A DNA stretch of 64,000 bases, from the NCBI GenBank assembly GCA_017622995.1, contig JAGAQA010000033.1, forward strand, positions 1 through 64,000. Direction: 5' to 3'. This document shows, piece by piece, positions 1 to 64,000 of this stretch. The DNA is from Oscillospiraceae bacterium. GTDB taxonomy: Bacteria; Bacillota; Clostridia; Oscillospirales; Oscillospiraceae. The number at the start of each line of letters is the position of its first letter. The first letter of the stretch is position 1. Made by a program: the position numbers and the translations under genes. Under the pieces are notes generated by a model. The model was not told the DNA's origin. It saw nothing but the letters and a program-made list of their open reading frames with translations, and did not search any database.

Positions 1-61
1 CGCAAAGCCTTCTCCTGGGAGAAGGTGGCTCGCCCGTAAGGGCGAGACGGATGTGGGGCGG
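1..61. repeat. Palindromic intergenic repeat, left copy
   Basis: Read on the minus strand, this unit matches the unit at 250-308 in inverted orientation. Both begin ACCGCCCCACA, continue with a C/G-rich hairpin, and end with a hairpin of the form CCnTCTCC-CA-GGAGAnGG. The stem differs between copies by a paired change (CCTTCTCC/GGAGAAGG here, CCCTCTCC/GGAGAGGG there), so base pairing is preserved. The unit may continue to the left of the window. Confidence 0.6.
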
Positions 62-249
62 TAGCAGCTGGAAACTCAGATAACCCCCTTGCCTCTCCCA
101 AAAGAAGCGGTGCAGAAGTAGCGCGCACTGGGGCGAAGAGGGGGCCCGCACCCGGACTCTCCTCTCAGTCACGGCAGATGCCGTGCCAGCTCTCCCAGGG
201 GAGAGCTAAGGGCGCTTTGCGCCCAAAGTGCTCAAATGCTTAACCGGAT
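62..249. other. Gene-free spacer between two inverted repeat units
   Basis: No credible coding frame is visible. The stretch holds two further short hairpins: CACGGCA-GA-TGCCGTG near 171-186 and AGCTCTCC-CAGG-GGAGAGCT at 188-207. Together with the flanking units it makes a repeat-dense block of about 300 bp downstream of the metF operon. Confidence 0.5.
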
Positions 250-308
250 ACCGCCCCACACCCGCCCCCTTCGGGGGCACCCTCTCCCAGGAGAGGGCTT
301 CGTTCGCG
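250..308. repeat. Palindromic intergenic repeat, right copy
   Basis: This is the inverted partner of the unit at 1-61. It has a short GCCCCC-TTC-GGGGGC hairpin followed by CCCTCTCC-CA-GGAGAGGG. The CTCTCC/GGAGAG motif recurs in a hairpin after spoIIID at 61931-61954, which suggests a dispersed family. Confidence 0.6.
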
Positions 309-340
309 AAAGCTTCCTTTCCCTCAGAATGGCGGAATCC

Positions 341-379
341 AAAAACAGCACACAGCCGGATTTTGGGCTGTGTGCTGTT
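341..379 (-). terminator. Rho-independent terminator of the metF operon
   Basis: A perfect 14 bp stem (AACAGCACACAGCC at 344-357 with its complement at 366-379) has an 8 nt loop. On the minus strand it is followed by a run of five T residues. It lies about 40 nt past the metF stop codon. Confidence 0.85.
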
Positions 380-421
380 CTGCAAATTATCTATGGGATG
401 ATACCGGAAAAGGCCCTGTGC

Positions 422-1303
422 TTACTTGAGACCGGCCTGCTCCAGCAGAGCGGGAATCTTGGCTTCCCAGCCCAGGCTCATGATATGTACACCCTGGCAG
501 TAGGGCTTGCACTCCCGGATGATCCGGGCGGCAATTTCCACACCGGTAATACCGGCCTTGGTCTTTTCCTTGTCCGCCTGCAGCTCCTCGATCAGCGCGT
601 CGGGGATGTGGACACCGGCAACGTTCTTGTTCATGAACTTGCACATACCGGCGGATTTGGGAATGATGATGCCAACCTGGACAGGCTTGCCGAACTGCTT
701 TGCGGTTTCCATGAACTTGATGAACTTTTCGGGCTCAAAGACGGCCTGGGTCTGGAAGTATTCGGCACCGGCCTTGACCTTGCGCTCCATCTTCACCAGC
801 TGGGCATCCACAGAGTCAGAGCAGGGAGAAACAACCGCGCCCTTGGCAAACTTGGGGGGCTCGCCCACCAGCTCGTTGCCGCCCAGATCCACACCGGTCT
901 CCAGGAGGCTGGCGGTGTGCAGCAGGGACACGGAATCCAGATCGAACACAGGCTTGGCCTGGGGATGGTCACCCAGCTTGGTGTGGTCGCCGGTGAGGCA
1001 CAGAATGTTGTCAATGCCAAGCATGGCGGCGCTCAGCAGATCGGACTGCAGGGCGATGCGGTTCCGGTCACGGCAGGTCAGCTGGAAAATGGGGTTGAGA
1101 CCCGCATCCTTCAGCACCTTACAGGTGGCCAGAGAACCCAGGCGCATCACAGAGGACTGGTTATCCGTGACATTGACGAAGTGGACGCCGGACAGATATT
1201 CCTTGGCCTCTTCCACCATGCCGTCGATATGAATTCCTTTGGGAGGGCCGACCTCGGCAGTAACTACAAATTCACCGTTATCAAACAGTTCCGTAATTCT
1301 CAT
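422..1303 (-). CDS. metF: 5,10-methylenetetrahydrofolate reductase (MetF)
   Basis: This 293-residue protein is predicted to reduce 5,10-methylene-THF to 5-methyl-THF in the cytoplasm, feeding methionine synthesis or the methyl branch of the Wood-Ljungdahl pathway. It is a compact single-domain TIM-barrel FAD protein, with the N-terminal glutamate region (TAEVGPPKG) and the FNVTDNQ- and CLTGDH-like strand motifs of the family. It is the last gene of a minus-strand operon, 18 nt after metV and next to an RnfC-like electron-transfer subunit. This arrangement matches the MetF-MetV-RnfC2 reductases described from acetogens such as Acetobacterium woodii. Whether this organism is acetogenic cannot be told from the window. 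Confidence 0.93.
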   Translation of the reverse strand: MRITELFDNGEFVVTAEVGPPKGIHIDGMVEEAKEYLSGVHFVNVTDNQSSVMRLGSLATCKVLKDAGLNPIFQLTCRDRNRIALQSDLLSAAMLGIDNILCLTGDHTKLGDHPQAKPVFDLDSVSLLHTASLLETGVDLGGNELVGEPPKFAKGAVVSPCSDSVDAQLVKMERKVKAGAEYFQTQAVFEPEKFIKFMETAKQFGKPVQVGIIIPKSAGMCKFMNKNVAGVHIPDALIEELQADKEKTKAGITGVEIAARIIRECKPYCQGVHIMSLGWEAKIPALLEQAGLK

Positions 1304-1321
1304 AATTCTATTCGCTCCTAA

Positions 1322-1960
1322 TTATTCAGATTCTTTGGCGGCCTTGGTAGCCTCGTCCGTATTAAAATCGTGCAGCTGGGTGGGGCACTTCAGAACGTCC
1401 AACCGGCCCTGGGCCTTCAGGCGCTCAATGATACGCTCCCATCCGCAGTCCATATCAGGGCAGACCTCGCATTTGCCGTTGTGGCTGGTTCCGCCGCAGG
1501 GGCCGTTGACCAGGCTCTTGGAGCAGGCGGTGATGGGGCAAATACCACCGGTGAGATTCAGGAAGCACTCGCCGCACTGACCGCAGTCGTATTCCAGCGG
1601 GGTAACGCCCTGGAAGCCGGGCAGCTCAATGGTGTCGCAGCAGGCATAGACAGGCTTGTCCTCCAGCACCTCCGAGAGGGTCTGGACGCCGACGCCGCAG
1701 GAGAATACCAGAACGGCATCCGCTTCACTGATCTGAGCCATGGGGCCCCGCAGCCGCAGAGCCAGCTCATCGGGATTGCAGATGTAATCGGTGGTCAGAA
1801 CGCCCACAACCTTGCCGGCCTCTGCCAGCTCCTTCTGGAGCGCCTTTGCTTCTTCCTCAGGGAAACCAACTTCTTTGCAGCCAAAGCAGTTGATGATGAA
1901 GACCTTGCCGGAAGCCAGGGAGGCGATTGCCTCGCGAGATTTGAGTTTTGTCATTAACAT
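1322..1960 (-). CDS. metV: MetV-like zinc/cysteine subunit of methylenetetrahydrofolate reductase
   Basis: This protein of about 212 residues belongs to the MTHFR C-terminal-domain (MetV) family, which partners with MetF in many anaerobes. The cysteine-rich core is visible: a C-G-x-C-G-E-C segment, then LTGGICPITxCSKSLVNGPCGG, then a further C-x5-C-G segment. I placed the start at the ATG at 1960 because a GGGGG-type ribosome binding site lies about 11 nt upstream. A second ATG at 1954 is possible. An open frame extends upstream to 2065, but it overlaps the preceding gene and shows no family similarity. The homologous domain also forms the N-terminus of the neighbouring RnfC-like protein. Confidence 0.9.
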   Translation of the reverse strand: MLMTKLKSREAIASLASGKVFIINCFGCKEVGFPEEEAKALQKELAEAGKVVGVLTTDYICNPDELALRLRGPMAQISEADAVLVFSCGVGVQTLSEVLEDKPVYACCDTIELPGFQGVTPLEYDCGQCGECFLNLTGGICPITACSKSLVNGPCGGTSHNGKCEVCPDMDCGWERIIERLKAQGRLDVLKCPTQLHDFNTDEATKAAKESE

Positions 1961-1976
1961 GGTTTCTTCATCCCCC

Positions 1977-3947
1977 TTATTTCTTCTTGAGCAGCGGCGC
2001 AACCAGGCCCTTGGCAGCATTGATCTTGGATACCAGAGGAATCTTGGACGAACAGATGTACTCACAGCACTTGCAGGAGAAGCAGTCCATCACGTTCAGC
2101 TTCAGCAGGCCCTCGGCGTCGCCCAGCTGACCAAGCTTGTAGATCTCCAGGGGAGCCAGTTCCATGGGACAGACATCCACGCAGCGGCCGCACTTGATGC
2201 ATTCCTTTTCCTCGGTGTGGTCGGCGGCGATGGCAATGATGCCGTTGGAGCCCTTGATGATGGGCACATTGGTGTCCTTGATGGGAGCGCCCATCATGGG
2301 GCCGCCCATCTTGAGCACCACATCGTCACCGGTGATACCGCCGCAGTGATCGATGATCTCCTGAACATTGGTGCCCAGCTTTACCATGTAGTTGCCGGGA
2401 TTCCGAATGAACTCGCCGGTAACGGAAACCACGCGCTCCACCAGGGGCATACCCTTCTGGATGGCATCGGAGATTGCCTTGGCAGTGGAGGTATTGCTGA
2501 CCACGCAGCCTACGTCAGCAGGCAGCTTGCCGCTGGGAACCGCACGGCCCATGACCTTCTTGATGAGCATTTTCTCAGCGCCCTCGGGATACTGGGTCTT
2601 GGCGGCACAGACGCGGATGTTGTCGTAGGGGGCCACCTTCTCCTCCATCAGAGCGATGGCATCGGGCTTGTTGTCCTCGATGAGGATCACACCCTCGGGA
2701 GCGCTGACCGCCTTCATCATGGCCCGCAGACCAAATACGATGTCATCGGCATACTCCAGCATGACCCGGTGGTCGGCGGTCAGGTAGGGCTCACACTCGG
2801 AGCCGTTGATGAGCACGGCATCGATGGGCTTGCCGGGCTTCAGCTTTACGTAAGTGGGGAAGGTTGCGCCGCCCATACCGACGATGCCCTTCTCCTTGAC
2901 GATCTCCACGATCTCGTCGGCAGTCAGCTCTTCCAGAGGCTTGCCCGGCACAACGGACTCATGGAGGGTATTCTTGCCGTCGTTCTTGATGACAACGCTC
3001 AGAATGCCGGGGCCCTTGTTGGGATGGGTATGGGGCTCCACAGCAAGCACGGTACCGCTGACACTGCTGTGGACAGGCGCGCTGATGAAACCGGCCTGCT
3101 CACCCAGCAGCTGACCGACCTTTACCGTATCGCCGGGCTTGACAACGGGATTGGCGGGAGCGCCGATGTGCATTGCCAGCGGAATGATCACGGTATCGGG
3201 CTCCGGGAACTTCTGGAGAGCCAGATGCTCGGTGTATTCCTTGTTTTCGGTGGGATGGACACCGCCATAGAAGCCCTCGTACCGCTTTGCCCGGGCCTGG
3301 GCCACATAGGCCTTGATGGCGTCCACATTGACTGCGGAGTAATCACGCAGCTGAACGGGCTGATCCAGGAATTCCCGGGTTCTGCCCTGCTTCTCCAGGC
3401 GCTGGTAGATTTTCTCCCAGGCGCAGTCCTTCTTGGGATCGATTTCGCACTTGCCGTCCTTGGCGCCGCCGCACTGGCCGTTCACCAGGCTCTTGGTGCA
3501 GTCCACGATGGGGCAAATGCCGCCGGTGACATTCAGATAGCACTGGGCGCAGGCACCGCAGGTCTTCTTTGTCAGGGCCATGCCGTGGTGTCCGATGTAA
3601 TTCAGGGAATTGGTTGCCGTGAAAACGGGAACGGACTCCAGATCCGCCACCGTCTGCACACCAAGACCGCAGGAAATGACGACCACATTCTCCGTACCTT
3701 CGGGCAGGATACCCGCCAGCTTCTTTTCCGTCTGCACCTTATTGCAGAGGAAATCCACCTTGGCGGTTCCGGTGATGTGCTTTCCCTGGGCCTCTGCGAA
3801 AGCGGCGAAGGCGCCCACTTCCGGCTCTTCAGTGGTGTTGAACTCTTTGAAGCACTTGTTGCAGGCTACCACAAAGAAGTGATCCTTCCCGGCGAGCAAG
3901 CCTTCCAGCTCTTCGTTGCTCTTTAACACATACTTGGTATAATCCAC
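1977..3947 (-). CDS. RnfC2-like electron-transfer subunit with an N-terminal MetV-like domain
   Basis: This protein of about 656 residues has two parts. Residues 1-215 repeat the MetV family core (CGACAQCYLNVTGGICP followed by KSLVNGQCGG). Residues 235-657 are an RnfC/Nqo1-like module with a biotinyl-lipoyl-like segment, the NADH/FMN loop GIVGMGGATFP near 355-365, and two 4Fe-4S ligand sets, CIKCGRCVDVCP near 584 and CFSCKCCEYIC near 623. It probably oxidises NADH and passes electrons to MetF/MetV. There are no rnfABDEG genes nearby, so it is unlikely to be part of the membrane Rnf pump. I prefer the GTG at 3947 for its spacing from AAGGTGG; a TTG at 3950 is also in frame. The gene heads the operon. 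Confidence 0.9.
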   Translation of the reverse strand: MDYTKYVLKSNEELEGLLAGKDHFFVVACNKCFKEFNTTEEPEVGAFAAFAEAQGKHITGTAKVDFLCNKVQTEKKLAGILPEGTENVVVISCGLGVQTVADLESVPVFTATNSLNYIGHHGMALTKKTCGACAQCYLNVTGGICPIVDCTKSLVNGQCGGAKDGKCEIDPKKDCAWEKIYQRLEKQGRTREFLDQPVQLRDYSAVNVDAIKAYVAQARAKRYEGFYGGVHPTENKEYTEHLALQKFPEPDTVIIPLAMHIGAPANPVVKPGDTVKVGQLLGEQAGFISAPVHSSVSGTVLAVEPHTHPNKGPGILSVVIKNDGKNTLHESVVPGKPLEELTADEIVEIVKEKGIVGMGGATFPTYVKLKPGKPIDAVLINGSECEPYLTADHRVMLEYADDIVFGLRAMMKAVSAPEGVILIEDNKPDAIALMEEKVAPYDNIRVCAAKTQYPEGAEKMLIKKVMGRAVPSGKLPADVGCVVSNTSTAKAISDAIQKGMPLVERVVSVTGEFIRNPGNYMVKLGTNVQEIIDHCGGITGDDVVLKMGGPMMGAPIKDTNVPIIKGSNGIIAIAADHTEEKECIKCGRCVDVCPMELAPLEIYKLGQLGDAEGLLKLNVMDCFSCKCCEYICSSKIPLVSKINAAKGLVAPLLKKK

Positions 3948-4006
3948 CAAATACCACCTTCTTATTCTTTTGTTTTTCGTTTGTTAACGCAAACGATTCC
4001 ATAGGG

Positions 4007-4036
4007 ATTATATCATATACAGTATACAAATGTCCA
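4007..4036 (-). promoter_or_regulatory. Sigma-A promoter of the rnfC2-metV-metF operon
   Basis: Read on the minus strand, a perfect TATAAT (-10) at 4007-4012 follows TGGACA (-35) at 4031-4036 with an 18 nt spacer. An AT-rich partial palindrome (TATACTGTATA) lies in the spacer and could bind a regulator, but I recognise no specific operator. Confidence 0.7.
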
Positions 4037-4070
4037 GCGTTATATCAAAAGATTTCGGGATAATTCCATA

Positions 4071-4106
4071 AAAAGAACGGGCTGCCGCGAAACAAAGCGG
4101 CAGCCC
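4071..4106 (-). terminator. Terminator after ispA
   Basis: A 10 bp G/C-rich stem (GGGCTGCCGC at 4079-4088 with GCGGCAGCCC at 4097-4106) is followed on the minus strand by TTCTTTTT. It lies 7 nt past the ispA stop codon. Confidence 0.85.
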
Positions 4107-4112
4107 CGAGCA

Positions 4113-4988
4113 TCAGTTTTTTCGCTCCGTCAGGCTCAGGGCCAGCTCGGTCAGGAAGGATGGGTCGGGAAATACCTTCAGGCAGTCGATGGCCCTTGCG
4201 GTGTAATCCTTCACCAGCTGCTCACAGCTGGACAGGCCATACAGTCTGACAAACGTATTTTTGTCCCCGTCCACTCCGGTGGCCTTTCCAAGCTCTCCGG
4301 CATCGCCGATGACATCCAGTATATCGTCCCGGATCTGGAAGGCAAGGCCCAGCAGCGACGCGAATCCGGCTGCCCCTTCCTTCTGGGCTTCGGTGCCGTT
4401 TCCGGCGATAACGCCCAGCACACAGGGGGCAACGATGAGCCGGCCGGTTTTCCGGGACTGAATATCCAGAACCTCCTGCTCGGTGCAGGCCCGTTGAGCG
4501 CTCATAATATCCAGAACCTGACCGCCGATCATACCCAGGGAACCGGCACATTCGCTTAAAATGGCGATGGCCTCCCCGATTTTCCCGGGCTCCGGGAGCT
4601 TTGCACGGGCGGCAACGGCAAAGGCGTCCGTCAGCAGGGCGTCTCCTGCCAGCACGGCCATGCCTTCCCCGAACACCTTGTGGTTGGTGAGCCTGCCCCG
4701 GCGGTAGTCGTCGTTATCCATACAGGGCAGATCATCGTGGATCAGGCTGTAGGTATGGATCATTTCCACCGCCGCGGCAAAGGGCAGCGCCTCCTCCGGA
4801 TTCCTTCCGCAGATCCGGCAGAATTCCAGCGCCAGCATGGGACGCAGCCGCTTTCCCCCGGCCAGGAGACTGTAGTTGGCGGCTTCAAAAATGGGCTTTT
4901 GGGGCTCTTCCCCAAAGGAGGCGTAAATGGATGCCAGGTAACGCTCAATTGTCTCCCGATAAGCACGGGCTTGTTCCTCAAATTTCAT
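4113..4988 (-). CDS. ispA: Geranyl/farnesyl diphosphate synthase (short-chain polyprenyl synthase)
   Basis: This 291-residue cytoplasmic enzyme condenses IPP with allylic diphosphates to make farnesyl diphosphate, the primer for undecaprenyl and other isoprenoids. The first aspartate-rich motif appears as HDDLPCMDNDD and the second as FQIRDDILD, both at the expected places for the IspA/GGPP synthase family. The ATG at 4988 was chosen because GGAGAGGAG lies 9 nt upstream and the ORF then overlaps xseB by 11 nt. It closes the nusB-xseA-xseB operon, as in Bacillus, although dxs does not follow it here. The MEP-pathway genes dxr and ispG and the downstream uppS lie elsewhere in the window. Confidence 0.93.
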   Translation of the reverse strand: MKFEEQARAYRETIERYLASIYASFGEEPQKPIFEAANYSLLAGGKRLRPMLALEFCRICGRNPEEALPFAAAVEMIHTYSLIHDDLPCMDNDDYRRGRLTNHKVFGEGMAVLAGDALLTDAFAVAARAKLPEPGKIGEAIAILSECAGSLGMIGGQVLDIMSAQRACTEQEVLDIQSRKTGRLIVAPCVLGVIAGNGTEAQKEGAAGFASLLGLAFQIRDDILDVIGDAGELGKATGVDGDKNTFVRLYGLSSCEQLVKDYTARAIDCLKVFPDPSFLTELALSLTERKN

Positions 4989-5211
4989 CGCTGAAGGGCT
5001 CCTCTCCGGGGGTTCCGTCGGCACCGGCGGTAATCTTTGTCACCTGCATACGGGCCTCCTCCAGCTGCTTTCCGCAGCTGCGCACAAGCTCTGTGCCCTC
5101 CTGAAACAGCTTGAGGGATTCTTCCAGCGCCACGTCCCCCCGCTCCATGGCCCGGACGATCTCCTCCAGGCGGCGCATCTTCTCTTCAAAGGTTTCATTC
5201 TTCTTGCTCAT
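4978..5211 (-). CDS. xseB: Exodeoxyribonuclease VII small subunit
   Basis: This 77-residue protein has the family signature FEEKMRRLEEIVRAMERG and a heptad-rich helix (LEESLKLFQEG), as expected for the coiled-coil subunit that multimerises on XseA. It overlaps xseA by 17 nt and ispA by 11 nt, which indicates translational coupling. The enzyme degrades single-stranded DNA from both ends in the cytoplasm. Confidence 0.92.
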   Translation of the reverse strand: MSKKNETFEEKMRRLEEIVRAMERGDVALEESLKLFQEGTELVRSCGKQLEEARMQVTKITAGADGTPGEEPFSDEI

Positions 5212-6415
5212 GGGAAGCCTCCTTTATACTGGTGACGGTGGCGAAAACGCTGCCGTCGGAAAACCGCACGGTAATCTTCTGCCCCGGTTCTGTCTGGCTC
5301 ACGGAGCGCAGTACCCTTCCGTCTTCCCCCTGAGCCATGGCATAGCCCCGGGACAGAACCTTCAGTGGGCTCATGGCGTCCAGCTTGGCAACGCAGCCCA
5401 CAAACCGCTGATTTGTCCGGGCCAGAAGCCGCTCCTGGCTGGCGGATAACCGGTTTTGCAGCAGGGTCAAATCCTTCTGCTTTTGATCCAGATACCCGGT
5501 GGGACTACGCAGTGCCGGGGAGGCTGCCAGAGCGTCCAGCCGCTGGGTACACAGCTTCAGCTGCCGGTTCAGGGCAGTGCCCATGGCGGCGTTCAGGGCA
5601 TCCAGATTCTGCATCAGGCTCTCCCGGTCAGGCACGGCCAATTCCGCGCCGTTGGAGGGGGTGGCCGCCCGCAGATCGGCAACGTAGTCCGCAATGGTCA
5701 CATCCGGCTCGTGGCCCACCGCGGAGATAATGGGGATTTCCGATTCATAGATGGCGTAGGCCACCCGTTCGTCGTTAAAGGCCCACAGGTCCTCAATGGA
5801 GCCGCCGCCCCGGCCGACGATCAGCAGGTCTGCCAGCCGGTATTGATTCACGTATCGGATGGCCCCGGCGATTTCCTCCGGTGCTTCCGCACCCTGGACC
5901 CGAACCGGCAGCAGCCGGACGGCGCACAGTGGGTAGCGTTTGCGCAGAATCCGGAGAATATCATGCACCGCCGCCCCGGCGGAGCTGGTTACCACGCCGA
6001 TGGTTCCGGGGTATTTGGGGATGGGCTTTTTGTGTTCCGGGGCGAAGAGCCCCTTCCCTGCCAGCTTCTTTTTCAGCTCCTCAAAGGCGGCGTACAGGTC
6101 GCCGATGCCGTCCACAGCCATGGACGAAACATAGAGCTGGTACTGGCCGTCCCGGGGGTAGACACTGATTCTGCCCAGGGCAATGACCTTCATGCCGCTT
6201 TCCGGGCGGAACCGCAGAGAGTAGGCGTTCCCCTTAAACATCACGCACTTCAGGGCCGACTCCTGGTCCTTCAGGGTGAAGTAGTGATGCCCCGAGGGGT
6301 AGCACTTATAGTTGCTGATCTCCCCCCGGACCGCAACCTGGGACAGCAGCGGGTCCGCGTTCATCTTCCCCTGGATATATTCATTTACCTGGGTAACGGA
6401 TAAAATCTCAGCCAT
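5195..6415 (-). CDS. xseA: Exodeoxyribonuclease VII large subunit
   Basis: This 406-residue catalytic subunit starts with an OB-fold (LSVTQVNEYIQGKMNADPLL, with VRGEISNYK) that binds single-stranded DNA. The nuclease core follows, with GVVTSSAGAAVHDI, the GRGGGSIEDLWAFN motif and AVGHEPDVTIAD. The protein ends with a helical region and the conserved SRGYAMAQ strand. It lies 1 nt downstream of the Kae1-like gene and overlaps xseB. Length and motifs are normal for Clostridia. Confidence 0.95.
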   Translation of the reverse strand: MAEILSVTQVNEYIQGKMNADPLLSQVAVRGEISNYKCYPSGHHYFTLKDQESALKCVMFKGNAYSLRFRPESGMKVIALGRISVYPRDGQYQLYVSSMAVDGIGDLYAAFEELKKKLAGKGLFAPEHKKPIPKYPGTIGVVTSSAGAAVHDILRILRKRYPLCAVRLLPVRVQGAEAPEEIAGAIRYVNQYRLADLLIVGRGGGSIEDLWAFNDERVAYAIYESEIPIISAVGHEPDVTIADYVADLRAATPSNGAELAVPDRESLMQNLDALNAAMGTALNRQLKLCTQRLDALAASPALRSPTGYLDQKQKDLTLLQNRLSASQERLLARTNQRFVGCVAKLDAMSPLKVLSRGYAMAQGEDGRVLRSVSQTEPGQKITVRFSDGSVFATVTSIKEASHEQEE

Positions 6416-6416
6416 A

Positions 6417-7340
6417 TCATACCTCTGTCAGACGGCTTGCCAGCAGGGCAACGCCCATGGCATTGTCCGTACTGAACTGGGGCTGGGCAAACACCGGATT
6501 CAAGGGTTTCGTCTCTTCGCGCAGCAGGGAATTGGAGGCCACGCCGCCGGAGAACACCACCCGCAGTCCGGGATAGGCCTTCTGGGCCTGCCGGGTGGCC
6601 TGAACCACCGCACCGGCTACACAGCGCAGACAGAACGCGGCCGTCTCCTCCGGACTCCCGGTCCGGGAAAAGTATTGTTCAACCTGATTCTGAATACCGG
6701 AAAAGGAAAAGCTCCGGTCCGCGCATTTTACCTTGAAGGAGTCCGTCCTTTGGGCGTTTTTGCTCAGCTCGTCCAGGGCTTTTCCCGCGGGAAAGGACAG
6801 CCCCAGCATCACCCCGGCCCGGTCGATCAGCTGACCGGCGGAAATATCCGTGGTGCCGCCGATTCTGGTGCAGCGCACATTTTTCCCTTCCGGCTCCACC
6901 AGCAGCAGCTCCGTGGTGCCTCCGGAGAGATGCCAGGCCAGGTGAGGCTCCTCCATCAGCCCCAGGGCATCCGCGCTCCACAGACAGGCGGCCACATGAC
7001 CCTGCTGGTGGGATACCTCCACCAGAGGCACCCCAAGGGCATGGGACAGGAGCCTGGCATGGCTCAGCCCCACCAGGAAGCAGGGCATATAGCTGCCCTC
7101 CACCGCCCGGGGACGGGTGCTGACTCCCACTGCCGTGATAGAAAGCTCCCCGATATGGTCAAATAGCCTGCCGGACAGCTCCGGCAGGCTTTTGATATGG
7201 GCAAACACGGCATCTGATTGGCGAAGACCCAGCTCCCCCTGCTTTACCGGCAGGAGCCTGGAACAGTTCATTCCTTCTTTGCCGTCAAAATAGGCAATGG
7301 AGGTGGTGTAGTTGCTGGTATCGATGCCAAGGGTTCCCAT
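6417..7340 (-). CDS. Kae1/TsaD-like (peptidase M22 family) protein
   Basis: This 307-residue ASKHA-fold protein resembles TsaD, which forms N6-threonylcarbamoyladenosine on tRNA, but it is shorter than the usual 330-345 residues and diverged. The first phosphate loop is GIDTSNYTTS rather than the usual GIETSCDET. The metal-binding H-x3-H motif is kept as HQQGH (H111, H115), as are the HLSGGTTE loop and the TDNAMG aspartate near 292. The start is the ATG at 7340, with GGAGGGGG overlapping the end of nusB. It occupies the place held by folD in the Bacillus yqhY-nusB-folD-xseA-xseB-ispA order. A genuine tsaD is probably encoded elsewhere, so I call this a paralogue of unproven function. Confidence 0.8.
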   Translation of the reverse strand: MGTLGIDTSNYTTSIAYFDGKEGMNCSRLLPVKQGELGLRQSDAVFAHIKSLPELSGRLFDHIGELSITAVGVSTRPRAVEGSYMPCFLVGLSHARLLSHALGVPLVEVSHQQGHVAACLWSADALGLMEEPHLAWHLSGGTTELLLVEPEGKNVRCTRIGGTTDISAGQLIDRAGVMLGLSFPAGKALDELSKNAQRTDSFKVKCADRSFSFSGIQNQVEQYFSRTGSPEETAAFCLRCVAGAVVQATRQAQKAYPGLRVVFSGGVASNSLLREETKPLNPVFAQPQFSTDNAMGVALLASRLTEV

Positions 7341-7341
7341 C

Positions 7342-7797
7342 TCAGGCCCCCTCCTGGGGCAGACTCCGGGCAAAGGCGCCCAGGATGCCGTTGGTGAAGG
7401 CACCGGCCTCGTCCCCATCGTACATCTTTGCCAGCCGGACGGCCTCGGAAATGGCAACGCCGGTAGGCACATCCTCCACAAAAAGGGTCTCAAAAATGGC
7501 CAGCTGCAGCACACAGCGGGTCAGCCGGGAGATCCGGCTGATGTCCCAGCCGATGGCAAACCTGCGGATCTGCTCATTGAGCTCTTCCTGACGGTTGGCA
7601 ACACCGGTTACCACGGTGTCAATGTAGCGCACCTGAGAAGCGCTGGGGCGGTCGGAATAGACCTGGTTTTCCTGGGACAGGGACATGTAGTATTCTTTTT
7701 CCAAGCGGGAGGCAACCTCTTGCTCCGGCTCCTGGCCGGTAAACTCCCTGGAGTAGATCAGATGTACGGCCAGTTCCCTGGCATTTCCTCTCGTCAT
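7342..7797 (-). CDS. nusB: Transcription antitermination factor NusB
   Basis: This 151-residue all-helical protein binds boxA RNA with S10 (NusE) to promote antitermination of rRNA operons. Family hallmarks are the N-terminal R-x2-A-R-E-L-A-V-x-L-I-Y segment and the C-terminal PTGVAISEAVRLAKMYDGDEAGAF region that ends in NGILGAF. It sits between the Asp23-like gene (9 nt gap) and the Kae1-like gene (1 nt gap). Confidence 0.95.
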   Translation of the reverse strand: MTRGNARELAVHLIYSREFTGQEPEQEVASRLEKEYYMSLSQENQVYSDRPSASQVRYIDTVVTGVANRQEELNEQIRRFAIGWDISRISRLTRCVLQLAIFETLFVEDVPTGVAISEAVRLAKMYDGDEAGAFTNGILGAFARSLPQEGA

Positions 7798-7806
7798 ACC
7801 CGCTCC

Positions 7807-8175
7807 TTATTTCCGGGAGATGCCCCGGACGTTGACGTTGACGGCGGTAACCTTCACACCGGTCATGGATTCCACGGCGGTGGAAATGGCAGTCTGCACG
7901 CTGTCGGCCACGTCTACCACACTGTAGCCGTAACGGATGACAATGTCGGCATCGATGGCAACGGTATTGTCCTCGCTGATGTAAATTTTCAGGCCCTTGC
8001 CCCAGTTCTTTACACCAATCAGATCCGCCACCTCGCCGCCGGGCTTGACGCTGAGACCGGCCGCGCCCTCAACCTCGCTGAGGGCGTGCTGGGCGATTAC
8101 TTCCAGCACATCTTCCGAAATCAAAACATTCCCGTTTTCCTGGGTCTGGGTAATGTACTCCTTATATTCCGCCAT
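7807..8175 (-). CDS. Asp23/Gls24 family envelope stress protein
   Basis: This 122-residue protein carries the Asp23 fold signature: ISEDVLEVIAQHALSEVEGAAG, then VAIDADIVIRYGYSVVDVADSVQ, then VESMTGVKVTAVNVNVRGI. Homologues immediately before nusB (YqhY in Bacillus) have been linked to acetyl-CoA carboxylase or envelope homeostasis; its exact role here is unknown. The ATG at 8175 is preceded by a perfect AGGAGG. It is the first gene of the nusB operon. Confidence 0.88.
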   Translation of the reverse strand: MAEYKEYITQTQENGNVLISEDVLEVIAQHALSEVEGAAGLSVKPGGEVADLIGVKNWGKGLKIYISEDNTVAIDADIVIRYGYSVVDVADSVQTAISTAVESMTGVKVTAVNVNVRGISRK

Positions 8176-8229
8176 ATGATAACCTCCTGTATCACTGCGC
8201 TCCACATGGGAAACCGCATAGTTTTGTAC

Positions 8230-8257
8230 ATTGTATCACAAATCCAGAAAAATACAA
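8230..8257 (-). promoter_or_regulatory. Sigma-A promoter of the nusB-xse-ispA operon
   Basis: On the minus strand TTGTAT (8252-8257) and TACAAT (8230-8235) are separated by 16 nt. The -10 is 55 nt upstream of the Asp23 gene start. Confidence 0.65.
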
Positions 8258-8275
8258 CCATTTTCTATTGGGTTT

Positions 8276-8297
8276 CCGCTCCCCTTTTGGGGAGCGG
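8276..8297 (-). terminator. Hairpin after the ClpP-like gene
   Basis: A perfect 9 bp stem (CCGCTCCCC/GGGGAGCGG) with an AAAA loop starts 4 nt past the stop codon. It lacks a strong T-run, so termination is plausible but not certain. Confidence 0.45.
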
Positions 8298-8301
8298 CGT
8301 A

Positions 8302-9012
8302 TTATGAGGGATTTTCTTCCCGCTGCTTCTCCGCTTTTTTCTTGTCGATCATCCGGTGCAGGGCGGAAAGGGCGTCGCTGAGGCCCCCCAGTTTGTCGAT
8401 GAGGCCGGAAGACACGGCTTCCTTTCCATAGAGGATGGTGCCCACGTCTGTAGCCATCTCTCCCGTAGCCATCATATAGTTTACGAAGTCCTCCCGACTG
8501 ATCCGGGAGTTGGCGGTGACGAAATCCGCAATCTGCTCCTGAATCCGCTGGAAGTAGCGGAAGGTCTGGGGCGCGCCCACCACCAGGCCGGTCATCCGCA
8601 CCGGGTGCACCGTCATGCTGGCGGTGGGGGTAATGAAGGATTCCTTGGTGCATACCGCCAGAGGGATGCCAATGGAGTGCCCGCCCCCCAGCACCAGGGA
8701 TACCGTGGGCTTTTTCATCCCGGCGATCATTTCCGCGATGGCAAGCCCTGCCTCAATGTCCCCGCCCACGGTATTGAGAAGCAGCAGCAGGCCATCCACA
8801 TCGTCGCTTTCCTCGATGCCCGCAAGCAGGGGCAGAACGTGCTCATATTTCGTGGTTTTCACCGTCTCCGGTGCCACCTGATGGCCCTCCACCTGGCCGA
8901 TGATGGTAAGGGTATAGATGTTGCCCCTGCTGGAGCGGGTCATGTCGGAGCCCAGCTCCACAACCTGCTCCCGCTCCTCTTTTTTCATGTCCGCGTTTTT
9001 GTCCAAATCCAT
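8302..9012 (-). CDS. ClpP-class serine protease (TepA/YmfB-like)
   Basis: This 236-residue protein has a crotonase/ClpP fold. The nucleophile lies in GGGHSIGIPLAV, the histidine in TVHPVRMTG, and the helix GTILYGKEAVSSGLID is the usual region of the catalytic aspartate. The sequence resembles the TepA (translocation-enhancing, spore-associated) branch more than canonical ClpP, having a charged N-terminal extension and lacking the usual ClpP start. The ATG at 9012 was chosen because AAAGGAGG is 7 nt upstream; longer in-frame starts at 9033 and 9045 lack a site. In Bacillus the relative is linked to sporulation, but the target here is unknown. Confidence 0.82.
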   Translation of the reverse strand: MDLDKNADMKKEEREQVVELGSDMTRSSRGNIYTLTIIGQVEGHQVAPETVKTTKYEHVLPLLAGIEESDDVDGLLLLLNTVGGDIEAGLAIAEMIAGMKKPTVSLVLGGGHSIGIPLAVCTKESFITPTASMTVHPVRMTGLVVGAPQTFRYFQRIQEQIADFVTANSRISREDFVNYMMATGEMATDVGTILYGKEAVSSGLIDKLGGLSDALSALHRMIDKKKAEKQREENPS

Positions 9013-9065
9013 ATTCCGCGCCTCCTTTTCCATAGATTGCCCCATTTTTATGGATCCATTCCCTA

Positions 9066-9094
9066 TTGCGAAAGCGGCGTCTATGGGTTATAAT
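9066..9094 (+). promoter_or_regulatory. Sigma-A promoter for the YbaK-like gene
   Basis: TTGCGA (9066-9071) and a perfect TATAAT (9089-9094) are separated by 17 nt. The start codon at 9111 follows closely, so the leader is short. Confidence 0.75.
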
Positions 9095-9110
9095 AGCCAG
9101 GGTGATTGAA

Positions 9111-9584
9111 ATGTCTGCAAAAACAAATGCGGTCCGAATGGTGGAAAAAGCCGGAATCGCCTATGAAGAAAAATTTTACGACTGCGAGGAATCCGACCTC
9201 AGCGGCACCCACGCCGCCCAGGTGCTTGGGCTTCCCGAGGAACAGGTTTTCAAAACGCTGGTTGCCCGGGGGGCTAAAACCGGAATCAATGTATTCTGCA
9301 TCCCCGTGTGCTGTGAGCTGGACCTGAAAAAGGCCGCCAAAGCCGCCGGTGACAAGAATATGGAGCTGGTAGCCGTAAAAGAGCTTCTGGGCCTGACGGG
9401 CTATATCCGCGGGGGCTGCAGCCCTGTGGGAATGAAGAAAAAGTACCCCACATTCATAGATGAGCTGTGCTGTCTCAGCGATACCATTGCCGTTTCTGCC
9501 GGAGAGCGGGGCCACCAGATGCTCCTGCCGCCGGAGGACCTGATCGCGCTTGTGGACGCAAAGACAGCGGATCTCACCGTTTAG
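9111..9584 (+). CDS. ybaK: Cys-tRNA(Pro)/Cys-tRNA(Cys) deacylase, YbaK/EbsC family
   Basis: This 157-residue single-domain editing protein hydrolyses mischarged aminoacyl-tRNA in trans. Visible features are MSAKTNAVRMVEKAGI at the start, the substrate-site lysine in QVFKTLV, and the conserved GYIRGGCSPVGMKKK loop with its GCSP motif. The start was set at the ATG at 9111, because upstream in-frame codons fall inside the promoter. The TSCPD gene follows after 21 nt and is probably cotranscribed. Confidence 0.9.
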   Translation: MSAKTNAVRMVEKAGIAYEEKFYDCEESDLSGTHAAQVLGLPEEQVFKTLVARGAKTGINVFCIPVCCELDLKKAAKAAGDKNMELVAVKELLGLTGYIRGGCSPVGMKKKYPTFIDELCCLSDTIAVSAGERGHQMLLPPEDLIALVDAKTADLTV

Positions 9585-9605
9585 AGAGAAAGGAAGAACC
9601 ACATT

Positions 9606-9854
9606 ATGCATTACGAATACACAACCAAGGGCACCTGCTCCCGGACCATCTTCTTCGACATTGAAGACGGAAAGCTCCACAACGTACAGTTTATCGGCGG
9701 CTGCAACGGCAACCTGAAGGGCATCGGCGCCCTGGTGGAGGGCCTGAATGCCGAGGATGTGATCGCCAAGGTGGAGGGCATCCGCTGCGGCATGAAGAGC
9801 ACCTCCTGCCCCGATCAGCTGGCAAAGGCCCTGAAGGAAGCACTGAACAAATGA
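9606..9854 (+). CDS. TSCPD domain protein (TIGR03905 type)
   Basis: This 82-residue protein has the FIGGCNGNLKGI strand-turn, the invariant GIRCGMKSTSCPDQL tail that gives the family its name, and an acidic middle. The same domain occurs as a tail of B12-dependent ribonucleotide reductases, but free-standing members are uncharacterised. A GAAAGGAAG site precedes the ATG. Confidence 0.85.
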   Translation: MHYEYTTKGTCSRTIFFDIEDGKLHNVQFIGGCNGNLKGIGALVEGLNAEDVIAKVEGIRCGMKSTSCPDQLAKALKEALNK

Positions 9855-9860
9855 CAGCAC

Positions 9861-9890
9861 AACCGGGACTGGTTTTCACCAGCCCCGGTT
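9861..9890. terminator. Left flanking hairpin of structured repeat A
   Basis: AACCGGGaCTGG / CCAGcCCCGGTT with a TTTTCA loop begins 6 nt after the TSCPD stop codon and ends in TTTGATCTTG. It may act as a terminator. The same hairpin occurs inverted at the other end of the element (10138-10167). Confidence 0.6.
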
Positions 9891-10137
9891 TGATCTTGTC
9901 GGAAAATCCCTTCGGGCTTTTCCGACAATTTTGCAGTCTGCTGCGCGCATAATTTGTTCGCCGCAGGCGAACAAATTCCACACTTGCAGCCTGAGATGTA
10001 TTTTCTGCCAGGTACAGAAGGTGAATTGCCCCGAAGGGGCAAGAGAAGCCACCCTGGGGTGCGCCCCGGCAGAAAATCATTAAGATTCTTTTCGCTGCTG
10101 ACGCAGCGAACTCTGCGAGGCTTTATTGACAGTCTGT
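9891..10137 (-). repeat. Structured dispersed repeat, copy A
   Basis: Read on the minus strand, this copy aligns along most of its length with copy B at 58050-58248. Shared blocks are AAGCCTCGCAGAGTTCGCTG, a TTTTCTGCC/GGCAGAAAA pair, ACATCTCAGGCTGCAAG, the hairpin TTTGTTCGCC-nnn-GGCGAACAAA, TATGCGCGCAGCAGACTGCA and a final long hairpin with a GCCCGAAGGG loop. Stems are kept by paired changes: TGTCGGAAAA/TTTTCCGACA here, TGGCGAAAAA/TTTTTCGCCA in copy B. Copy A carries an extra hairpin-rich insert of about 40 nt between the GCCGGGGCG and GTACCTGG blocks. No protein-coding frame is convincing. Confidence 0.8.
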
Positions 10138-10168
10138 AACCGGGGCCGGTGAAAACCAGCCCCGGTTT
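10138..10168 (-). terminator. Right flanking hairpin of repeat A, terminator of the pyruvyltransferase-like gene
   Basis: AACCGGGGCcGG / CCaGCCCCGGTT with a TGAAAA loop lies 3 nt past the stop of the minus-strand gene. It is the inverted near-copy of 9861-9890. Confidence 0.55.
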
Positions 10169-10170
10169 CT

Positions 10171-11211
10171 TCATGCTTGCAGGAATTTGTCCAGCGCATC
10201 GAACTGCTGCCCGGCTTCCTGTTTGAGCTTTGAAATGTCCAGTCTTCCCTCCTGACGCCGGGCCATTTCCAGCAGCTCCGGACCGGTACAGGTTTCCCCC
10301 TTCAGCGCGTTCCACATGGGGCCCTGAAAGCCGGCGTCCTCCAGTACATGGGTCTGCTTGCTGCTGTAGAGGATGGGCACTACGTTTTTTCCCAGCACCC
10401 AGCCCAGGATCATGGCATGGAACCGGGTGGCCAAAATGGTTTCGCAGCCGTTCATCTCCTCCAGGAAGGTATCCACGTCTCCCTGATAGAGCACACAGGT
10501 AAGGTCCCCGGGATCGGCTGTTCGTGTCCGGATGGCCTCCATGGCCTCCCCGTCCCCTTCCGACCGGCAGAAGCCCAGCAGCTTCACGGGGATATGCTCC
10601 TTCCGGCACAGATCGCACAGCCCGGCAATGGCATCGTAGTAGCTTTGCCGCAGGCTGTCATCCTGAAAGGCACCCTTACGGGATACCACACTGATGCCGA
10701 TTCCTTGGCCCCGGCAGGGGCTCTGGACGGGAGCCCAGTCATAGAGCACGTCCGGCGCGCAGGTTACCCGAGGAAGCCCCCGGAACTGCGCATAGGAAAA
10801 CCGGTCCCGAAAGCAGCAGCCCGCGGCAGAAGCCAGGGCACTGCTGAGCTTTTGCCGGTAGGCGGGGCTGTAGCTGTCCTCGCAGTTGGCGCCGATGAGA
10901 AAGGTCCCTTCCAGATAATCCGTAGGGGCGCCCTCCCAGAAAATCGACCCGCCGATGGCCACCCTGCCGTCCAGCCCCTGGCCGTCAAAGACTTCCCTTC
11001 GGGGGATGTGCAGCGTGTGGGTCAGCTTTCTGCGGATGCGGTCCCAGGTGCCGGGAAGAATGAGGTTGGGCTGGTCCCGAAAGGCATTCTGATTTTCCCC
11101 CAGGGCATACAGATAGAATCGGGTCCCCGGATAACGGCGGGCCAGCTGCAATACAAACAGGTCGTCTCCCAGATTGCTCTGGCAGTAGGCCCGGATAAAC
11201 ATTTTTTTCAT
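10171..11211 (-). CDS. Polysaccharide pyruvyl transferase family protein
   Basis: This 346-residue protein has a GT-B-like fold of the PF04230 family (CsaB/WcaK relatives). The N-terminal NLGDDLFVLQLARRYP matches the usual GDD-containing first loop. The C-terminal ATRFHAMILGWVLGKNVVPI followed by YSSK is the hallmark H-A-x-I-x-G/P block. Relatives transfer ketal pyruvate from phosphoenolpyruvate to cell-wall or exopolysaccharide sugars, but no glycan cluster is nearby and the acceptor is unknown. There is no signal peptide. It is monocistronic, between a structured repeat and a MITE. Confidence 0.78.
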   Translation of the reverse strand: MKKMFIRAYCQSNLGDDLFVLQLARRYPGTRFYLYALGENQNAFRDQPNLILPGTWDRIRRKLTHTLHIPRREVFDGQGLDGRVAIGGSIFWEGAPTDYLEGTFLIGANCEDSYSPAYRQKLSSALASAAGCCFRDRFSYAQFRGLPRVTCAPDVLYDWAPVQSPCRGQGIGISVVSRKGAFQDDSLRQSYYDAIAGLCDLCRKEHIPVKLLGFCRSEGDGEAMEAIRTRTADPGDLTCVLYQGDVDTFLEEMNGCETILATRFHAMILGWVLGKNVVPILYSSKQTHVLEDAGFQGPMWNALKGETCTGPELLEMARRQEGRLDISKLKQEAGQQFDALDKFLQA

Positions 11212-11264
11212 AACGCGCCTCCTGTGTTTTGTATATCATAGCATATCCGCTTCCGTGAAGCAAG

Positions 11265-11424
11265 GGAACCTCTGAACAAATCGTCTGCGGCTGAGCAGCG
11301 GATCTTTTGCTCTGAAAGTGCAGTTTGAAAACAGGAAATACATACAGTATTCCTCTGTTTTCCAAACCTTCTGTCAAATCAAAATCTCTCGCTGTCAGCT
11401 CATGCCGACTTATTCAGAGCTTCC
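11265..11424. mobile_element. MITE-like 160 bp element with terminal inverted repeats
   Basis: The left end GGAACCTCTGAACAAATCG and the inverted right end GGAAGCTCTGAATAAGTCG match at 16 of 19 positions. The element is flanked on both sides by CAAG (11261-11264 and 11425-11428), a likely 4 bp target-site duplication. Inside, GAAAACAG and CTGTTTTC form an internal palindrome. There is no transposase frame, so a full-length parent element elsewhere would be needed for movement. Confidence 0.75.
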
Positions 11425-11455
11425 CAAGAAAGACCTTGCGCAGAACGGGCAGTTA

Positions 11456-11490
11456 TGGTATCATCCTTACGGAAAGAAAGGATGATACCA
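11456..11490 (+). promoter_or_regulatory. 13 bp perfect inverted repeat covering the HAD gene start
   Basis: TGGTATCATCCTT (11456-11468) and AAGGATGATACCA (11478-11490) are separated by 9 nt. The second arm contains the ribosome binding site and the A of the ATG. If transcribed whole, it would sequester the translation start. If a weak promoter (TTGCGC at 11436, TATCAT at 11459) is used, it would instead act as a DNA operator. Confidence 0.6.
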
Positions 11491-12137
11491 TGTTTGAACG
11501 GAGTATGCTCTTTGACCTGGACGGCACCCTGACCGACTCTGGCGAGGGCATTATCAACTGCGCCCAGTACGCGTTTCGGCAAATGGGCTACCCGGTTCCC
11601 AAGCGGGAGGAGATGGGTGTGTTTGTGGGCCCGCCCCTGTGGCAGAGCTTTATCAAGTTCGGCATTCCCCCGGAAAGGGCCGATGAAGCGGTGGAGGTGT
11701 TCCGCAGCCGCTACATCCCCATCGGAAAATTCGAGAACACCCCCTACCCCGGCATCCGGGAGCTGCTGGAAGATCTGAAGGACAGAGGCTGGGCGCTCTA
11801 TGTGGCAACCTCCAAGCCGGAGGTCACCGCCATTGAAATCCTGGAGCATTTTGACCTGGCAAAATACTTCAGCCTGATCTGCGGCGCGGACATGGGCCAT
11901 GATCGGGAAAAGAAAAGCGATGTCATTCGCTATCTGCTGAAGCAAAGTCCCCAGGGCGGCAGGACAATCATGGTAGGCGACACCAAATATGATGTTCTGG
12001 GCGCCGCGGAGCTTGGAATCCCCACCATCGGCGTCAGCTGGGGCTATGGAGATGTGCAGGAAATGAAGGATGCCGGCGCCATGGCCATTGTGAACAGTCC
12101 CCAGGAGCTTTTGGAGCTGGCAGAAACCATCAAATAA
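11490..12137 (+). CDS. HAD-superfamily phosphatase, phosphoglycolate phosphatase-like
   Basis: This 215-residue haloacid-dehalogenase hydrolase has motif I as FDLDGTLTDSGEGI, motif II as YVATSKP, the motif III lysine before the loop (REKKSDVI) and motif IV as MVGDTKYDVLGA. A helical cap of subfamily I lies between motifs I and II. Relatives dephosphorylate phosphoglycolate, pyrophosphate or nucleotides; the substrate cannot be read from sequence. The ATG at 11490 has GAAAGGATG upstream. An open frame continues upstream into the MITE but is not conserved-looking. Confidence 0.85.
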   Translation: MFERSMLFDLDGTLTDSGEGIINCAQYAFRQMGYPVPKREEMGVFVGPPLWQSFIKFGIPPERADEAVEVFRSRYIPIGKFENTPYPGIRELLEDLKDRGWALYVATSKPEVTAIEILEHFDLAKYFSLICGADMGHDREKKSDVIRYLLKQSPQGGRTIMVGDTKYDVLGAAELGIPTIGVSWGYGDVQEMKDAGAMAIVNSPQELLELAETIK

Positions 12138-12142
12138 CACCG

Positions 12143-12166
12143 ATCCCCGCCGACTCCGGCGGGGAT
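12143..12166. terminator. Convergent terminator between the HAD and CarD genes
   Basis: A 10 bp stem ATCCCCGCCG/CGGCGGGGAT with an ACTC loop is followed on the plus strand by TGTGTTTAAT. It also lies just past the CarD-gene stop on the minus strand. Confidence 0.7.
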
Positions 12167-12171
12167 TGTGT

Positions 12172-12684
12172 TTAATCCTGGGTCTGTTCCTGAAGGCGGC
12201 TTGCCAGGTATTCCAAGGCCTCGGCGTTGGTGTAGCCCAGAACTGCCTGTATTTCCCCTGCCAGGATCTTCTCCGCGTCGTGGAGGAAATTCTCATCACA
12301 GATGTGGAGCTTCTTTCCACAGTCCTTCTGCCGCTGCCGGTGAAGGTACAGACTGTAGACGGTCTGGGCAAGCTTTTCCCGGCTGCCGCTGCCGGATAGC
12401 TCCCGATAGAGCTGCTTGCGCCGGTTTTCGTCCCCGATCCAGCAGTCTGTGTGCACCCTTTCGGAGGTAAGCAGGGCGGACAATTCCTCCCGGCTCAGAA
12501 GCGGGGACACCTTCTGCATGGCTGCCGGATTGTGCATGGGCACAAAATATTGGCTGCCGCCCCGGTTCACGGGCTCCAGCACCAGATACCGGCGGCTGAC
12601 CCGGTCCACGACCCGGTCCTGGACCTGACTGATCCGGCAAACACCGTGGATCCCGTATACGACCAACTGGCCCACCTGATACAT
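12172..12684 (-). CDS. CarD-like transcription regulator
   Basis: This 170-residue protein has an N-terminal Tudor-like RNA-polymerase-interaction domain (YQVGQLVVYGIHGVCRI, then YLVLEPVN and YFVPMHN) and a helical C-terminal DNA-binding part. CarD proteins bind the RNA polymerase beta subunit and stabilise open complexes. The start ATG at 12684 has GGGAGG 9 nt upstream. It is shorter in its C-terminus than some paralogues but otherwise ordinary. Confidence 0.88.
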   Translation of the reverse strand: MYQVGQLVVYGIHGVCRISQVQDRVVDRVSRRYLVLEPVNRGGSQYFVPMHNPAAMQKVSPLLSREELSALLTSERVHTDCWIGDENRRKQLYRELSGSGSREKLAQTVYSLYLHRQRQKDCGKKLHICDENFLHDAEKILAGEIQAVLGYTNAEALEYLASRLQEQTQD

Positions 12685-12810
12685 AGCCGCTTCCTCCCAA
12701 TCCAAAAAATCCTCTGAATTTATTTTATCAAAAAAGACGGGATTTTTCACGATGGGATTTTTCACGAATTATTCCGTACCGTATTTGGGCATTTTTACCC
12801 GAAATTGGAG

Positions 12811-14637
12811 CTAATCGAATATCAGATCCACACCATAGTGCCGCAGCCAGAAATCGGTCTGCAAAAAGTAGGCAATGACCTGGGGCCGGCGCATGAGCTG
12901 GCCGTACCAGGGCCAGGGGCTGGACCCATTCAGCAGGGAAACCAGCGCGTCTTTTCTGACCAGGCTGAACAGCGGCGCATCCTTTGCTTTCAGAAGCGCA
13001 TCCATTTTTTCTTCCAGCAGAGCTTCATACCTGGGGTCAAAGGTCTTTGGATAGGGGCTCTTTTTCCGGTGGGCCACTTCCCGGGGCAGCAGGCCCCCCA
13101 TGGCCTGCCGCAGAAGGCCCTTCTCTTCCCCGCCGTAATCCTTGTATTCCCAGGGAACGACATAGAGGTATTCCGCGATTCGGTAGTCGCAGAAGGGCAC
13201 CCGGACCTCCAGCCCCCAGTACATGCTCATCCGGTCCTTCCGGTCCAGCAGGGTCTGCATGAACCAGCGAAAATTCAGATTGACCATTTCCTTCATTCGT
13301 TTTTCCAGAGGAGAACAGTCGGGGTTTATATCGCTTTCCCGGCAGGTTGATTGGTATGCATCGTTTACAAAGGCAACGGGATCCAGGTGCTTTGTGACGG
13401 CATCGGTGAGCAGGCTGGCCCGTTGGGCGGTATTCTGTGCCCAGGGGAAACCGTCCCGGCTCCGGACCTCCGGGTCCCGATACCAGGGATAACCGCCGAA
13501 GATCTCATCGGCGCACTCCCCGGAGAGGGCCACCTTCACATGGGAACGGATCCGCTTGCAGAATACCAGCAGGGAAAAATCCACGTCCGCCATCCCCGGA
13601 AGATCCCGGGCAACGGTGGCATCCTCCAGGGCATCCGCCAGCTCCTCCGGGGTCAGTTCCCATTTGTGGCTGCGGCTGCCGATAAACCGCGCCATTTGGT
13701 CGATGTAGGCCCGGTCTGAGGTGGGCTGAAACTTTCCGGGAGTAAAGAACTTTTCTTCATCCCGGTAGCCGATGGAAAAGGTATCCAGCGCCTCCCCGGT
13801 CTCCCGCCGGTCCCGGGCCACCAGAGCGCTGATGATGCTGGAATCCAGCCCCCCGGACAGGAAGGTGCCCAGAGGCACATCCGAAACCGTCTGCCGCCGG
13901 ATGGCATCCGTGACCAGCTCCCGGACGCTTTCCACCGTTTCCGGGAAGGTTTCCTCATGGACCCGGTCCCGCAAGAACCAGTACCGCTTCACTTCCAGCT
14001 TCCCCCCGGCAAAGGTCGCCCACTGCCCCGGCTCCAGCTCCCGAATGCCCCGGAAAACGCCGCTTCCCGGGATCCGCCCGGGGCCCAAAAGCAAAATCTG
14101 GGCCGCTCCCTGGGCATCCAGGCTGGCGCTTACCCCGGGATAGGAAAGGATGGTTTTGATTTCCGAGGCAAACAGCAGCGTAGCTCCCTGCACCCGGAAG
14201 AAAAGAGGCTTCACCCCCATCCGGTCCCGGGCCAGAAACAGGTGCTGCTCCCGCTCCTGCCAAACCGCGAAGGCAAAAATGCCGTTGAGCCTGGTGAGGC
14301 TTTTCGCTCCCCACCGGACATAGGCGTGAAGCACCACCTCCGTATCCGAGGCAGTCAGAAACCGGTGCCCCAGGCTTTCCAGCTCCCGGCGGATTTCCGC
14401 CGTATTGTACAGCTCCCCGTTATAGACCATGGTGTAACGCTCCCCTGCCCAATCCAGCGTCATGGGCTGACTGCCCCCGGCAGGATCGATCACAGCCAAT
14501 CGGGTATGCAGCAGCGTACAGGCCGGGGTACTGTACACGCCGCTGCCGTCGGGGCCCCGCCGGGCCATGGTGGAGAGCATCTTCCGCAGGGTCGGCTCAC
14601 TGGCTTCCAGCCCAACCATCCCGGAAATGGCACACAT
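12811..14637 (-). CDS. asnB: Asparagine synthase (glutamine-hydrolysing)
   Basis: This 608-residue enzyme makes asparagine from aspartate, ATP and glutamine. It has an N-terminal class II glutaminase domain with the nucleophile Cys directly after Met (MCAISGMVG), RRGPDGSG and YNGELYN. The synthetase domain carries the P-loop LSGGLDSSIISAL and SGECADEIFGGYPWY. The start at 14637 was chosen because it exposes the catalytic cysteine; an ATG two codons upstream has better spacing from GAGGAG but would need extra processing. No partner genes are nearby. Confidence 0.93.
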   Translation of the reverse strand: MCAISGMVGLEASEPTLRKMLSTMARRGPDGSGVYSTPACTLLHTRLAVIDPAGGSQPMTLDWAGERYTMVYNGELYNTAEIRRELESLGHRFLTASDTEVVLHAYVRWGAKSLTRLNGIFAFAVWQEREQHLFLARDRMGVKPLFFRVQGATLLFASEIKTILSYPGVSASLDAQGAAQILLLGPGRIPGSGVFRGIRELEPGQWATFAGGKLEVKRYWFLRDRVHEETFPETVESVRELVTDAIRRQTVSDVPLGTFLSGGLDSSIISALVARDRRETGEALDTFSIGYRDEEKFFTPGKFQPTSDRAYIDQMARFIGSRSHKWELTPEELADALEDATVARDLPGMADVDFSLLVFCKRIRSHVKVALSGECADEIFGGYPWYRDPEVRSRDGFPWAQNTAQRASLLTDAVTKHLDPVAFVNDAYQSTCRESDINPDCSPLEKRMKEMVNLNFRWFMQTLLDRKDRMSMYWGLEVRVPFCDYRIAEYLYVVPWEYKDYGGEEKGLLRQAMGGLLPREVAHRKKSPYPKTFDPRYEALLEEKMDALLKAKDAPLFSLVRKDALVSLLNGSSPWPWYGQLMRRPQVIAYFLQTDFWLRHYGVDLIFD

Positions 14638-14670
14638 GAACATCACACTCCTCTTTTCACAGTATGATTC

Positions 14671-14700
14671 TGAATGATTTTTCGTTCCCGGCAAATACTA
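14671..14700 (+). promoter_or_regulatory. Sigma-G-like promoter before the 142-residue protein gene
   Basis: TGAATG (14671-14676) and AATACTA (14694-14700) are separated by 17 nt. This is close to the forespore sigma-G pattern (TGAATA, 17-18 nt, CATACTA). The start codon lies 20 nt downstream. Confidence 0.5.
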
Positions 14701-14719
14701 GCCCCGGGAGGGATGCCTT

Positions 14720-15148
14720 ATGAAAAACAGTCAGCAGATCCTGAGCTCGGTACTGAAAACAACACAGATGGGACAGATTGGAATCCGCAGCGTATTGGAT
14801 ACCCGGATGCGGCCGGGTCTTCGGCGGGCCTTGGAGCAGCAGCTGCGGGAATACGATCAGATTGAAACGGAGGCCCACGCCCTGGCCTCTCAGCGGGGCT
14901 GGGAGCTGAAGGATCTGGACCCGGCTCTGCGGATGATGTCCAACATGGTTACCCGGATGAAGCTGTCCGCAGGCGGATCCGAATCCAAAATTGCCGATAT
15001 GATGATCCAGGGCAGCACCAAGGGCATGATCAAGGGGCTCCGGAATATGCACCAGTTCCCCCGGGAGGACAGCCGGATCAGCGCCCTTTCTCAGAAGCTG
15101 CTGGACACGGAAAACGCCAATATCCGTCAGATGCAGGCATTTCTGTAA
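14720..15148 (+). CDS. Helical hypothetical protein, possibly ferritin-like/spore-associated
   Basis: I do not recognise this 142-residue protein with certainty. It is predicted almost wholly helical, without signal peptide, membrane segments or cysteines. A Met-rich middle (LRMMSNMVTRMK) and the C-terminal ISALSQKLLDTENANIRQMQ recall four-helix bundles of the DUF2383/spore-coat CotF type. GGGAGGGATG precedes the ATG. It follows a sigma-G-like promoter and precedes the SpoIID-like operon, so a spore role is a reasonable inference. Confidence 0.6.
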   Translation: MKNSQQILSSVLKTTQMGQIGIRSVLDTRMRPGLRRALEQQLREYDQIETEAHALASQRGWELKDLDPALRMMSNMVTRMKLSAGGSESKIADMMIQGSTKGMIKGLRNMHQFPREDSRISALSQKLLDTENANIRQMQAFL

Positions 15149-15152
15149 AATC

Positions 15153-15186
15153 ACGCCGCCAGGAGCTTCCGGCGGCGCACCTTTTT
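15153..15186 (+). terminator. Terminator between the helical protein gene and the SpoIID-like operon
   Basis: A hairpin with outer arms GCCGCC/GGCGGC is followed by CACCTTTTTG. It overlaps the -35 region of the next promoter. Confidence 0.65.
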
Positions 15187-15205
15187 GCTGGTTTTTGCAT
15201 ATACT
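15177..15205 (+). promoter_or_regulatory. Sigma-E/sigma-K-like promoter of the SpoIID/PG-binding operon
   Basis: CATATACT (15198-15205) matches 7 of 8 positions of the sigma-E -10 pattern CATACAmT. GCACCTT lies 14 nt upstream as a weak -35. An AC at 15179-15180, 17 nt before CATA, would fit sigma-K instead. The same CATATACT occurs before the three-gene operon at 19689. Confidence 0.5.
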
Positions 15206-15233
15206 GCTTCGAAACCCGAAAGGAGGATACGCC

Positions 15234-15614
15234 ATGCCTGAAAACGGCTACATAACAGCCAGAGCCTATATGAGCGAAGCCCAGCTTCCCCTGAGCAATG
15301 TGGCGGTGACCATCGTCTCATCCGACGGCACCGCCATTGCCATGCGTCTGACCAACCGCAGCGGCCTTACGGAGCCCGTTGCCATCCCCACCCCGGAACG
15401 GTCGGAAAGCGAACAGCCGGAGGAAAACGGCCGTCCCTTTACCGACATTACCATTTATGCCTGGAAAAGCGGTTTCGAGCAGGTGGCGGCCCGGAATGTG
15501 CAGGTTTTCTCCGGAATCACCACCATTCAGGACCTGGAAATGGTGCCCCTGTCTGAGCTTCCGGACCGCTGGGATGAAAACGTGCTCTACAACACGCCGC
15601 CCCAGAATCTATAG
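15234..15614 (+). CDS. Small beta-sandwich-like protein preceding the SpoIID-like gene
   Basis: This 126-residue protein has a carboxypeptidase-regulatory-like or prealbumin-like pattern: an N-terminal ITARAYMSEAQLPLSNVAV strand pair, TDITIYAWKSGFEQVAARNV and a strand ending in ITTIQDLEMVPL. It has no signal peptide and no cysteine. AAAGGAGG precedes the ATG. It is first in a three-gene unit (8 nt gap, then a 4 nt overlap) with two peptidoglycan-binding proteins. Function unknown; a spore-coat or cortex structural role is inferred from context. Confidence 0.65.
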   Translation: MPENGYITARAYMSEAQLPLSNVAVTIVSSDGTAIAMRLTNRSGLTEPVAIPTPERSESEQPEENGRPFTDITIYAWKSGFEQVAARNVQVFSGITTIQDLEMVPLSELPDRWDENVLYNTPPQNL

Positions 15615-15622
15615 GAGGATGT

Positions 15623-16849
15623 ATGCCGACTGTCATTCCCTATGTACCCCAGCGAATCACCGTACATCTGGGCGCCCCCGGCGCGGATGCGGAGAATGTG
15701 ACCGTCAGCTTCCCGGACTATGTAAAAAATGTGGCCTCCTCGGAGATTTACCCCACCTGGGAGGAAAGCGCCCTGCGGGCAAACATCCTGGCCATTGTGT
15801 CCTTCGCCCTGAACCGGGTGTATACGGAGTTCTACCGCAGCCGGGGCTATGACTTTGACATCACCAGCTCCACGGCCTACGACCAGTTTTTTGTAAAGGG
15901 CCGCAGCTTCTTTGCCAATGTGGCAAGGCTGGTGGATGACCTGTTTAACAGCTATCTGCGCCGACCGGGCTTCGTAGAACCCCTGGCCGCCAAATTCTGC
16001 AACGGCACCACCGTCACCTGTGAAGGCCTCAGCCAGTGGGGCAGCCAGAATCTTGCCCAGCAGGGCTACAACTCTGTGGAGATTCTCCGTTCCTACTACG
16101 GGGATGTGGAGATTGTTGCCGACGCGCCCATACAGAACTACACCTCCTCCTACCCCGGCATCCCACTGCGCCGGGGCAGCATCGGACCCAATGTGGTGGT
16201 GGTTCAGGTGGAGCTGAACCGCATCTCCCAAAACTATCCCGCCATTCCCAAGATCCCATCGGTGGACGGTATTTTCGGCGCTCAGACGGAAAACGCCCTC
16301 ATTGCCTTCCAGCGTATCTTCAATCTGGACCCGGACGGTGTGGTGGGACCGGCCACCTGGTACGCGCTGGTGCGGCTGTACACCGCCGTAAATTCCCTGT
16401 CGGAGCTGCGCAGCCAGGGACAGCAGTTTTATACCATCACCTGGAACGGAAGCCGCCCCATTCAGGAGGGAGACCGGGGAATCCGGGTGGAGCACCTGCA
16501 ATATATGCTCAGCGTCATTGGGGCCTTTATATCCGCCATTCCAGAGATCGCCGTTGACGGCATCTTCGGTCCCGCCACGAAAAACGCCGTTATTGCCGCC
16601 CAGCGGTACTTTGGTCTGCCCCAGACCGGCACTGTGGATCTGGCCACCTGGGATGAAATCTATGACCAGTTTACCGGCATTGAAAACGCCAGCTTCCGGG
16701 ATCTGGAGCGCTTTCCCTATACCGCCGCCGTCATCAGCGGCACACCGCCCAGAAACCGGTACAGCCGCACCAGCACCATGACCCAATTCCCGGGCTACAA
16801 CCTATCCATGTCCAATCAGGATACGGTCAGACAGGAGGTCGTGCGATGA
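15623..16849 (+). CDS. SpoIID/LytB-like domain protein with two peptidoglycan-binding domains
   Basis: In this 408-residue protein, residues 30-165 resemble the SpoIID/LytB lytic transglycosylase domain. A V-A-S-S-E-I segment places Glu41 where the SpoIID catalytic glutamate lies, and residues 133-160 contain the typical CEGLSQWGSQNLAQQGY block before EILRSYYG. Two PG_binding_1 domains follow (about 185-250 and 283-348), each with DGIFG and an ATW ending. There is no signal peptide, unlike SpoIID itself, so it may act in the mother-cell cytoplasm or on the spore surface rather than across a membrane. The family link is by motif; activity is unproven. Confidence 0.78.
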   Translation: MPTVIPYVPQRITVHLGAPGADAENVTVSFPDYVKNVASSEIYPTWEESALRANILAIVSFALNRVYTEFYRSRGYDFDITSSTAYDQFFVKGRSFFANVARLVDDLFNSYLRRPGFVEPLAAKFCNGTTVTCEGLSQWGSQNLAQQGYNSVEILRSYYGDVEIVADAPIQNYTSSYPGIPLRRGSIGPNVVVVQVELNRISQNYPAIPKIPSVDGIFGAQTENALIAFQRIFNLDPDGVVGPATWYALVRLYTAVNSLSELRSQGQQFYTITWNGSRPIQEGDRGIRVEHLQYMLSVIGAFISAIPEIAVDGIFGPATKNAVIAAQRYFGLPQTGTVDLATWDEIYDQFTGIENASFRDLERFPYTAAVISGTPPRNRYSRTSTMTQFPGYNLSMSNQDTVRQEVVR

Positions 16850-17406
16850 AACCCACATCAAGCTTTCTTGGGCAGCCCATTCGGAGCCTGCAAACCATGC
16901 TGCGGGTGCTGTCCGAACACAATGCGGAACACAAAACCCTGATCCCCGACGGAATCTACGGACCGGATACCATGTCCGCCGTCCGGATTTTCCAGCAAAA
17001 AAACCGCCTGCCCATTACGGGTGTGACGGATCAGCTGACCTGGGAAGCGGTGGTGGCGGCCTATGAGCTGGCTCTGGTGGAGGTAACGCTGCCGGAGACG
17101 CTTCAGGTGCTCCTGAACCCCAACGCGTCCGTAACCCATGGGCAGAGCGGCCCCATCGTATACCTGGCCCAGGTGATATTAACCGTTCTGGGCGACAACT
17201 ACCACTGCATCCCCTCCCCGCCCATTACGGGAATTCTGGATGCCGCCACCAGCGACGCTCTGGAGCATTTCCAGCAGCTGAGCGGCCTGCCCATTACCGG
17301 GGACCTGGACCGGCACACCTGGAAGCATCTGGCCCTGCAGTTTCCCATGGCATCCAATTTACCCATCAACGAGGGAACCCGGGAGGTTTACGGTAAGAAA
17401 CGGTAG
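16846..17406 (+). CDS. Tandem peptidoglycan-binding domain protein
   Basis: This 186-residue protein consists almost only of two PG_binding_1 domains (about 9-73 and 95-165), recognised by IPDGIYGPDTMSAVRIFQQ and the second ITGILDAATSDALEHFQQ. It overlaps the preceding gene by ATGA, so it is translationally coupled. No signal peptide or catalytic domain is present. With its neighbour it could form a cortex-binding complex. Confidence 0.75.
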   Translation: MKPTSSFLGQPIRSLQTMLRVLSEHNAEHKTLIPDGIYGPDTMSAVRIFQQKNRLPITGVTDQLTWEAVVAAYELALVEVTLPETLQVLLNPNASVTHGQSGPIVYLAQVILTVLGDNYHCIPSPPITGILDAATSDALEHFQQLSGLPITGDLDRHTWKHLALQFPMASNLPINEGTREVYGKKR

Positions 17407-17421
17407 CAAATTCTTGCCGCA

Positions 17422-17562
17422 TCCAAAAAATGGCAGCGATCTTTCGATCGCTGCCATTTGGCACATATCTCTTCCTCCAGGATCCGGCGTGTCACAAGTC
17501 CGCCGTCGGCTTATCCGCGAATATTTCCACGGCATCGGCTTCCTCCACCGCTCCTGCCTTGT
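17422..17562 (-). ncRNA. Candidate small structured RNA (promoter-to-terminator unit)
   Basis: An unclaimed transcript of about 140 nt on the minus strand would start near 17562, 7 nt after an extended -10 box, and end in a strong terminator. Pairings visible by eye are GGUACA at the 5' end with UGUGCC before the terminator, CAGGA with UCCUG inside it, CCGUG-GAAAUAUU-CGCGG, and CGGCG with CGCCG. Two GGAGGAAG motifs lie on opposite sides of the fold. I do not recognise it as 6S, SRP, tmRNA, RNase P or a known riboswitch. A short frame ending VEIFADKPTADL and another beginning MPWKYSRISR are open, so a tiny peptide cannot be excluded. Confidence 0.5.
17425..17459 (-). terminator. Terminator of the candidate small RNA
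   Basis: A perfect 14 bp stem (AAATGGCAGCGATC at 17428-17441 with its complement at 17446-17459) has a GAAA loop on the minus strand and runs into six T residues. On the plus strand it could also stop transcription from the PG-binding operon, but the T-run there is short. Confidence 0.8.
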
Positions 17563-17568
17563 ACCTAC

Positions 17569-17577
17569 AGTATACCA
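17569..17577 (-). promoter_or_regulatory. Extended -10 promoter for the candidate small RNA
   Basis: TGGTATACT on the minus strand is an extended -10 element (TGn plus TATACT). A weak TTCACC lies 19 nt upstream. No annotated gene start follows within 140 nt. Confidence 0.5.
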
Positions 17578-17683
17578 GATCCAAAGAGCGAATGGTGAAG
17601 AAACCTTGAACGAACGGAAAAGATTTTTAAAAAGCATCCGGATCTTTCGCCCTACCGGCGGCGGATTTGGCCGAAGGGCTGCC

Positions 17684-18064
17684 TCAGGCCGGGTAAACGT
17701 TGCTGATCAGCAGCAGAACCGGCAGCGCCAGGGTGAACATACTGACGGCCCAGGCATACATGGCTTTTCTGGACAGAAACATCATGGCAAGGCAGCCGCC
17801 GGTTAATGCCAGGGGGCCCACCACCGCCATATACCGGGAAATATGAAAGGCAAATTCACCGGTGGACAGCAGGTTGAGGCCCACGCTCTCCGGCAGATGG
17901 GCGGCATTGTAGCCCGCAAACCTCAGGGCATAGTAGACCACCGGAGCGGCCAGGACAAGCTTTCGCAGCCGGTAGATCCAGCTCACGATGATGCCCACCA
18001 CCCGCTTAAAGGAATCGTAGAATTTGAGGAAACCGTTTTTCTCCGCCTGTTCTGTATTTTTCAT
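17684..18064 (-). CDS. Hypothetical membrane protein, three predicted helices
   Basis: This 126-residue protein has a charged N-terminus and hydrophobic segments near residues 36-48, 73-92 and 100-122. It contains no motif that I recognise. It is apparently monocistronic and divergent from a 41-residue membrane peptide gene. Confidence 0.6.
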   Translation of the reverse strand: MKNTEQAEKNGFLKFYDSFKRVVGIIVSWIYRLRKLVLAAPVVYYALRFAGYNAAHLPESVGLNLLSTGEFAFHISRYMAVVGPLALTGGCLAMMFLSRKAMYAWAVSMFTLALPVLLLISNVYPA

Positions 18065-18151
18065 AAATCCTCCAAAAGAAAGAAACTGTCCAAATTATCG
18101 GACATTTGTTTTGGTAGTATGGGGTCATCAAAAGAAAGGATGTGGATTCAT

Positions 18152-18277
18152 ATGAAACCTGTCAAATACCCCAACCAAGGCAATGCCTTTTCTCAGAAGC
18201 TGCTCAACGGCCTGACCATGCTGCTGTCCTGCATGGGCTTTACCGCGGCAATTGTGTGCCTGCTGCTGTTTCTCTGA
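18152..18277 (+). CDS. Small single-pass membrane protein (41 residues)
   Basis: The frame begins MKPVKYPNQGNAFSQK and ends in one hydrophobic helix (LLSCMGFTAAIVCLLLFL). AGAAAGGATG lies upstream of the ATG, with in-frame alternatives a few codons earlier. It is compact, ends 4 nt before the convergent coaX gene and has a plausible ribosome site, so I regard it as real. Function unknown. Confidence 0.55.
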   Translation: MKPVKYPNQGNAFSQKLLNGLTMLLSCMGFTAAIVCLLLFL

Positions 18278-18280
18278 GCT

Positions 18281-19048
18281 TCAGCGTACATTCTCCCAGT
18301 AAAGCGCCGCAAGGCCCTGGATTACCAGATCCCGTTCGTAGCGCATGGGGGTTTTGCACAGCGGCACCACATACTGGCCGATGCGGCCGGTGGCGATGAC
18401 CGTTGCCTTTGCCCCCAGCTCCTCCTCCATCCGCTCCACCATGCCGTCCAGCATGGCGGCAGCGCCCACCATAATGCCGGAGCGCATACATTCCACCGTG
18501 TTGCGGCCAATGGTCCGCCTGGGCGCGTCCAGCTGCAAGCCCGGCAGCAGGGCCGCCCGCTGGGTCAGGGCCTCCATGGAGATGCGGATGCCCGGGCAGA
18601 TGCTTCCGCCGATCATGGCCCCGTTTTGGTCCAGCACCATAAGGGTGGTGGCCGTACCCAGATGAATCACAATCAGCGGGGGCTTTTCCAGCTTGAGGGC
18701 TGCCACACAGCCCACCACCAGGTCGGCGCCGGTCTGGGCCGGGTTATCGATCCGGATGTTGAGCCCGGTCCGGATACCGGGGCCCACAACCAGAATGTTT
18801 TTGGAAAACAGCTTTGTAAGGGCGGTTTTCAGGGCATTGAGCACCTGGGGAACCACAGAGGAAACAATGGCGCCCTCAATTTCGGAGGTGGGAATATCCC
18901 GGATTGCCAGCAGCATTTTCAGATCAATGGCGTATTCGTCGGAGGTTTTGGTGGTGTCCGTACGGAGCCGGGCCTGGAAGACAATGGTTTTGCCCTTCAC
19001 GGCGCCGATGGTAATATTGGTATTTCCGATATTCACCGCAAGGATCAT
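18281..19048 (-). CDS. coaX: Type III pantothenate kinase
   Basis: This 255-residue ASKHA-fold kinase phosphorylates pantothenate, the first step of coenzyme A synthesis. Motifs are DIGNT-like VNIGNTNITIG at the N-terminus, IRIDNPAQTGADLVVGCVAA with the catalytic aspartate, and GTATTLMVLD followed by GGSICPGIRIS. Type III enzymes use monovalent cations and are not feedback inhibited by CoA. It overlaps the upstream phosphodiesterase gene by 4 nt. Confidence 0.93.
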   Translation of the reverse strand: MILAVNIGNTNITIGAVKGKTIVFQARLRTDTTKTSDEYAIDLKMLLAIRDIPTSEIEGAIVSSVVPQVLNALKTALTKLFSKNILVVGPGIRTGLNIRIDNPAQTGADLVVGCVAALKLEKPPLIVIHLGTATTLMVLDQNGAMIGGSICPGIRISMEALTQRAALLPGLQLDAPRRTIGRNTVECMRSGIMVGAAAMLDGMVERMEEELGAKATVIATGRIGQYVVPLCKTPMRYERDLVIQGLAALYWENVR

Positions 19049-19539
19049 GTCTCTTCCTCCAAGTCAGCGCCGGTGAGAATCCGGCAGTCTTTGATAACCC
19101 CATTCTCCAGCTCCAGCCATCCGGCGGTTCCGCCATAGCCGGCACTGCCCGGGTTCATGACCAGAAGACCGTCGTCCTCGTAGTGGCAGTCCGGAATGTG
19201 GGTGTGGCCGTAGAGGACGATTTGGGCTCCGGCCTGACGGGCATCCCGCAGAAGGGGCCACAGGGTCAGCTTCACATTGTGCCGGTGGCCATGGGTCATG
19301 TATACATTGCAGCCGCCCAGCCTGGGCATCAGAACAAGGGGCAGATCCTCCCGGCAGGTATAGGCATCACAGTTTCCGGGCACCTGATAAAAGGCTATGT
19401 TGGGGAACAGCTGCTTTAGGTCAAACCCGTCGGGGTAATAGTCTCCCAGATGAAGAATGCAGTCCGGCTTCCGTTTTTCCGCGCATTCTTCCATAAACGA
19501 CATGGCATGATGACTGTCCGATAAAACCAAAATTCGCAT
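19045..19539 (-). CDS. Metallophosphoesterase, YfcE/MJ0936 family
   Basis: This 164-residue calcineurin-like phosphodiesterase has metal-ligand motifs SDSH, LHLGDY, PGNCD, TH-GH and YGHTHIP in family order. Relatives hydrolyse phosphodiesters in vitro, but their physiological substrate is unknown. It is translationally coupled to coaX through an ATGA overlap. Confidence 0.88.
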   Translation of the reverse strand: MRILVLSDSHHAMSFMEECAEKRKPDCILHLGDYYPDGFDLKQLFPNIAFYQVPGNCDAYTCREDLPLVLMPRLGGCNVYMTHGHRHNVKLTLWPLLRDARQAGAQIVLYGHTHIPDCHYEDDGLLVMNPGSAGYGGTAGWLELENGVIKDCRILTGADLEEET

Positions 19540-19624
19540 AAATCCAATCCATCCTCTATTATTTACGCTGCGTTATTGTACCATACCTTTTTGAAGAAAT
19601 CTACTGACGAATTATTTTTTCCCG

Positions 19625-19652
19625 GCATTTTTTGAAATGTGGGGCATATACT
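19625..19652 (+). promoter_or_regulatory. Sigma-E-like promoter of the proline-rich three-gene operon
   Basis: GCATTTT (19625-19631) and CATATACT (19645-19652) are separated by 13 nt. This fits the sigma-E pattern kmATATT / CATACAmT at 6 of 7 and 7 of 8 positions. The ATG at 19689 follows with AAGGAGG. Confidence 0.55.
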
Positions 19653-19688
19653 GGTGGCGAAGGTCATTGCAAAAAGGAGGAACGGATT

Positions 19689-19922
19689 ATGGATGATTCC
19701 CGCCCCAGCCAGGACGAATTACAAAGGGCCATGCGCTTTGCCTCTTCCCCGGAGGCCCAGCAGCTGAAAAACCTTTTGCAGCAAAGCAATGCCCAGGGGC
19801 TGAAAACCGCCATGGAGCAGGCTGCCAAAGGGGACTTATCCGCTGCCAAGGCATCCATTGAGCGGTATCTGGCCACCAATGAAGCACAAGAACTGCTCAA
19901 ACAGCTGCGGAACAACCCATGA
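19689..19922 (+). CDS. Small helical protein, first gene of a putative sporulation operon
   Basis: This 77-residue, cysteine-free protein is predicted as three or four helices (SPEAQQLKNLLQQS, GLKTAMEQAAKGDLSAAKAS, AQELLKQLRN). I recognise no named family. A strong AAGGAGG precedes the ATG. It overlaps the next gene by ATGA. The sigma-E-like promoter suggests mother-cell expression. Confidence 0.6.
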   Translation: MDDSRPSQDELQRAMRFASSPEAQQLKNLLQQSNAQGLKTAMEQAAKGDLSAAKASIERYLATNEAQELLKQLRNNP

Positions 19923-20302
19923 GTGAGCTTGAAGACCAGCTGGGAGCCATTCTGGGCAATCCCAAAATGATGGAATCCATTATGGCCCTGGCCCAGTCCA
20001 TGGGGCAGCCGGAGCAGCCCCAGGACGGAAAAGGACCGGAAGAAAAGGCTCCGCCCAAGCCGCCGGGCCCCCCGGGCCCGCCCCCGCCGGGAGGCGGCGA
20101 CATGGACATGGCCATGATCAAGGCCCTGACGGGTTTTGCCCGGAACAGCTGCATTGACAAGGAGCAGAAAGCGCTCCTGAACGCCCTGTGTCCCTTTATC
20201 AGCAGGGAACGGCTGCAAAAGCTGGAAAAAGCCATGCGTGCCGCCAAAATTGCCCAACAGGCTTCCTGCCTTCTGGGCGAAAACGGAATGAAGCTGCTGT
20301 AA
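19919..20302 (+). CDS. Helical protein with a Pro/Gly-rich linker
   Basis: This 127-residue protein has an N-terminal helical segment (LGAILGNPKMMESIMALAQ), a collagen-like Pro/Gly linker near residues 43-60, and a C-terminal helical domain with three cysteines (ARNSCIDKEQKALLNALCP). No transmembrane segment or signal peptide is visible. It may form a complex with its neighbours; function unknown. Confidence 0.6.
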   Translation: MSELEDQLGAILGNPKMMESIMALAQSMGQPEQPQDGKGPEEKAPPKPPGPPGPPPPGGGDMDMAMIKALTGFARNSCIDKEQKALLNALCPFISRERLQKLEKAMRAAKIAQQASCLLGENGMKLL

Positions 20303-20315
20303 GGAGGGGCAAAAC

Positions 20316-20621
20316 ATGTATAACCGATACATCCCCGCGCCGGACGGAAGCTACAAAAAGCAAACGATTCCCGATTGTCCGCCCCCCTGCTCCCAACCGC
20401 AGGAACAGCAGAAGCCGCCATGCCCGCCCCCCAGGCCGCCGGAACCGCCGGCTGGGCCCGTGGGAGGAAAAAGCATCGGGGATTTCCTGGGCCAGCTGCT
20501 TCCCGCCGGGTTTGACACGGAGGATCTGATTGTGGTACTGCTGCTGCTTCTCATGTCCGGGAATTGCGACAGCGGCCCCAATATGCCCCTTATTACCATG
20601 CTGATCTACTTATTTTTATGA
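20316..20621 (+). CDS. Proline-rich protein with a C-terminal hydrophobic segment
   Basis: This 101-residue protein starts MYNRYIPAPDGSYKK, has a Pro-rich middle, then IGDFLGQLLPAGFDTEDLIV and a hydrophobic tail ending MLIYLFL. AAGGAGG precedes the ATG, 13 nt after gene two. The tail could anchor it in the forespore outer membrane. I do not know a function. Confidence 0.6.
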   Translation: MYNRYIPAPDGSYKKQTIPDCPPPCSQPQEQQKPPCPPPRPPEPPAGPVGGKSIGDFLGQLLPAGFDTEDLIVVLLLLLMSGNCDSGPNMPLITMLIYLFL

Positions 20622-20625
20622 AACA

Positions 20626-20660
20626 ACACGGCAGGCTCCGTTTTCAGGGAGTTTCTGCCG
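20626..20660. terminator. Convergent hairpin after the proline-rich operon
   Basis: Outer arms ACACGGCAG/CTGCCGTGT and inner arms CTCC/GGAG make a hairpin that overlaps the 3' end of the minus-strand GIY-YIG gene. The T-runs are weak on both strands. Confidence 0.45.
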
Positions 20661-20916
20661 TGTCCTCTTTCCGGGCGATCAGCGCATCTTTCTGGGCCCG
20701 TGTCAGCTTTTTTACTTCGATTTCCCGCTGCAAAGCCCGGGTGTGGTTTTCGCAGCTCTCCCGATAGACCAGACGCAGAGGGCCTCTGCCCCGGGTATAT
20801 TTGGCGCCTTTTCCGCTTTCGTGCAGCTTCAGTCGCTTTTCCGCGTCCCGGGCAATGCCGGTATACAACGTCCCATCCCCGCACAGAAGGATGTAGAGCT
20901 CCCATTTATCCTCCAT
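20644..20916 (-). CDS. GIY-YIG nuclease superfamily protein (UPF0213/YhbQ-like)
   Basis: This 90-residue single-domain protein has the motif as LYILLCGDGTLYTGIARD with the conserved R in EKRLKLH, then KGAKYTRGRGPLRLVY and E in CENHTRALQREIEVKKL. Free-standing members are thought to act in DNA repair or RNA processing, but their role is not settled. It overlaps the upstream membrane-protein gene by 11 nt. Confidence 0.88.
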   Translation of the reverse strand: MEDKWELYILLCGDGTLYTGIARDAEKRLKLHESGKGAKYTRGRGPLRLVYRESCENHTRALQREIEVKKLTRAQKDALIARKEDTAETP

Positions 20917-21424
20917 AACGGCCCAGCTTTCTGAAGAAAGGCTTCTGGAGAACCTGATCCAGGAGGAAAAAGCTCACATTGCCGATCACCACCAGTAAAA
21001 TCAGCAGCACACGGCCCATGTCCGCAAACTCTTCCTTGAGTTCCGGAAGCCCCAGAACGGAAAGCAGAAGGGTGTAGAGAATCCCGATGCTGCCGTTAAA
21101 CAGCAGCCCTTTCCAGAGGAACGGCAGCCTTCGTCTGTCCAGCCAGGGCTTTACCAAGGGATAGTAGCCCAGGAATACGAACACCCAGGCAGCTTCCCGG
21201 TCCGAAACCAGAAGCAGCGACAGAATCGCCACCGCCCCATACCAGGCCCAGCCCAGGCGATTGCCGCAGATATTCTTTACAATTTGCAGAAGAATGGCAC
21301 AGAGCATGGGCGACACATAGGTGGCAATGCCCAGAAGCCCTCCCAGCCACATGACGCACAGGGCCAGCGCGGCCAGCACGCCGCCCAGCGCCACGGTTCG
21401 GGAGGCGGAATTACCCTGATACAT
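20906..21424 (-). CDS. Polytopic membrane protein, ECF-S-component-like
   Basis: This 172-residue protein has about five hydrophobic helices. The N-terminal TVALGGVLAALALCVMWLGG and YVSPMLCAILLQIV are reminiscent of substrate-binding S components of ECF transporters, but no substrate motif or energising genes are adjacent. The call is tentative. Confidence 0.55.
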   Translation of the reverse strand: MYQGNSASRTVALGGVLAALALCVMWLGGLLGIATYVSPMLCAILLQIVKNICGNRLGWAWYGAVAILSLLLVSDREAAWVFVFLGYYPLVKPWLDRRRLPFLWKGLLFNGSIGILYTLLLSVLGLPELKEEFADMGRVLLILLVVIGNVSFFLLDQVLQKPFFRKLGRYGG

Positions 21425-21487
21425 GGAAAATCCTTCTTTCTATCGGAACATTACATAAAAAAGCCGATGAAAAAGTACATCTGTTTG

Positions 21488-21516
21488 TTGACAATGTCTC
21501 ATTCTTGCGCTATATT
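21488..21516 (+). promoter_or_regulatory. Strong sigma-A promoter
   Basis: A perfect TTGACA (21488-21493), a 17 nt spacer and TATATT (21511-21516) drive the small gene at 21573. Confidence 0.85.
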
Positions 21517-21572
21517 GGAGATAAAGAGGCAGGTCGTTTTGACACCTGGGAAGATATTAAGGAGGTTCTGTT

Positions 21573-21896
21573 ATGGAAGACTACGGCGAAATGATCCGCA
21601 ACACCTTTGAACTGGGCAGCGTAAGGGATGCCGAGGCACTGTTTGAAGCCTGCATTCTCAATGCCTTTCCCACCTTCCACTTCCGCCGTCTGGAGCTCAT
21701 CTGCTTCGTCAAGGACGCCCAGTATATGGAAGGCCGCAGCTGGAACCATGTTTTTGAAATCAACGCCGATACTCTGAACGGTTCCCCTGTCTGGGAGGTC
21801 AAGTGCCACCGGGTCACCATGGGAAAGACCCCGGACAAGCATGTGATTCTGGATTATAACACCCTGGCCTTTGTATCCTACGCAGAGGACAAATAA
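21573..21896 (+). CDS. Conserved hypothetical protein (107 residues)
   Basis: This soluble alpha/beta protein has a regular FHFRRLELICFVKDAQYME strand-loop and a C-terminal HVILDYNTLAFVSYAEDK. I recognise no named family. The strong promoter, AAGGAGG site and own terminator show an independent and well expressed unit. It has two cysteines and no signal peptide. Confidence 0.65.
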   Translation: MEDYGEMIRNTFELGSVRDAEALFEACILNAFPTFHFRRLELICFVKDAQYMEGRSWNHVFEINADTLNGSPVWEVKCHRVTMGKTPDKHVILDYNTLAFVSYAEDK

Positions 21897-21910
21897 CCAC
21901 ATGAACAGCA

Positions 21911-21940
21911 CCTCCACCGGGTAACCGGTGGAGGTTATTT
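21911..21940 (+). terminator. Terminator after the 107-residue protein gene
   Basis: A perfect 10 bp stem CCTCCACCGG/CCGGTGGAGG with a GTAA loop is followed by TTATTTTACTTT. It also lies between convergent genes. Confidence 0.85.
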
Positions 21941-22710
21941 TACTTTCCGGCCCGGTCGGCCAGAATCAGCTTTTTCACAGCCTCAATGCCGACCTTGATG
22001 GCGCCGGAGGTATCCTCGGTCATGGGCATAAACATCCCTGCCTTCTCCCGCTCCTGGTTCCAAACCACATGGAAGCAGCTGCCACAGCGAACCTTCCGGG
22101 CGGCGGCCACCACAAACAGGGCGGCGGATTCCATTTCGCTGGCCTTGACCCCCAGCCGTTTCCAGCTCTCCCACTTTTGCAGCAGATCATAGTACACGGG
22201 GCTCATTTCCGGACTGTGCTGGCCGTAGAAGGAATCCTTGCACTGCACCACCCCCACATGGGTCCGGAAGCCCAGCTCCCGGCTTGCCTCCCGCAGGGCG
22301 GCGGTAACATCAAAATCGGGGACGGCAGGGAATTCCAGGGGGGCATATTCCAAAGAGGTATGCTCAAACCGAACGGCGCCGCTGGCAACCACCACATCGC
22401 CGGGGCACACCTCCAGGTCGATACCGCCGCAGGTGCCCACCCGAATAAAGGTATCGGCGCCGATGTTTGCCAGTTCCTCCATGGCGATAGAGGCCGAGGG
22501 GCCGCCGATGCCGGTGGAGCAGACGGAGACCTTCTCGCCCAGAAGAGTGCCGGTATAGACATTGTACTCCCGGTTCATGCCGATATGGACGGGGTGATCA
22601 AAATGCGCGGCAATGGCCTCACAGCGGCCGGGATCACCGGGCAGGAATACGTAGCGCCCCACGTCTCCTTCCGCGCAGTGAATATGAAATTGCTTTTCCG
22701 TCTTCTGCAT
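21940..22710 (-). CDS. udp: Uridine phosphorylase family nucleoside phosphorylase
   Basis: This 256-residue enzyme phosphorolyses nucleosides for salvage. Visible are the phosphate-site [42 protein letters not shown] and the ribose-binding [11 protein letters not shown]. The spacing fits uridine phosphorylase better than trimeric purine nucleoside phosphorylase, but base specificity is not certain. The ATG at 22710 has AAAGGAGC upstream. Monocistronic. Confidence 0.85.
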
Positions 22711-22826
22711 AGCAAGCGCTCCTTTTGTTGGTATTATACAAAAAGTATAGCACAGAAACACAAATTTTTCAAGCATCCGCTTGTTTCGGTATGGAAGTCA
22801 TTGAGAAAAAAGAAGCGAAGCTGCAT

Positions 22827-25800
22827 TCAGAACAGGCTGATCTGGCTGGTGTCCGGCAGGCTTCCGAAGGCCCCTGCGTCCTTCAGCATCTGAATATGGG
22901 TCTTGGAAACCTTAGGACAGGCCGCGGCCACCTCTTCAATGGACAGGAAGGTCTTGCCCTCCCTGCCCCGCATCAGATCCCAGGCGGCGTTTTCTCCCAG
23001 GCCGGAGATGGCCACAAAGGGCGGCAGAATCTTTCCGTCCTCGATGAGGAACTTGGTGGCATGGCTTTTGTAGATGTCAATGGGGGCGAAGGAAAAGCCC
23101 CGGAGGTAATATTCGTAAACCACCTCCATGGTGGTGAGCAGATCATCGTCCTTGTCCGTGGAATTCTCATTGTTCTCGATGGCTTCGATATTCGCCATAA
23201 TGGCTTCCTTGCCCTGGGTCATCAGCACGGCATCAAAGCCGCCCTTCTGGCTGCGCCGGTAGAAATAGGCCGAATAGAAGGCCAGCGGGTGATACACCTT
23301 GAACCAGGCAATTCGGAAGGCCATCATGACGTAAGCCACGGCGTGGGCCTTGGGGAACAGGTACTTGATCTTTTTACAGGAGCCGATATACCAGTCCGGC
23401 ACACCGGCGGCTTTCATCTCCTCCTCCGCGCCCTCGGGCAGGCCCCTGCCCTTTCGGACGGCCTCCATGATCTTGAAGGACCGCTTTTCCGGCATCCCGC
23501 AGGAGATGAGGTAGAGCATGATGTCGTCACGGCAGCCGATGGCCTGGTCTACGGTGGCCGTTTTGGAGGTGATGAGGTCCTTGGCGTTGCCCAGCCACAC
23601 GTCGGTGCCGTGGGAGAAACCGGAAAGCCGCAGCAGGGTATCAAACCGTTCCGGCATGGTGTCCATCAGCATGCCTCTGGTGAACCGGGTATTGAATTCC
23701 GGAATGGCCACGGCGCCGGTGGGACCCAGGATGGGATCGTTCTCATAGCCCAGCTCCTTGGAGGAGGTAAAGATGGACATGGTCCGCTTGTCATCCAGGG
23801 GGATTTTTTTTGCGTCCACCCCGGTCATATCCTCCATCATGCGGATCATGGTGGGGTCATCGTGACCCAGCATATCCAGCTTCAGCAGGTTTTCCTCCAT
23901 GGAGTGGTATTCAAAATGGGTGGTGATCTGGTCGGCGTTGGGATCGTCCGCCGGGTGCTGCACCGGGCAGAAATCCCAGATTTCATTCTCCTGAGGAATG
24001 ACCACCAGGCCGCCGGGATGCTGGCCGGTGGTACGGCGCACACCCACGCAGCCGGAAGCAAGGCGGGCCTCCTCTGCCCGGCTGGCTGTTTTGCCCCGCT
24101 CGGCCAGATACTTTTTCACATAGCCGAAGGCGGTCTTTTCTGCCACGGTTCCAATGGTGCCTGCCCGGAAAACATGGGATTTACCAAACATTTCCACGCA
24201 GTAGGCATGGGCCTTTGCCTGGTACTCACCGGAGAAATTCAGGTCAATATCCGGCACCTTATCGCCGCCGAAGCCCAGGAAGGTCTCAAAGGGAATGTTG
24301 AAGCCGTCTTTTTCGAACTTGCTGCCGCATTTGGGGCACACCGCGTCCGGCAGGTCCGCGCCGCAGCCATAGCCCTTGGGTACATCAAAGGTGGTGTACT
24401 TGCAGTCCGGATTGGGACAGCGGTAGTGGGGCGGGAAGGAATTTACCTCCGTAATGCCGGACATATAGGCCACAATGGAAGAACCCACGGAACCACGGGA
24501 GCCCACCAGATAGCCGTGCTCCAGGGAGTTCTGCACCAGCTTCTGGGCGGACATATAGATCACATCGTAGTGGCAGGAGATGATGTCGTGGAGCTCCGTT
24601 TCCACACGCTTGGTGATCAGCTCCGGCGGGTTTTCTCCGTAGAGCCGGTGGAGCTTGCCGTATACCAGGGCCTTCAGGTCCTCCACGGAGTTTTCGATTT
24701 TGGGCGCGAACAGGTTGTGGGGAACGGGCCGCAGGGTTTCGCACATATCGGCGATCATATTGGGATTGGTAACCACCACCTCCAGGGCCTTCTCCTCCCC
24801 CAGATAGCGGAATTCCTCCAGCATATCGTCAGTGGTTCGGAAATACAGGGGCATGGGCTTGTCCGCGTCGTCAAAGCCCTTGGTGGCCAAAAGAATATGC
24901 CGGAAAATCTCGTCCTCCGGGTTCAGGAAGTGAACGTCACCGGTGGCGACCACGGGTTTTCCCAGGGCTTCACCCAGCCGGACGATGGTGCGGTTGTATT
25001 CCCGCAACTGCTCTTCGTCCCTGGCCATGCCCTTTTCCAGCATAAACAGATTGTTGGCCAGAGGCTGGATTTCCAGAAAATCATAGAAGGAGGCAATGCG
25101 CTTCAGTTCATCCTCGCTCTTGCCGTCCAGGATCGCCTGGAACAGCTCACCGGCCTCACAGGCGGAGCCAATGATCAGGCCCTCCCGGAGCTCCAGCAGC
25201 TCCGACTTGGGAATCCGGGGCACCCGCTTAAAGTATTTCAGGTTGGAATCGGAGATGATATGGTACAGGTTCCGCAAGCCCACCTGATTCTTGGCAAAAA
25301 GGATGATGTGCCGGGCGTGGCGGTCCGTGATCCGGCCCTTGGAGCGCAGCTCGGTCATCCGGCCGTTGATTGCCTGCAGGTTGTGGATGTCCAGCTCCTC
25401 TTCCATCCGCTTCATCAGCGCATACATAATGAGGCCGCAGGTGACCGCATCGTCCGCTGCCCGGTGGTGCTGGAAGTCCGGCAGACTCAGGGCGTTGGAT
25501 ACGATGTCCAGCTTGAATTTGTTCAGGTGGGGCAGCATATTCTGGCTCAGAATCAGGGTGTCCGCGGCGGTCAGATTGTAGGCAAGGCCCTGACGGCCGC
25601 ATTCTGCCCGGATAAAGCCGGTATCAAAGTCCGAATTATGGGCAACCAGCACCCGGTCCCCCACAAACTCCAGAAATTTGGGCAGAACCTCCTCAATGGA
25701 GGGGGCGCCTTTCAACATATCGTCCGTAATGCCGGTGAGCTCCACAATCTTTTTTTCCAAAGGTCTGTGGGGATCCACAAAGGTCTGGAACCGGTCCAGC

Positions 25801-27128
25801 TCCTTCCCGTCTTTCATGATGACCGCACCGATTTCAATGATCCGGTCATTGGAGGCGCTGAGTCCGGTAGTCTCCAGATCAAAGGCCACATATTCCTCCC
25901 GGAAGGAAATGTCCTTGCTGCCGTGGACCACAATCCGGTCGTCCACGTCGTTGACATAGTAGCCCTCACAGCCGTAGAGAATTTTGATTTTCTCGTCCGT
26001 GCCCGCTACCTTTGCTTTGGAGGCTGCCTTCATGGCATCCGGGAAGGACTGGGCCACGCCATGGTCCGTAATGGCAATGGCCTTATGGCCCCAGGCTGCT
26101 GCCTGCTTCACGGCAGCGGCGGTATCCGTCAGGGCATCCATGTTGCTCATGGTGGTGTGCAGGTGCAGCTCCACACGCTTGCCCACCGTGGCGGTATCCT
26201 TCCGTTTGGGCATGGAGCCGGGCATCATGGCATAGGGCTTCAGCACCACGTCGTTTTCAAACCGGTCCTCCATCAGCTTACCCTGGACCCGCAGAACGCT
26301 GCCAATGGATACGTTATCGATGATGGGCTTTGCTTCCTTGGCTTCCAGGAACCGGCTGATGCGAACGGAATTGGTGTTGTCGGTCATATCAAACTTGACC
26401 ACCCAGGCGTTGCGCTTGGTCAGCTCCTTGTGCTCCACCGCAAACACCCTGCCCTCCACGATGATGGTGCCCATATCCAGGTTCAGGTCCTTCATGGGGG
26501 TTGGGTTTCCCCGGAAGGGCTTGCCGTAAAAGGCTTCCGAATCGGCAGACTTCTTTTCCTCCTGGGGGACAAAACGGGCCTTGGGGGCAGGGGCCTTCTG
26601 GAGCTCCTCCCGGCGGATCTTTTCCATGGCATCCATCAGTGCCTGACCGGACAGCTCAGCGCCCGCTTCCACCTGAATGGTCACCGGCACCGCAAACCGG
26701 GCCTTCAGCGTTTCCTCCACGGCGGGAACCAGCTTTTCGATGGCATCCCTGCCGTTGGCTGGCAGGCTGACGGTGAGCTTTGTTCCCTCCCAGCGCCATT
26801 TTGCCCCGGCAAGGGAGCCCCGGGTCATGGAGTCCCGTTCCACAAACAGGAGCATCAGCTCCTGGGGCTCGATTTTTGTCAGCTCCGATTCCGGATGGGT
26901 GATGGTAATCTCCAACCGTCGCAGACCGTAAAGGCCCAGAATGTCCCGGGCCGCCTGATCGGAAAGGCGCCTGGGGATGTAGGTTTCGCTGTGGGCTGCC
27001 ACTTCCACGCTTTTGGCTGCCGGGTCAATGTCGGCAGCAACAATGGCCGCCCGGGAGAGAGCAGCTCCAATCTCCTCAGGCGGCACATAGTCCGGAAACA
27101 TATTCAGGATGGTTACATTCTGATTCAT
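22827..27128 (-). CDS. polC: DNA polymerase III alpha subunit, PolC type
   Basis: This 1433-residue replicative polymerase of low-GC Gram-positives has, in order, an N-terminal OB/DnaE-like region, a PHP domain (LHLHTTMSNMDALTD and ITDHG near 320-360) interrupted by a DEDD proofreading exonuclease (FDLETTGLSASNDRIIEIG near 410), then the polymerase core. The core includes GSRGSVGSS, a CPNPDC / CPKCG zinc module and the catalytic PDIDLNF. The length is normal. It overlaps ispG by ATGA and closes the pyrH-to-polC cluster. Confidence 0.96.
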   Translation of the reverse strand: MNQNVTILNMFPDYVPPEEIGAALSRAAIVAADIDPAAKSVEVAAHSETYIPRRLSDQAARDILGLYGLRRLEITITHPESELTKIEPQELMLLFVERDSMTRGSLAGAKWRWEGTKLTVSLPANGRDAIEKLVPAVEETLKARFAVPVTIQVEAGAELSGQALMDAMEKIRREELQKAPAPKARFVPQEEKKSADSEAFYGKPFRGNPTPMKDLNLDMGTIIVEGRVFAVEHKELTKRNAWVVKFDMTDNTNSVRISRFLEAKEAKPIIDNVSIGSVLRVQGKLMEDRFENDVVLKPYAMMPGSMPKRKDTATVGKRVELHLHTTMSNMDALTDTAAAVKQAAAWGHKAIAITDHGVAQSFPDAMKAASKAKVAGTDEKIKILYGCEGYYVNDVDDRIVVHGSKDISFREEYVAFDLETTGLSASNDRIIEIGAVIMKDGKELDRFQTFVDPHRPLEKKIVELTGITDDMLKGAPSIEEVLPKFLEFVGDRVLVAHNSDFDTGFIRAECGRQGLAYNLTAADTLILSQNMLPHLNKFKLDIVSNALSLPDFQHHRAADDAVTCGLIMYALMKRMEEELDIHNLQAINGRMTELRSKGRITDRHARHIILFAKNQVGLRNLYHIISDSNLKYFKRVPRIPKSELLELREGLIIGSACEAGELFQAILDGKSEDELKRIASFYDFLEIQPLANNLFMLEKGMARDEEQLREYNRTIVRLGEALGKPVVATGDVHFLNPEDEIFRHILLATKGFDDADKPMPLYFRTTDDMLEEFRYLGEEKALEVVVTNPNMIADMCETLRPVPHNLFAPKIENSVEDLKALVYGKLHRLYGENPPELITKRVETELHDIISCHYDVIYMSAQKLVQNSLEHGYLVGSRGSVGSSIVAYMSGITEVNSFPPHYRCPNPDCKYTTFDVPKGYGCGADLPDAVCPKCGSKFEKDGFNIPFETFLGFGGDKVPDIDLNFSGEYQAKAHAYCVEMFGKSHVFRAGTIGTVAEKTAFGYVKKYLAERGKTASRAEEARLASGCVGVRRTTGQHPGGLVVIPQENEIWDFCPVQHPADDPNADQITTHFEYHSMEENLLKLDMLGHDDPTMIRMMEDMTGVDAKKIPLDDKRTMSIFTSSKELGYENDPILGPTGAVAIPEFNTRFTRGMLMDTMPERFDTLLRLSGFSHGTDVWLGNAKDLITSKTATVDQAIGCRDDIMLYLISCGMPEKRSFKIMEAVRKGRGLPEGAEEEMKAAGVPDWYIGSCKKIKYLFPKAHAVAYVMMAFRIAWFKVYHPLAFYSAYFYRRSQKGGFDAVLMTQGKEAIMANIEAIENNENSTDKDDDLLTTMEVVYEYYLRGFSFAPIDIYKSHATKFLIEDGKILPPFVAISGLGENAAWDLMRGREGKTFLSIEEVAAACPKVSKTHIQMLKDAGAFGSLPDTSQISLF

Positions 27129-28174
27129 ACGTCCATATTCTCTATTCTGCGGAGCAGCTCCGGCAGCAGCTGGTCATAGGGCAGCTTGTCCACCTGTTCT
27201 CCTTTTTCAAAAATCATACCCCAGCCGTCGCCGCCGGCAATGCCGATGTCGGCTTCTCTGGCTTCACCGGGACCGTTCACCACGCAGCCCATAACCGCAA
27301 CGGTAATGGGCTTTTTGCAGTCCTTCAGGGCCGCGTCCACCCGGTTGACAAGACCGATGAGGTCAATGCGGGTCCGTCCGCAGGTAGGACAGGAGATGAT
27401 GTCCACCCCGTCTTTGCGCAGGCCCGCGGCCTTCAGAATATCCTTGGCGGCGTATACCTCCTCCACGGGATCGTCGGTCAGGCTCACCCGCAGGGTATCG
27501 CCGATGCCGTCCAGCAAAAGGGATCCGATGCCCATGGCGGATTTGATCAGGCCCTGGCGGACCGGACCGGTTTCCGTAACACCGATGTGCAGCGGATAGT
27601 CGCATTTACTGCGGAAGAGTCGGGCGGCTGCCACCATGGTGGGCACATGGGAGGATTTCATGGAGACACAGGTATCATAGAAGCCGTACTTTTCCAGCAG
27701 CTCCAGGTGGCCGAAGGCGCTTTCCACCAGCGCTTCCGCCGTAGGATGGCCGTATTTTTCCAGCAGCTCCTTTTCCAGGCTGCCGCCGTTGACACCGATT
27801 CGAATGGGGATATGCCTGTCCTTGCACACCTCCACCACAGCCTTTACCCGGTCCTCTCCGCCAATGTTGCCGGGATTAATGCGAATTTTGCTGGCTCCGG
27901 CCTCAGCCGCCGCAATGGCCAGCTTGTAATCAAAGTGAATATCCGCAACCAGGGGCAGCACGCTTTCCTTGCAGATCTCCGCAAAGCCCCGGGCAGCCTC
28001 CATATTGGGCACTGCCAGCCGTACGATCTGGCAGCCGGCAGCCGCCAGAGAACGGATCTGGGCCAGGGAGCCCTCCACATCCGTGGTTTTGGTATTCAGC
28101 ATAGACTGGATCACTACATCCGCGCCGCCGCCGATGGGAACACCGCCAACCATTATCTGTCTGGTCATGGTCAA
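27125..28174 (-). CDS. ispG: 4-hydroxy-3-methylbut-2-enyl diphosphate synthase (GcpE)
   Basis: This 349-residue 4Fe-4S enzyme performs the penultimate MEP-pathway step and uses reduced ferredoxin or flavodoxin. The TIM-barrel start VGGVPIGGGADVVIQSM and RINPGNIG are followed by the cluster-binding SCPTCGRTRID and MGCVVNGPGEA. It directly abuts rseP and overlaps polC by 4 nt. Confidence 0.95.
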   Translation of the reverse strand: MTMTRQIMVGGVPIGGGADVVIQSMLNTKTTDVEGSLAQIRSLAAAGCQIVRLAVPNMEAARGFAEICKESVLPLVADIHFDYKLAIAAAEAGASKIRINPGNIGGEDRVKAVVEVCKDRHIPIRIGVNGGSLEKELLEKYGHPTAEALVESAFGHLELLEKYGFYDTCVSMKSSHVPTMVAAARLFRSKCDYPLHIGVTETGPVRQGLIKSAMGIGSLLLDGIGDTLRVSLTDDPVEEVYAAKDILKAAGLRKDGVDIISCPTCGRTRIDLIGLVNRVDAALKDCKKPITVAVMGCVVNGPGEAREADIGIAGGDGWGMIFEKGEQVDKLPYDQLLPELLRRIENMDV

Positions 28175-29242
28175 TTACCTCTTTATCGCAAAAAATAGGT
28201 CTTTAAACAGCAGAAGAACCATTAAAATCATCAGCAGCACCATACCGGCGCCGTGGATATAGCCTTCGATTCTGGGATTCAGCTTCTTTTTGGTAACGCC
28301 TTCTATGAGGGCCGTCAGAAGCACCCCCACCACCCGTCCGCCGTCCAGAGCCGGGATGGGCAGCAGGTTCATCACCGCCAGATTAATGGCTATGAAACCG
28401 CCGAAATACAGCAGGTTCAGGAAGGCGTAATAGGCGCTTCCCGACGCGTCGGCCACCGTCGCCATCTGCTGGACAATGCCCACAGGTCCGGATACATCCT
28501 GGACCCCCGCCTTGCCGGTGATGAGCATTTGCAGAGACAGCCGGACAAGCCGGACACAGTCGGCTACGTTGAGCGCCGTATAGCGCAGAGTCTCCCAAAG
28601 GGATGCATCGATTACGGTAAAGGAAAAGCCGTACCGCTTAGATACGGTGCCGTCCTCATTCTCAAAATCCTGCTTTTGCATATTCAGCCGGTTCAGTTCC
28701 AGCTTTTTTCCGTCCCGAAGAACCTCCAGGTCGTGGACATCCCCGGGATTGAGAGACAGCAGCATGGAAAAATCGGACATTACATAGACCTTTTCTCCGT
28801 CTACCCGCAGGATCCGGTCCCCTTCCCGGATACCGGCTTCTCCCGCAAAGCTGCACTTGGGGTCCACCTCCGATACCACCGGCACCACAAACTGCTTATC
28901 CGGCGCATAGAAGGCAAGCAGCAGCAGGGCCCCTGCCAGCAGATTCATAGCGGCACCGGCCACCAGAATGATGCACCGTTTCCACCAGGCGGCATTGGGA
29001 AAGGCGCCGGGATTGTCCGTCTGTCCCTCTCCGTCCTCCCCTTCCATGGCACAGAAGCCACCGATGGGAATACAGCGGACGGAATAGACGGTCTGCCCGA
29101 TCTGCTTCTGAAAAAGAACCGGGCCCATAAACAGGCTAAACTCATTAACCTGAACCCCAAACAGCTTGGCGGCCAAAAAATGACCCAACTCATGGATAAA
29201 AATCAGAAAACTGAACAGAAGAATCGCGAAAAGATAACTCAT
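28175..29242 (-). CDS. rseP: Site-2 protease, RseP/RasP family
   Basis: This 355-residue intramembrane zinc protease has HELGH in the first helix (FIHELGHFLAAK), one PDZ domain around residues 115-190 (GIREGDRILRVDGEKV) and the second metal-ligand region NLLPIPALDGGRVV, followed by C-terminal helices. It would cleave membrane-bound anti-sigma factors or signal-peptide remnants. It lies between dxr and ispG, as is usual in Firmicutes. Confidence 0.93.
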   Translation of the reverse strand: MSYLFAILLFSFLIFIHELGHFLAAKLFGVQVNEFSLFMGPVLFQKQIGQTVYSVRCIPIGGFCAMEGEDGEGQTDNPGAFPNAAWWKRCIILVAGAAMNLLAGALLLLAFYAPDKQFVVPVVSEVDPKCSFAGEAGIREGDRILRVDGEKVYVMSDFSMLLSLNPGDVHDLEVLRDGKKLELNRLNMQKQDFENEDGTVSKRYGFSFTVIDASLWETLRYTALNVADCVRLVRLSLQMLITGKAGVQDVSGPVGIVQQMATVADASGSAYYAFLNLLYFGGFIAINLAVMNLLPIPALDGGRVVGVLLTALIEGVTKKKLNPRIEGYIHGAGMVLLMILMVLLLFKDLFFAIKR

Positions 29243-29266
29243 TCAATCGCCTCAAAGAAAATTGCT

Positions 29267-30433
29267 TTACAGAGCGTCTCCGCCGGAGCTGTTGGCTTTT
29301 ACGCAGGCCCGGGCCAGCCGGTCCGTTTCCAGGATCTGCTCCAATGTGGGATTTTCCAGGAACGGAACCTGGTCCACAGCCAGCTTCACCAGATTGTAAA
29401 TGTCGTAGAATCCGATCTCGTCCCGAAGGAACATGGCAACGGCCTCTTCGTTGGCACCGTTCATGGCCGCACAGGCATTGCCGCCTTTTCCGGCGCACTG
29501 CCGTGCCAGCGCCAGGCAGGGGAACTGCTCCGTATCCGGCTGGCAGAAGGTCAGGCCGCCGCAGGCGCACAGATCCAGCCTGGGGGCGGGAGACGGCAAA
29601 CGCTGGGGATAGGTCATGGCCAGCTGAATGGGCAGGCGCATATCCGGCGTTCCCATCTGAGCCATCACGGCGCCGTCGGTGAGCTCTACCATGCTGTGGA
29701 CAATGCTCTGGCGGTGAATCAGTACATCCACCTTCTCCAGGGGCAGATCGTACAGCCGCATGGCTTCAATCACTTCCAGGCCCTTGTTCATCAGGGTGGC
29801 ACAGTCCACGGTGATCTTGGGGCCCATCTTCCAGTTGGGATGCCGCAGGGCATCGTCCTTGGTTACCCTGCGGAGCTGCTCCCGATCCATGCCGAAGAAG
29901 GGACCGCCGGAGCAGGTCAGGATCAGTCTGCGAACCTCCGCCCTGTCCCGGACCCCCATCAGGCACTGGAAAATCGCGGAGTGCTCCGAGTCTACAGGGA
30001 CGATTTCCGCCTTGCAGCGCTTTGCCTCGGCCATGACCAGCTCACCGGCACAGACCAGGGTTTCCTTGTTGGCAAGACCGATGCGCTTTCCGGCACGAAT
30101 GGCCGCCAGGGTTGGCTTCAATCCCAGCATTCCCACAACCGCCGTGATGACGCAGTCCGCGCTGTCCCAGGTGGCCGCGGCCAGCAGGCCCTCTTCCCCC
30201 CACATAATTTTGGTTGGAAGATCGCTGATCAAGTCTTTCAGGGCCTGGGCACCTTCCCGGGTTCCTGCCACCGCCAGCTCCGGCCGAAATTCACGGCATT
30301 GTTCGGCAAGTCTTTGAATATTGGTTCCCGCGGTCAGGGCCCCCACCCGGATCTGGGGATACATACGCACCACATCCAGGCTTTGCCGCCCGATGGAGCC
30401 GGTGGAACCGAGAATACTGATACAGTTTACCAT
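29267..30433 (-). CDS. dxr: 1-deoxy-D-xylulose 5-phosphate reductoisomerase
   Basis: This 388-residue NADPH-dependent enzyme commits DXP to the MEP isoprenoid pathway. The N-terminal ILGSTGSIGRQSLDV binds NADPH. VDSEHSAIFQC and SGGPFFG are active-site loops, and MNGANEEAVAMFL is the conserved C-terminal segment. It lies 3 nt after cdsA. Confidence 0.95.
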   Translation of the reverse strand: MVNCISILGSTGSIGRQSLDVVRMYPQIRVGALTAGTNIQRLAEQCREFRPELAVAGTREGAQALKDLISDLPTKIMWGEEGLLAAATWDSADCVITAVVGMLGLKPTLAAIRAGKRIGLANKETLVCAGELVMAEAKRCKAEIVPVDSEHSAIFQCLMGVRDRAEVRRLILTCSGGPFFGMDREQLRRVTKDDALRHPNWKMGPKITVDCATLMNKGLEVIEAMRLYDLPLEKVDVLIHRQSIVHSMVELTDGAVMAQMGTPDMRLPIQLAMTYPQRLPSPAPRLDLCACGGLTFCQPDTEQFPCLALARQCAGKGGNACAAMNGANEEAVAMFLRDEIGFYDIYNLVKLAVDQVPFLENPTLEQILETDRLARACVKANSSGGDAL

Positions 30434-30436
30434 ATG

Positions 30437-31249
30437 TTACACCGCCAAAGGTAGAATCAGAAGCAGCGCTTCCATCAAAGGCGCCACCAGCACCAGAGAA
30501 TCGAACCGGTCCAAAAAGCCTCCGTGGCCGGGAATCAGATTGCCGTAATCCTTGATGCCGGTCTGGCGCTTCACCACGGAGAAGCACAAATCCCCCACAG
30601 TTCCCACAGCGGAACCCAAAAGGGCATAGAGAACCGCCGCACCATAGTTTACCCGGAATTTCAGGAAAAGCTGCAAAATAATGGCATAGACCAGCATTCC
30701 CACCAGAGAAAAGCCCAGTCCGCCCAGTACCCCCTCTATGGTCTTATTGGGGCTCACAACCGGGGCCAGCTTATGCTTGCCGAAGCGCAGGCCGATAAAA
30801 TAGGCACCGGCATCGGAAAGAAAGGCCACGGTAAAGGGCACCAGAATGAAATACCGGCCGTCGGTGGATACCAGGATCCGGATCAGGGCGCTGAGCAGGT
30901 ACGGAATCAGGAAGCCCCCCAGCACGCACAGTCCCACCTCATCCACGGAGACCTTCACATGATCCATCATGACTTCCGAAAACAGGAGCATAAAGTAGGC
31001 AATCAGCCCCAGCATCAGGAAGGATGTAATGCCGCCATAGTAGCTCCAAAGGGAGAGCGCAAAGGCGGCGACAGACGCGTACAGCACCATGCGGACCCGG
31101 CGAACCAGACCGGTGCGGTACAGATATTCATAGGCGCCGATGGCCAGCAGCACACCAAACACCACGGTGGTCAGCATCTCGGGCGCCACCAAAAGCAAAA
31201 GCAGCAGTACGGGAACACCGATGCCTGCGCTGAGAATTCTTGTTTTCAT
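30437..31249 (-). CDS. cdsA: Phosphatidate cytidylyltransferase
   Basis: This 270-residue membrane enzyme makes CDP-diacylglycerol for phospholipid synthesis. It has about eight helices. The family signature is present near the end as SVVKRQTGIKDYGNLIPGHG followed by GFLDRFDSL, and the earlier SDAGAYFIGLRFGKHKL loop is present. It is 3 nt from uppS and from dxr. Confidence 0.95.
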   Translation of the reverse strand: MKTRILSAGIGVPVLLLLLLVAPEMLTTVVFGVLLAIGAYEYLYRTGLVRRVRMVLYASVAAFALSLWSYYGGITSFLMLGLIAYFMLLFSEVMMDHVKVSVDEVGLCVLGGFLIPYLLSALIRILVSTDGRYFILVPFTVAFLSDAGAYFIGLRFGKHKLAPVVSPNKTIEGVLGGLGFSLVGMLVYAIILQLFLKFRVNYGAAVLYALLGSAVGTVGDLCFSVVKRQTGIKDYGNLIPGHGGFLDRFDSLVLVAPLMEALLLILPLAV

Positions 31250-31252
31250 GGT

Positions 31253-31966
31253 TTACACGCCTCCGAACCGACGATTGCGTCTGTGATATTCTTCGATTGC
31301 CTTGTCCAGATCCTCCGGGCCGAAATCCGGCCACAGAACATCCATAAACACATACTCAGAATAGGCAGACTGCCATAGCAGGAAATTGCTGGTGCGCATT
31401 TCCCCGGAGGGACGAATGATGAGCTCCGGATCCGGCACATCCCTGGAGTAGAGGTAATCGCCGAAGAGCTCCTCGGTCAGATCGGATACCTGGCATTTTC
31501 CAGCCTGCACGTCGGCGGCGAATGCCCTGGCTGCCCGGACAATCTCATCCCGTCCGCCATAGTTCAGGCAGAAGTTTACCTGCACATCATAGTCTTTCGA
31601 ACGGTTCTGGGCGTCGGCGCAGAGCTTCTGCAGCTGGGGAGACAGCCTTGTCAGGTCACCGAAGAAGCGGAACCGGACCTTATTCTTCTCCATATCGGAA
31701 ATGGCTTCCTCCAGATACCGGCGCAGCAGCAGCATAATGCCGCCCACCTCCTCCTGAGAGCGCTTCCAGTTCTCCGTAGAGAATGCGTAAACGGTCAGGT
31801 ATTCCACGCCCAGTGTGCGGCAGTAGTTCGCAATCCGGCGGAACGCCTCTGCTCCGGCACTGTGGCCTGCGGTACGGGGCAGGCCCCGCTGCTTGGCCCA
31901 GCGGCCGTTGCCGTCCATGATAATGGCAATATGGCGCGGCGGTGCCAATTCATTCGTTTGTGCCAT
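31253..31966 (-). CDS. uppS: Isoprenyl transferase (undecaprenyl diphosphate synthase)
   Basis: This 237-residue cis-prenyltransferase extends farnesyl diphosphate to the C55 lipid carrier of cell-wall synthesis. The signature IIMDGNGRWAKQRGLPR followed by AGHSAGAEAFR is at the N-terminus. YAFSTENWKRS, VNFCLNYGGRDEI and DLIIRPSGE-like ELIIRPSGEMRTSNFL complete the active site. Confidence 0.95.
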   Translation of the reverse strand: MAQTNELAPPRHIAIIMDGNGRWAKQRGLPRTAGHSAGAEAFRRIANYCRTLGVEYLTVYAFSTENWKRSQEEVGGIMLLLRRYLEEAISDMEKNKVRFRFFGDLTRLSPQLQKLCADAQNRSKDYDVQVNFCLNYGGRDEIVRAARAFAADVQAGKCQVSDLTEELFGDYLYSRDVPDPELIIRPSGEMRTSNFLLWQSAYSEYVFMDVLWPDFGPEDLDKAIEEYHRRNRRFGGV

Positions 31967-31996
31967 GCAAGCACCTCTTTCTACATATTCGAAATG

Positions 31997-32064
31997 ACAT
32001 CCGGGGGCGCTTCCCCGAATGTAATTTCACAGCCTCGCAGAGTTCGCCGCCCGAAGGCGGCGAA
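31997..32064 (+). repeat. Fragment of the structured repeat between frr and uppS
   Basis: A CATcCGGGG/CCCCGaATG hairpin is followed by AGCCTCGCAGAGTTCGC, the opening block of repeats A and B, and then a TTCGCCGCC-CGAA-GGCGGCGAA hairpin. The rest of the element is missing. It sits inside an otherwise tightly packed operon, in a 106 nt gap. Confidence 0.65.
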
Positions 32065-32072
32065 CGGAAACA

Positions 32073-32627
32073 TCAGATGGACATCAGTTCCTTTTCCTTG
32101 GCGGCCAGGGCGGCATCTACCTTCTTGATATACTGATCCAGCATATCCTGCAGGTCCTTCTCGGCCTTCTTCTGGTCGTCCTCGGTGATCTCGCTGTTCT
32201 TCTTCAGCTTTTTCACATAGTCCATGCCATCCCGGCGGATGTTCCGCATGGCAACCTTGGCATCCTCCGCGTATTTTTTGACCTGCTTGGACAGATCCTT
32301 ACGGCGCTCCTCCGTCAGCTGGGGGAACACCAGCCGGATCACACGGCCATCGTTCTGGGGGTTGATGCCCAGGTCGGATACCTGAATGGCCTTCTGGATC
32401 TCCTTCAGCAGCTTGGTATCCCAGGGCGTAATCACCAGGGTACGGGCATCCGGGGAGGAAATAGTGGCAACGCCGTTGAGGGGAGTGTCACTGCCATAGT
32501 ATTCCACGGTAATGCGGTCAAGAACCTTGGCGTTGGCGCGGCCGGCGCGAACGGCGTCAAAATCCTCCCCCAGGTGGGAAAGGGTCCGTTCCATCTTTCT
32601 GGAATATTCCTTAAAATCTACGCTCAT
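32073..32627 (-). CDS. frr: Ribosome recycling factor
   Basis: This 184-residue protein works with EF-G to split terminated ribosomes. It has the long three-helix bundle with AGRANAKVLDRITVEYYG, the TPLNGVATISSPDARTLVITPWD domain and LTEERRKDLSKQVKKYAEDAK. It lies 4 nt after pyrH, the usual order. Confidence 0.96.
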   Translation of the reverse strand: MSVDFKEYSRKMERTLSHLGEDFDAVRAGRANAKVLDRITVEYYGSDTPLNGVATISSPDARTLVITPWDTKLLKEIQKAIQVSDLGINPQNDGRVIRLVFPQLTEERRKDLSKQVKKYAEDAKVAMRNIRRDGMDYVKKLKKNSEITEDDQKKAEKDLQDMLDQYIKKVDAALAAKEKELMSI

Positions 32628-32631
32628 TGGG

Positions 32632-33351
32632 TTAATCCTCCTTCACAATGGTTCCGATTTTTTCTCCGCAGACAACGCGGAGGATATTTTGGGGATCTGC
32701 CAGGGCAAAGCACACCAGGGTCATGTGGTTGTCCATAGCCAGGGTCATGGCGGTGGTGTCGGTGGCCTTCAGGTGGCGGGCCAGGACCTCGTCATAGGTC
32801 AGCTCGTCAAACTTGACGGCGGTCGGGTCGGTGTTGGGGTCGGCGGAATAGATGCCGTCCACGTTCTTTGCCATCAGAATGGCATCGGCCTCAATTTCCA
32901 TGCCCCGGAGCACAGCGCCGGTATCGGTGGAGAAATAGGGGTTGCCGGTGCCTGCGGCAAAGATCACCACCTTGCCCTCGTTCAGGTAGCGGTCAGCGGT
33001 ATCTCTGGTGAAATACTCGGCAAACTTGTTCATTTCCACAGCGGAAAGAACCCGGGCGGGAACACCGTGCTGCTCCAGGGCATCCGCCATGGCAATGGAG
33101 TTCATAACCGTCGCCAGCATACCCATGGCATCCCCGTGGGAACGCTGCATCTTGTCGGCGCCGTCCTTGACACCGCGCCAGAAATTGCCGCCGCCGATGA
33201 CCAGACCGATCTGCACGCCCATCTCCCGGCACTGCCGGATGGCCTCGCATACGGGATGGATCACGCTATAGTCTAACCCCCGGTGCTGATCACCTGCCAG
33301 GGCTTCACCGCTGAGCTTCAGCAGAATGCGTTTGTATTTGATTTGAGACAA
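32632..33351 (-). CDS. pyrH: UMP kinase
   Basis: This 239-residue amino-acid-kinase-fold enzyme phosphorylates UMP to UDP. It has RILLKLSGEALAG at the N-terminus, GVQIGLVIGGGNFWRG, FAAGTGNPYFSTDT and AKNVDGIYSADP. It is the first gene of the cluster that runs to polC; tsf and rpsB do not precede it here. Confidence 0.96.
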   Translation of the reverse strand: MSQIKYKRILLKLSGEALAGDQHRGLDYSVIHPVCEAIRQCREMGVQIGLVIGGGNFWRGVKDGADKMQRSHGDAMGMLATVMNSIAMADALEQHGVPARVLSAVEMNKFAEYFTRDTADRYLNEGKVVIFAAGTGNPYFSTDTGAVLRGMEIEADAILMAKNVDGIYSADPNTDPTAVKFDELTYDEVLARHLKATDTTAMTLAMDNHMTLVCFALADPQNILRVVCGEKIGTIVKED

Positions 33352-33407
33352 ATCGATTCACTCCTTCTCTCTGTCGGGGCGCAGTAACCCCATACATCGT
33401 CCACCCT

Positions 33408-33436
33408 ATTTTAACGTACAAATGGCAAATTGACAA
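33408..33436 (-). promoter_or_regulatory. Sigma-A promoter of the pyrH-frr-uppS-...-polC cluster
   Basis: On the minus strand TTGTCA (33431-33436), a 17 nt spacer and TAAAAT (33408-33413) precede pyrH. The leader of about 50 nt shows no obvious riboswitch. Confidence 0.8.
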
Positions 33437-33537
33437 CCACTAATTCTTAGATTTCTCAATTATTTCATAATCCGGTGAAAGGCACGGCGGGATTTTCACA
33501 CTTTTGTCCAAAAAGCAGCGGCAAAAAATGTTTTCGG

Positions 33538-33566
33538 TTGCATTTACCGCGGCAATGGGTTATAAT
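33538..33566 (+). promoter_or_regulatory. Sigma-A promoter of glnS
   Basis: TTGCAT (33538-33543), a 17 nt spacer and a perfect TATAAT (33561-33566) lie 44 nt before the start codon. The leader is too short for a T-box. Confidence 0.8.
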
Positions 33567-33609
33567 AACGCATTATCAAAATGCCACCAAAAGAGAGGAA
33601 GGATTCCAA

Positions 33610-35289
33610 ATGGCTGAGATTACGGAAAGCAAGAATTTCATTCACGCCTTTATTGAAGAGGATATTGCCGAAGGGGGCCGGTTCGCCGGCAAAACCGTTC
33701 ACACCCGGTTCCCGCCGGAGCCCAACGGCTACCTGCACATCGGCCACTGCAAGGCCCTGATCATCGACTTCGGCACTGCCGAGAAGTTTGGCGGCCTGTG
33801 CAACCTGCGTATGGATGACACCAACCCCACCAAGGAAGACGTGGAGTTTGTGGAAGCCATCCAGGAGGACATCCACTGGCTGGGCTTTGACTGGGGCGAC
33901 CGGTTCTTCTATGGTTCCGATTACTTTGAAAAGGACTACGAGTACGCTGTAGAGCTGATCAAAAAGGGGCTGGCCTATGTATGCGAGCTGACCCCCGAGC
34001 AGTTTAAAGAATACCGGGGCGACCTGAACACCCCCGCCGTCTCCCCTTACCGGGACCGCCCTATAGAGGAAAGCCTGGACCTGTTCGCCCGGATGCGGGC
34101 CGGGGAATTTGAGGACAACAAATACACCCTCCGGGCCAAGATCGACCTGGCCTCCGGCAACTTCAATATGCGGGACCCCGTCATCTACCGCATCCGGCAT
34201 ATGCACCATCACCGTCAGGGCGACAAGTGGTGCATCTACCCCATGTACGACTTTGCCCACCCCATTCAGGACGCTCTGGAGGGGGTTACCCACTCCCTGT
34301 GCTCCCTGGAGTTTGAAAATCACCGGCCCCTGTACAACTGGGTCATTGAGCATGTCTCCGTACCCAGCAAGCCCCGTCAGATTGAGTTTGCCCGTCTGGG
34401 CATCGACCACACGGTGCTGAGCAAGCGCAAGCTCCGGGCCCTGGTAGAGAACGGTTATGTTTCCGGCTGGGATGACCCCCGGATGCCCACCCTGTGCGGC
34501 CTGCGCCGCCGGGGCTACACCCCCGCCTCCATCCGCAACTTCTGCGACCGTGTCGGGGTTGCCAAGTCCCCCAATACCATCGAGTACGCCTTCCTGGAGC
34601 ACTGCCTGCGGGAGGACCTGAACGAGACCGCGAAGCGGGTTATGGCGGTTCTGAAGCCTGTTAAGCTCACCATCACCAACTATCCTGAAGGTCAAACCGA
34701 AACCTTCCGGGTCGAGAACAATCCCAACGACCCGGAGGCCGGCACCCGTGAGATCACCTTCTCCCGGGATCTGTGGATCGAAGCCGACGATTTCCTGGCC
34801 CAGCCCATTCCCAAGTACAAGCGCCTGTACCCCGACGGCCCCGAGTGCCGCCTGAAGGGTGCCTATGTGATCAAGTGCACCGGCTGCGTCACCGACGATC
34901 AGGGCAATGTGACCGAGGTGCTTGCCACCTATGATCCCGAAAGCAAGGGCGGCGACCCCGCCGACGGCCGGAAAATCAAGGGCGCCACCATTCACTGGGT
35001 GGACGCGAACAACTGCTGTGACGCCGAGGTCCGCCAGTACAGCAACCTCTTTGATGATCCCGATCCCGATGCCGCCGGGAAGGACTTCCTCGCCTGCCTG
35101 AACCCCAACTCCCTGGAGGTGCTCCATGGCTGCAAGGTGGAGGCATCCCTGGCAAACGCCCGGAAGGGAGATTCCTACCAGTTTATGCGGCTGGGCTACT
35201 TCTGCCCCGACAGCAAGGATTCCGCCCCTTCCCATCTGGTTTTCAACCGCTCCGTCAGCCTGAAGGACAGCTTCAAGCCCACAAAGTAA
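33610..35289 (+). CDS. glnS: Glutaminyl-tRNA synthetase
   Basis: This 559-residue class I synthetase charges tRNA-Gln directly. HIGH motif appears as PNGYLHIGHCKA and KMSKS as VLSKRKL. The catalytic fold carries MDDTNPTKEDVEFVEAI and RIRHMHHHRQGDKW, and two anticodon-binding beta-barrels follow. Many Firmicutes lack this enzyme and use GatCAB, so its presence reflects the Clostridia lineages that acquired it. The ATG at 33610 has AGAGGAAGG upstream. Confidence 0.95.
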   Translation: MAEITESKNFIHAFIEEDIAEGGRFAGKTVHTRFPPEPNGYLHIGHCKALIIDFGTAEKFGGLCNLRMDDTNPTKEDVEFVEAIQEDIHWLGFDWGDRFFYGSDYFEKDYEYAVELIKKGLAYVCELTPEQFKEYRGDLNTPAVSPYRDRPIEESLDLFARMRAGEFEDNKYTLRAKIDLASGNFNMRDPVIYRIRHMHHHRQGDKWCIYPMYDFAHPIQDALEGVTHSLCSLEFENHRPLYNWVIEHVSVPSKPRQIEFARLGIDHTVLSKRKLRALVENGYVSGWDDPRMPTLCGLRRRGYTPASIRNFCDRVGVAKSPNTIEYAFLEHCLREDLNETAKRVMAVLKPVKLTITNYPEGQTETFRVENNPNDPEAGTREITFSRDLWIEADDFLAQPIPKYKRLYPDGPECRLKGAYVIKCTGCVTDDQGNVTEVLATYDPESKGGDPADGRKIKGATIHWVDANNCCDAEVRQYSNLFDDPDPDAAGKDFLACLNPNSLEVLHGCKVEASLANARKGDSYQFMRLGYFCPDSKDSAPSHLVFNRSVSLKDSFKPTK

Positions 35290-35327
35290 AAACGCCGGAT
35301 ACCCGGTTTATCAAACAAAATGGCACC

Positions 35328-35373
35328 AACTCCGCAGGAAGAATGAACTTGTCTTCTCCCTGCGGAGTTTTTT
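35328..35373 (+). terminator. Terminator of glnS
   Basis: An 11 bp stem AACTCCGCAGG/CCTGCGGAGTT with an inner GAAGA/TCTTC pairing is followed by a T-run. Confidence 0.85.
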
Positions 35374-35469
35374 CTGCAAACAAGTATACAAACTGGTGAA
35401 GATTGTCGAATCATCTGTTCACAATTTTGTAATGAATTCACAAATCGTTCATTTCGCGGACATATGTAC

Positions 35470-35498
35470 TTCACAAGCGAACATTTTTGGTGTATAAT
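35470..35498 (+). promoter_or_regulatory. Sigma-A promoter of the cstA operon
   Basis: TTCACA (35470-35475), a 17 nt spacer and a perfect TATAAT (35493-35498). The upstream 60 nt are AT-rich and contain repeated TTCATT/TTCACA-like words. I saw no clear CcpA or Rex operator. Confidence 0.8.
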
Positions 35499-35554
35499 CC
35501 CAATTGCTATCTCGCCCGCGCCTGTGCGGGACACCAATTTGGAAAGGAAACGAT

Positions 35555-36091
35555 ATGGAGCCGACCATGCAAGACAAGCTGAACAGACTGCTGGATGCCT
35601 ATTCTCACCTTTACGATATTGAACGGGATGTGGAGATTGCCGGATCCCACTACCCTGCCGCAGCCACCTACTTCCTGCGGGATGAGAATTATCTGATTTC
35701 CAAACAGCATGTTCTCTCTGCCGTAGAGCAGCACGAATACGTGACCTTTCTGGTGATTGACCACCTGGATGTTCCCACCCTGAAAAAGCATATCGAGCTG
35801 ACAAAGCAGGCAGGTCTTTCCAGGATTCATCCCTCCAAGGAGCATATGTGCTCCTTTGTGACGCTGGTGGTGCTGGCGAATACCATTGATCCGGAAGCGA
35901 AGAAGCTGATCGTGCGTACCCGCTACCGGAAAAACTACCGCATGATGTTCCACGGCTGGATGGAGTATCATGTGGCGGCTATGGAAAATTCCACAAACAG
36001 CTTCTTGTCTAACCCAGCAGGACGGGAAGCACGGAGAAACCTGGAACAGAATTTTGGTTCCGGGAAAAAGGAAAAGAAGGGAGCAAACTAA
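35555..36091 (+). CDS. Conserved hypothetical protein cotranscribed with cstA
   Basis: This 178-residue soluble protein has an N-terminal helical region (LNRLLDAYSHLYDIERDVEI), an alpha/beta middle (YVTFLVIDHLDVPTLKKH) and a basic C-terminus. I recognise no named family. GGAAAGG precedes the ATG at 35555. It ends 3 nt before cstA, so it may regulate or assist the transporter; this is inference from position. Confidence 0.7.
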   Translation: MEPTMQDKLNRLLDAYSHLYDIERDVEIAGSHYPAAATYFLRDENYLISKQHVLSAVEQHEYVTFLVIDHLDVPTLKKHIELTKQAGLSRIHPSKEHMCSFVTLVVLANTIDPEAKKLIVRTRYRKNYRMMFHGWMEYHVAAMENSTNSFLSNPAGREARRNLEQNFGSGKKEKKGAN

Positions 36092-36094
36092 TCT

Positions 36095-37825
36095 ATGAAC
36101 GGTCTCGTACTTCTGCTGATCGGCATTGCCGTTCTGCTCTGCGGCTATATCTTCTATGGTCGCTACCTGTGCAAGAAGTGGGGCGTAGGTGAAAACACCG
36201 ATCCCACCCCCGCACACGCCATGGAGGACGGCGTTGACTACGTCCCCGCAAAGGCCCCTGTTCTGATGGGCCATCATTTCTCCTCCATCGCCGGCGCCGG
36301 TCCCATTACCGGCCCCATCTCCGCCGCTATGTTCGGCTGGCTGCCCTGCGTTCTGTGGATCCTGGTCGGCGGCATCTTCTTCGGCGGCGTCCATGACTTC
36401 GGTGCCCTGTTTGCCTCCGTCCGTCACGGCGGCAAGTCCATCGGCGAAATCATCTCCGCCAATATGTCCCTGCGGGCAAAGCGCCTGTTCATCATCTTCT
36501 CTTACCTGACCCTGATCCTGGTCGTTGCCGCTTTCGCGGCCATCGTTGCCGGTACCTTCGCAGCCAAGTATGTGGATGGTCAGCTGGATGTGGCCGCTTC
36601 CGCTACCCCCGCTTCCGTGGCAATGGTTTCCCTGCTGTTCATCGTAATCGCCATCGCCTTCGGCTTTATGGTTTACCGCCGCAACGCGCCCATGGGCGTT
36701 TCCACCATTGCCGGTGTGGCTGCCATCTGCCTGTGCATGGTCATCGGTATGAACTGGCATCCCATCTACCTGTCCAACACCACCTGGATGTGGATCGTTG
36801 GTCTGTACATTGCCGTCGCGTCCGTTACCCCCGTGTGGATCCTGCTGCAGCCCCGTGACTATCTGTCCTCCTTCCTGCTGTACGCCATGCTGGCCATCGC
36901 TGCCCTGGGCATCGTCGTTGCCCATCCCAACATGACCGATGCCGCCGGTGTTGGCCTGGCCATGATCGGTGACGGCAAGAATGCTGCCGGCATCACCCAG
37001 CCCATCTTCCCCGTCCTGTTCACCACCATCGCCTGCGGCGCCATCTCCGGCTTCCATTCTCTGGTTTCCTCCGGCACCACCTCCAAGCAGCTGGACAAGG
37101 AAACCGATGCAAAGCCCATCGCTTACGGCGGCATGCTGCTGGAGTGCGTTCTGGCTGTCATCACCCTGGTTGCCATCGCTTACGCCCGCCAGACCGGCCA
37201 CACTGCCGGTGCCACCGACATCTTTGCGGGCGGCGTTGCCGGTATGGCTGCCAAGATTGCCGGCGGCAACGAGAGCGTCTTCAAGGTCCTGTACACCCTG
37301 CTGGTTCTGACCTACTCCGCCTTCTGCCTGACTTCTCTGGATACCGCTACCCGTCTGGCCCGTTTCATGTTCCAGGAGTTCTGGATTGACGGCACCAAGG
37401 GTGAGACCCCCGAGAATGTTCACGGTTTCAAGAAGTTTATGGCCAACCCCTACGTTGCCACCATCATCACCGTTGTTCTGGGCGTTCTGCTGGGCCTGAA
37501 CGGCTACGGCAAAATCTGGGCGCTGTTCGGCTCTGCCAACCAGCTGCTGGCTGCTCTGGGCCTGCTGGCCGTTGCTACCTGGCTCGGCAACATCGGCAAG
37601 GACAACAAGATGTTCCTGCTGCCCATGGCCTTTATGCTCTGCGTGACCATCGCATCCCTCTGCATCAACACCGTGCAGCAGATTGGCCTGATTACCAAGG
37701 GCGGCGCCGACTGGGGCCCCTATGTACAGGTGGTCCTGGGCGTTCTGCTGGTGGTTCTGGCTGTGGTTCTGGCTGTGGAAGGCATTACCACCATCTTGAA
37801 CCAGAAGAAGAAGGCCAACGCCTGA
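36095..37825 (+). CDS. cstA: Carbon starvation protein CstA family transporter
   Basis: This 576-residue polytopic membrane protein has many helices and the family blocks YVPAKAPVLMGHHFSSIAGAG, VHDFGALFASVRH and SGTTSKQL. Enterobacterial relatives (CstA, BtsT) import peptides or pyruvate. Codon choice is strongly biased, as in nifJ, suggesting high expression. It follows a small partner gene and ends in a strong terminator. Confidence 0.92.
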   Translation: MNGLVLLLIGIAVLLCGYIFYGRYLCKKWGVGENTDPTPAHAMEDGVDYVPAKAPVLMGHHFSSIAGAGPITGPISAAMFGWLPCVLWILVGGIFFGGVHDFGALFASVRHGGKSIGEIISANMSLRAKRLFIIFSYLTLILVVAAFAAIVAGTFAAKYVDGQLDVAASATPASVAMVSLLFIVIAIAFGFMVYRRNAPMGVSTIAGVAAICLCMVIGMNWHPIYLSNTTWMWIVGLYIAVASVTPVWILLQPRDYLSSFLLYAMLAIAALGIVVAHPNMTDAAGVGLAMIGDGKNAAGITQPIFPVLFTTIACGAISGFHSLVSSGTTSKQLDKETDAKPIAYGGMLLECVLAVITLVAIAYARQTGHTAGATDIFAGGVAGMAAKIAGGNESVFKVLYTLLVLTYSAFCLTSLDTATRLARFMFQEFWIDGTKGETPENVHGFKKFMANPYVATIITVVLGVLLGLNGYGKIWALFGSANQLLAALGLLAVATWLGNIGKDNKMFLLPMAFMLCVTIASLCINTVQQIGLITKGGADWGPYVQVVLGVLLVVLAVVLAVEGITTILNQKKKANA

Positions 37826-37844
37826 TCCTTCCGCAAAAAAATTT

Positions 37845-37875
37845 TCCCGGGCACCCTGTGGTGCCCGGGATTTTT
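37845..37875 (+). terminator. Terminator of cstA
   Basis: A perfect 11 bp stem TCCCGGGCACC/GGTGCCCGGGA with a CTGT loop is followed by five T residues. Confidence 0.9.
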
Positions 37876-37880
37876 CCGTG

Positions 37881-37911
37881 AAAAATCCCGAAGGAACGAT
37901 CCTTCGGGATG
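37881..37911 (-). terminator. Terminator of rex
   Basis: On the minus strand ATCCCGAAGGA-TCGT-TCCTTCGGGAT ends in TTTTTC, a few bases past the rex stop. It lies back to back with the cstA terminator. Confidence 0.88.
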
Positions 37912-37915
37912 CTTC

Positions 37916-38560
37916 TTACTTCTTCTCCTCTTTCATGGCTGCCCGCAGGTGAACAGACAGCACAGCCAGTGAGGTTGCCATGTTTTCATTCTGCACCAGA
38001 ATGTTGGGCGGCACATCCAGGTGGGTGGGCGCAAAATTCCAGATGGCCTTTACGCCCCCGGCGATCAGCTGATCCGCAACCTCCTGGGCGGCACCGGCGG
38101 GTACGGTAATGATGCCCATCAGCACCTTATGGAGCTTGCAGTAATGGGCCAGCCTGGAGATGTGATAAATCGGCTGTCCATCCTCGGTCTTCTCCATGGT
38201 GGGATTGATATCGAAGGCGGCCTGAATATTCAAGCCGTAGGCATCAAAACCGGAATAGGCCATCAGTGCAAGACCCAGCTTACCGGCGCCGATCAATACG
38301 GCATCGGTGGTATTGTCGTAACCCAGAAACTGCTCAATATCGTCAATCAGGGCCTCTCTCTGGTAGCCCACCTTGGGACGGCCGCCGTCGGATACGATTG
38401 CCAGATCCTTGCGAACCTGAACCTCTCCCATATTCAGGGCGTTTGCAAGAGCGGTAGCGGAAATGTTTGCCGGAGCGGAATCCGGCATGCTCTTCAGATA
38501 AGCCAGATACCCGGGCAGCCTCTTTAACACCGCCTTGGATACTTTTACATCATGTTCCAT
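37916..38560 (-). CDS. rex: Redox-sensing transcriptional repressor Rex
   Basis: This 214-residue protein has an N-terminal winged helix (ISATALANALNMGEVQVRKDLA) and a Rossmann domain that senses NADH/NAD (AVLIGAGKLGLALMAY), ending with a swapped C-terminal helix. Rex represses fermentation and electron-transfer genes when NADH is low. The ATG at 38560 has GAGG 7 nt upstream. Its promoter carries a tandem TATCGATA motif that could mediate autoregulation. Confidence 0.92.
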   Translation of the reverse strand: MEHDVKVSKAVLKRLPGYLAYLKSMPDSAPANISATALANALNMGEVQVRKDLAIVSDGGRPKVGYQREALIDDIEQFLGYDNTTDAVLIGAGKLGLALMAYSGFDAYGLNIQAAFDINPTMEKTEDGQPIYHISRLAHYCKLHKVLMGIITVPAGAAQEVADQLIAGGVKAIWNFAPTHLDVPPNILVQNENMATSLAVLSVHLRAAMKEEKK

Positions 38561-38579
38561 AATCATCCTCGTATATTCG

Positions 38580-38603
38580 TATCGATAAAAAAACATATCG
38601 ATA
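38580..38603. promoter_or_regulatory. Possible operator: two TATCGATA palindromes downstream of the rex -10
   Basis: TATCGATA occurs at 38580-38587 and 38596-38603, 16 nt centre to centre. They lie just downstream of the -10, over the start of the transcript, where a repressor would block elongation. The sequence is not the usual clostridial Rex site (TTGTTAAn6TTAACAA), so the bound factor is unknown. Confidence 0.45.
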
Positions 38604-38614
38604 TATTTTTTATT

Positions 38615-38643
38615 ATTATACCACCAACGGGAGCCGATTGCAA
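38615..38643 (-). promoter_or_regulatory. Sigma-A promoter of rex
   Basis: On the minus strand TTGCAA (38638-38643), a 17 nt spacer and TATAAT (38615-38620), with a TGG extended -10. Confidence 0.78.
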
Positions 38644-38650
38644 CCCCTGA

Positions 38651-39355
38651 TTACGCGCAGCTGGTCTGCCGGAGGAATTCCTTCCTTAGTTTTCCAAGAA
38701 TCCGCTTTTCCAGCCGGGAAATATAGGATTGGGAAATCCCCAGCTTCTGGGCCACTTCCTTCTGGGTCAGCTCCTTCTGCCCTTCCAAACCGAACCGCAT
38801 ATTTACGATTTCCCGTTCCCGGTCCGGCAGTTCCGTCAGGGCCTTGCGCAGCACCTGAACCTCCGCGTCCGCTTCCAGGGGACGCTGGATTTCGTCCTCT
38901 GCGGTGCCCAAAACATCCGAAAGCAGCAGTTCATTCCCTTCTCCGTCCAGGTTGATGGGCTCGTCCAGGGATATTTCCGTTTTCTGGTTGGCGATTTTCC
39001 GAAAATACATCAGAATCTCGTTTTCAATGCAGCGGGAGGCATAGGTTGCCAGCTTGATATTCCGGTCCGAGCGATAGGTGCCGATGGCCTTCATCAGACC
39101 AATGGTACCGATGGAGATCAGATCCTCCAGGTTGGTGCCGCTGTTTTCAAACCGGCGGGCAATGTATACCACCAGCCGAAGATTGTGCTCCACCAGGGTT
39201 TGCCGGGCGGACTCCTCCCCCCGGTTCAGGGCATCGATGGCCAGCTTTTCCTCCTCTCCCCGCAGCGGAGGCGGCAGAATATCGCTGCCGCCGATGTAAT
39301 AGATCCGATTGTTTTCCTTTTGCAGACGGGAAAGAATCCACCCAAGAATCGTCAT
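38651..39355 (-). CDS. sigE: Sporulation sigma factor SigE
   Basis: This 234-residue sigma-70-family factor directs early mother-cell transcription. Its N-terminal pro-region (about 25 residues, with [20 protein letters not shown]) is removed by SpoIIGA. Region 2 shows [26 protein letters not shown] and region 4 ends with [19 protein letters not shown]. The ATG overlaps the end of spoIIGA by 4 nt. Confidence 0.96.
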
Positions 39356-40113
39356 GCATTACCTCCTACAAGCGCTGCATAGTTTGTGTCACCCAACCGG
39401 TTTGGGGCGAATGCCACCACAGCCGGTGCCGTTTTGCCGTCCACTGTCACCTCCCGAATCCGCATTCCCAGCAGCAGACCCCCATCCTTTCCCACTGCAT
39501 GGTAAGGGATCAGACGAAGCCCCCTCAGCGGCTGTTGCTGCAGTGTTTCCATGGGGTTTTCCAGCTGATGCGCGGTCAGACCTGTGAGCCTTTCCGCCTC
39601 CGGCTGGCTCAGGATCAAAACCCGCTCCCCTGAAATGGGGTCCCGAAGGGTGTTCCCCGTATCCCGCAGAGCGGTCAGCCTGAGCTCCCGGCCCCCAAAG
39701 GCGATGCGCAGAGGAACCAGTCTTTCAGCGGCTCTGCCGCCCACCAGAATCCGGCATGCGGCGCACAATGCCATGGCACACAGCAGCAGTGTCAGAGCGT
39801 TTCCCCGGACAGCCAGTGTGGCCATGCCCCCCAGGGCAAAGCTCAGAATGCAAAAGACCCCCGCCTTTCGTGCCGTATCCGGCCGGACACCGAAGGCCGC
39901 CGCGCTCATCAGTCCCAGAAATACCAGCCGCCAGTGGATGCCCCCCAGAAACTGAAACCCCGGCACCAGACACCCGCCGCTGTAGATGGCTCCCAGCGCT
40001 GCCGATGCCAGCAGCCGTCCCCGGTTTCCCCTGGCACCAAAGAATCGCTGCGTACCAAGCAAAAGCAGATAGTCCACACCGAAATTCAGCAGCATCAACA
40101 GATCCAGATACAC
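39352..40113 (-). CDS. spoIIGA: Sigma-E processing peptidase SpoIIGA
   Basis: This protein of about 253 residues has an N-terminal domain with five hydrophobic segments beginning [19 protein letters not shown] and a C-terminal aspartic-protease domain with the catalytic [15 protein letters not shown]. It cleaves pro-SigE at the septum after a forespore signal. I chose the GTG at 40113, where AAGGAGGGG lies at the right distance and the membrane domain begins as in relatives; the longer frame upstream is not conserved-looking. Confidence 0.88.
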
Positions 40114-40288
40114 CGGCCACCCCTCCTTGTCCCGGATACTGCGAGTATACCTGCCCGGGAAGGAAAAGTGCGTCGCTTGGGGAACCCCATGAACCGCAAG
40201 TTCTTCCACCAACCGTACCTGTATGAGGAAATGATCCCTCCGGCTGACAGGATCCAAGGGAAGAAGCAGTCACCTCCAGGCAGTACAT
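40114..40288. other. Gene-free leader before spoIIGA
   Basis: There is no supported gene. A GGTATACT-like -10 lies near 40143-40150 on the minus strand, without a convincing -35 or a clear Spo0A box (TGTCGAA). Short open frames here lack ribosome sites. Confidence 0.35.
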
Positions 40289-40319
40289 ACAAAAGAGCCG
40301 GCGATTTTTCTTCACCGGC
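40289..40319 (-). terminator. Terminator of the rarA/DUF951 unit
   Basis: On the minus strand GAGCCGGTG and CGCCGGCTC pair around a GAAGAAAAAT-type loop and run into TTTTG. It lies about 10 nt past the DUF951 stop. Confidence 0.7.
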
Positions 40320-40327
40320 TCGGGATT

Positions 40328-40516
40328 CTATTCTGTTTCCTTCCGCTCTATACCGCGGATGTTTTTTTCTGCCTTGAACCTGGGGATCATCAGCTCATGG
40401 CCGCAGCCCATACAGCGCAGGCGGAAATCCGCCCCGGTGCGCAAAACCAGCCAGCGTTTTTCTCCGCAGGGGTGGGGCTTTTTCATGGTGAGAATGTCAT
40501 TAACCCGAATATCCAT
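40328..40516 (-). CDS. DUF951 family protein
   Basis: This 62-residue zinc-ribbon-like protein starts MDIRVNDILTMKKPHPCG and contains RLRCMGCGHELMIPR, giving a C-G ... C-x2-C-G pattern. Its function is unknown; in Firmicutes it is often near chromosome-partition or replication genes. The ATG at 40516 is set by a GGAG located inside the end of rarA; a GTG two codons upstream is too close to it. Confidence 0.85.
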   Translation of the reverse strand: MDIRVNDILTMKKPHPCGEKRWLVLRTGADFRLRCMGCGHELMIPRFKAEKNIRGIERKETE

Positions 40517-40521
40517 GGACA

Positions 40522-41784
40522 CTACTCCTTTTTGATGGCATCCCAGTACTGCTTTGCAGCCTGTTCCAGCTTGTTGGGGCCGTAAGTGTAATACTGTTTA
40601 CCGATCAGATCATCCGGCAGATACTGCTGCCTGACCCAGTGATTGGGATAATCGTGGGGGTACAGGTAGCCCTGATCCCGCTCCTGGGTATAGGTATCGG
40701 CGTGGACGTTCTGCAGCTGCCGGGGGAAGCCCCGTCCCATTCCCTTCTGCACGTCCGCCAGAGCCGCATCCAGGGCCACATGGCCGGAATTGGACTTGGG
40801 AGAGGTTGCCATCAGCACCGCCGCGTCTCCCAGCGGGATTCTGGCCTCTGGCATTCCCAGCATCAGCGCCATATCCACACAGGATTTGACAATGGGGATA
40901 ATCATGGGATACGCCAGGCCCACATCCTCCGCGGCAATCACCATCAGCCGTCGGCAGGCCGCCTGCAGCTGTCCGGCCTCCAGGAGCCGTGCCAGGTAAT
41001 GGCAGGCCGCATCCGGATCCGAGCCCCGAATGGACTTTTGCAGGGCGGACAGCAGGTCGTAAAAATTGTCCCCGTCCCGGTCTGCCCGCATGGCGCTTTT
41101 CTGTGTCACCGCCTGGGCATCCTTCATGGTAAGCCGCAGAAGGGTTCCCTCCGGCCGGGCGGCGGAAAAAAGAACCTCAATGGCATTCATGGATTTGCGC
41201 AGATCTCCTCCGCTGGCCCCGGCAATGTACTCCAGAACCCCCTCTTCCGGCTGGGCAGTCAGCCCGGTACGCTTTTCCATGTAGGCAACTGCCCGGTGTA
41301 CCGCCTTCAGCGCCGCTTCCCTGGAAATCTGCTTGAACTCGAACACAGTGGACCGGCTGAGAATGGCGTTGAACACATAAAAATAGGGATTTTCCGTGGT
41401 GGAAGCAATCAGCGTGATCTTACCGTTTTCAATGTATTCCAGCAACGACTGCTGCTGCTTTTTGTTAAAGGACTGGATCTCGTCCAGGTACAGCAGCACG
41501 CCGTTGGGGGCCAGCAGCGTATCCAGCTGGCCGGTGATCTCCCGAATGTCCGCTGTGGAGGCCGTAGTGGCGTTGAGCTTATAGAGGGTCCGGTTGGTCT
41601 TTTGAGCAATGATATTGGCAACGGTGGTTTTTCCCGTGCCGCTGGGGCCGTAGAAAACCATATTGGGAATATTCCCGGATTCAATCAGGCGGCGCAGTAC
41701 GGCCCCCTCTCCCAGAATATGCTCCTGGCCCACCACCTCATCCAGGGTCTGCGGCCGCAGCAGGTCTGCCAGAGGTTGATACAT
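40522..41784 (-). CDS. rarA: Replication-associated recombination protein A
   Basis: This 420-residue clamp-loader-like AAA+ ATPase (MgsA/RarA) acts at stalled forks. Walker A is FYGPSGTGKTTVANI and Walker B is YLDEIQSFNKKQQ; the sensor STTENPYF and the C-terminal tetramerisation region (YLYPHDYPNHWVRQQYLP) are also present. The second of two adjacent ATGs has the better spacing from GGAGG. Confidence 0.94.
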   Translation of the reverse strand: MYQPLADLLRPQTLDEVVGQEHILGEGAVLRRLIESGNIPNMVFYGPSGTGKTTVANIIAQKTNRTLYKLNATTASTADIREITGQLDTLLAPNGVLLYLDEIQSFNKKQQQSLLEYIENGKITLIASTTENPYFYVFNAILSRSTVFEFKQISREAALKAVHRAVAYMEKRTGLTAQPEEGVLEYIAGASGGDLRKSMNAIEVLFSAARPEGTLLRLTMKDAQAVTQKSAMRADRDGDNFYDLLSALQKSIRGSDPDAACHYLARLLEAGQLQAACRRLMVIAAEDVGLAYPMIIPIVKSCVDMALMLGMPEARIPLGDAAVLMATSPKSNSGHVALDAALADVQKGMGRGFPRQLQNVHADTYTQERDQGYLYPHDYPNHWVRQQYLPDDLIGKQYYTYGPNKLEQAAKQYWDAIKKE

Positions 41785-41804
41785 CATATGCCTCCTTCCA
41801 GTGT

Positions 41805-41835
41805 AAAAAAGGGCCTGCCGAATATCAGCAGGCCC
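41805..41835 (-). terminator. Terminator of the COG0523 GTPase operon
   Basis: On the minus strand GGGCCTGC-n9-GCAGGCCC (arms at 41811-41818 and 41828-41835) is followed by six T residues. Confidence 0.88.
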
Positions 41836-41845
41836 GCAGGTCGTT

Positions 41846-42796
41846 TCAGAACGTTGCCACATCCGGCTCCGCGGGCTGGGCGTTCTTTTCCACGGACAGC
41901 GCCGTCAGCATGGGGCCCACATCGCCCTTGTACAGGGGATGGTTCTCCGCGGTGATTTTGGCCGTAACCATAACCCAGGACCGGGATTCCAGCCCGGAAG
42001 CGCCCTCGTACCGACAGGGAATGCCGCAGAACTGGATGTCTTCCACACAGCAGGTCATCACAAACCGGCCGGGGGCAAACATATTGTTCTTGTCCCTGCG
42101 CAGCATGGCCACCTGGGCCTTAAAGCGGACGGTCTTGCCGTTGTACTTTTCCGGCTCTTCGGAAACATCCCGATACCACAGGGCGTAGTCCTCATCCTTG
42201 ATCTCAATCACGGGAGCGTTGATGTCAAAGGGCAGCGGGTCCTGAATCTCATCAAATTGGGTGGTTCCGTCGGTGTAATCGTAGAGAATATCGATGTTGC
42301 GGTTGGCTGCCCGGGCCAGCTTATGGAAGGGCATCACATCCGCGCCGGGGGTCATCCGGTTGAATACGATCATCTGGGCGCCCATCAGCTTGTCCATGAC
42401 CAGATTGCGCATATTGGCATTGTAGGCCATGATGGTGGTGGAATCGGCAAACATGACCTCCTGGGCGATGGCCCAGTTTTCAGGGAAACGCATATAAAGG
42501 TCCCCCACCTGCTGCATACCGTTGAGTTCGGCAACAACACGTTCGGCCTTATACTTTTTCTGGAGTGCCTTCAGCTCCTCTTTGGAAACCGTCTGCTGGT
42601 CCAGAACCTCCAGCCAGACATTCTGCTTGGGGTAGGTGGAAATGTCGTATTCCTCCTCACCCTCTTCAAAAATCAGGATCAGTGTCCGTTCACCGGCATT
42701 GAACCGGGGATCCTCCATGGTCTCCTGAATAAATTTGGTCTTACCGGAATCCAGGAAGCCGGTAAAGGCGTAAACGGGAATCTGCTGCATGGCCAT
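41846..42796 (-). CDS. CobW-like GTPase fused to a TIGR03943/YcgQ-like C-terminal domain
   Basis: The N-terminal P-loop of this 316-residue protein is TGFLDSGKTKF. The usual GTP-specificity NKxD is not obvious (VFNRMTPG), and no CxCC metal motif is seen. Residues about 225-300 contain RFVMTCCVEDIQFCGIPCRY, a pattern typical of the C-terminal domain of TIGR03943/DUF1980 proteins, which usually partner a permease in metal handling. It is 3 nt downstream of a His-rich COG0523 protein, so the pair probably works together in metal (likely zinc) allocation. The family assignment of the C-terminal domain is by motif only. Confidence 0.75.
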   Translation of the reverse strand: MAMQQIPVYAFTGFLDSGKTKFIQETMEDPRFNAGERTLILIFEEGEEEYDISTYPKQNVWLEVLDQQTVSKEELKALQKKYKAERVVAELNGMQQVGDLYMRFPENWAIAQEVMFADSTTIMAYNANMRNLVMDKLMGAQMIVFNRMTPGADVMPFHKLARAANRNIDILYDYTDGTTQFDEIQDPLPFDINAPVIEIKDEDYALWYRDVSEEPEKYNGKTVRFKAQVAMLRRDKNNMFAPGRFVMTCCVEDIQFCGIPCRYEGASGLESRSWVMVTAKITAENHPLYKGDVGPMLTALSVEKNAQPAEPDVATF

Positions 42797-42799
42797 GGC

Positions 42800-44077
42800 T
42801 TACACCCCGAACAGCTGCTGAATACCGGCCTCGTCCAGCTTGGAGCCGATGACGCAGAGCTTGCCGGTAACATCGGCAGAACCGGTGCGGATGTCGTGCT
42901 CCTCCGGCACATAGTCAAAGTGGATCCAGCTGCCGTCCACAGCGGGCAGGATGCCCTTCGCCCGCAGGATCATGCCGTAATCGCCGGAATCCAGGCCCTT
43001 GAGGGCCGCTTCGATGGTTGCCTTTTCAAACTTTTTGGCAGTCTCCACGCCCCAGGAGGTGAAGACCTCGTCGGCATGGTGATGATGGTGGTGGTCATGA
43101 CAGCCGCAGGTGCAGTTTTCGTCATGCTCCTCGTGGTCATGGTGGTGATGATGCTCGTGCTCTTCGTGGTCGTGATCATGGCCGCAGCAGTGGTCATCCT
43201 CATCGTGGTGATGATGGTGATGCTCATGCTCCTCATGATTGTGGTCATGGCCGCAGCAGCAGTCATCCTCATCGTGATGATGGTGGTGGTGCTCGTGCTC
43301 CTCGTGGTCGTGATCATGGCCGCAGCAGTGGTCATCCTCATCGTGATGATGGTGATGCTCGTGCTCCTCGTGGTCATGGCCGCAGCAGTGCTCCTCCTCA
43401 TCATGATGATGGTGGTGGTGTTCGTGCCCTTCCTCTTCTTCCAGCCGCTGGGTTTCCATCCGGGCCAGCTCAGCGGCCAGCGATGCCTTGCCTTCCATGG
43501 CCTCCACCAGCTGCTGGCCGGTCAGCTGACCCCAGGGAGTTGTGATGATGGTGGCCACCTGGTTGCGCTCCCGCAGCATCTCAACCGCGGTATCCAGCTT
43601 CGCCTGGGGAACGGAATCGGTACGGGACAGGATGATGGTAGAGGCGGTCTCCACCTGATTGTTGTAGAACTCCCCGAAGTTTTTGGTGTAAACCTTTACC
43701 TTACCGGCATCCACCACAGCCACGGTGTAGCCCAGGGTTACATCGGGACCGGTAACCTTGTTCACGGCGCCGATCACATCGGACAGCTTGCCCACGCCGG
43801 AGGGCTCAATGATAATCCGGTCGGGATGGTACTCCCCGATGACCTTTTCCAGGGCCTTTCCGAAGTCGCCCACCAGGGAGCAGCAGATACAGCCGGAGTT
43901 CATCTCGGTAATGTTGATGCCCGCATCCTGCAGGAAGCCGCCGTCGATTCCGATTTCTCCGAATTCATTCTCAATCAGTACCAGCTTCTGGCCCTTGTAG
44001 CCCTCGGCGATCATCTTCTTGATCAGCGTGGTCTTACCGGCACCCAGAAAACCGGAATAAATATCAACCTTTGTCAT
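42800..44077 (-). CDS. COG0523/CobW-family GTPase with a giant His/Cys-rich insert
   Basis: This 425-residue metallochaperone-type GTPase has Walker A GFLGAGKTT (9-17), the metal-binding CxCC as GCICCS (63-66), IIEPSGVG and SRTD in place of NKxD near 151-154. Residues 218-334 form a metal-binding insert of about four repeats built from runs of His, acidic residues and CCGH or CCCGH; roughly half of this segment is histidine. A C-terminal CobW domain follows (ILRAKGILPA ... WIHFDYVP). It probably stores and delivers zinc, nickel or cobalt. The second of two ATGs (44077) has the better spacing from GGAAGG. Confidence 0.88.
   Translation of the reverse strand: MTKVDIYSGFLGAGKTTLIKKMIAEGYKGQKLVLIENEFGEIGIDGGFLQDAGINITEMNSGCICCSLVGDFGKALEKVIGEYHPDRIIIEPSGVGKLSDVIGAVNKVTGPDVTLGYTVAVVDAGKVKVYTKNFGEFYNNQVETASTIILSRTDSVPQAKLDTAVEMLRERNQVATIITTPWGQLTGQQLVEAMEGKASLAAELARMETQRLEEEEGHEHHHHHHDEEEHCCGHDHEEHEHHHHHDEDDHCCGHDHDHEEHEHHHHHHDEDDCCCGHDHNHEEHEHHHHHHDEDDHCCGHDHDHEEHEHHHHHDHEEHDENCTCGCHDHHHHHHADEVFTSWGVETAKKFEKATIEAALKGLDSGDYGMILRAKGILPAVDGSWIHFDYVPEEHDIRTGSADVTGKLCVIGSKLDEAGIQQLFGV
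43076..43426. repeat. In-frame tandem repeats coding the His/Cys-rich insert
   Basis: The DNA is a degenerate tandem array of about 70 bp units rich in CAT/CAC, GAT/GAG and TGC codons (minus strand). Repeat copies differ slightly in number of His codons, as expected from slippage or recombination. Confidence 0.8.
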
Positions 44078-44250
44078 CATTACACCTTCCATAAAAATAA
44101 TCGCGAACTCCATTAAAAGTCCGTTTGGTTCCCGGCGGGTGACCCGCCGGGACATACACATACTTTGTTAGTATAGCACTCCTGTGCTGAAAAATCCAGA
44201 TACAAACATATTTTTCACAGAATATTTCCAAATTCCGCCAAAGAGAACAG

Positions 44251-44276
44251 GAGGACTGCCTGGTTCAGCAGTCCTC
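44251..44276 (-). terminator. Hairpin at the end of the DprA-like gene
   Basis: A 9 bp stem GAGGACTGC/GCAGTCCTC overlaps the stop codon. It is followed on the minus strand by CTGTTCTCTTTGG, a weak T-rich tract. Confidence 0.5.
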
Positions 44277-45161
44277 AAGGTCAAAGAGTGTCTTCTCACG
44301 TTTGAAAAGCCCCGGCAGATCCGAAAGATCTCCGGTGCCAACCGGCACAGCCCCCAAACTCACCAATGCCTTTGCGCCGTCACTGCCGTCATCATAGCAG
44401 CAGACACCGGTCCAGTGCGCGCGCAGATTCTGGCTGGTTCCGCTCCAGGTGCCGCCTTTCCCATCCCGGCACTGGGCAACCAACACCCCTTCTCCCAGGG
44501 CGTGAATCACCCGGTTGCGCCGCAGGGCCCGCAGAGACGAAAAGGGCGCATCATAATCTTCCTCGCTGAGATACAGCACATTGGGCCTTTCCAGATGGCT
44601 GTGCAGAGCGTCCGCCACCACACAGATCACCTTGCCTCCGGCATCCAGGCAAGCCCTCTGGGCGGTCTGATCCGCTCCCACCGCGTTGCCGGAAACCAGC
44701 GTATATCCCTGCCTGGCCGCCTCTTCCCCAGCCCGCAGGGCAAAACGGCGGTTGTCTTCCATCAGGCTTCGGCAGCCCACCAGAGAAACCAGCTTCCCGT
44801 CCAGGAGGGACAGGTCCCCTTTCGCCCACAGACAGCCGGGACTGTCCAGCCCCAGTCTTCTGCGCAGCTGCATCGGATACCGGTCACATTGCCGGGTCAG
44901 GGGAACGCACCTTCTGGCCCTTCCCTTTTGCAGGTAACGATGCAGCAGAGCCTGGTCGCCGAGAAGCGACAGGATGTGACCGGCCATTTCCCGGGAATAG
45001 CCCATATGAATCAGATCCTGGGCACTCAGCTCCCCTTCTTGTTCGAAGGGGCCATGGGCACGGATCCGCTGGGCAAGCCCCCGGAGCTGGGCTGTGGTCA
45101 GCGGTTTGCGGTCCGGGTTTCCCAGATGGCTTCCCAGCAGCAGAAACCCCCAGCTTTCCAT
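44265..45161 (-). CDS. DprA/Smf-like DNA-processing protein
   Basis: This 298-residue protein has a Rossmann-like core (KLVSLVGCRSLMEDNRRFA, then GYTLVSGNAVGADQTAQRAC and GGKVICVVAD) of the DprA type. The N-terminal part is helical and the C-terminal winged helix of full DprA is not evident. Canonical DprA loads RecA on incoming single strands. The weak conservation of the glycine-rich SGxAxGID-type motif (here SGNAVGAD) suggests a divergent paralogue. Its ATG overlaps the helicase stop by one base. Confidence 0.75.
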   Translation of the reverse strand: MESWGFLLLGSHLGNPDRKPLTTAQLRGLAQRIRAHGPFEQEGELSAQDLIHMGYSREMAGHILSLLGDQALLHRYLQKGRARRCVPLTRQCDRYPMQLRRRLGLDSPGCLWAKGDLSLLDGKLVSLVGCRSLMEDNRRFALRAGEEAARQGYTLVSGNAVGADQTAQRACLDAGGKVICVVADALHSHLERPNVLYLSEEDYDAPFSSLRALRRNRVIHALGEGVLVAQCRDGKGGTWSGTSQNLRAHWTGVCCYDDGSDGAKALVSLGAVPVGTGDLSDLPGLFKREKTLFDLEDC

Positions 45162-46351
45162 CAGCGGAATCTCCGCTTGGGCACGGGAGGCGCTTTGATC
45201 TCTTCCTTTTGAAGACTCCCGTCCTCGGCAAAGCGCATGGGCTGAACGGTGTAGTTGGAGTATTTCGCGATTTCATCCAGCTTGGCCTTTTCCGGGAAGT
45301 TTCCGATGATGGACCAGGCAATGCCCTTGCGCTTGGCTCTTCCCGTTCGGCCGATTCGGTGGATATAGTATTCGTTCTCCTCCGGCACATCGTAATTGAT
45401 CACACAGTCCACATCATCCACATCAATGCCCCGGGAGGCAACGTCCGTAGCAATCAGCACCGGCAGCTTGCCGCTGCGGTAGCGCTGCATGGTCTTTTCC
45501 CGCTGCTGCTGCCGGATGTCACCGTGGAGGCACTCGCAGCTGAGGCCCGCCCGCTGGAAATCGTCGCACAGCCGCTGGCACATATGCTTGGTGTTGCAGA
45601 AGATCATCACCCGTTCATAGCCCTGGGACCGGATCAGCCGCAGGGTGGTCTCTGCCTTTTCCAGGGGGGTGCAGGTCAGACAGAACTGGTCAATATCCGG
45701 CCGGTCCTCCTGCTTGGGTTCCACAGTGATCTCCACCTCGTCCCGCTGATACATCCAGGATACGGTCATGACCTCCTGGGAGATGGTTGCGGAAAACAGG
45801 CCCAGATTCTTCCGGTTTTTCACCTTCTCAATGATGCGGGTTACATCCTTGAAAAAGCCCATATCCAGCATCCGGTCCGCCTCGTCCAGCACCACGGTCA
45901 GGATTTTATCCAGTCGAATGGTCTTCCGGTTGTAGTGGTCCATCAGCCTGCCGGGGGTGGCAACCACAATCTGGGGCTTCTTTTCCAATGCCTTTATCTG
46001 GCCGCCGATTCCGGCGCCGCCGTAGAGCACTGCCACCCGGATGTTCTGATAATAGGTCAGCAGGCCCCGGAGCTCATCGCCAATCTGAATGGCCAGCTCC
46101 CGGGTGGGGGCCAGAATCAGGCCCTGCACATCCTCACTCTGGGGATCGATGTGCTCAATCATGGGAATCCCGAAGGCAAAGGTCTTTCCGGTGCCGGTGG
46201 GGGCCTTGGCGATCACATCCTCCCACCTGAGAAAATGGGGTATGGCCTCTGCCTGGATGGTGGTGGGATAGCCGTAGCCCTTCTTTTCCAGTGCCTTGAG
46301 CATGGCTTCCGACAGGCCCAGGCTTTCAAATGTAATGTTATTTTCTTCCAT
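45161..46351 (-). CDS. DEAD-box RNA helicase (RhlE/CshA-like)
   Basis: This 396-residue ATP-dependent RNA helicase has the Q motif before Walker A (KAPTGTGKTFAFGIP), DEAD as VLDEADRMLDMGF, SAT as LFSATIS, and motif VI as HRIGRTGRAKRKG. The C-terminal tail is short and basic. It leads a two-gene unit with the DprA-like gene. Confidence 0.92.
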   Translation of the reverse strand: MEENNITFESLGLSEAMLKALEKKGYGYPTTIQAEAIPHFLRWEDVIAKAPTGTGKTFAFGIPMIEHIDPQSEDVQGLILAPTRELAIQIGDELRGLLTYYQNIRVAVLYGGAGIGGQIKALEKKPQIVVATPGRLMDHYNRKTIRLDKILTVVLDEADRMLDMGFFKDVTRIIEKVKNRKNLGLFSATISQEVMTVSWMYQRDEVEITVEPKQEDRPDIDQFCLTCTPLEKAETTLRLIRSQGYERVMIFCNTKHMCQRLCDDFQRAGLSCECLHGDIRQQQREKTMQRYRSGKLPVLIATDVASRGIDVDDVDCVINYDVPEENEYYIHRIGRTGRAKRKGIAWSIIGNFPEKAKLDEIAKYSNYTVQPMRFAEDGSLQKEEIKAPPVPKRRFR

Positions 46352-46390
46352 AACGGTATTTTTCCTCTTTTATTCAATCATATCCCGGTT

Positions 46391-46419
46391 ATTCTACCAT
46401 CCTGAATCACATATTGCAA
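46391..46419 (-). promoter_or_regulatory. Sigma-A promoter of the DEAD-box helicase gene
   Basis: On the minus strand TTGCAA (46414-46419), a 17 nt spacer and TAGAAT (46391-46396), 39 nt before the ATG. Confidence 0.75.
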
Positions 46420-46467
46420 CCATATTTGTACCGAAAACGGATTTCTTCTTTTCTTTTTCGCCGATGT

Positions 46468-46477
46468 GTGGTAGAAT
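46468..46477 (+). promoter_or_regulatory. Extended -10 promoter of tex
   Basis: TGTGGTAGAAT carries an extended -10 (TGG plus TAGAAT at 46472-46477); the -35 is a T-rich tract. It lies divergent to the helicase promoter. Confidence 0.55.
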
Positions 46478-46508
46478 AGTGGCCGATTTATCGAAAAGGA
46501 GAATTGTC

Positions 46509-48638
<2,130 letters not shown>

Positions 48639-48671
48639 AAATGTCAGTTTTTCCCCAGAAACCTGCCGGAC

Positions 48672-48700
48672 TTGACATTTTTCACAGAATATTGTATAAT
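48672..48700 (+). promoter_or_regulatory. Consensus sigma-A promoter of the leucine-rich-repeat gene
   Basis: TTGACA (48672-48677), 17 nt, TATAAT (48695-48700): a perfect match. The -35 box lies in the right arm of an inverted repeat (AAAAATGTCA at 48637-48646, TGACATTTTT at 48673-48682) that may end tex transcription. Confidence 0.9.
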
Positions 48701-48735
48701 GTCCTGTGAAATTCCAAAAGAATGGAGCTTTCCCT

Positions 48736-50457
48736 ATGAAAAAAGTAATGCACATTCTGGTGCCGCTGCTGCTGGCCTTTGCGCTGATCATCAGCATCGG
48801 ATGGTATCTGTTTGTATACGACCGGGACTTTACCCGGGATTTGCTGCTGCAGCAGGCCCGCTACAACGACATCAAAGGCAACAGCGGCCTGTCCTCCTGG
48901 TTCTACAATCTTGCCTATAACTATTCCGGCCAGGACGAAAACGTTGCCATTGAGCTTGCCAACCAATATAAGTCCACCGGCAATTACACCAAGGCGGAGG
49001 TTACCCTGTCCAAGGCCATTCAGGCAGGCGCAACCAAGGAGCTCTACATGGCTCTGAGCAAAACCTATGTGGAGCAGGATAAGCTGCTGGACGCGGTTTC
49101 CCTGCTGGCAAACATCAAAAACCCCACCATCGCCTCGGAGCTGGCGGCTTTGCGGCCCACCGCTCCCACCGCTGACTACGATTCCGGCTACTACAGCCAG
49201 TATATCCGTGTGGCCCTTTCCTCTTCTGAAGGCACCCTGTACTACACCACCGACGGGGATTACCCATCCGTAGCGGACGCGCCCTACTCCGAGCCTGTGG
49301 CGCTGCCTCTGGGTGAAACCCAGATCTACGCCATCAGCGTGGCAGACAACGGCCTGGTGAGCCCCGTGACCATTCTGGGCTACACCATCGGCGGCGTAAT
49401 TGAAGCTGTGGAATTTCAGGACGCCGCCATGGAAGCCGCTGCCCGGGACATCCTCAAGTGCGAGCCCAGCCATACCATCTTTACCAATGACCTGTGGCAA
49501 ATTACGGAGTTTGAGGTTCCGGCAGAGGCGGCCACTCTGGAAGATCTGAAATACATGACCTATCTGGAAAGCCTGACCCTTTCCGGCCGAAACATGAGCA
49601 ACCTGAACGATCTAAGCGAACTGAGCCACCTGAAAACGCTGAACCTGTCCACCTGCCGGTTCCCGGCTGATTCCCTTTCCGTGATTGCCGGGCTGCCCGC
49701 GCTTCAGGAGCTGAACCTTTCCGACTGCGGCCTCAGTACCATTGCCGGTCTGGAGGGTGCCCAGAAGCTCACCGCCCTGGACTTAAGCAGCAATACCATC
49801 CGAAATCTGGAGCCCCTGAGCGGCCTCACCGACCTCACAGAGCTGCACCTGCAGCATAACGCCGTAACCGATCTGACCGTGATCGGAAACCTGGCCAATC
49901 TGGACAGTCTGGACGTATCCTACAATTCCCTCACCTCCATCGCGCCTCTGTCCGGCTGTGTCCGGCTCACCAGTCTGAACGCGTCCAACAATCAGCTGTC
50001 CGATGTTTCCACTGCCGCTGCCCTGCCCATTCTCAGTGAGCTGCGGGTGGACTACAATCAGCTCACATCCCTGAACGGCCTTACCGGCTGCAAGGTTCTG
50101 AAAACTCTGACCGTTTCCAACAATGCCATTGAGAGCCTGGATGGCATCGCCGGTCTGGGCACGCTGGAAAGCCTGGACTTCTCCTATAACCATGTGGCGG
50201 ACATTCCGGAGTTCCCCGAAAATGCCTCTATGCAGGTCATCGACGGCTCCTACAACGTTGTCACATCCATTGACAATCTGGCGAAGCTGCCCCAGATCGG
50301 CTATATCTACATGGATTACAACCTGATCACCAACATTGATGCCCTGGCCGAGTGCTTCCACCTGGTTCAGGTCAATGTCTACGGCAATGAGATTCCCAGT
50401 GTTTCGGAGCTCACCGCCCACGACATCATCGTCAACTACAACCCCACCAATAAGTAA
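48736..50457 (+). CDS. Membrane-anchored leucine-rich repeat protein with chitobiase-like domain
   Basis: This 573-residue protein has one N-terminal transmembrane helix (HILVPLLLAFALIISIGWYLF) and no signal-peptidase site, then a TPR-like helical part (ANQYKSTGNYTKAEVTLSKA). A chitobiase C-terminal-like beta domain (EGTLYYTTDGDYPSVADAPY) and about twelve internalin-type leucine-rich repeats follow (for example LTALDLSSNTIRNLEPLSGL). It would display a curved ligand-binding surface outside the cell. The partner is unknown. The start at 48736 is set by GGAG 9 nt upstream; a GTG at 48706 overlaps the promoter. Confidence 0.85.
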   Translation: MKKVMHILVPLLLAFALIISIGWYLFVYDRDFTRDLLLQQARYNDIKGNSGLSSWFYNLAYNYSGQDENVAIELANQYKSTGNYTKAEVTLSKAIQAGATKELYMALSKTYVEQDKLLDAVSLLANIKNPTIASELAALRPTAPTADYDSGYYSQYIRVALSSSEGTLYYTTDGDYPSVADAPYSEPVALPLGETQIYAISVADNGLVSPVTILGYTIGGVIEAVEFQDAAMEAAARDILKCEPSHTIFTNDLWQITEFEVPAEAATLEDLKYMTYLESLTLSGRNMSNLNDLSELSHLKTLNLSTCRFPADSLSVIAGLPALQELNLSDCGLSTIAGLEGAQKLTALDLSSNTIRNLEPLSGLTDLTELHLQHNAVTDLTVIGNLANLDSLDVSYNSLTSIAPLSGCVRLTSLNASNNQLSDVSTAAALPILSELRVDYNQLTSLNGLTGCKVLKTLTVSNNAIESLDGIAGLGTLESLDFSYNHVADIPEFPENASMQVIDGSYNVVTSIDNLAKLPQIGYIYMDYNLITNIDALAECFHLVQVNVYGNEIPSVSELTAHDIIVNYNPTNK

Positions 50458-50465
50458 AAGCGTCC

Positions 50466-50504
50466 AAAAACGGCGGCCATCTCCAAAGATGACCGCCGTT
50501 TTTT
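50466..50504. terminator. Bidirectional terminator
   Basis: AAAAACGGCGG / CCGCCGTTTTTT with inner CATCT/AGATG pairing gives T-runs on both strands. It separates the convergent LRR and pncC genes. Confidence 0.85.
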
Positions 50505-50532
50505 AGGGCAACACCCATTGTGCGGTGCTGCT

Positions 50533-51000
50533 CTAATTGTTTTGCAGCTCCAGCACCAGCTTCAGCGATTCCCGCACCGCCTGTGACCGGACCTGATCCC
50601 GGTCCCCGGAAAACAGGAATCTGCGGGACAGGGTCCGCCCTTCCTCACTGTAGCCGATGAATACCAGGCCCACGGGATTGCCGAATTCATCTCCGCCGGG
50701 ACCCGCAAGTCCGGTCACGGAAACAGCCACCTGGGCCTGGAGGGCTTTTCTCGCTCCCTGGGCCATGGCCTCCGCCACCGGGCCGGAAACCGCGCCCAGC
50801 GTATCCAGCAGCTCCTGGGGGACACCCAGCAGATTGTGCTTGACCCAATTGGTATAGCTGATGATGCCGCCCTTATATACCTCCGAGCTGCCGGGAATCG
50901 CCGTCAGCGCCGCCCCGATGCCGCCGCCGGTACAGCTTTCCGCCGTAACCAGGGTCTTCCCTTTCAGGGCGGACAGTACCTTACAGCAGAGGCTCGTCAT
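50533..51000 (-). CDS. pncC: Nicotinamide-nucleotide amidohydrolase (CinA C-terminal domain)
   Basis: This 155-residue enzyme deamidates NMN to nicotinate mononucleotide in NAD recycling. TLVTAESCTGGGIGAALT, GGIISYTNWVKHNLLGV and VTGLAGPGGDEFGNPVG are the family motifs. It is a stand-alone domain without the COG1058 part of full CinA. It overlaps thiI by 20 nt; the ATG at 51000 was preferred to an upstream in-frame codon at 51024. Confidence 0.92.
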   Translation of the reverse strand: MTSLCCKVLSALKGKTLVTAESCTGGGIGAALTAIPGSSEVYKGGIISYTNWVKHNLLGVPQELLDTLGAVSGPVAEAMAQGARKALQAQVAVSVTGLAGPGGDEFGNPVGLVFIGYSEEGRTLSRRFLFSGDRDQVRSQAVRESLKLVLELQNN

Positions 51001-52171
51001 GGTAGGCAACCTTGACTTTCTCAACGGATTCCAGGGCTCTGGCGATCAGCGCTTCCCGGTCCAGCTTCCGTTCCGCGTGAAGCACCTGGCCCAGGGTGGG
51101 CTTGGTTTTGGGATGCTTGGGGGTGAAAACGGTGCAGCAGTCCTCGTAAGGGAGGATGGAGGTTTCCAGCGTCCCGATTTTCCGGGCGATGGTGACAATC
51201 TCCTCCTTATCCATGCCCACCAGGGGCATGAAAACAGGCATATCCACCACGGCGCCGGTGACGGTCATGGCCTCCATGGTCTGGGATGCCACCTGCCCCA
51301 GGTTCTCACCGGTGACCAGGGCGCCGCAGCCGTCTTCCCGGGCCAGGCGCTGGGAAATGTCCATCATAAACCGGCGCATAATCAGGGTAAAGTATTCCTC
51401 GGGACAGTTATCCCGAATGGCCTCCTGGATCTCCGTAAAGGAGACAATGTTCACCGTCATCTTACCGCTGTAGCGGGTGACCAGTCTTGCCAGCTCCAGT
51501 ACCTTATCCTTGGCAAGCTGAGAGGTATAGGGATAGGAGAAAAAGTGTACGGACTCGATTTCCACGCCCCGCTTGGCCATCATATAGGCAGACACGGGAG
51601 AGTCAATGCCGCCGGACAGCAGGCACATGGCTCTGCCGCCAACGCCGGTGGGAAGTCCTCCCGCGCCGGGCAGCGCGGGGCCATGCACATAGGCGGCGTG
51701 GTCCCGGACCTCCACATACACGGTGTATTCCGGGTGGTGCACATCCACCGCAACACTGGGGTGAGCCTCGGCCAGCCGTCCGCCGATTTCCTGAGAAATG
51801 GCAATGGAGCCCATGGGGAACTGCTTATCGGACCGCTTGGATTCCACCTTAAAGGATCTGGCGCAGTCCAGCTCGTCCCCCAGGTACTCCTCCACGGCGG
51901 CGAAGATGGCATCCAGGTTCTTTTCGCAGGGGCGGCAGCGGCAGATGCTGTTCACGCCGAAGACGCTCTTGCAGGCTTCCCAGGCACCTTCCACATCGGC
52001 GCTGTCATCCTCCGGCTCCACATATACAGTGGACTGCAGGATATACACATCAAAATTGCCGTAGGCCTTCATGCGCCTGCGGATATTCTGCCGGAGTTTG
52101 TTTTCAAACTGGCGCTTGTTGGCGCCCTTCAGAATGATTTCACCAAGCTTTAATAGAAAAATTTCGTTCAT
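50981..52171 (-). CDS. thiI: tRNA 4-thiouridine sulfurtransferase ThiI
   Basis: This 396-residue protein has a ferredoxin-like domain and a THUMP domain (YLGDELDCARSFKVESKRS) and a PP-loop adenylation domain (CLLSGGIDSPVSAYMMAKRG). It makes s4U in tRNA and may feed thiazole synthesis. The C-terminal rhodanese domain of the E. coli enzyme is absent, as in most Firmicutes. No TPP riboswitch precedes it. Confidence 0.94.
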   Translation of the reverse strand: MNEIFLLKLGEIILKGANKRQFENKLRQNIRRRMKAYGNFDVYILQSTVYVEPEDDSADVEGAWEACKSVFGVNSICRCRPCEKNLDAIFAAVEEYLGDELDCARSFKVESKRSDKQFPMGSIAISQEIGGRLAEAHPSVAVDVHHPEYTVYVEVRDHAAYVHGPALPGAGGLPTGVGGRAMCLLSGGIDSPVSAYMMAKRGVEIESVHFFSYPYTSQLAKDKVLELARLVTRYSGKMTVNIVSFTEIQEAIRDNCPEEYFTLIMRRFMMDISQRLAREDGCGALVTGENLGQVASQTMEAMTVTGAVVDMPVFMPLVGMDKEEIVTIARKIGTLETSILPYEDCCTVFTPKHPKTKPTLGQVLHAERKLDREALIARALESVEKVKVAYHDEPLL

Positions 52172-52329
52172 ATGGTTTCCTTCCTGTTATGGATTTTCGA
52201 TTTTATGATGCGGCTATAAAAATGCAGCAGTTTCTGCTGTCCCGTTGCTTCTTCGTCTGTCACATAGAAAGACAAAATCCAGGATATTATACTGTATGAA
52301 GGTTCTTTTTTCAAGGAAAAAGTAAAATT
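52172..52329. other. Intergenic region between thiI and comM
   Basis: About 160 bp without a gene. It is AT-rich near 52280-52325 and has no convincing promoter elements or repeats. It should contain the thiI promoter. Confidence 0.4.
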
Positions 52330-52361
52330 TTTACCGGCAAGAGGTTGGTCCTGCCGGTAAA
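52330..52361 (-). terminator. Terminator of comM
   Basis: A 10 bp stem TTTACCGGCA/TGCCGGTAAA is followed on the minus strand by AATTTTAC. It lies about 30 nt past the comM stop. Confidence 0.7.
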
Positions 52362-52391
52362 GGAAAATGGCCCATACTGGGCTTGCAGCCT

Positions 52392-53921
52392 CTATCCCCG
52401 ACTGCCCAGACTCACAGCCCGGTACTGAATGGCCTCCGCCAGGTGGGGCAGCGCAATTTCCCTGCTGCCGTCCAGATCCGCAATGGTCCGGGCCACACGC
52501 AGAATGCGGTCGTAGCTTCTGGCCGTCAGGCCCATGGTGTCAAAGGCCTGCTTCATAATGGCCGCGCAATCATCGGATAGGGCGCAGTAGCTGCGCAGCT
52601 CCTGGGGACCCATCCGGGCATTGCACATCCCGGTACCGTCGCCGAACCGTTCCAGCTGAATCCTTCTTGCGGCATTAACCCGTTCTTTGATTGCGCAGGA
52701 GGCCTCCGCCTCCGCCCGGCTGCGCAGATCCTCAAAATGCACCGACGGAACCTCCACAATGATGTCAATCCTGTCCAGCATGGGACCGGAAATCCGGCTC
52801 TGATAGTTCTCTACCGACTGCTGGGAACACTTGCAGCGGCCGCTGGGGTCTCCATACCAGCCGCACTTGCAGGGATTCATGGCGCAGACCATCATAAATT
52901 CCGCAGGATAGGTGGTGGAACCGGACACCCGGGAAATGGTCACCTTTCCATCCTCCAGGGGCTGGCGCATCAGATCCAGAGAATCCTTCCGAAACTCCGG
53001 CAGCTCGTCCAGGAACAGAACTCCCTTATGGGCAAGGCTGATCTCGCCGGGCTTCGGATTGCTGCCGCCGCCTACCAGGCCCGCGTTGGAAACCGTATGG
53101 TGGGGCGACCGGAAGGGCCGTCGTGTGACCAGGGGATTCTTTGCGGAAAGCATCCCCATTACGGAATAGATCTGGCTGACCTCCAGGGATTCCTTCCAGG
53201 TCATATCCGGAAGAATCGACGGAAGCCGTTTGGAGAGCATACTCTTTCCCGAACCCGGCGGTCCAATCAGCAGCACATTGTGGCTCCCCGCCGCCGCGAT
53301 TTCCAGCGCCCGTTTTACATTCTCCTGACCCAGCACATCCCGAAAGTCCGGTTCCGGCTCCCGGGTCTGCTCCGGCACCCAAAGGGGCTCCGGCTGCAGC
53401 TGGGCCAGTCCGTTTAAGCCCTCTGCCAGCTCTGCCACGGTATGAACCGGGATCACCTCCGGCCCCCGGGCCAGGGTGGCCTCCGCCGCGTTCTCCGCCG
53501 GAACATAGAGCTGACGAATCCCCGCCTGTTTGGCGGCCAGGGCCATGGGCAGCACACCGGATACGCCCCGGATCATCCCATCCAGACTGACCTCCCCCAG
53601 AAAGGCGCAGTCCTCCCTGGGCGGCCGCACCTCCCCGGAAGCCGCCAGAATGCTCAGCAGGATGGGCAGGTCATAATGGGTGCCTGCCTTCTTCTGGCTG
53701 GCAGGGGCCAGATTCACCGTAATCCGGCTGACCGGAAATTTCAGATGGCTGCTCTTTACCGCCGCCCGGACCCGCTCCCGGGCCTCCTTCACGGCGGCAT
53801 CCGGCAGGCCAACAATCTCAAAGCCGGGCAGTCCGTTGGAGATAAAACACTCGCAGGAAACCGGGCTGCCGCAGATGCCGGAAATGCCTAAGGTTTGCAC
53901 ACTGCAGATCAATTCTGCCAC
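52392..53921 (-). CDS. comM: YifB/ComM-family Mg-chelatase-like AAA+ ATPase
   Basis: This 509-residue protein has an N-terminal Lon-like domain (GFEIVGLPDAAVKEARERVRAA), an AAA+ core with Walker A LLIGPPGSGKSMLSKRLP and Walker B GVLFLDELPEF, and a C-terminal domain with a zinc-finger-like NPCKCGWYGDPSGRCKCS. ComM is a hexameric branch-migration helicase in natural transformation of Gram-negatives; the role in non-competent Firmicutes is unclear. A DprA-like gene is also present in the window. Confidence 0.92.
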   Translation of the reverse strand: MAELICSVQTLGISGICGSPVSCECFISNGLPGFEIVGLPDAAVKEARERVRAAVKSSHLKFPVSRITVNLAPASQKKAGTHYDLPILLSILAASGEVRPPREDCAFLGEVSLDGMIRGVSGVLPMALAAKQAGIRQLYVPAENAAEATLARGPEVIPVHTVAELAEGLNGLAQLQPEPLWVPEQTREPEPDFRDVLGQENVKRALEIAAAGSHNVLLIGPPGSGKSMLSKRLPSILPDMTWKESLEVSQIYSVMGMLSAKNPLVTRRPFRSPHHTVSNAGLVGGGSNPKPGEISLAHKGVLFLDELPEFRKDSLDLMRQPLEDGKVTISRVSGSTTYPAEFMMVCAMNPCKCGWYGDPSGRCKCSQQSVENYQSRISGPMLDRIDIIVEVPSVHFEDLRSRAEAEASCAIKERVNAARRIQLERFGDGTGMCNARMGPQELRSYCALSDDCAAIMKQAFDTMGLTARSYDRILRVARTIADLDGSREIALPHLAEAIQYRAVSLGSRG

Positions 53922-54109
53922 CCCTTTCGGCGGCCGGACAACAGGGTATTATTCGCCGCCTATACATGTATAAATTCCATATTAACCCATAACGCGGCAA
54001 AAAACAATCCCTATTTCTTTCGGTGCATCCGGCAGGTTCTCATTCGGTCATATTGTGTAAGATATTCAGCGTCTATCGTGAAATTTTCACAAAAATGCGC
54101 CTTTCTGGC
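53922..54109. other. Divergent intergenic region, comM and nifJ
   Basis: About 190 bp without a gene, moderately AT-rich. The nifJ promoter and leader occupy the right end (54110-54177). I found no Rex-like or TATCGATA motif. Confidence 0.4.
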
Positions 54110-54138
54110 TTTACAATCCGGTTGACCTATGCTAGAAT
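54110..54138 (+). promoter_or_regulatory. Sigma-A promoter of nifJ
   Basis: TTTACA (54110-54115), a 17 nt spacer and TAGAAT (54133-54138). The transcript would start about 30 nt before the start codon. Confidence 0.75.
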
Positions 54139-54177
54139 GTATGTGCAAAACTTGAATCCTTTAGGAGGTATTTCATT

Positions 54178-57100
54178 TTGGCAAGAAAATTTAAAACCAT
54201 GGACGGCAATACCGCTGCCGCCCACGTCAGCTATGCCTTTACCGAGGTTGCTGGCATTTACCCCATTACCCCGTCCAGCCCCATGGCCGACAATGTTGAC
54301 CAGTGGTCCGCTGCCGGCCGTAAAAACATCTTTGGCGACACCGTAAAGGTCGTTGAGATGCAGTCCGAGGCAGGTGCTGCCGGTACCGTTCACGGCTCTC
54401 TGGCCGCCGGTGCTCTGACCACCACCTACACTGCTTCCCAGGGCCTGCTGCTGATGATCCCCAACATGTACAAGATTGCCGGTGAGCTGCTGCCCTGCGT
54501 GTTCCATGTGTCCGCGCGTACCGTTGCTACCCAGGCTCTGAACATCTTCGGTGATCACTCCGACGTTTACGCCTGCCGCCAGACCGGTTTCGCCATGCTG
54601 TGCGAGACCAACGTCCAGGAAGTCATGGATCTGGGTGCTGTCGCCCACCTGGCCGCCATCGAGGGCCGGGTTCCCTTCATCAACTTCTTCGACGGTTTCC
54701 GTACCTCTCACGAGATCCAGAAGGTTGCCATCTGGGATTACGAGGACCTGAAGGAAATGGTCAACATGGATGCTGTCAACGCCTTCCGTGCCCACTCCCT
54801 GAACCCCGAGCGTCCCGCAATGCGTGGTTCCCACGAGAACGACGACATCTTCTTCCAGCATCGTGAGGCCTGCAACAAGTACTACAACGCCCTGCCCGCA
54901 GTGGTGGAGAAGTACATGGCCAAGGTCAACGAGAAGCTGGGCACCAACTACCAGCTGTTCAACTACTACGGCGCCGAGGATGCTGACCGCGTGATCGTGG
55001 CCATGGGCTCCATCAACGACGTGGCCGAGGAAGTCATTGACTACCTGAACGCCCACGGTGAAAAGGTCGGCCTGGTCAAGGTTCGTCTGTTCCGTCCCTT
55101 CTGCGCCGAGAAGCTGCTGGCTGCCATCCCCGCAACCGCCAAGAAGATTGCTGTTCTGGACCGCACCAAGGAGCCCGGCTCCCAGGGCGAGCCTCTGTAC
55201 CAGGATGTGGTCATGGCTCTGGCAAAGGCCGGCCGCAACGACGTGACCGTTATCGGCGGCCGTTACGGTCTGGGCTCCAAGGATACCCATCCCGCTTCCG
55301 TCTTCGCCGTGTACGAAGAGCTGGCTAAGGACGCTCCCAAGAACGAGTTCACCATCGGCATCGTTGACGACGTTACCCACCTGTCCCTGGACGAGAAGGT
55401 CTCCCCCAACACCGCTGCTGAGGGCACCATCGAGTGCAAGTTCTGGGGTCTGGGCGGCGACGGCACCGTTGGCGCCAACAAGAACTCCATCAAGATCATC
55501 GGTGACCACACCGACAAGTACGTACAGGCTTACTTCCAGTATGACTCCAAGAAGACCGGCGGCGTGACCGTTTCCCACCTGCGTTTCGGTGACAAGCCCA
55601 TCAAGTCTCCTTACTACATCAACAAGGCCGACTTCGTCGCCTGCCACAACCCCTCCTACATCACCAAGGGCTTTAAGATTGTGCAGGACGTGAAGCCCGG
55701 CGGCGTGTTCCTGATCAACTGCCAGTGGGATATGGCTGAGCTGGAGCACCACCTGGATGCTGCTTCCAAGCGTTACATCGCCAACAACAACATTCAGCTC
55801 TACACCATCAACGCCATTGACCTGGCCATCAAGGTCGGCATGGGCAAGCGCACCAACACCATCCTGCAGTCCGCTTTCTTCTCCCTGGCAAAGGTTATGC
55901 CCGCCGAGGATGCTGTAAAGTACATGAAGGACGCTGCTGAGCACTCCTACGCCAAGAAGGGCATGGACGTTGTTGAAAAGAACTGGAACGCCATCGATGC
56001 CGGTGCAACCGCTTACACCAAGATCGATGTTCCCGCTTCCTGGGCTACCGCTGAGGACAACAAGCCCGAGCTCACTCTGGAAGGCCGCGCCGACACCGTG
56101 AAGGTTGTCAAGACCATCCTGAACCCCATCGGCAAGATGGACGGCTACAGCCTGCCTGTTTCCGCTTTCGAAGATCTGGCCGACGGTCAGTTCCCCCTGG
56201 GTGCTTCCGCTTACGAGAAGCGCGGCGTTGCCGTTACCGTTCCTCACTGGGATGAGACCAAGTGTATCCAGTGCAACAACTGTGCTTATGTCTGCCCCCA
56301 CGCTACCATCCGTCCCTTCGCACTGACCGAGGCTGAGGCTGCTGCCGCTCCCGCCGGTGCCCGTCTGGTGGACGTCAAGGCCGGCAAGGGCAAGGGCGTT
56401 TACAAGTACATGATGGCTGTTTCTCCTCTGGACTGCATGGGCTGCGGCGTCTGCGTCGGTGTCTGCCCCACTCAGGCCATTGCCATGGTTCCTCAGGAGC
56501 AGGAGCTGGGCGAGCAGCCTGTTTGGAACTACATGGTTTCCAAGGTTGCCGAGAAGAAGGATATGCAGGACTACACCGTTAAGGGTTCTCAGTTCCACAA
56601 GCCTCTGCTGGAGTTCTCCGGCTCCTGCGCCGGCTGTGCCGAAACCTCTTACGCCCGTCTGGTAACCCAGCTGTTCGGCGACCGGATGTACATCTCCAAC
56701 GCCACCGGCTGTTCCTCCATCTGGGGCGGCCCTGCTGCCACCGCTCCCTACTGTGTCAACGATGAGGGCCGTGGTCCCGCCTGGGCCAACTCCCTGTTTG
56801 AAGACAACGCAGAGCATGGCCTGGGTATGTACACCGCTCAGTCCGTGATCCGTGAGTCCCTGGCAAACAAGGTTCGCTCCGTGATGGCTGCCACCGCTGA
56901 CGAGGACCGCAAGGCTGCCTGCCAGGCTTGGCTGGACACCTACAACGACGGCACCGCCAACAAGGCCGCTACCCGCGCTCTGGTTGCCAACCTGGAAGCA
57001 AACGTTTGCTGCGACACCGTAAAGGAAATCCTGTCCAAGAAGGAATACCTGTCCAAGAAGTCCGTGTGGATCTTCGGCGGCGACGGCTGGGCATACGACA

Positions 57101-57705
57101 TCGGCTTCGGCGGTGTTGACCATGTTCTGGCTTCCAACAAGGACGTCAACGTCTTCGTCTTCGATACCGAGGTTTACTCCAACACCGGTGGACAGGCCTC
57201 CAAGGCTTCCAACATCGGCCAGGTTGCTCAGTTCGCTGCCTCCGGTAAGGAAACCAAGAAGAAGTCCCTGGCTGAGATTGCCATGAGCTACGGCTATGTT
57301 TACGTTGCTCAGGTTGCCATGGGCGCCAACCAGGCTCAGACCCTGAAGGCCATCACTGAGGCGGAAGCCTATCATGGTCCTTCCCTGATCATCGGCTACG
57401 CTCCCTGCGAGATGCACTCCATCAAGGGCGGCATGACCAACTGCCAGGCTGAGATGAAGAAGGCTGTTGAGTGCGGCTACTGGAACCTGTTCCGCTTCGA
57501 TCCCTCCAAGGAGACCGGCAAGTTCACTCTGGACTCCAAGGCTCCTAAGGGCGGCTATCAGGAGTTCCTGATGAACGAGGCCCGCTACAGCCGTCTGACC
57601 CGTGAGTTCCCCGAGCGTGCAACCGATCTGTTCGCCAAGAACGAGGCTGCTGCCAAGGAGCGTTACGAGCACCTGCTGAAGCTGGTTGAGATGTACAAGG
57701 ACTGA
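54178..57705 (+). CDS. nifJ: Pyruvate:ferredoxin (flavodoxin) oxidoreductase
   Basis: This 1175-residue single-chain PFOR converts pyruvate and CoA to acetyl-CoA, CO2 and reduced ferredoxin. The N-terminal domain starts MARKFKTMDGNTAAAHVSYAF. Two 4Fe-4S ferredoxin motifs lie near residues 696 (CIQCNNCAYVCP) and 753 (CMGCGVCVGVCP), a proximal-cluster cysteine region near 817 (CAGCAETSY), and the TPP-binding GGDGWAYDIGFGG near 966 with EVYSNTGGQ. The start codon is TTG, set by TAGGAGG 8 nt upstream. Codon bias is extreme, indicating very high expression. Confidence 0.97.
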   Translation: MARKFKTMDGNTAAAHVSYAFTEVAGIYPITPSSPMADNVDQWSAAGRKNIFGDTVKVVEMQSEAGAAGTVHGSLAAGALTTTYTASQGLLLMIPNMYKIAGELLPCVFHVSARTVATQALNIFGDHSDVYACRQTGFAMLCETNVQEVMDLGAVAHLAAIEGRVPFINFFDGFRTSHEIQKVAIWDYEDLKEMVNMDAVNAFRAHSLNPERPAMRGSHENDDIFFQHREACNKYYNALPAVVEKYMAKVNEKLGTNYQLFNYYGAEDADRVIVAMGSINDVAEEVIDYLNAHGEKVGLVKVRLFRPFCAEKLLAAIPATAKKIAVLDRTKEPGSQGEPLYQDVVMALAKAGRNDVTVIGGRYGLGSKDTHPASVFAVYEELAKDAPKNEFTIGIVDDVTHLSLDEKVSPNTAAEGTIECKFWGLGGDGTVGANKNSIKIIGDHTDKYVQAYFQYDSKKTGGVTVSHLRFGDKPIKSPYYINKADFVACHNPSYITKGFKIVQDVKPGGVFLINCQWDMAELEHHLDAASKRYIANNNIQLYTINAIDLAIKVGMGKRTNTILQSAFFSLAKVMPAEDAVKYMKDAAEHSYAKKGMDVVEKNWNAIDAGATAYTKIDVPASWATAEDNKPELTLEGRADTVKVVKTILNPIGKMDGYSLPVSAFEDLADGQFPLGASAYEKRGVAVTVPHWDETKCIQCNNCAYVCPHATIRPFALTEAEAAAAPAGARLVDVKAGKGKGVYKYMMAVSPLDCMGCGVCVGVCPTQAIAMVPQEQELGEQPVWNYMVSKVAEKKDMQDYTVKGSQFHKPLLEFSGSCAGCAETSYARLVTQLFGDRMYISNATGCSSIWGGPAATAPYCVNDEGRGPAWANSLFEDNAEHGLGMYTAQSVIRESLANKVRSVMAATADEDRKAACQAWLDTYNDGTANKAATRALVANLEANVCCDTVKEILSKKEYLSKKSVWIFGGDGWAYDIGFGGVDHVLASNKDVNVFVFDTEVYSNTGGQASKASNIGQVAQFAASGKETKKKSLAEIAMSYGYVYVAQVAMGANQAQTLKAITEAEAYHGPSLIIGYAPCEMHSIKGGMTNCQAEMKKAVECGYWNLFRFDPSKETGKFTLDSKAPKGGYQEFLMNEARYSRLTREFPERATDLFAKNEAAAKERYEHLLKLVEMYKD

Positions 57706-57738
57706 TTCCCGGTACATTTCCGCTGAAATAACCTAAGG

Positions 57739-57771
57739 TCCTCCCCCTGAATGCTCAGGGGGAGGATTTTT
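57739..57771 (+). terminator. Terminator of nifJ
   Basis: A perfect 12 bp stem TCCTCCCCCTGA/TCAGGGGGAGGA with an ATGC loop is followed by TTTTTG. The next small gene begins 15 nt downstream, so it may be expressed by read-through. Confidence 0.85.
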
Positions 57772-57785
57772 GAAAGGAGCATATG

Positions 57786-57938
57786 ATGATTGGAACTGTG
57801 ATTGCCATTGACGGCGACTACGCCGTCCTGCGTTACGATGAAACCGGCACCGAGTCCCATGTTGCCCTGGCCATCATCGGCGATGTGGACGTGGGCGATA
57901 AGGTCAAATTTGAGGACTTCTCCTACGAGAAGCTCTGA
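57786..57938 (+). CDS. Small beta-rich protein downstream of PFOR (50 residues)
   Basis: The frame begins MIGTVIAIDGDYAVLRYDE and ends FEDFSYEKL. GAAAGGAG is placed well for the second of two ATGs. The alternation of hydrophobic residues suggests a small OB- or SH3-like barrel, and HypC comes to mind, but the HypC N-terminal cysteine is missing. It has no cysteines at all. Function unknown. Confidence 0.65.
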   Translation: MIGTVIAIDGDYAVLRYDETGTESHVALAIIGDVDVGDKVKFEDFSYEKL

Positions 57939-57972
57939 TCCCGGCCTCACGACACATATCCGGATCAGTCAA

Positions 57973-57998
57973 ACCCCCCGGCAAAGCCCGGGGATTTG
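57973..57998 (+). terminator. Short hairpin after the 50-residue protein gene
   Basis: CCCCGG and CCGGGG pair across CAAAGC-type loop residues and are followed by ATTTGT. Weak terminator candidate. Confidence 0.5.
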
Positions 57999-58019
57999 TC
58001 TGGAACAAGCAAAGCAGCA

Positions 58020-58049
58020 CCCCTCCGGAAACGTTCGTTTCCGGAGGGG
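58020..58049. repeat. Left flanking hairpin of structured repeat B
   Basis: A 14 bp stem CCCCTCCGGAAACG/CGTTTCCGGAGGGG. Its arms recur in the hairpin at the other end of the element (58249-58282). Confidence 0.7.
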
Positions 58050-58248
58050 CAGTCTGTCAAAAAGCCTCGCAGAGTTCGCTGTGTCAGCAGTGAAAAGAAT
58101 CCGAATCATTTTCTGCCGGGGCGTGTACCTGGCAGAAAATACATCTCAGGCTGCAAGTTTGGAATTTGTTCGCCTATGGCGAACAAATTATGCGCGCAGC
58201 AGACTGCAAAAACTGGCGAAAAAGCCCGAAGGGGTTTTTCGCCAAGTT
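58050..58248 (+). repeat. Structured dispersed repeat, copy B
   Basis: Opposite orientation to copy A (9891-10137). It contains AAGCCTCGCAGAGTTCGCTG, TTCGCTGT-GTCA-GCAGTGAA (two G-U pairs where copy A has G-C/G-C), TTTTCTGCC...GGCAGAAAA, TTTGTTCGCC-TAT-GGCGAACAAA and the terminal TGGCGAAAAA...TTTTTCGCCA hairpin. Preservation of stems with G-U pairs argues for a structured RNA rather than only DNA. Confidence 0.8.
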
Positions 58249-58282
58249 CACCCCTCCGGAAACAATTGTTTCCGGAGGGGTG
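58249..58282. repeat. Right flanking hairpin of structured repeat B
   Basis: CACCCCTCCGGAAACAA and its complement form a palindrome of 34 bp, 5 nt from the sortase stop codon. It may end sortase transcription, but lacks a T-run on the minus strand. Confidence 0.65.
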
Positions 58283-58287
58283 AAACA

Positions 58288-58920
58288 CTATTCTTTTGCC
58301 ACAAGCCCCGTTCGATGACACCGGACGGTAACCCGTTCCGCTCCGCCGGGGGTACAGGTGAACAGGGTCAGGCCCCAGGTATCCTTCGGGTCTTTATCTG
58401 TCATCTGTTCCACATCCTCCGGCTCCAAAACCGTCACATAGGATACTTCGTAAATCCAGACCATACCATCCATGTCGGTAAAGTCGATCTCTTCCCCCTG
58501 GGACAGGCTGCGCAGCCGTCCAAAGTGCGCCGGATAATTGTGGGCACAGATGGTGAGATCATCGGAAAACGTGCTGCCTGAGAATCTTCCCGGGCTTTTT
58601 TGCAGGCCGTCATAGCTCCACTGGGTCTGCACCGGCAGTTCCAGCTCCAGCTCCGGAATGGAGAGATACTCGATATAATCCAAACCATCCACCGTTTTCA
58701 CGGTCATTTCCCGAAGGATGGCCGGTTCTGTCTCTTCCGACCGGGTTTCCGTCTGCCCGGTTTCCCCTTTTGGCATCTCTTCCGCCAGCTGCGTAAGAAT
58801 CCGGGAGGCGGCCTGACCTGCCCTGGATGATTCCCGGGTGTTATAGGCCAGGAGCCCGGCCGCTGCCAGCACCAGCAGAAGCCCTATTCCCATCAAAACC
58901 TTACCGATGCTCTTTTTCAT
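58288..58920 (-). CDS. Class D-like sortase
   Basis: This 210-residue sortase has an N-terminal transmembrane helix (VLMGIGLLLVLAAAGLLAY), catalytic histidine in CAHNYPAHFG (H127), the cysteine in TLFTC (C189) and an arginine at about 196 in GGAERVTVR. It would join the LPQTG protein encoded just upstream to the wall or to itself. The genes overlap by 20 nt. Class is inferred from motif and size; class B or E is possible. Confidence 0.85.
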   Translation of the reverse strand: MKKSIGKVLMGIGLLLVLAAAGLLAYNTRESSRAGQAASRILTQLAEEMPKGETGQTETRSEETEPAILREMTVKTVDGLDYIEYLSIPELELELPVQTQWSYDGLQKSPGRFSGSTFSDDLTICAHNYPAHFGRLRSLSQGEEIDFTDMDGMVWIYEVSYVTVLEPEDVEQMTDKDPKDTWGLTLFTCTPGGAERVTVRCHRTGLVAKE

Positions 58921-59590
58921 GCTTGTCCTTTGTCATGGCCCAGCCCAGGCTGAACAGCGCGATGCCGGAAACAGCCAGCACGGGAACCGGCCAGTTGAGC
59001 TGCCCGGTCTGGGGCAGACGACGGCCCCTTTTGTAGGTGGTTTCTTTTGGCGTGACAGTGCCGACCTTAGGGCTGGCGGTCACATCATATACCCAACCGC
59101 TGTCACTGTTCATGGGAACGGTGACCACAAAAGACGTAATGGATTCATAATAGCCGGATTTCGCCCGCTGCCGAATCAGATAGAGCCCCAGTTCCAGATT
59201 GGAAAAGGTCACCGTACCGGTTTTATCCGGGCGGCTGGCAATCTTATACGCACCGGCAGGAACCGCGTCATTGAGCTTTTCTGCCAGACTGGCAGCGCTC
59301 TGTTTTCCATCCAGAAAATCCTCCAGAGAAACATCGGTATCCTGGAATCCGTTTGTCAGGAGATAGGTGGTTTCGACTCCGTTGTCGGCGATTTCCGCAA
59401 CCTGGATACAGTCCAGGAATCCGCCGGTCATGGCGTTTCCCTCCGAATCCTTCAGGGTCAGGGTGATGGAGCCTTTCTTTGTGAGATCCAGATCGGCAGT
59501 GGTCCCCTTTGCCCCGTAGGCGGGAACCGCGCAGAGCGTCAGGGCAAGGACAGTGCCCAGAAGGCACAGTATGGAAACATTCCGCTTCAT
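58901..59590 (-). CDS. LPQTG-anchored surface protein, SpaA pilin-like
   Basis: This 229-residue protein has a signal peptide (hydrophobic to AYGA near 26), a SpaA/prealbumin-like beta domain (GSITLTLKDSEGNAMTGG; TFSNLELGLYLIRQ) and a C-terminal sorting signal: LPQTG at 192-196, a hydrophobic helix and KDKHEKEHR. The domain pattern resembles minor pilins and other wall-anchored adhesins. It shares an operon with one sortase and a coiled-coil protein. Confidence 0.87.
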   Translation of the reverse strand: MKRNVSILCLLGTVLALTLCAVPAYGAKGTTADLDLTKKGSITLTLKDSEGNAMTGGFLDCIQVAEIADNGVETTYLLTNGFQDTDVSLEDFLDGKQSAASLAEKLNDAVPAGAYKIASRPDKTGTVTFSNLELGLYLIRQRAKSGYYESITSFVVTVPMNSDSGWVYDVTASPKVGTVTPKETTYKRGRRLPQTGQLNWPVPVLAVSGIALFSLGWAMTKDKHEKEHR

Positions 59591-60042
59591 ACCTGCTCCC
59601 TGCCCTTTCCAGTCCGTTTTACAAGCCCCGAAAGCCTGTCTTCAAACCTGCGGCGGGCAAGCTCTGTTTTCTTCTCCGGTTTCGGAACCCGGATGGACTC
59701 CGGCAGCGGATCGGACTCCGTGCCCGGGTCTGACACCGGCGCGGGCAAATCCTCCACCGGCTCCGGCTTCTTCTCCTCCGGAATCAGGGTTCCCGCTGCC
59801 GCCCCGGCACGGACAGAAAGGAGGTAATCCTCCGCCGCGGCCTGGGCCTGTTCAAAAACTCGATTGATGGCCAGTGCGGCTTCCGCAATGGAACCAGCCC
59901 GGCTGATTTGGATTTCCCGCTGAGCAAGTTTTTCCTCTAAAGCGGCAACCTGGGCGGACAGGTCGTCCTCCCGTTCCTTCAGCGCGTAGATAATGTCAAT
60001 GAGCTCAGCACGGCTGAGCTTTTTCAGTTCCCGGTCTGCCAT
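59587..60042 (-). CDS. Coiled-coil protein of a sortase/pilin module
   Basis: Residues 1-80 of this 151-residue protein form a helical, heptad-rich domain (LSRAELIDIIYALKEREDDL, then VAALEEKLAQREIQ). A Pro/Glu/Ser-rich linker follows and the end is basic. No signal peptide or membrane helix is visible, so it is likely cytoplasmic. It overlaps the LPQTG gene by ATGA. Function unknown; placement suggests assembly or regulation. The ATG at 60042 has GGGAGG about 14 nt upstream, a rather long distance, and a TTG at 60078 is an alternative. Confidence 0.65.
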   Translation of the reverse strand: MADRELKKLSRAELIDIIYALKEREDDLSAQVAALEEKLAQREIQISRAGSIAEAALAINRVFEQAQAAAEDYLLSVRAGAAAGTLIPEEKKPEPVEDLPAPVSDPGTESDPLPESIRVPKPEKKTELARRRFEDRLSGLVKRTGKGREQV

Positions 60043-60133
60043 ACGGTGGAAATCCGCCTCCCTTCCCAGAGGAAACAAAACGGCCCCGCAAAAAAATCTG
60101 CACAGCCATTTCTATCCTAATTTAATGTCTACT

Positions 60134-60281
60134 GAATAAGCCGCGTTGCGGCTTATTCACGCACCGTCAGGTGCGTAATTCCATATAAACGGCTCTTTAA
60201 AACCGTTTTTATGGAATTCAGAAAAAAAATCAATGCGTATCCGAATTGCATGGCGCACCATGCAATTCGACAGCACGCATT
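60134..60281. repeat. Cluster of four perfect or near-perfect palindromes
   Basis: In order: GAATAAGCCGC-GTT-GCGGCTTATTC (60134-60158), ACGCACC-GTCA-GGTGCGT (60159-60176), a 16 bp stem AATTCCATAnAAACGG/CCGTTTnTATGGAATT (60177-60218), and GAATTGCATGG-CGCA-CCATGCAATTC (60243-60268) inside AATGCGT/ACGCATT (60232-60238, 60275-60281). No protein frame is present. Confidence 0.75.
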
Positions 60282-60425
60282 AATTTATGTTTCCTGTCCT
60301 CTGGTGATATGTTACCATGATTTATCATTTTCTTCAACCCGCATTTCTCGACAATCCCTTCATTTTACGTAGTTATAGGAATTTTATTAGCTTTTATCTC
60401 ATATTTTACATAGGCGTTTATAATG
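60282..60425. other. AT-rich gene-free stretch
   Basis: About 145 bp of AT-rich sequence between the palindrome cluster and the aldolase terminator. I found no gene, promoter or repeat in it. Confidence 0.4.
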
Positions 60426-60460
60426 AAAAACAACCGGTCAAACTAGGCAATTTGACCGGT
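60426..60460 (-). terminator. Terminator of the threonine aldolase gene
   Basis: On the minus strand ACCGGTCAAA-n8-TTTGACCGGT is followed by TTGTTTTTC. It starts 19 nt past the stop codon. Confidence 0.88.
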
Positions 60461-60478
60461 AATTTTTCCCGTATGGAA

Positions 60479-61546
60479 TTATGTAGACGATTTGGATTGG
60501 GAAAGCGTCCCGCAAAGCTCCCGCAGTTTTGCGCACAACGCATCCACCGCTTCCTTTCGGGTTGCCCAGCTGGTACAGAACCGAACCGCTCTGTGGGTCT
60601 CGTCCACCCGCTCCTGCTCGCAGAAAACAAAATTCTCGCTGAGCTTTTCCAGCACCGCATCCGGCAGGATGGGGAAAATCTGATTGGTCACTCCGGGAAC
60701 CAGCAAGGGAATCTTCAGCTCTTCCAGACAGCCGCGGATCTGATCCGCCAATTCATTTGCCCGGCGGGCGATGGAAAAATACAGATTGTCTTCCATCAGT
60801 GCTTCAAACTGAACACCCAAAAGCCTGCCCTTGGCCAGCATTCCCCCGTGCTGCTTGATCATGTAGCGGAAATCCCGTTTCAGTTCCCCATTGGAGATCA
60901 CCACCGCCTCGCCGAACAGGGCGCCGACCTTGGTGCCGCCGATGTAGAAAACATCACAGAGCCTTGCCAGGTCCTCCAGGGTCAGGTCGTTCTCCTTTGC
61001 CGTCAGTCCGTAGCCCAGCCGGGCGCCATCCACAAACAGGTACAGTCCCGTATCCCGGCAAGCCTGACTGATGGATGCCAGCTCGGAACGGCTGTAAAGG
61101 GTTCCCAACTCTGTAGGGTTGGAGAGGTACACCATTTTGGGCTGGGTTGTATGCTCAAAGCTGTCGCTGGCGTAGTGGTCATGGACGTACTGCCGGATCT
61201 GCCCGGCTGTAATCTTTCCATCCCGGCTGGGCAGCCAAAGCACCTTATGTCCCGTCGCCTCCACGGCGCCGGTTTCGTGGCAATTGATATGGGCGCAATC
61301 TGCACCGATTACCCCCTGATGGGGCCGCAGCGCGGCGTCAATCACCGTCAAATTGGCCTGGGTGCCGCCCACCAGGAAATGAACCGCCAGGGTATCATCC
61401 CCGCACAGCGCCCGGATCTTTTGGGCAGCGGCAGCACAGTGATCATCCGTTCCGTACCCCGGTGTCTGCTCCATATTCGTTCTGGTAAGATACTCCAAAA
61501 CCCTGGGATGGCAGCCTTCGCTGTAATCATTGTTGAAATATAGCAT
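60479..61546 (-). CDS. Low-specificity threonine aldolase family protein
   Basis: This 355-residue PLP-dependent fold-type I enzyme cleaves L-threonine or L-allo-threonine to glycine and acetaldehyde. The PLP lysine lies in FYIGGTKVGALFGEA, the aspartate in YLFVDGARLGYGL and the cofactor loop in FLVGGTQANLTVI. Other beta-eliminating lyases share this fold, so the substrate is probable rather than proven. Monocistronic. Confidence 0.85.
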   Translation of the reverse strand: MLYFNNDYSEGCHPRVLEYLTRTNMEQTPGYGTDDHCAAAAQKIRALCGDDTLAVHFLVGGTQANLTVIDAALRPHQGVIGADCAHINCHETGAVEATGHKVLWLPSRDGKITAGQIRQYVHDHYASDSFEHTTQPKMVYLSNPTELGTLYSRSELASISQACRDTGLYLFVDGARLGYGLTAKENDLTLEDLARLCDVFYIGGTKVGALFGEAVVISNGELKRDFRYMIKQHGGMLAKGRLLGVQFEALMEDNLYFSIARRANELADQIRGCLEELKIPLLVPGVTNQIFPILPDAVLEKLSENFVFCEQERVDETHRAVRFCTSWATRKEAVDALCAKLRELCGTLSQSKSST

Positions 61547-61621
61547 TGCTCTGCTCCTTCTCTTGGGGGACAGGCCCCCTGTTTCTCCCTATTCTATCGC
61601 CGGAAAAGTGGGCTGTCAAGG

Positions 61622-61650
61622 GTATAGGCTCCAGCGCAATCGCATAGGTT
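61622..61650 (+). promoter_or_regulatory. Sigma-E-like promoter of spoIIID
   Basis: GTATAGG (61622-61628), a 14 nt spacer and CATAGGTT (61643-61650) resemble the sigma-E pattern. In Bacillus spoIIID is transcribed by sigma-E, so this fits expectation. The start codon lies 28 nt downstream. Confidence 0.55.
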
Positions 61651-61677
61651 TTACAAACCGCATCGGAGGGGAGATCT

Positions 61678-61926
61678 GTGAGCGAAGAAATGGATTCCAG
61701 GGCCCGTCAGCTGGCCCAGTACATGATCGAAACCGGTGCCACCGTCCGGGCAGCCGCCGGACAATTCGGCATTTCAAAATCCACGGTACACAAAGACCTG
61801 ACCCAGCGGCTGCGGGAAATAGACGGCCTGCTGTATGACCAGGTCCGCACCGTTCTGGACCGGAACAAGGAAGAACGCCATATCCGGGGCGGTATGGCGA
61901 CCCGCCGAAAATACAAGGGCGCATAA
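61678..61926 (+). CDS. spoIIID: Stage III sporulation transcriptional regulator SpoIIID
   Basis: This 82-residue DNA-binding protein has a helix-turn-helix as TVRAAAGQFGISKSTVHKDL and the basic C-terminal tail NKEERHIRGGMATRRKYKG. It activates and represses mother-cell genes between sigma-E and sigma-K. The start codon is GTG, set by GGAGGGGAG. Confidence 0.95.
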   Translation: MSEEMDSRARQLAQYMIETGATVRAAAGQFGISKSTVHKDLTQRLREIDGLLYDQVRTVLDRNKEERHIRGGMATRRKYKGA

Positions 61927-61930
61927 CAGC

Positions 61931-61954
61931 CGCCTCTCCCCATCCGGGGAGAGG
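61931..61954 (+). terminator. Terminator-like hairpin after spoIIID
   Basis: A perfect 10 bp stem GCCTCTCCCC/GGGGAGAGGC with an ATCC loop, 4 nt past the stop codon. The T-run is missing. The CTCTCC/GGAGAG arms resemble the repeats at 1-308. Confidence 0.55.
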
Positions 61955-61968
61955 CAATTGGCCCTGTG

Positions 61969-62112
61969 CTACAGATCGTCCGCATCCTGGACAGGCTGCT
62001 CCTCTTTCTGCTCCGGAACGCCAGTATAGCTGCCCTGGGGATCCGTCTCAATTTCGCCCCTTGGAGGGACAAAGCCCGGAAGAAGGCCGGGAAAGAATTT
62101 TCTGTTTTTCAT
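61969..62112 (-). CDS. Small ORF of 47 residues
   Basis: The frame starts MKNRKFFPGLLPGFVPPRGE and ends EEQPVQDADDL. A perfect GGAGG is 8 nt upstream of the ATG. It is proline-rich and acidic at the C-terminus, with no cysteine, signal or membrane helix. It lies opposite in strand to spoIIID and rlmH. I do not recognise it. Confidence 0.6.
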   Translation of the reverse strand: MKNRKFFPGLLPGFVPPRGEIETDPQGSYTGVPEQKEEQPVQDADDL

Positions 62113-62221
62113 CAGGATCACCTCCATGGTTTCAGTTTTCCCTTGGGCTCAAAGAATATGCCGCCCGTTGCTTTCGGGCCAAATCCATGCTATCATAAAG
62201 AAAAAATATATGGAGGACCTT

Positions 62222-62704
62222 ATGTTTGAAATCACCCTGATTACCATGGGAAAGCTCAAAGAAAAATTCTATCTTTCCGCCGCCCAGGAGTACGCCAAGC
62301 GGCTGTCCGGTTACTGCCGGTTCACCCTTCTGGAGCTGCCGGAATACCGCCTACCGGATGCCCCCGGCGAAGCGGAGATTGCCGCGGGTCTGGAAAAGGA
62401 AGCCGATGAAATTCTCTCCCGAATCCCGAAAGGCGCCTGGTTCTGCGTGTTTACCCCGGAAGGGAAAGAGCTGAGCAGCGAAGCCTTTGCCGGGAAGCTG
62501 GCAGAAATCAAGCTCTCCGGCAAAAGCAGCGCCTGCTTCCTCATCGGTTCCTCCTTTGGCATGGCACCCAGAGTGAAGCAGCGGGCGGATTTCCGGCTAT
62601 CCATGGGCCCCATGACCTTCCCCCACCACCTGGCCCGGATCATGGTTTTGGAGCAGCTTTACCGGGCGGAAGCCATCCAGGCGGGCAGCCGGTATCACAA
62701 ATAA
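62222..62704 (+). CDS. rlmH: 23S rRNA (pseudouridine1915-N3)-methyltransferase RlmH
   Basis: This 160-residue SPOUT methyltransferase modifies helix 69 of 23S rRNA. LITMGKLKEKFY opens the protein, FLIGSSFGMAPRVKQRADFRL forms the SAM-binding trefoil knot, and the HHLARIMVLEQLYRAEAIQAG segment with SRYHK ends it. TGGAGGACCTT precedes the ATG. Confidence 0.95.
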   Translation: MFEITLITMGKLKEKFYLSAAQEYAKRLSGYCRFTLLELPEYRLPDAPGEAEIAAGLEKEADEILSRIPKGAWFCVFTPEGKELSSEAFAGKLAEIKLSGKSSACFLIGSSFGMAPRVKQRADFRLSMGPMTFPHHLARIMVLEQLYRAEAIQAGSRYHK

Positions 62705-62733
62705 AGCAGAATGTGTTCATTTCCCGCAATGGC

Positions 62734-62762
62734 TTGACTTTATAGATAGTGTGCGTTATATT
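62734..62762 (+). promoter_or_regulatory. Sigma-A promoter of the final membrane-protein gene
   Basis: TTGACT (62734-62739), a 17 nt spacer and TATATT (62757-62762). Confidence 0.78.
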
Positions 62763-62800
62763 TCCTTCAGAAATTCGTTTTTGAAAGGAATGAAACGGAA

Positions 62801-64000
62801 ATGCGTGAAAAAATTGCGCAATACATGGATTTATATTATGCCGGCTCCGGATTGAGCGAAGACCGCCGGCAGCAGCTCCTTCAGGAAGCGCTGGACCTCT
62901 ATGACAGTCTGATCCTGGAGGGCAAAAGCGAACAGGAAAGCTATGCCCAGGTGATCGCCTGGATTGGAGCGCAGGCCCAACCGGTCCCCCATCCGGAAAA
63001 CACACAGAAAACCGATGCCGCCGGAGAGGCCAAAGCCTTTACCCCCATGGGCAAGCGGATCTGCACGGCCATCGCCGTTATGCTGTACATTCTGTGCCCC
63101 ATCCCTCTGATTCTGCTTCAGAATGTGATCGGCCTTTGCTGCCTGCTGGGCATGGTGGCCTGCGGCGTTGCCATTCAGATTCTGGCTGAAAAATTTATGG
63201 ATACCCCGGACCCCATGGACCCCATTTCCAAAGCTGTTCGTCCCATTCTGCACGCAAGCGCCGTTGCTTTGTATGTGCTCTCCCCCATTCCCCTGCTGAT
63301 GTTCCAGGACACCCTTGGCCTCTGCTGCCTGCTGGGTATGGTGGCCGTGGGCGTTGCCATGCAGATCATTGCTGGCAGCGGCAAGGCGGATGTCCAACCA
63401 AAGGCGGAAGCGGATCCTGTACGTAAAAGCATTGATTCCCTTGTCTGCCTGATCCTGCTGGCAATTTATCTGATTGTCAGCTTCCGTACCCACGCCTGGT
63501 GGATCACCTGGATCATCTTCCCCATCGGTGCAGCCGTGAAGGATCTGGTGCTGAGCCTGGCAGCTGTGGGCACCGGCAAAGCTCCCGCCGGAAGCACCGC
63601 TCAGACGGTCATCAAAGCAATTCTGATTGTGGTCCTCTTTTCCCTGCTTGGCAGCGCTGTATGGGGATTCGGACGCAGAAACCACTTCCCCTTCTGGAAT
63701 TTGCCGCTGATTCATCTGAATTCCGGCAGTGAAGTATCGGCAGACAACAATTTTATCACCGAATCAACGGTTCAGAACGTCAGCTTTGACGCAAAGGAAG
63801 TAAAGAAGCTTCACATTGAATGGGTTTCCGGCAATGTCACATTGAAAACCGCTGATCAGCATAATATTACCTTCCGGGTAGACGGGGACAGTGCGCTGCC
63901 CTTCTCCTACCAGCTCAGCGGCAATGAACTTGACCTGCGCTACCCTGCCGACAACGCTCTCTGGAAACCGGCAAGGGGCAGCAAAAACCTGACCATCACC
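62801..64000 (+). CDS. Polytopic membrane protein with DUF1700-like N-terminus and DUF4097-like domain (incomplete)
   Basis: The gene is open to the window edge, so its 3' end is missing. The N-terminal MREKIAQYMDLYYAGSGLSE and YDSLILEGKSEQESYAQVI are a DUF1700/HAAS-like helical domain. Two duplicated hydrophobic units follow (MLYILCPIPLILLQNVIGLC and ALYVLSPIPLLMFQDTLGLC, each ending LLGMVA), then further helices. After about residue 320 an extracellular beta-helix-like DUF4097 domain begins (KKLHIEWVSGNVTLKTAD). Relatives respond to envelope stress and often follow a PadR regulator; none is seen here. A GAAAGG site and a strong promoter support the start. Confidence 0.75.
   Translation, partial: MREKIAQYMDLYYAGSGLSEDRRQQLLQEALDLYDSLILEGKSEQESYAQVIAWIGAQAQPVPHPENTQKTDAAGEAKAFTPMGKRICTAIAVMLYILCPIPLILLQNVIGLCCLLGMVACGVAIQILAEKFMDTPDPMDPISKAVRPILHASAVALYVLSPIPLLMFQDTLGLCCLLGMVAVGVAMQIIAGSGKADVQPKAEADPVRKSIDSLVCLILLAIYLIVSFRTHAWWITWIIFPIGAAVKDLVLSLAAVGTGKAPAGSTAQTVIKAILIVVLFSLLGSAVWGFGRRNHFPFWNLPLIHLNSGSEVSADNNFITESTVQNVSFDAKEVKKLHIEWVSGNVTLKTADQHNITFRVDGDSALPFSYQLSGNELDLRYPADNALWKPARGSKNLTIT

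Follow-up and report, generated by a model that had tools for sequence, protein, structure and literature searches.

A short non-coding element of gut Oscillospiraceae with IS1182-like ends and duplication of whole stem-loop targets

The window analysed here is a stretch of 64,000 nucleotides from a contig of an Oscillospiraceae bacterium. It contains two copies, A and B, of a large structured repeat that had been described in a first-pass annotation of the sequence, and we located both where they had been placed. Copy A follows a gene encoding a TSCPD-domain protein. Each copy consists of the mobile element proper and a hairpin on either side:

9606-9854, + strand: gene of a TSCPD-domain protein (Pfam PF12637, E 7e-32), whose 3' hairpin is the target of copy A
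9861-9890, + strand: hairpin on the left of copy A, duplicated target, fitting 10138-10167 better inverted than direct
9892-10136, + strand: copy A proper, the mobile element of 245 bp (long class); ends fixed by alignment with other copies
9896-9928, + strand: stem S1, the left-end hairpin, which includes terminal-repeat sequence (covariation helix 1)
9951-9977, + strand: stem S2, a strongly covarying hairpin (helix 2, change on both sides in 9 of 12 pairs)
10000-10077, + strand: stem S3, 10000-10009 paired with 10068-10077 (helix 3, change on both sides in 6 of 10 pairs)
10017-10061, + strand: 45-bp module in the S3 loop, optional and missing in copy B (alignment of 86 elements)
10091-10110, + strand: stem S4 (helix 4, change on both sides in 6 of 8 pairs)
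10138-10167, + strand: hairpin on the right of copy A, duplicated target with an inverted loop
58020-58049, - strand: flanking hairpin at the right end of copy B
58050-58249, - strand: copy B proper, the mobile element of 200 bp (short class)
58251-58280, - strand: flanking hairpin at the left end of copy B

The module in the S3 loop accounts for the difference in length between the copies. The flanking hairpins, of 30 bp each, are alike within copy A or copy B and unrelated between the two; they are therefore the duplicated target and not a part of the element, a distinction that the annotation had missed. Two other repeats of the window lie inside reading frames. Imperfect tandem-like repeats at 43068-43426, four 92-nt copies among them, are located in a minus-strand frame (42800-44161) for a CobW/CobW_C protein; their codons look histidine-rich and probably encode a metal-binding insert. 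A direct repeat of 121 nt (63068-63374; 72% alike, 186 nt apart) is located in a minus-strand frame of 294 amino acids that has no Pfam match.

The BLASTN search of the whole genome and of related genomes that had been proposed for the repeat returned many copies. In the host genome (2.55 Mb, 66 contigs), 26 BLAST places were grouped into 16 loci with 14 elements. Matches are present in 56 of 136 genomes of the genus, where five first-look candidates were scored per genome and copy numbers are minima. A 202-bp query finds matches in 126 of 300 genomes of the family and in 62 of the 106 genera sampled, often only with its positions 44-202 or 90-195. Records with the exact pattern, from at least 80 loci, are titled Candidatus Faecousia species, Oscillospiraceae, Clostridia and Eubacteriales. 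The element is about 200-310 bp long, non-autonomous and MITE-like. A longer relative with the same interior was considered and rejected: 100 paired copies include one of 628 bp, and the others reach about 310 bp. The 628-bp element (L219, from about position 4412, minus strand) exceeds the short class by about 420 bp and perhaps carries an insertion. Four contig ends of the host genome, C39, C35, C42 and C10 (L009, L013, L010 and L014), are half-elements. By eye, the hairpins of C39 and C35 match, as do those of C42 and C10, which is what elements lying between two copies of one hairpin would produce; the matches point to C39-C35 and C42-C10 as contig joins that the draft lacks.

We used 86 non-redundant complete elements to characterize the flanks. 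A direct repeat with a score of at least 14 is present in 64 of them, compared with 1 of 400 mismatched pairs that combine the flanks of different elements. Hairpins, scored as a stem of at least 6 within 8 nt of the junction, occur at 83 left and 74 right junctions, against 24 of 167 control stretches taken 200 bp away. Whole-hairpin repeats thus flank the element far above chance. The 64 direct repeats measure 17-35 bp, and their length tracks that of the hairpin (r = 0.91, n = 64). The hairpins differ between loci, and no target sequence is common to different insertion loci.

Both hairpins are present in 74 elements, with 54 direct pairs (25 identical), 7 inverted pairs (2 exactly), 4 ties and 9 pairs scored as different, among which L135, L137 and L109 are alike by eye. 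Copy A belongs to the inverted class (L001, L017, L044, L046, L110, L113 and L136); the exact inverted matches are L110 and L113, where the loop alone is turned round. Some of the 22 elements that have no direct repeat carry inverted, different or one-sided hairpins. The hairpins are truly different or one-sided in, for example, L066, L102, L105, L056 and L114, so that recombination after insertion, or outcomes of another kind, occur as well. Outside the genus, the hairpin is duplicated in 21 of 62 loci (61 places), compared with none of 300 controls; the remaining 41 loci have no hairpins, or one-sided or unmatched ones.

We refer to the flanking hairpins as terminator-like because T-rich tails are present in only a part of them and those of copy A escaped a simple terminator scan of the surrounding region. 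The outer ten bases of the right hairpin are T-rich in 33 of 74 elements, and the ten bases before the left hairpin are A-rich in 31 of 74. The single site found by the scan lies inside the element and does not score above shuffled sequences. The term terminator rests largely on position and shape.

Sites that lack the element were found at homologous positions. DNA of the TSCPD gene matches in 109 of 136 genomes of the genus. Among the best 30 of these 109 matches, all 29 relatives from other genomes have a hairpin of their own sequence after the stop codon, somewhat further down in L304, and core motifs are absent within 400 nt after the stop codon. These hairpins were judged by fold and by eye, and the sites are homologous rather than strain-level empty sites. 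DNA of the gene to the right of copy A gave only three short matches in the genus. Flanks match other loci in 11 cases, and two of these, L126/L182 and L123/L216, were used as sites without the element: in L182 and L216, the homologous gene has a hairpin and no element. In L127 and L200, the element is located in two different hairpins behind the homologous gene of two genomes.

An alternative account of the flanks makes the hairpins a part of the element, with gene conversion keeping them alike. The match within each copy and the inverted pairs would agree with it. We consider it highly improbable, as hairpins of different copies share no sequence and relatives that lack the element have one hairpin at the site, L182 and L216 included.

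At two pairs of orthologous loci, L039/L108 and L110/L134, the element is present in opposite orientations between flanks that are about 93-96% alike. The cores are 88.6% identical in both pairs and rank 8th and 6th, respectively, whereas shared copies in the same orientation have cores 98.5% and 97.0% identical that rank first. In-place inversion was rejected on this comparison, and independent insertions fit better.

The ends of the element are CAGNYTGTCRAAAAA-like, as in IS1182-type insertions of the genus, although the shared stretch is only about 15 bp. We fetched 20 candidate loci and inspected the ends of 12. Six insertions could be read at both ends; each end is CAGNYTGTCRAAAAA or a few changes away from it, and every one of the six has a hairpin on either side. 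In four of them, the two hairpins are the same: L077 (34 bp), L079 (64 bp), L081 (25 bp) and L078 (25 bp, one mismatch), while L074 and L084 have different hairpins on either side. The insertion in L079 (394-2035) sits between two copies of a perfect 64-bp palindrome, the longest duplication seen. For IS1182, ISfinder lists repeats of 0-60 bp. Four further loci have one CAGNYTGTCRAAAAA-like end beside a hairpin. L069 ends differently and lacks a hairpin of this kind, and L073 was left out of these groups. Three proteins tested exceed the cut-off of NF033551 (IS1182 family transposase).

Positions 2-15 of the left end in the genus consensus are the same as the end of the insertion in L077. The interior of the element is not a deletion derivative of the insertion sequence, as a search for core motifs in the 20 loci gave one short, chance-like match. 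PF13751 matches occur in 36 of 136 genomes of the genus (33 above the cut-off), in 21 of 56 genomes with the element and 15 of 80 without it (p = 0.018, with descent ignored). The draft genome of the host (66 contigs) has no match to PF13751, NF033551 or PF01609 (IS1182 / DDE_Tnp_1), and no relatives of the transposase were found in the viral contigs searched. The missing host gene and the copies without terminal repeats, which sit directly behind a hairpin, would also suit a different enzyme, for instance a single-strand or site-specific system that lands at hairpins and moves the interior, with the IS1182-like ends being secondary. We regard this as improbable: the left end coincides with that of the L077 insertion, the IS1182-type insertions duplicate whole hairpins likewise, and single-strand and intron systems are not known to make such whole-hairpin duplications.

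The reading that we favour, at a probability of roughly 0.8, is that the element, a non-coding transposon, depends for its movement on an IS1182-type DDE transposase supplied in trans, which would recognize the shape of a stem-loop and not its sequence. Such an enzyme would pick stem-loops, mostly the terminator-like hairpins behind genes, and a cruciform is probably the form that it reads. In the strand transfer, the ends of the element would join the 5' feet of the stem-loop, as drawn in pathway b for IS1272, and gap repair would then leave one whole hairpin on each side. The host gene would thereby retain its hairpin after insertion, since the doubled hairpin would leave one gene-side copy in either landing orientation. 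This suggests a route to harmless insertion for mobile elements, in which the host hairpin is preserved by copying. The mobile palindromic unit, one of three guesses in the first-pass annotation, is borne out by the many copies, the hairpin duplications and the IS1182-like ends. The verdict is an IS1182-type non-autonomous element with whole-stem-loop target duplication.

The interior of the element is structured. The annotation had claimed that the hairpin arms of copies A and B differ by paired substitutions, and the covariation indeed exceeds column-wise chance. Among 41 distinct elements of the 202-bp class, 27 of 42 pairs change on both sides. Double-change cells number 130 against a shuffle mean of 33.2, with none of 500 shuffles as high (descent ignored), and there are 17 one-sided cells with standard pairs. 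S2 itself lies within another covarying helix, formed by GCAGCCCGC and GCGGGCTG. Element pairs that are at least 96% alike show 20 one-sided and no double changes, although these pairs are not independent. A concerted change of both arms by template switching was rejected on these counts, and the arm changes look stepwise.

The first of the two arm replacements described for the copies, TGTCGGAAAA/TTTTCCGACA by TGGCGAAAAA/TTTTTCGCCA, is present. The second had been described as keeping its stem through two G-U wobbles, which exist on the strand opposite to that of copy A and not on copy A's own. Read on copy A's strand, copy B has TTCACTGC...ACAGCGAA, with two A-C mismatches and no G-U wobbles. 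The conclusion drawn from the wobbles, selection at the RNA level, finds no support on copy A's strand. The four stems (38 pairs, 65 distinct representatives) contain 2331 Watson-Crick pairs, 195 of them changed on both sides, 22 G-U, 27 A-C and 64 other combinations. Family-wide, 31 pairs predicted on both strands were counted in 89 of 103 representatives, giving 33 G-U and 57 A-C on copy A's strand (p = 0.015) and 447 double changes.

RNase P of the genus served as a control. In pairs with a Watson-Crick majority, it has 75 G-U against 14 A-C, and in the matched set, with pairs predicted on both strands, 13 against 6. The family-wide element differs from the matched control on copy A's strand (p = 0.02). 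On the opposite strand, with 57 G-U against 33 A-C, it does not differ (p = 0.80), and the strand opposite to copy A may therefore give rise to an RNA. Within the genus, the both-strand pairs of the element give 15 against 22 on copy A's strand (p = 0.09 compared with RNase P) and 22 against 15 on the other (p = 0.57). RNase P has 256 against 18 on its own sense structure and 289 against 21 on an antisense structure; structures chosen for a strand thus favour G-U. The element on its own predicted structures has 78 against 28 on copy A's strand and 279 against 27 on the other. Wobble counts hinge on the choice of pairs and of control, and strong covariation in a repeat is alone no proof of RNA. 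No RNA signal is seen on copy A's strand, and the near equality of G-U and A-C would fit DNA hairpins kept on both strands. The inner hairpins are probably maintained as hairpins in DNA, which is the least certain step of our reading. The counts speak neither for nor against RNA decisively; the paired internal changes are real and may serve DNA or RNA.

The interior is also found apart from the transposon ends. By eye, an intact core without terminal repeats is present in about 11 of the 62 loci outside the genus. At the 3' site of rplL, where 30 loci were fetched and the 28 genomes with at least 330 nt downstream were counted, 7 congener genomes have the core at the same place; L418 has a truncated copy and the others have no core. 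In L399, L401, L403, L405 and L414, the core behind rplL has its conserved end, ...CTCTGCGAGGC, by eye about 10 nt before the apparent ATG of the next gene. The GAGG in this end could serve as a ribosome-binding site, again by eye.

It is possible, in principle, that the repeat is a functional structured RNA, such as a leader, a 3'-UTR element or a small RNA, perhaps of the opposite strand, that IS1182-type ends picked up and spread and that persists because of its function as an RNA. The covarying helices, the retention of the interior across genera, the cores without terminal repeats and behind rplL, and the opposite-strand wobble lean are in its favour. It is nevertheless rather unlikely, given that copy A's strand has no wobble excess, the orientation to neighbouring genes is mixed, Rfam gives no match and no promoter-like site was found around copy A. 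The first-pass annotation had recognized no catalogued element, and the Rfam search of the window likewise returned no family at the gathering score; a search of 14 loci gave no meaningful match either. Its further guess of an mRNA-end stabiliser does not agree with the orientations, which in a crude test were scored as left gene only in 15 and right gene only in 8 cases in the genus, and as 13 and 14 outside it, unlike an mRNA-end element.

A tentative suggestion, to which we give slightly more credit than to the RNA reading, sees the interior as a structured nucleic acid in its own right, which predates the transposon ends that it now has and is present family-wide. A transposase that recognizes shape would read the hairpins of this interior; for such an enzyme, stem-loops would be its target sites as well as its own ends. 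Copies at fixed sites, such as the one behind rplL, would have been kept after the loss of mobility, possibly for a DNA cruciform or RNA role of their own. The most interesting point of the case is how well the non-coding interior is conserved across the family, both in copies that have transposon ends and in copies that lack them.

Close to the element in behaviour are the IS1182-type insertions of the same genus (L077, L078, L079 and L081), which have similar ends and duplicate whole hairpins. They differ in being about 1.5-1.6 kb long, in encoding a transposase and in an interior unlike that of the element. IStrons combine an insertion sequence with a group I intron. The element resembles them in joining a structured non-coding part to the ends of an insertion sequence, but has no match to a group I intron in Rfam. 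As far as the available part of PMC10969869 describes them, bacterial MITEs are, like the element, short, non-coding and repeated, with terminal repeats and target duplication. The element is unlike them in its long, variable duplication, which is a hairpin, and in its covarying, structured interior conserved in the family.

IS1272 and TnSha1 of staphylococci, as described in the available parts of PMC5678879 and PMC4923244, also target stem-loops, often terminators, that have no shared sequence. The first of these sources reports that IS1272, of the IS1182 family, replaces stem-loops of any sequence, and cites Siguier et al. 2015 for palindromic targets in the family. The second describes hairpin targets, of which 5 of 7 were confirmed as terminators by RNA-seq, partial deletion, and both orientations in one terminator, as at the terminator-like hairpins here. 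Both elements have a transposase of the IS1182 family, the type that we infer for the mobiliser of the present element. Insertion of IS1272 or TnSha1 replaces the stem-loop or deletes a part of it, and these parts describe no duplication, whereas the present element is non-coding and its stem-loop is usually found whole and twice. Removal of the target is not the common outcome in the genus, where duplication is, although single hairpins or none at all are seen at some loci. The literature searched, with most subscription journals outside the search, yielded no report of a whole hairpin duplicated in nature. Pathway b of the IS1272 model lets the ends attach at the 5' feet of the stem-loop, with duplication of the entire stem-loop as the result; the available text presents this pathway as hypothetical, with no duplications observed. 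The present elements fit it. They provide dozens of natural sites of structure-directed transposition with the whole stem-loop duplicated, an outcome that was drawn, and, in that text, not seen, for IS1272.
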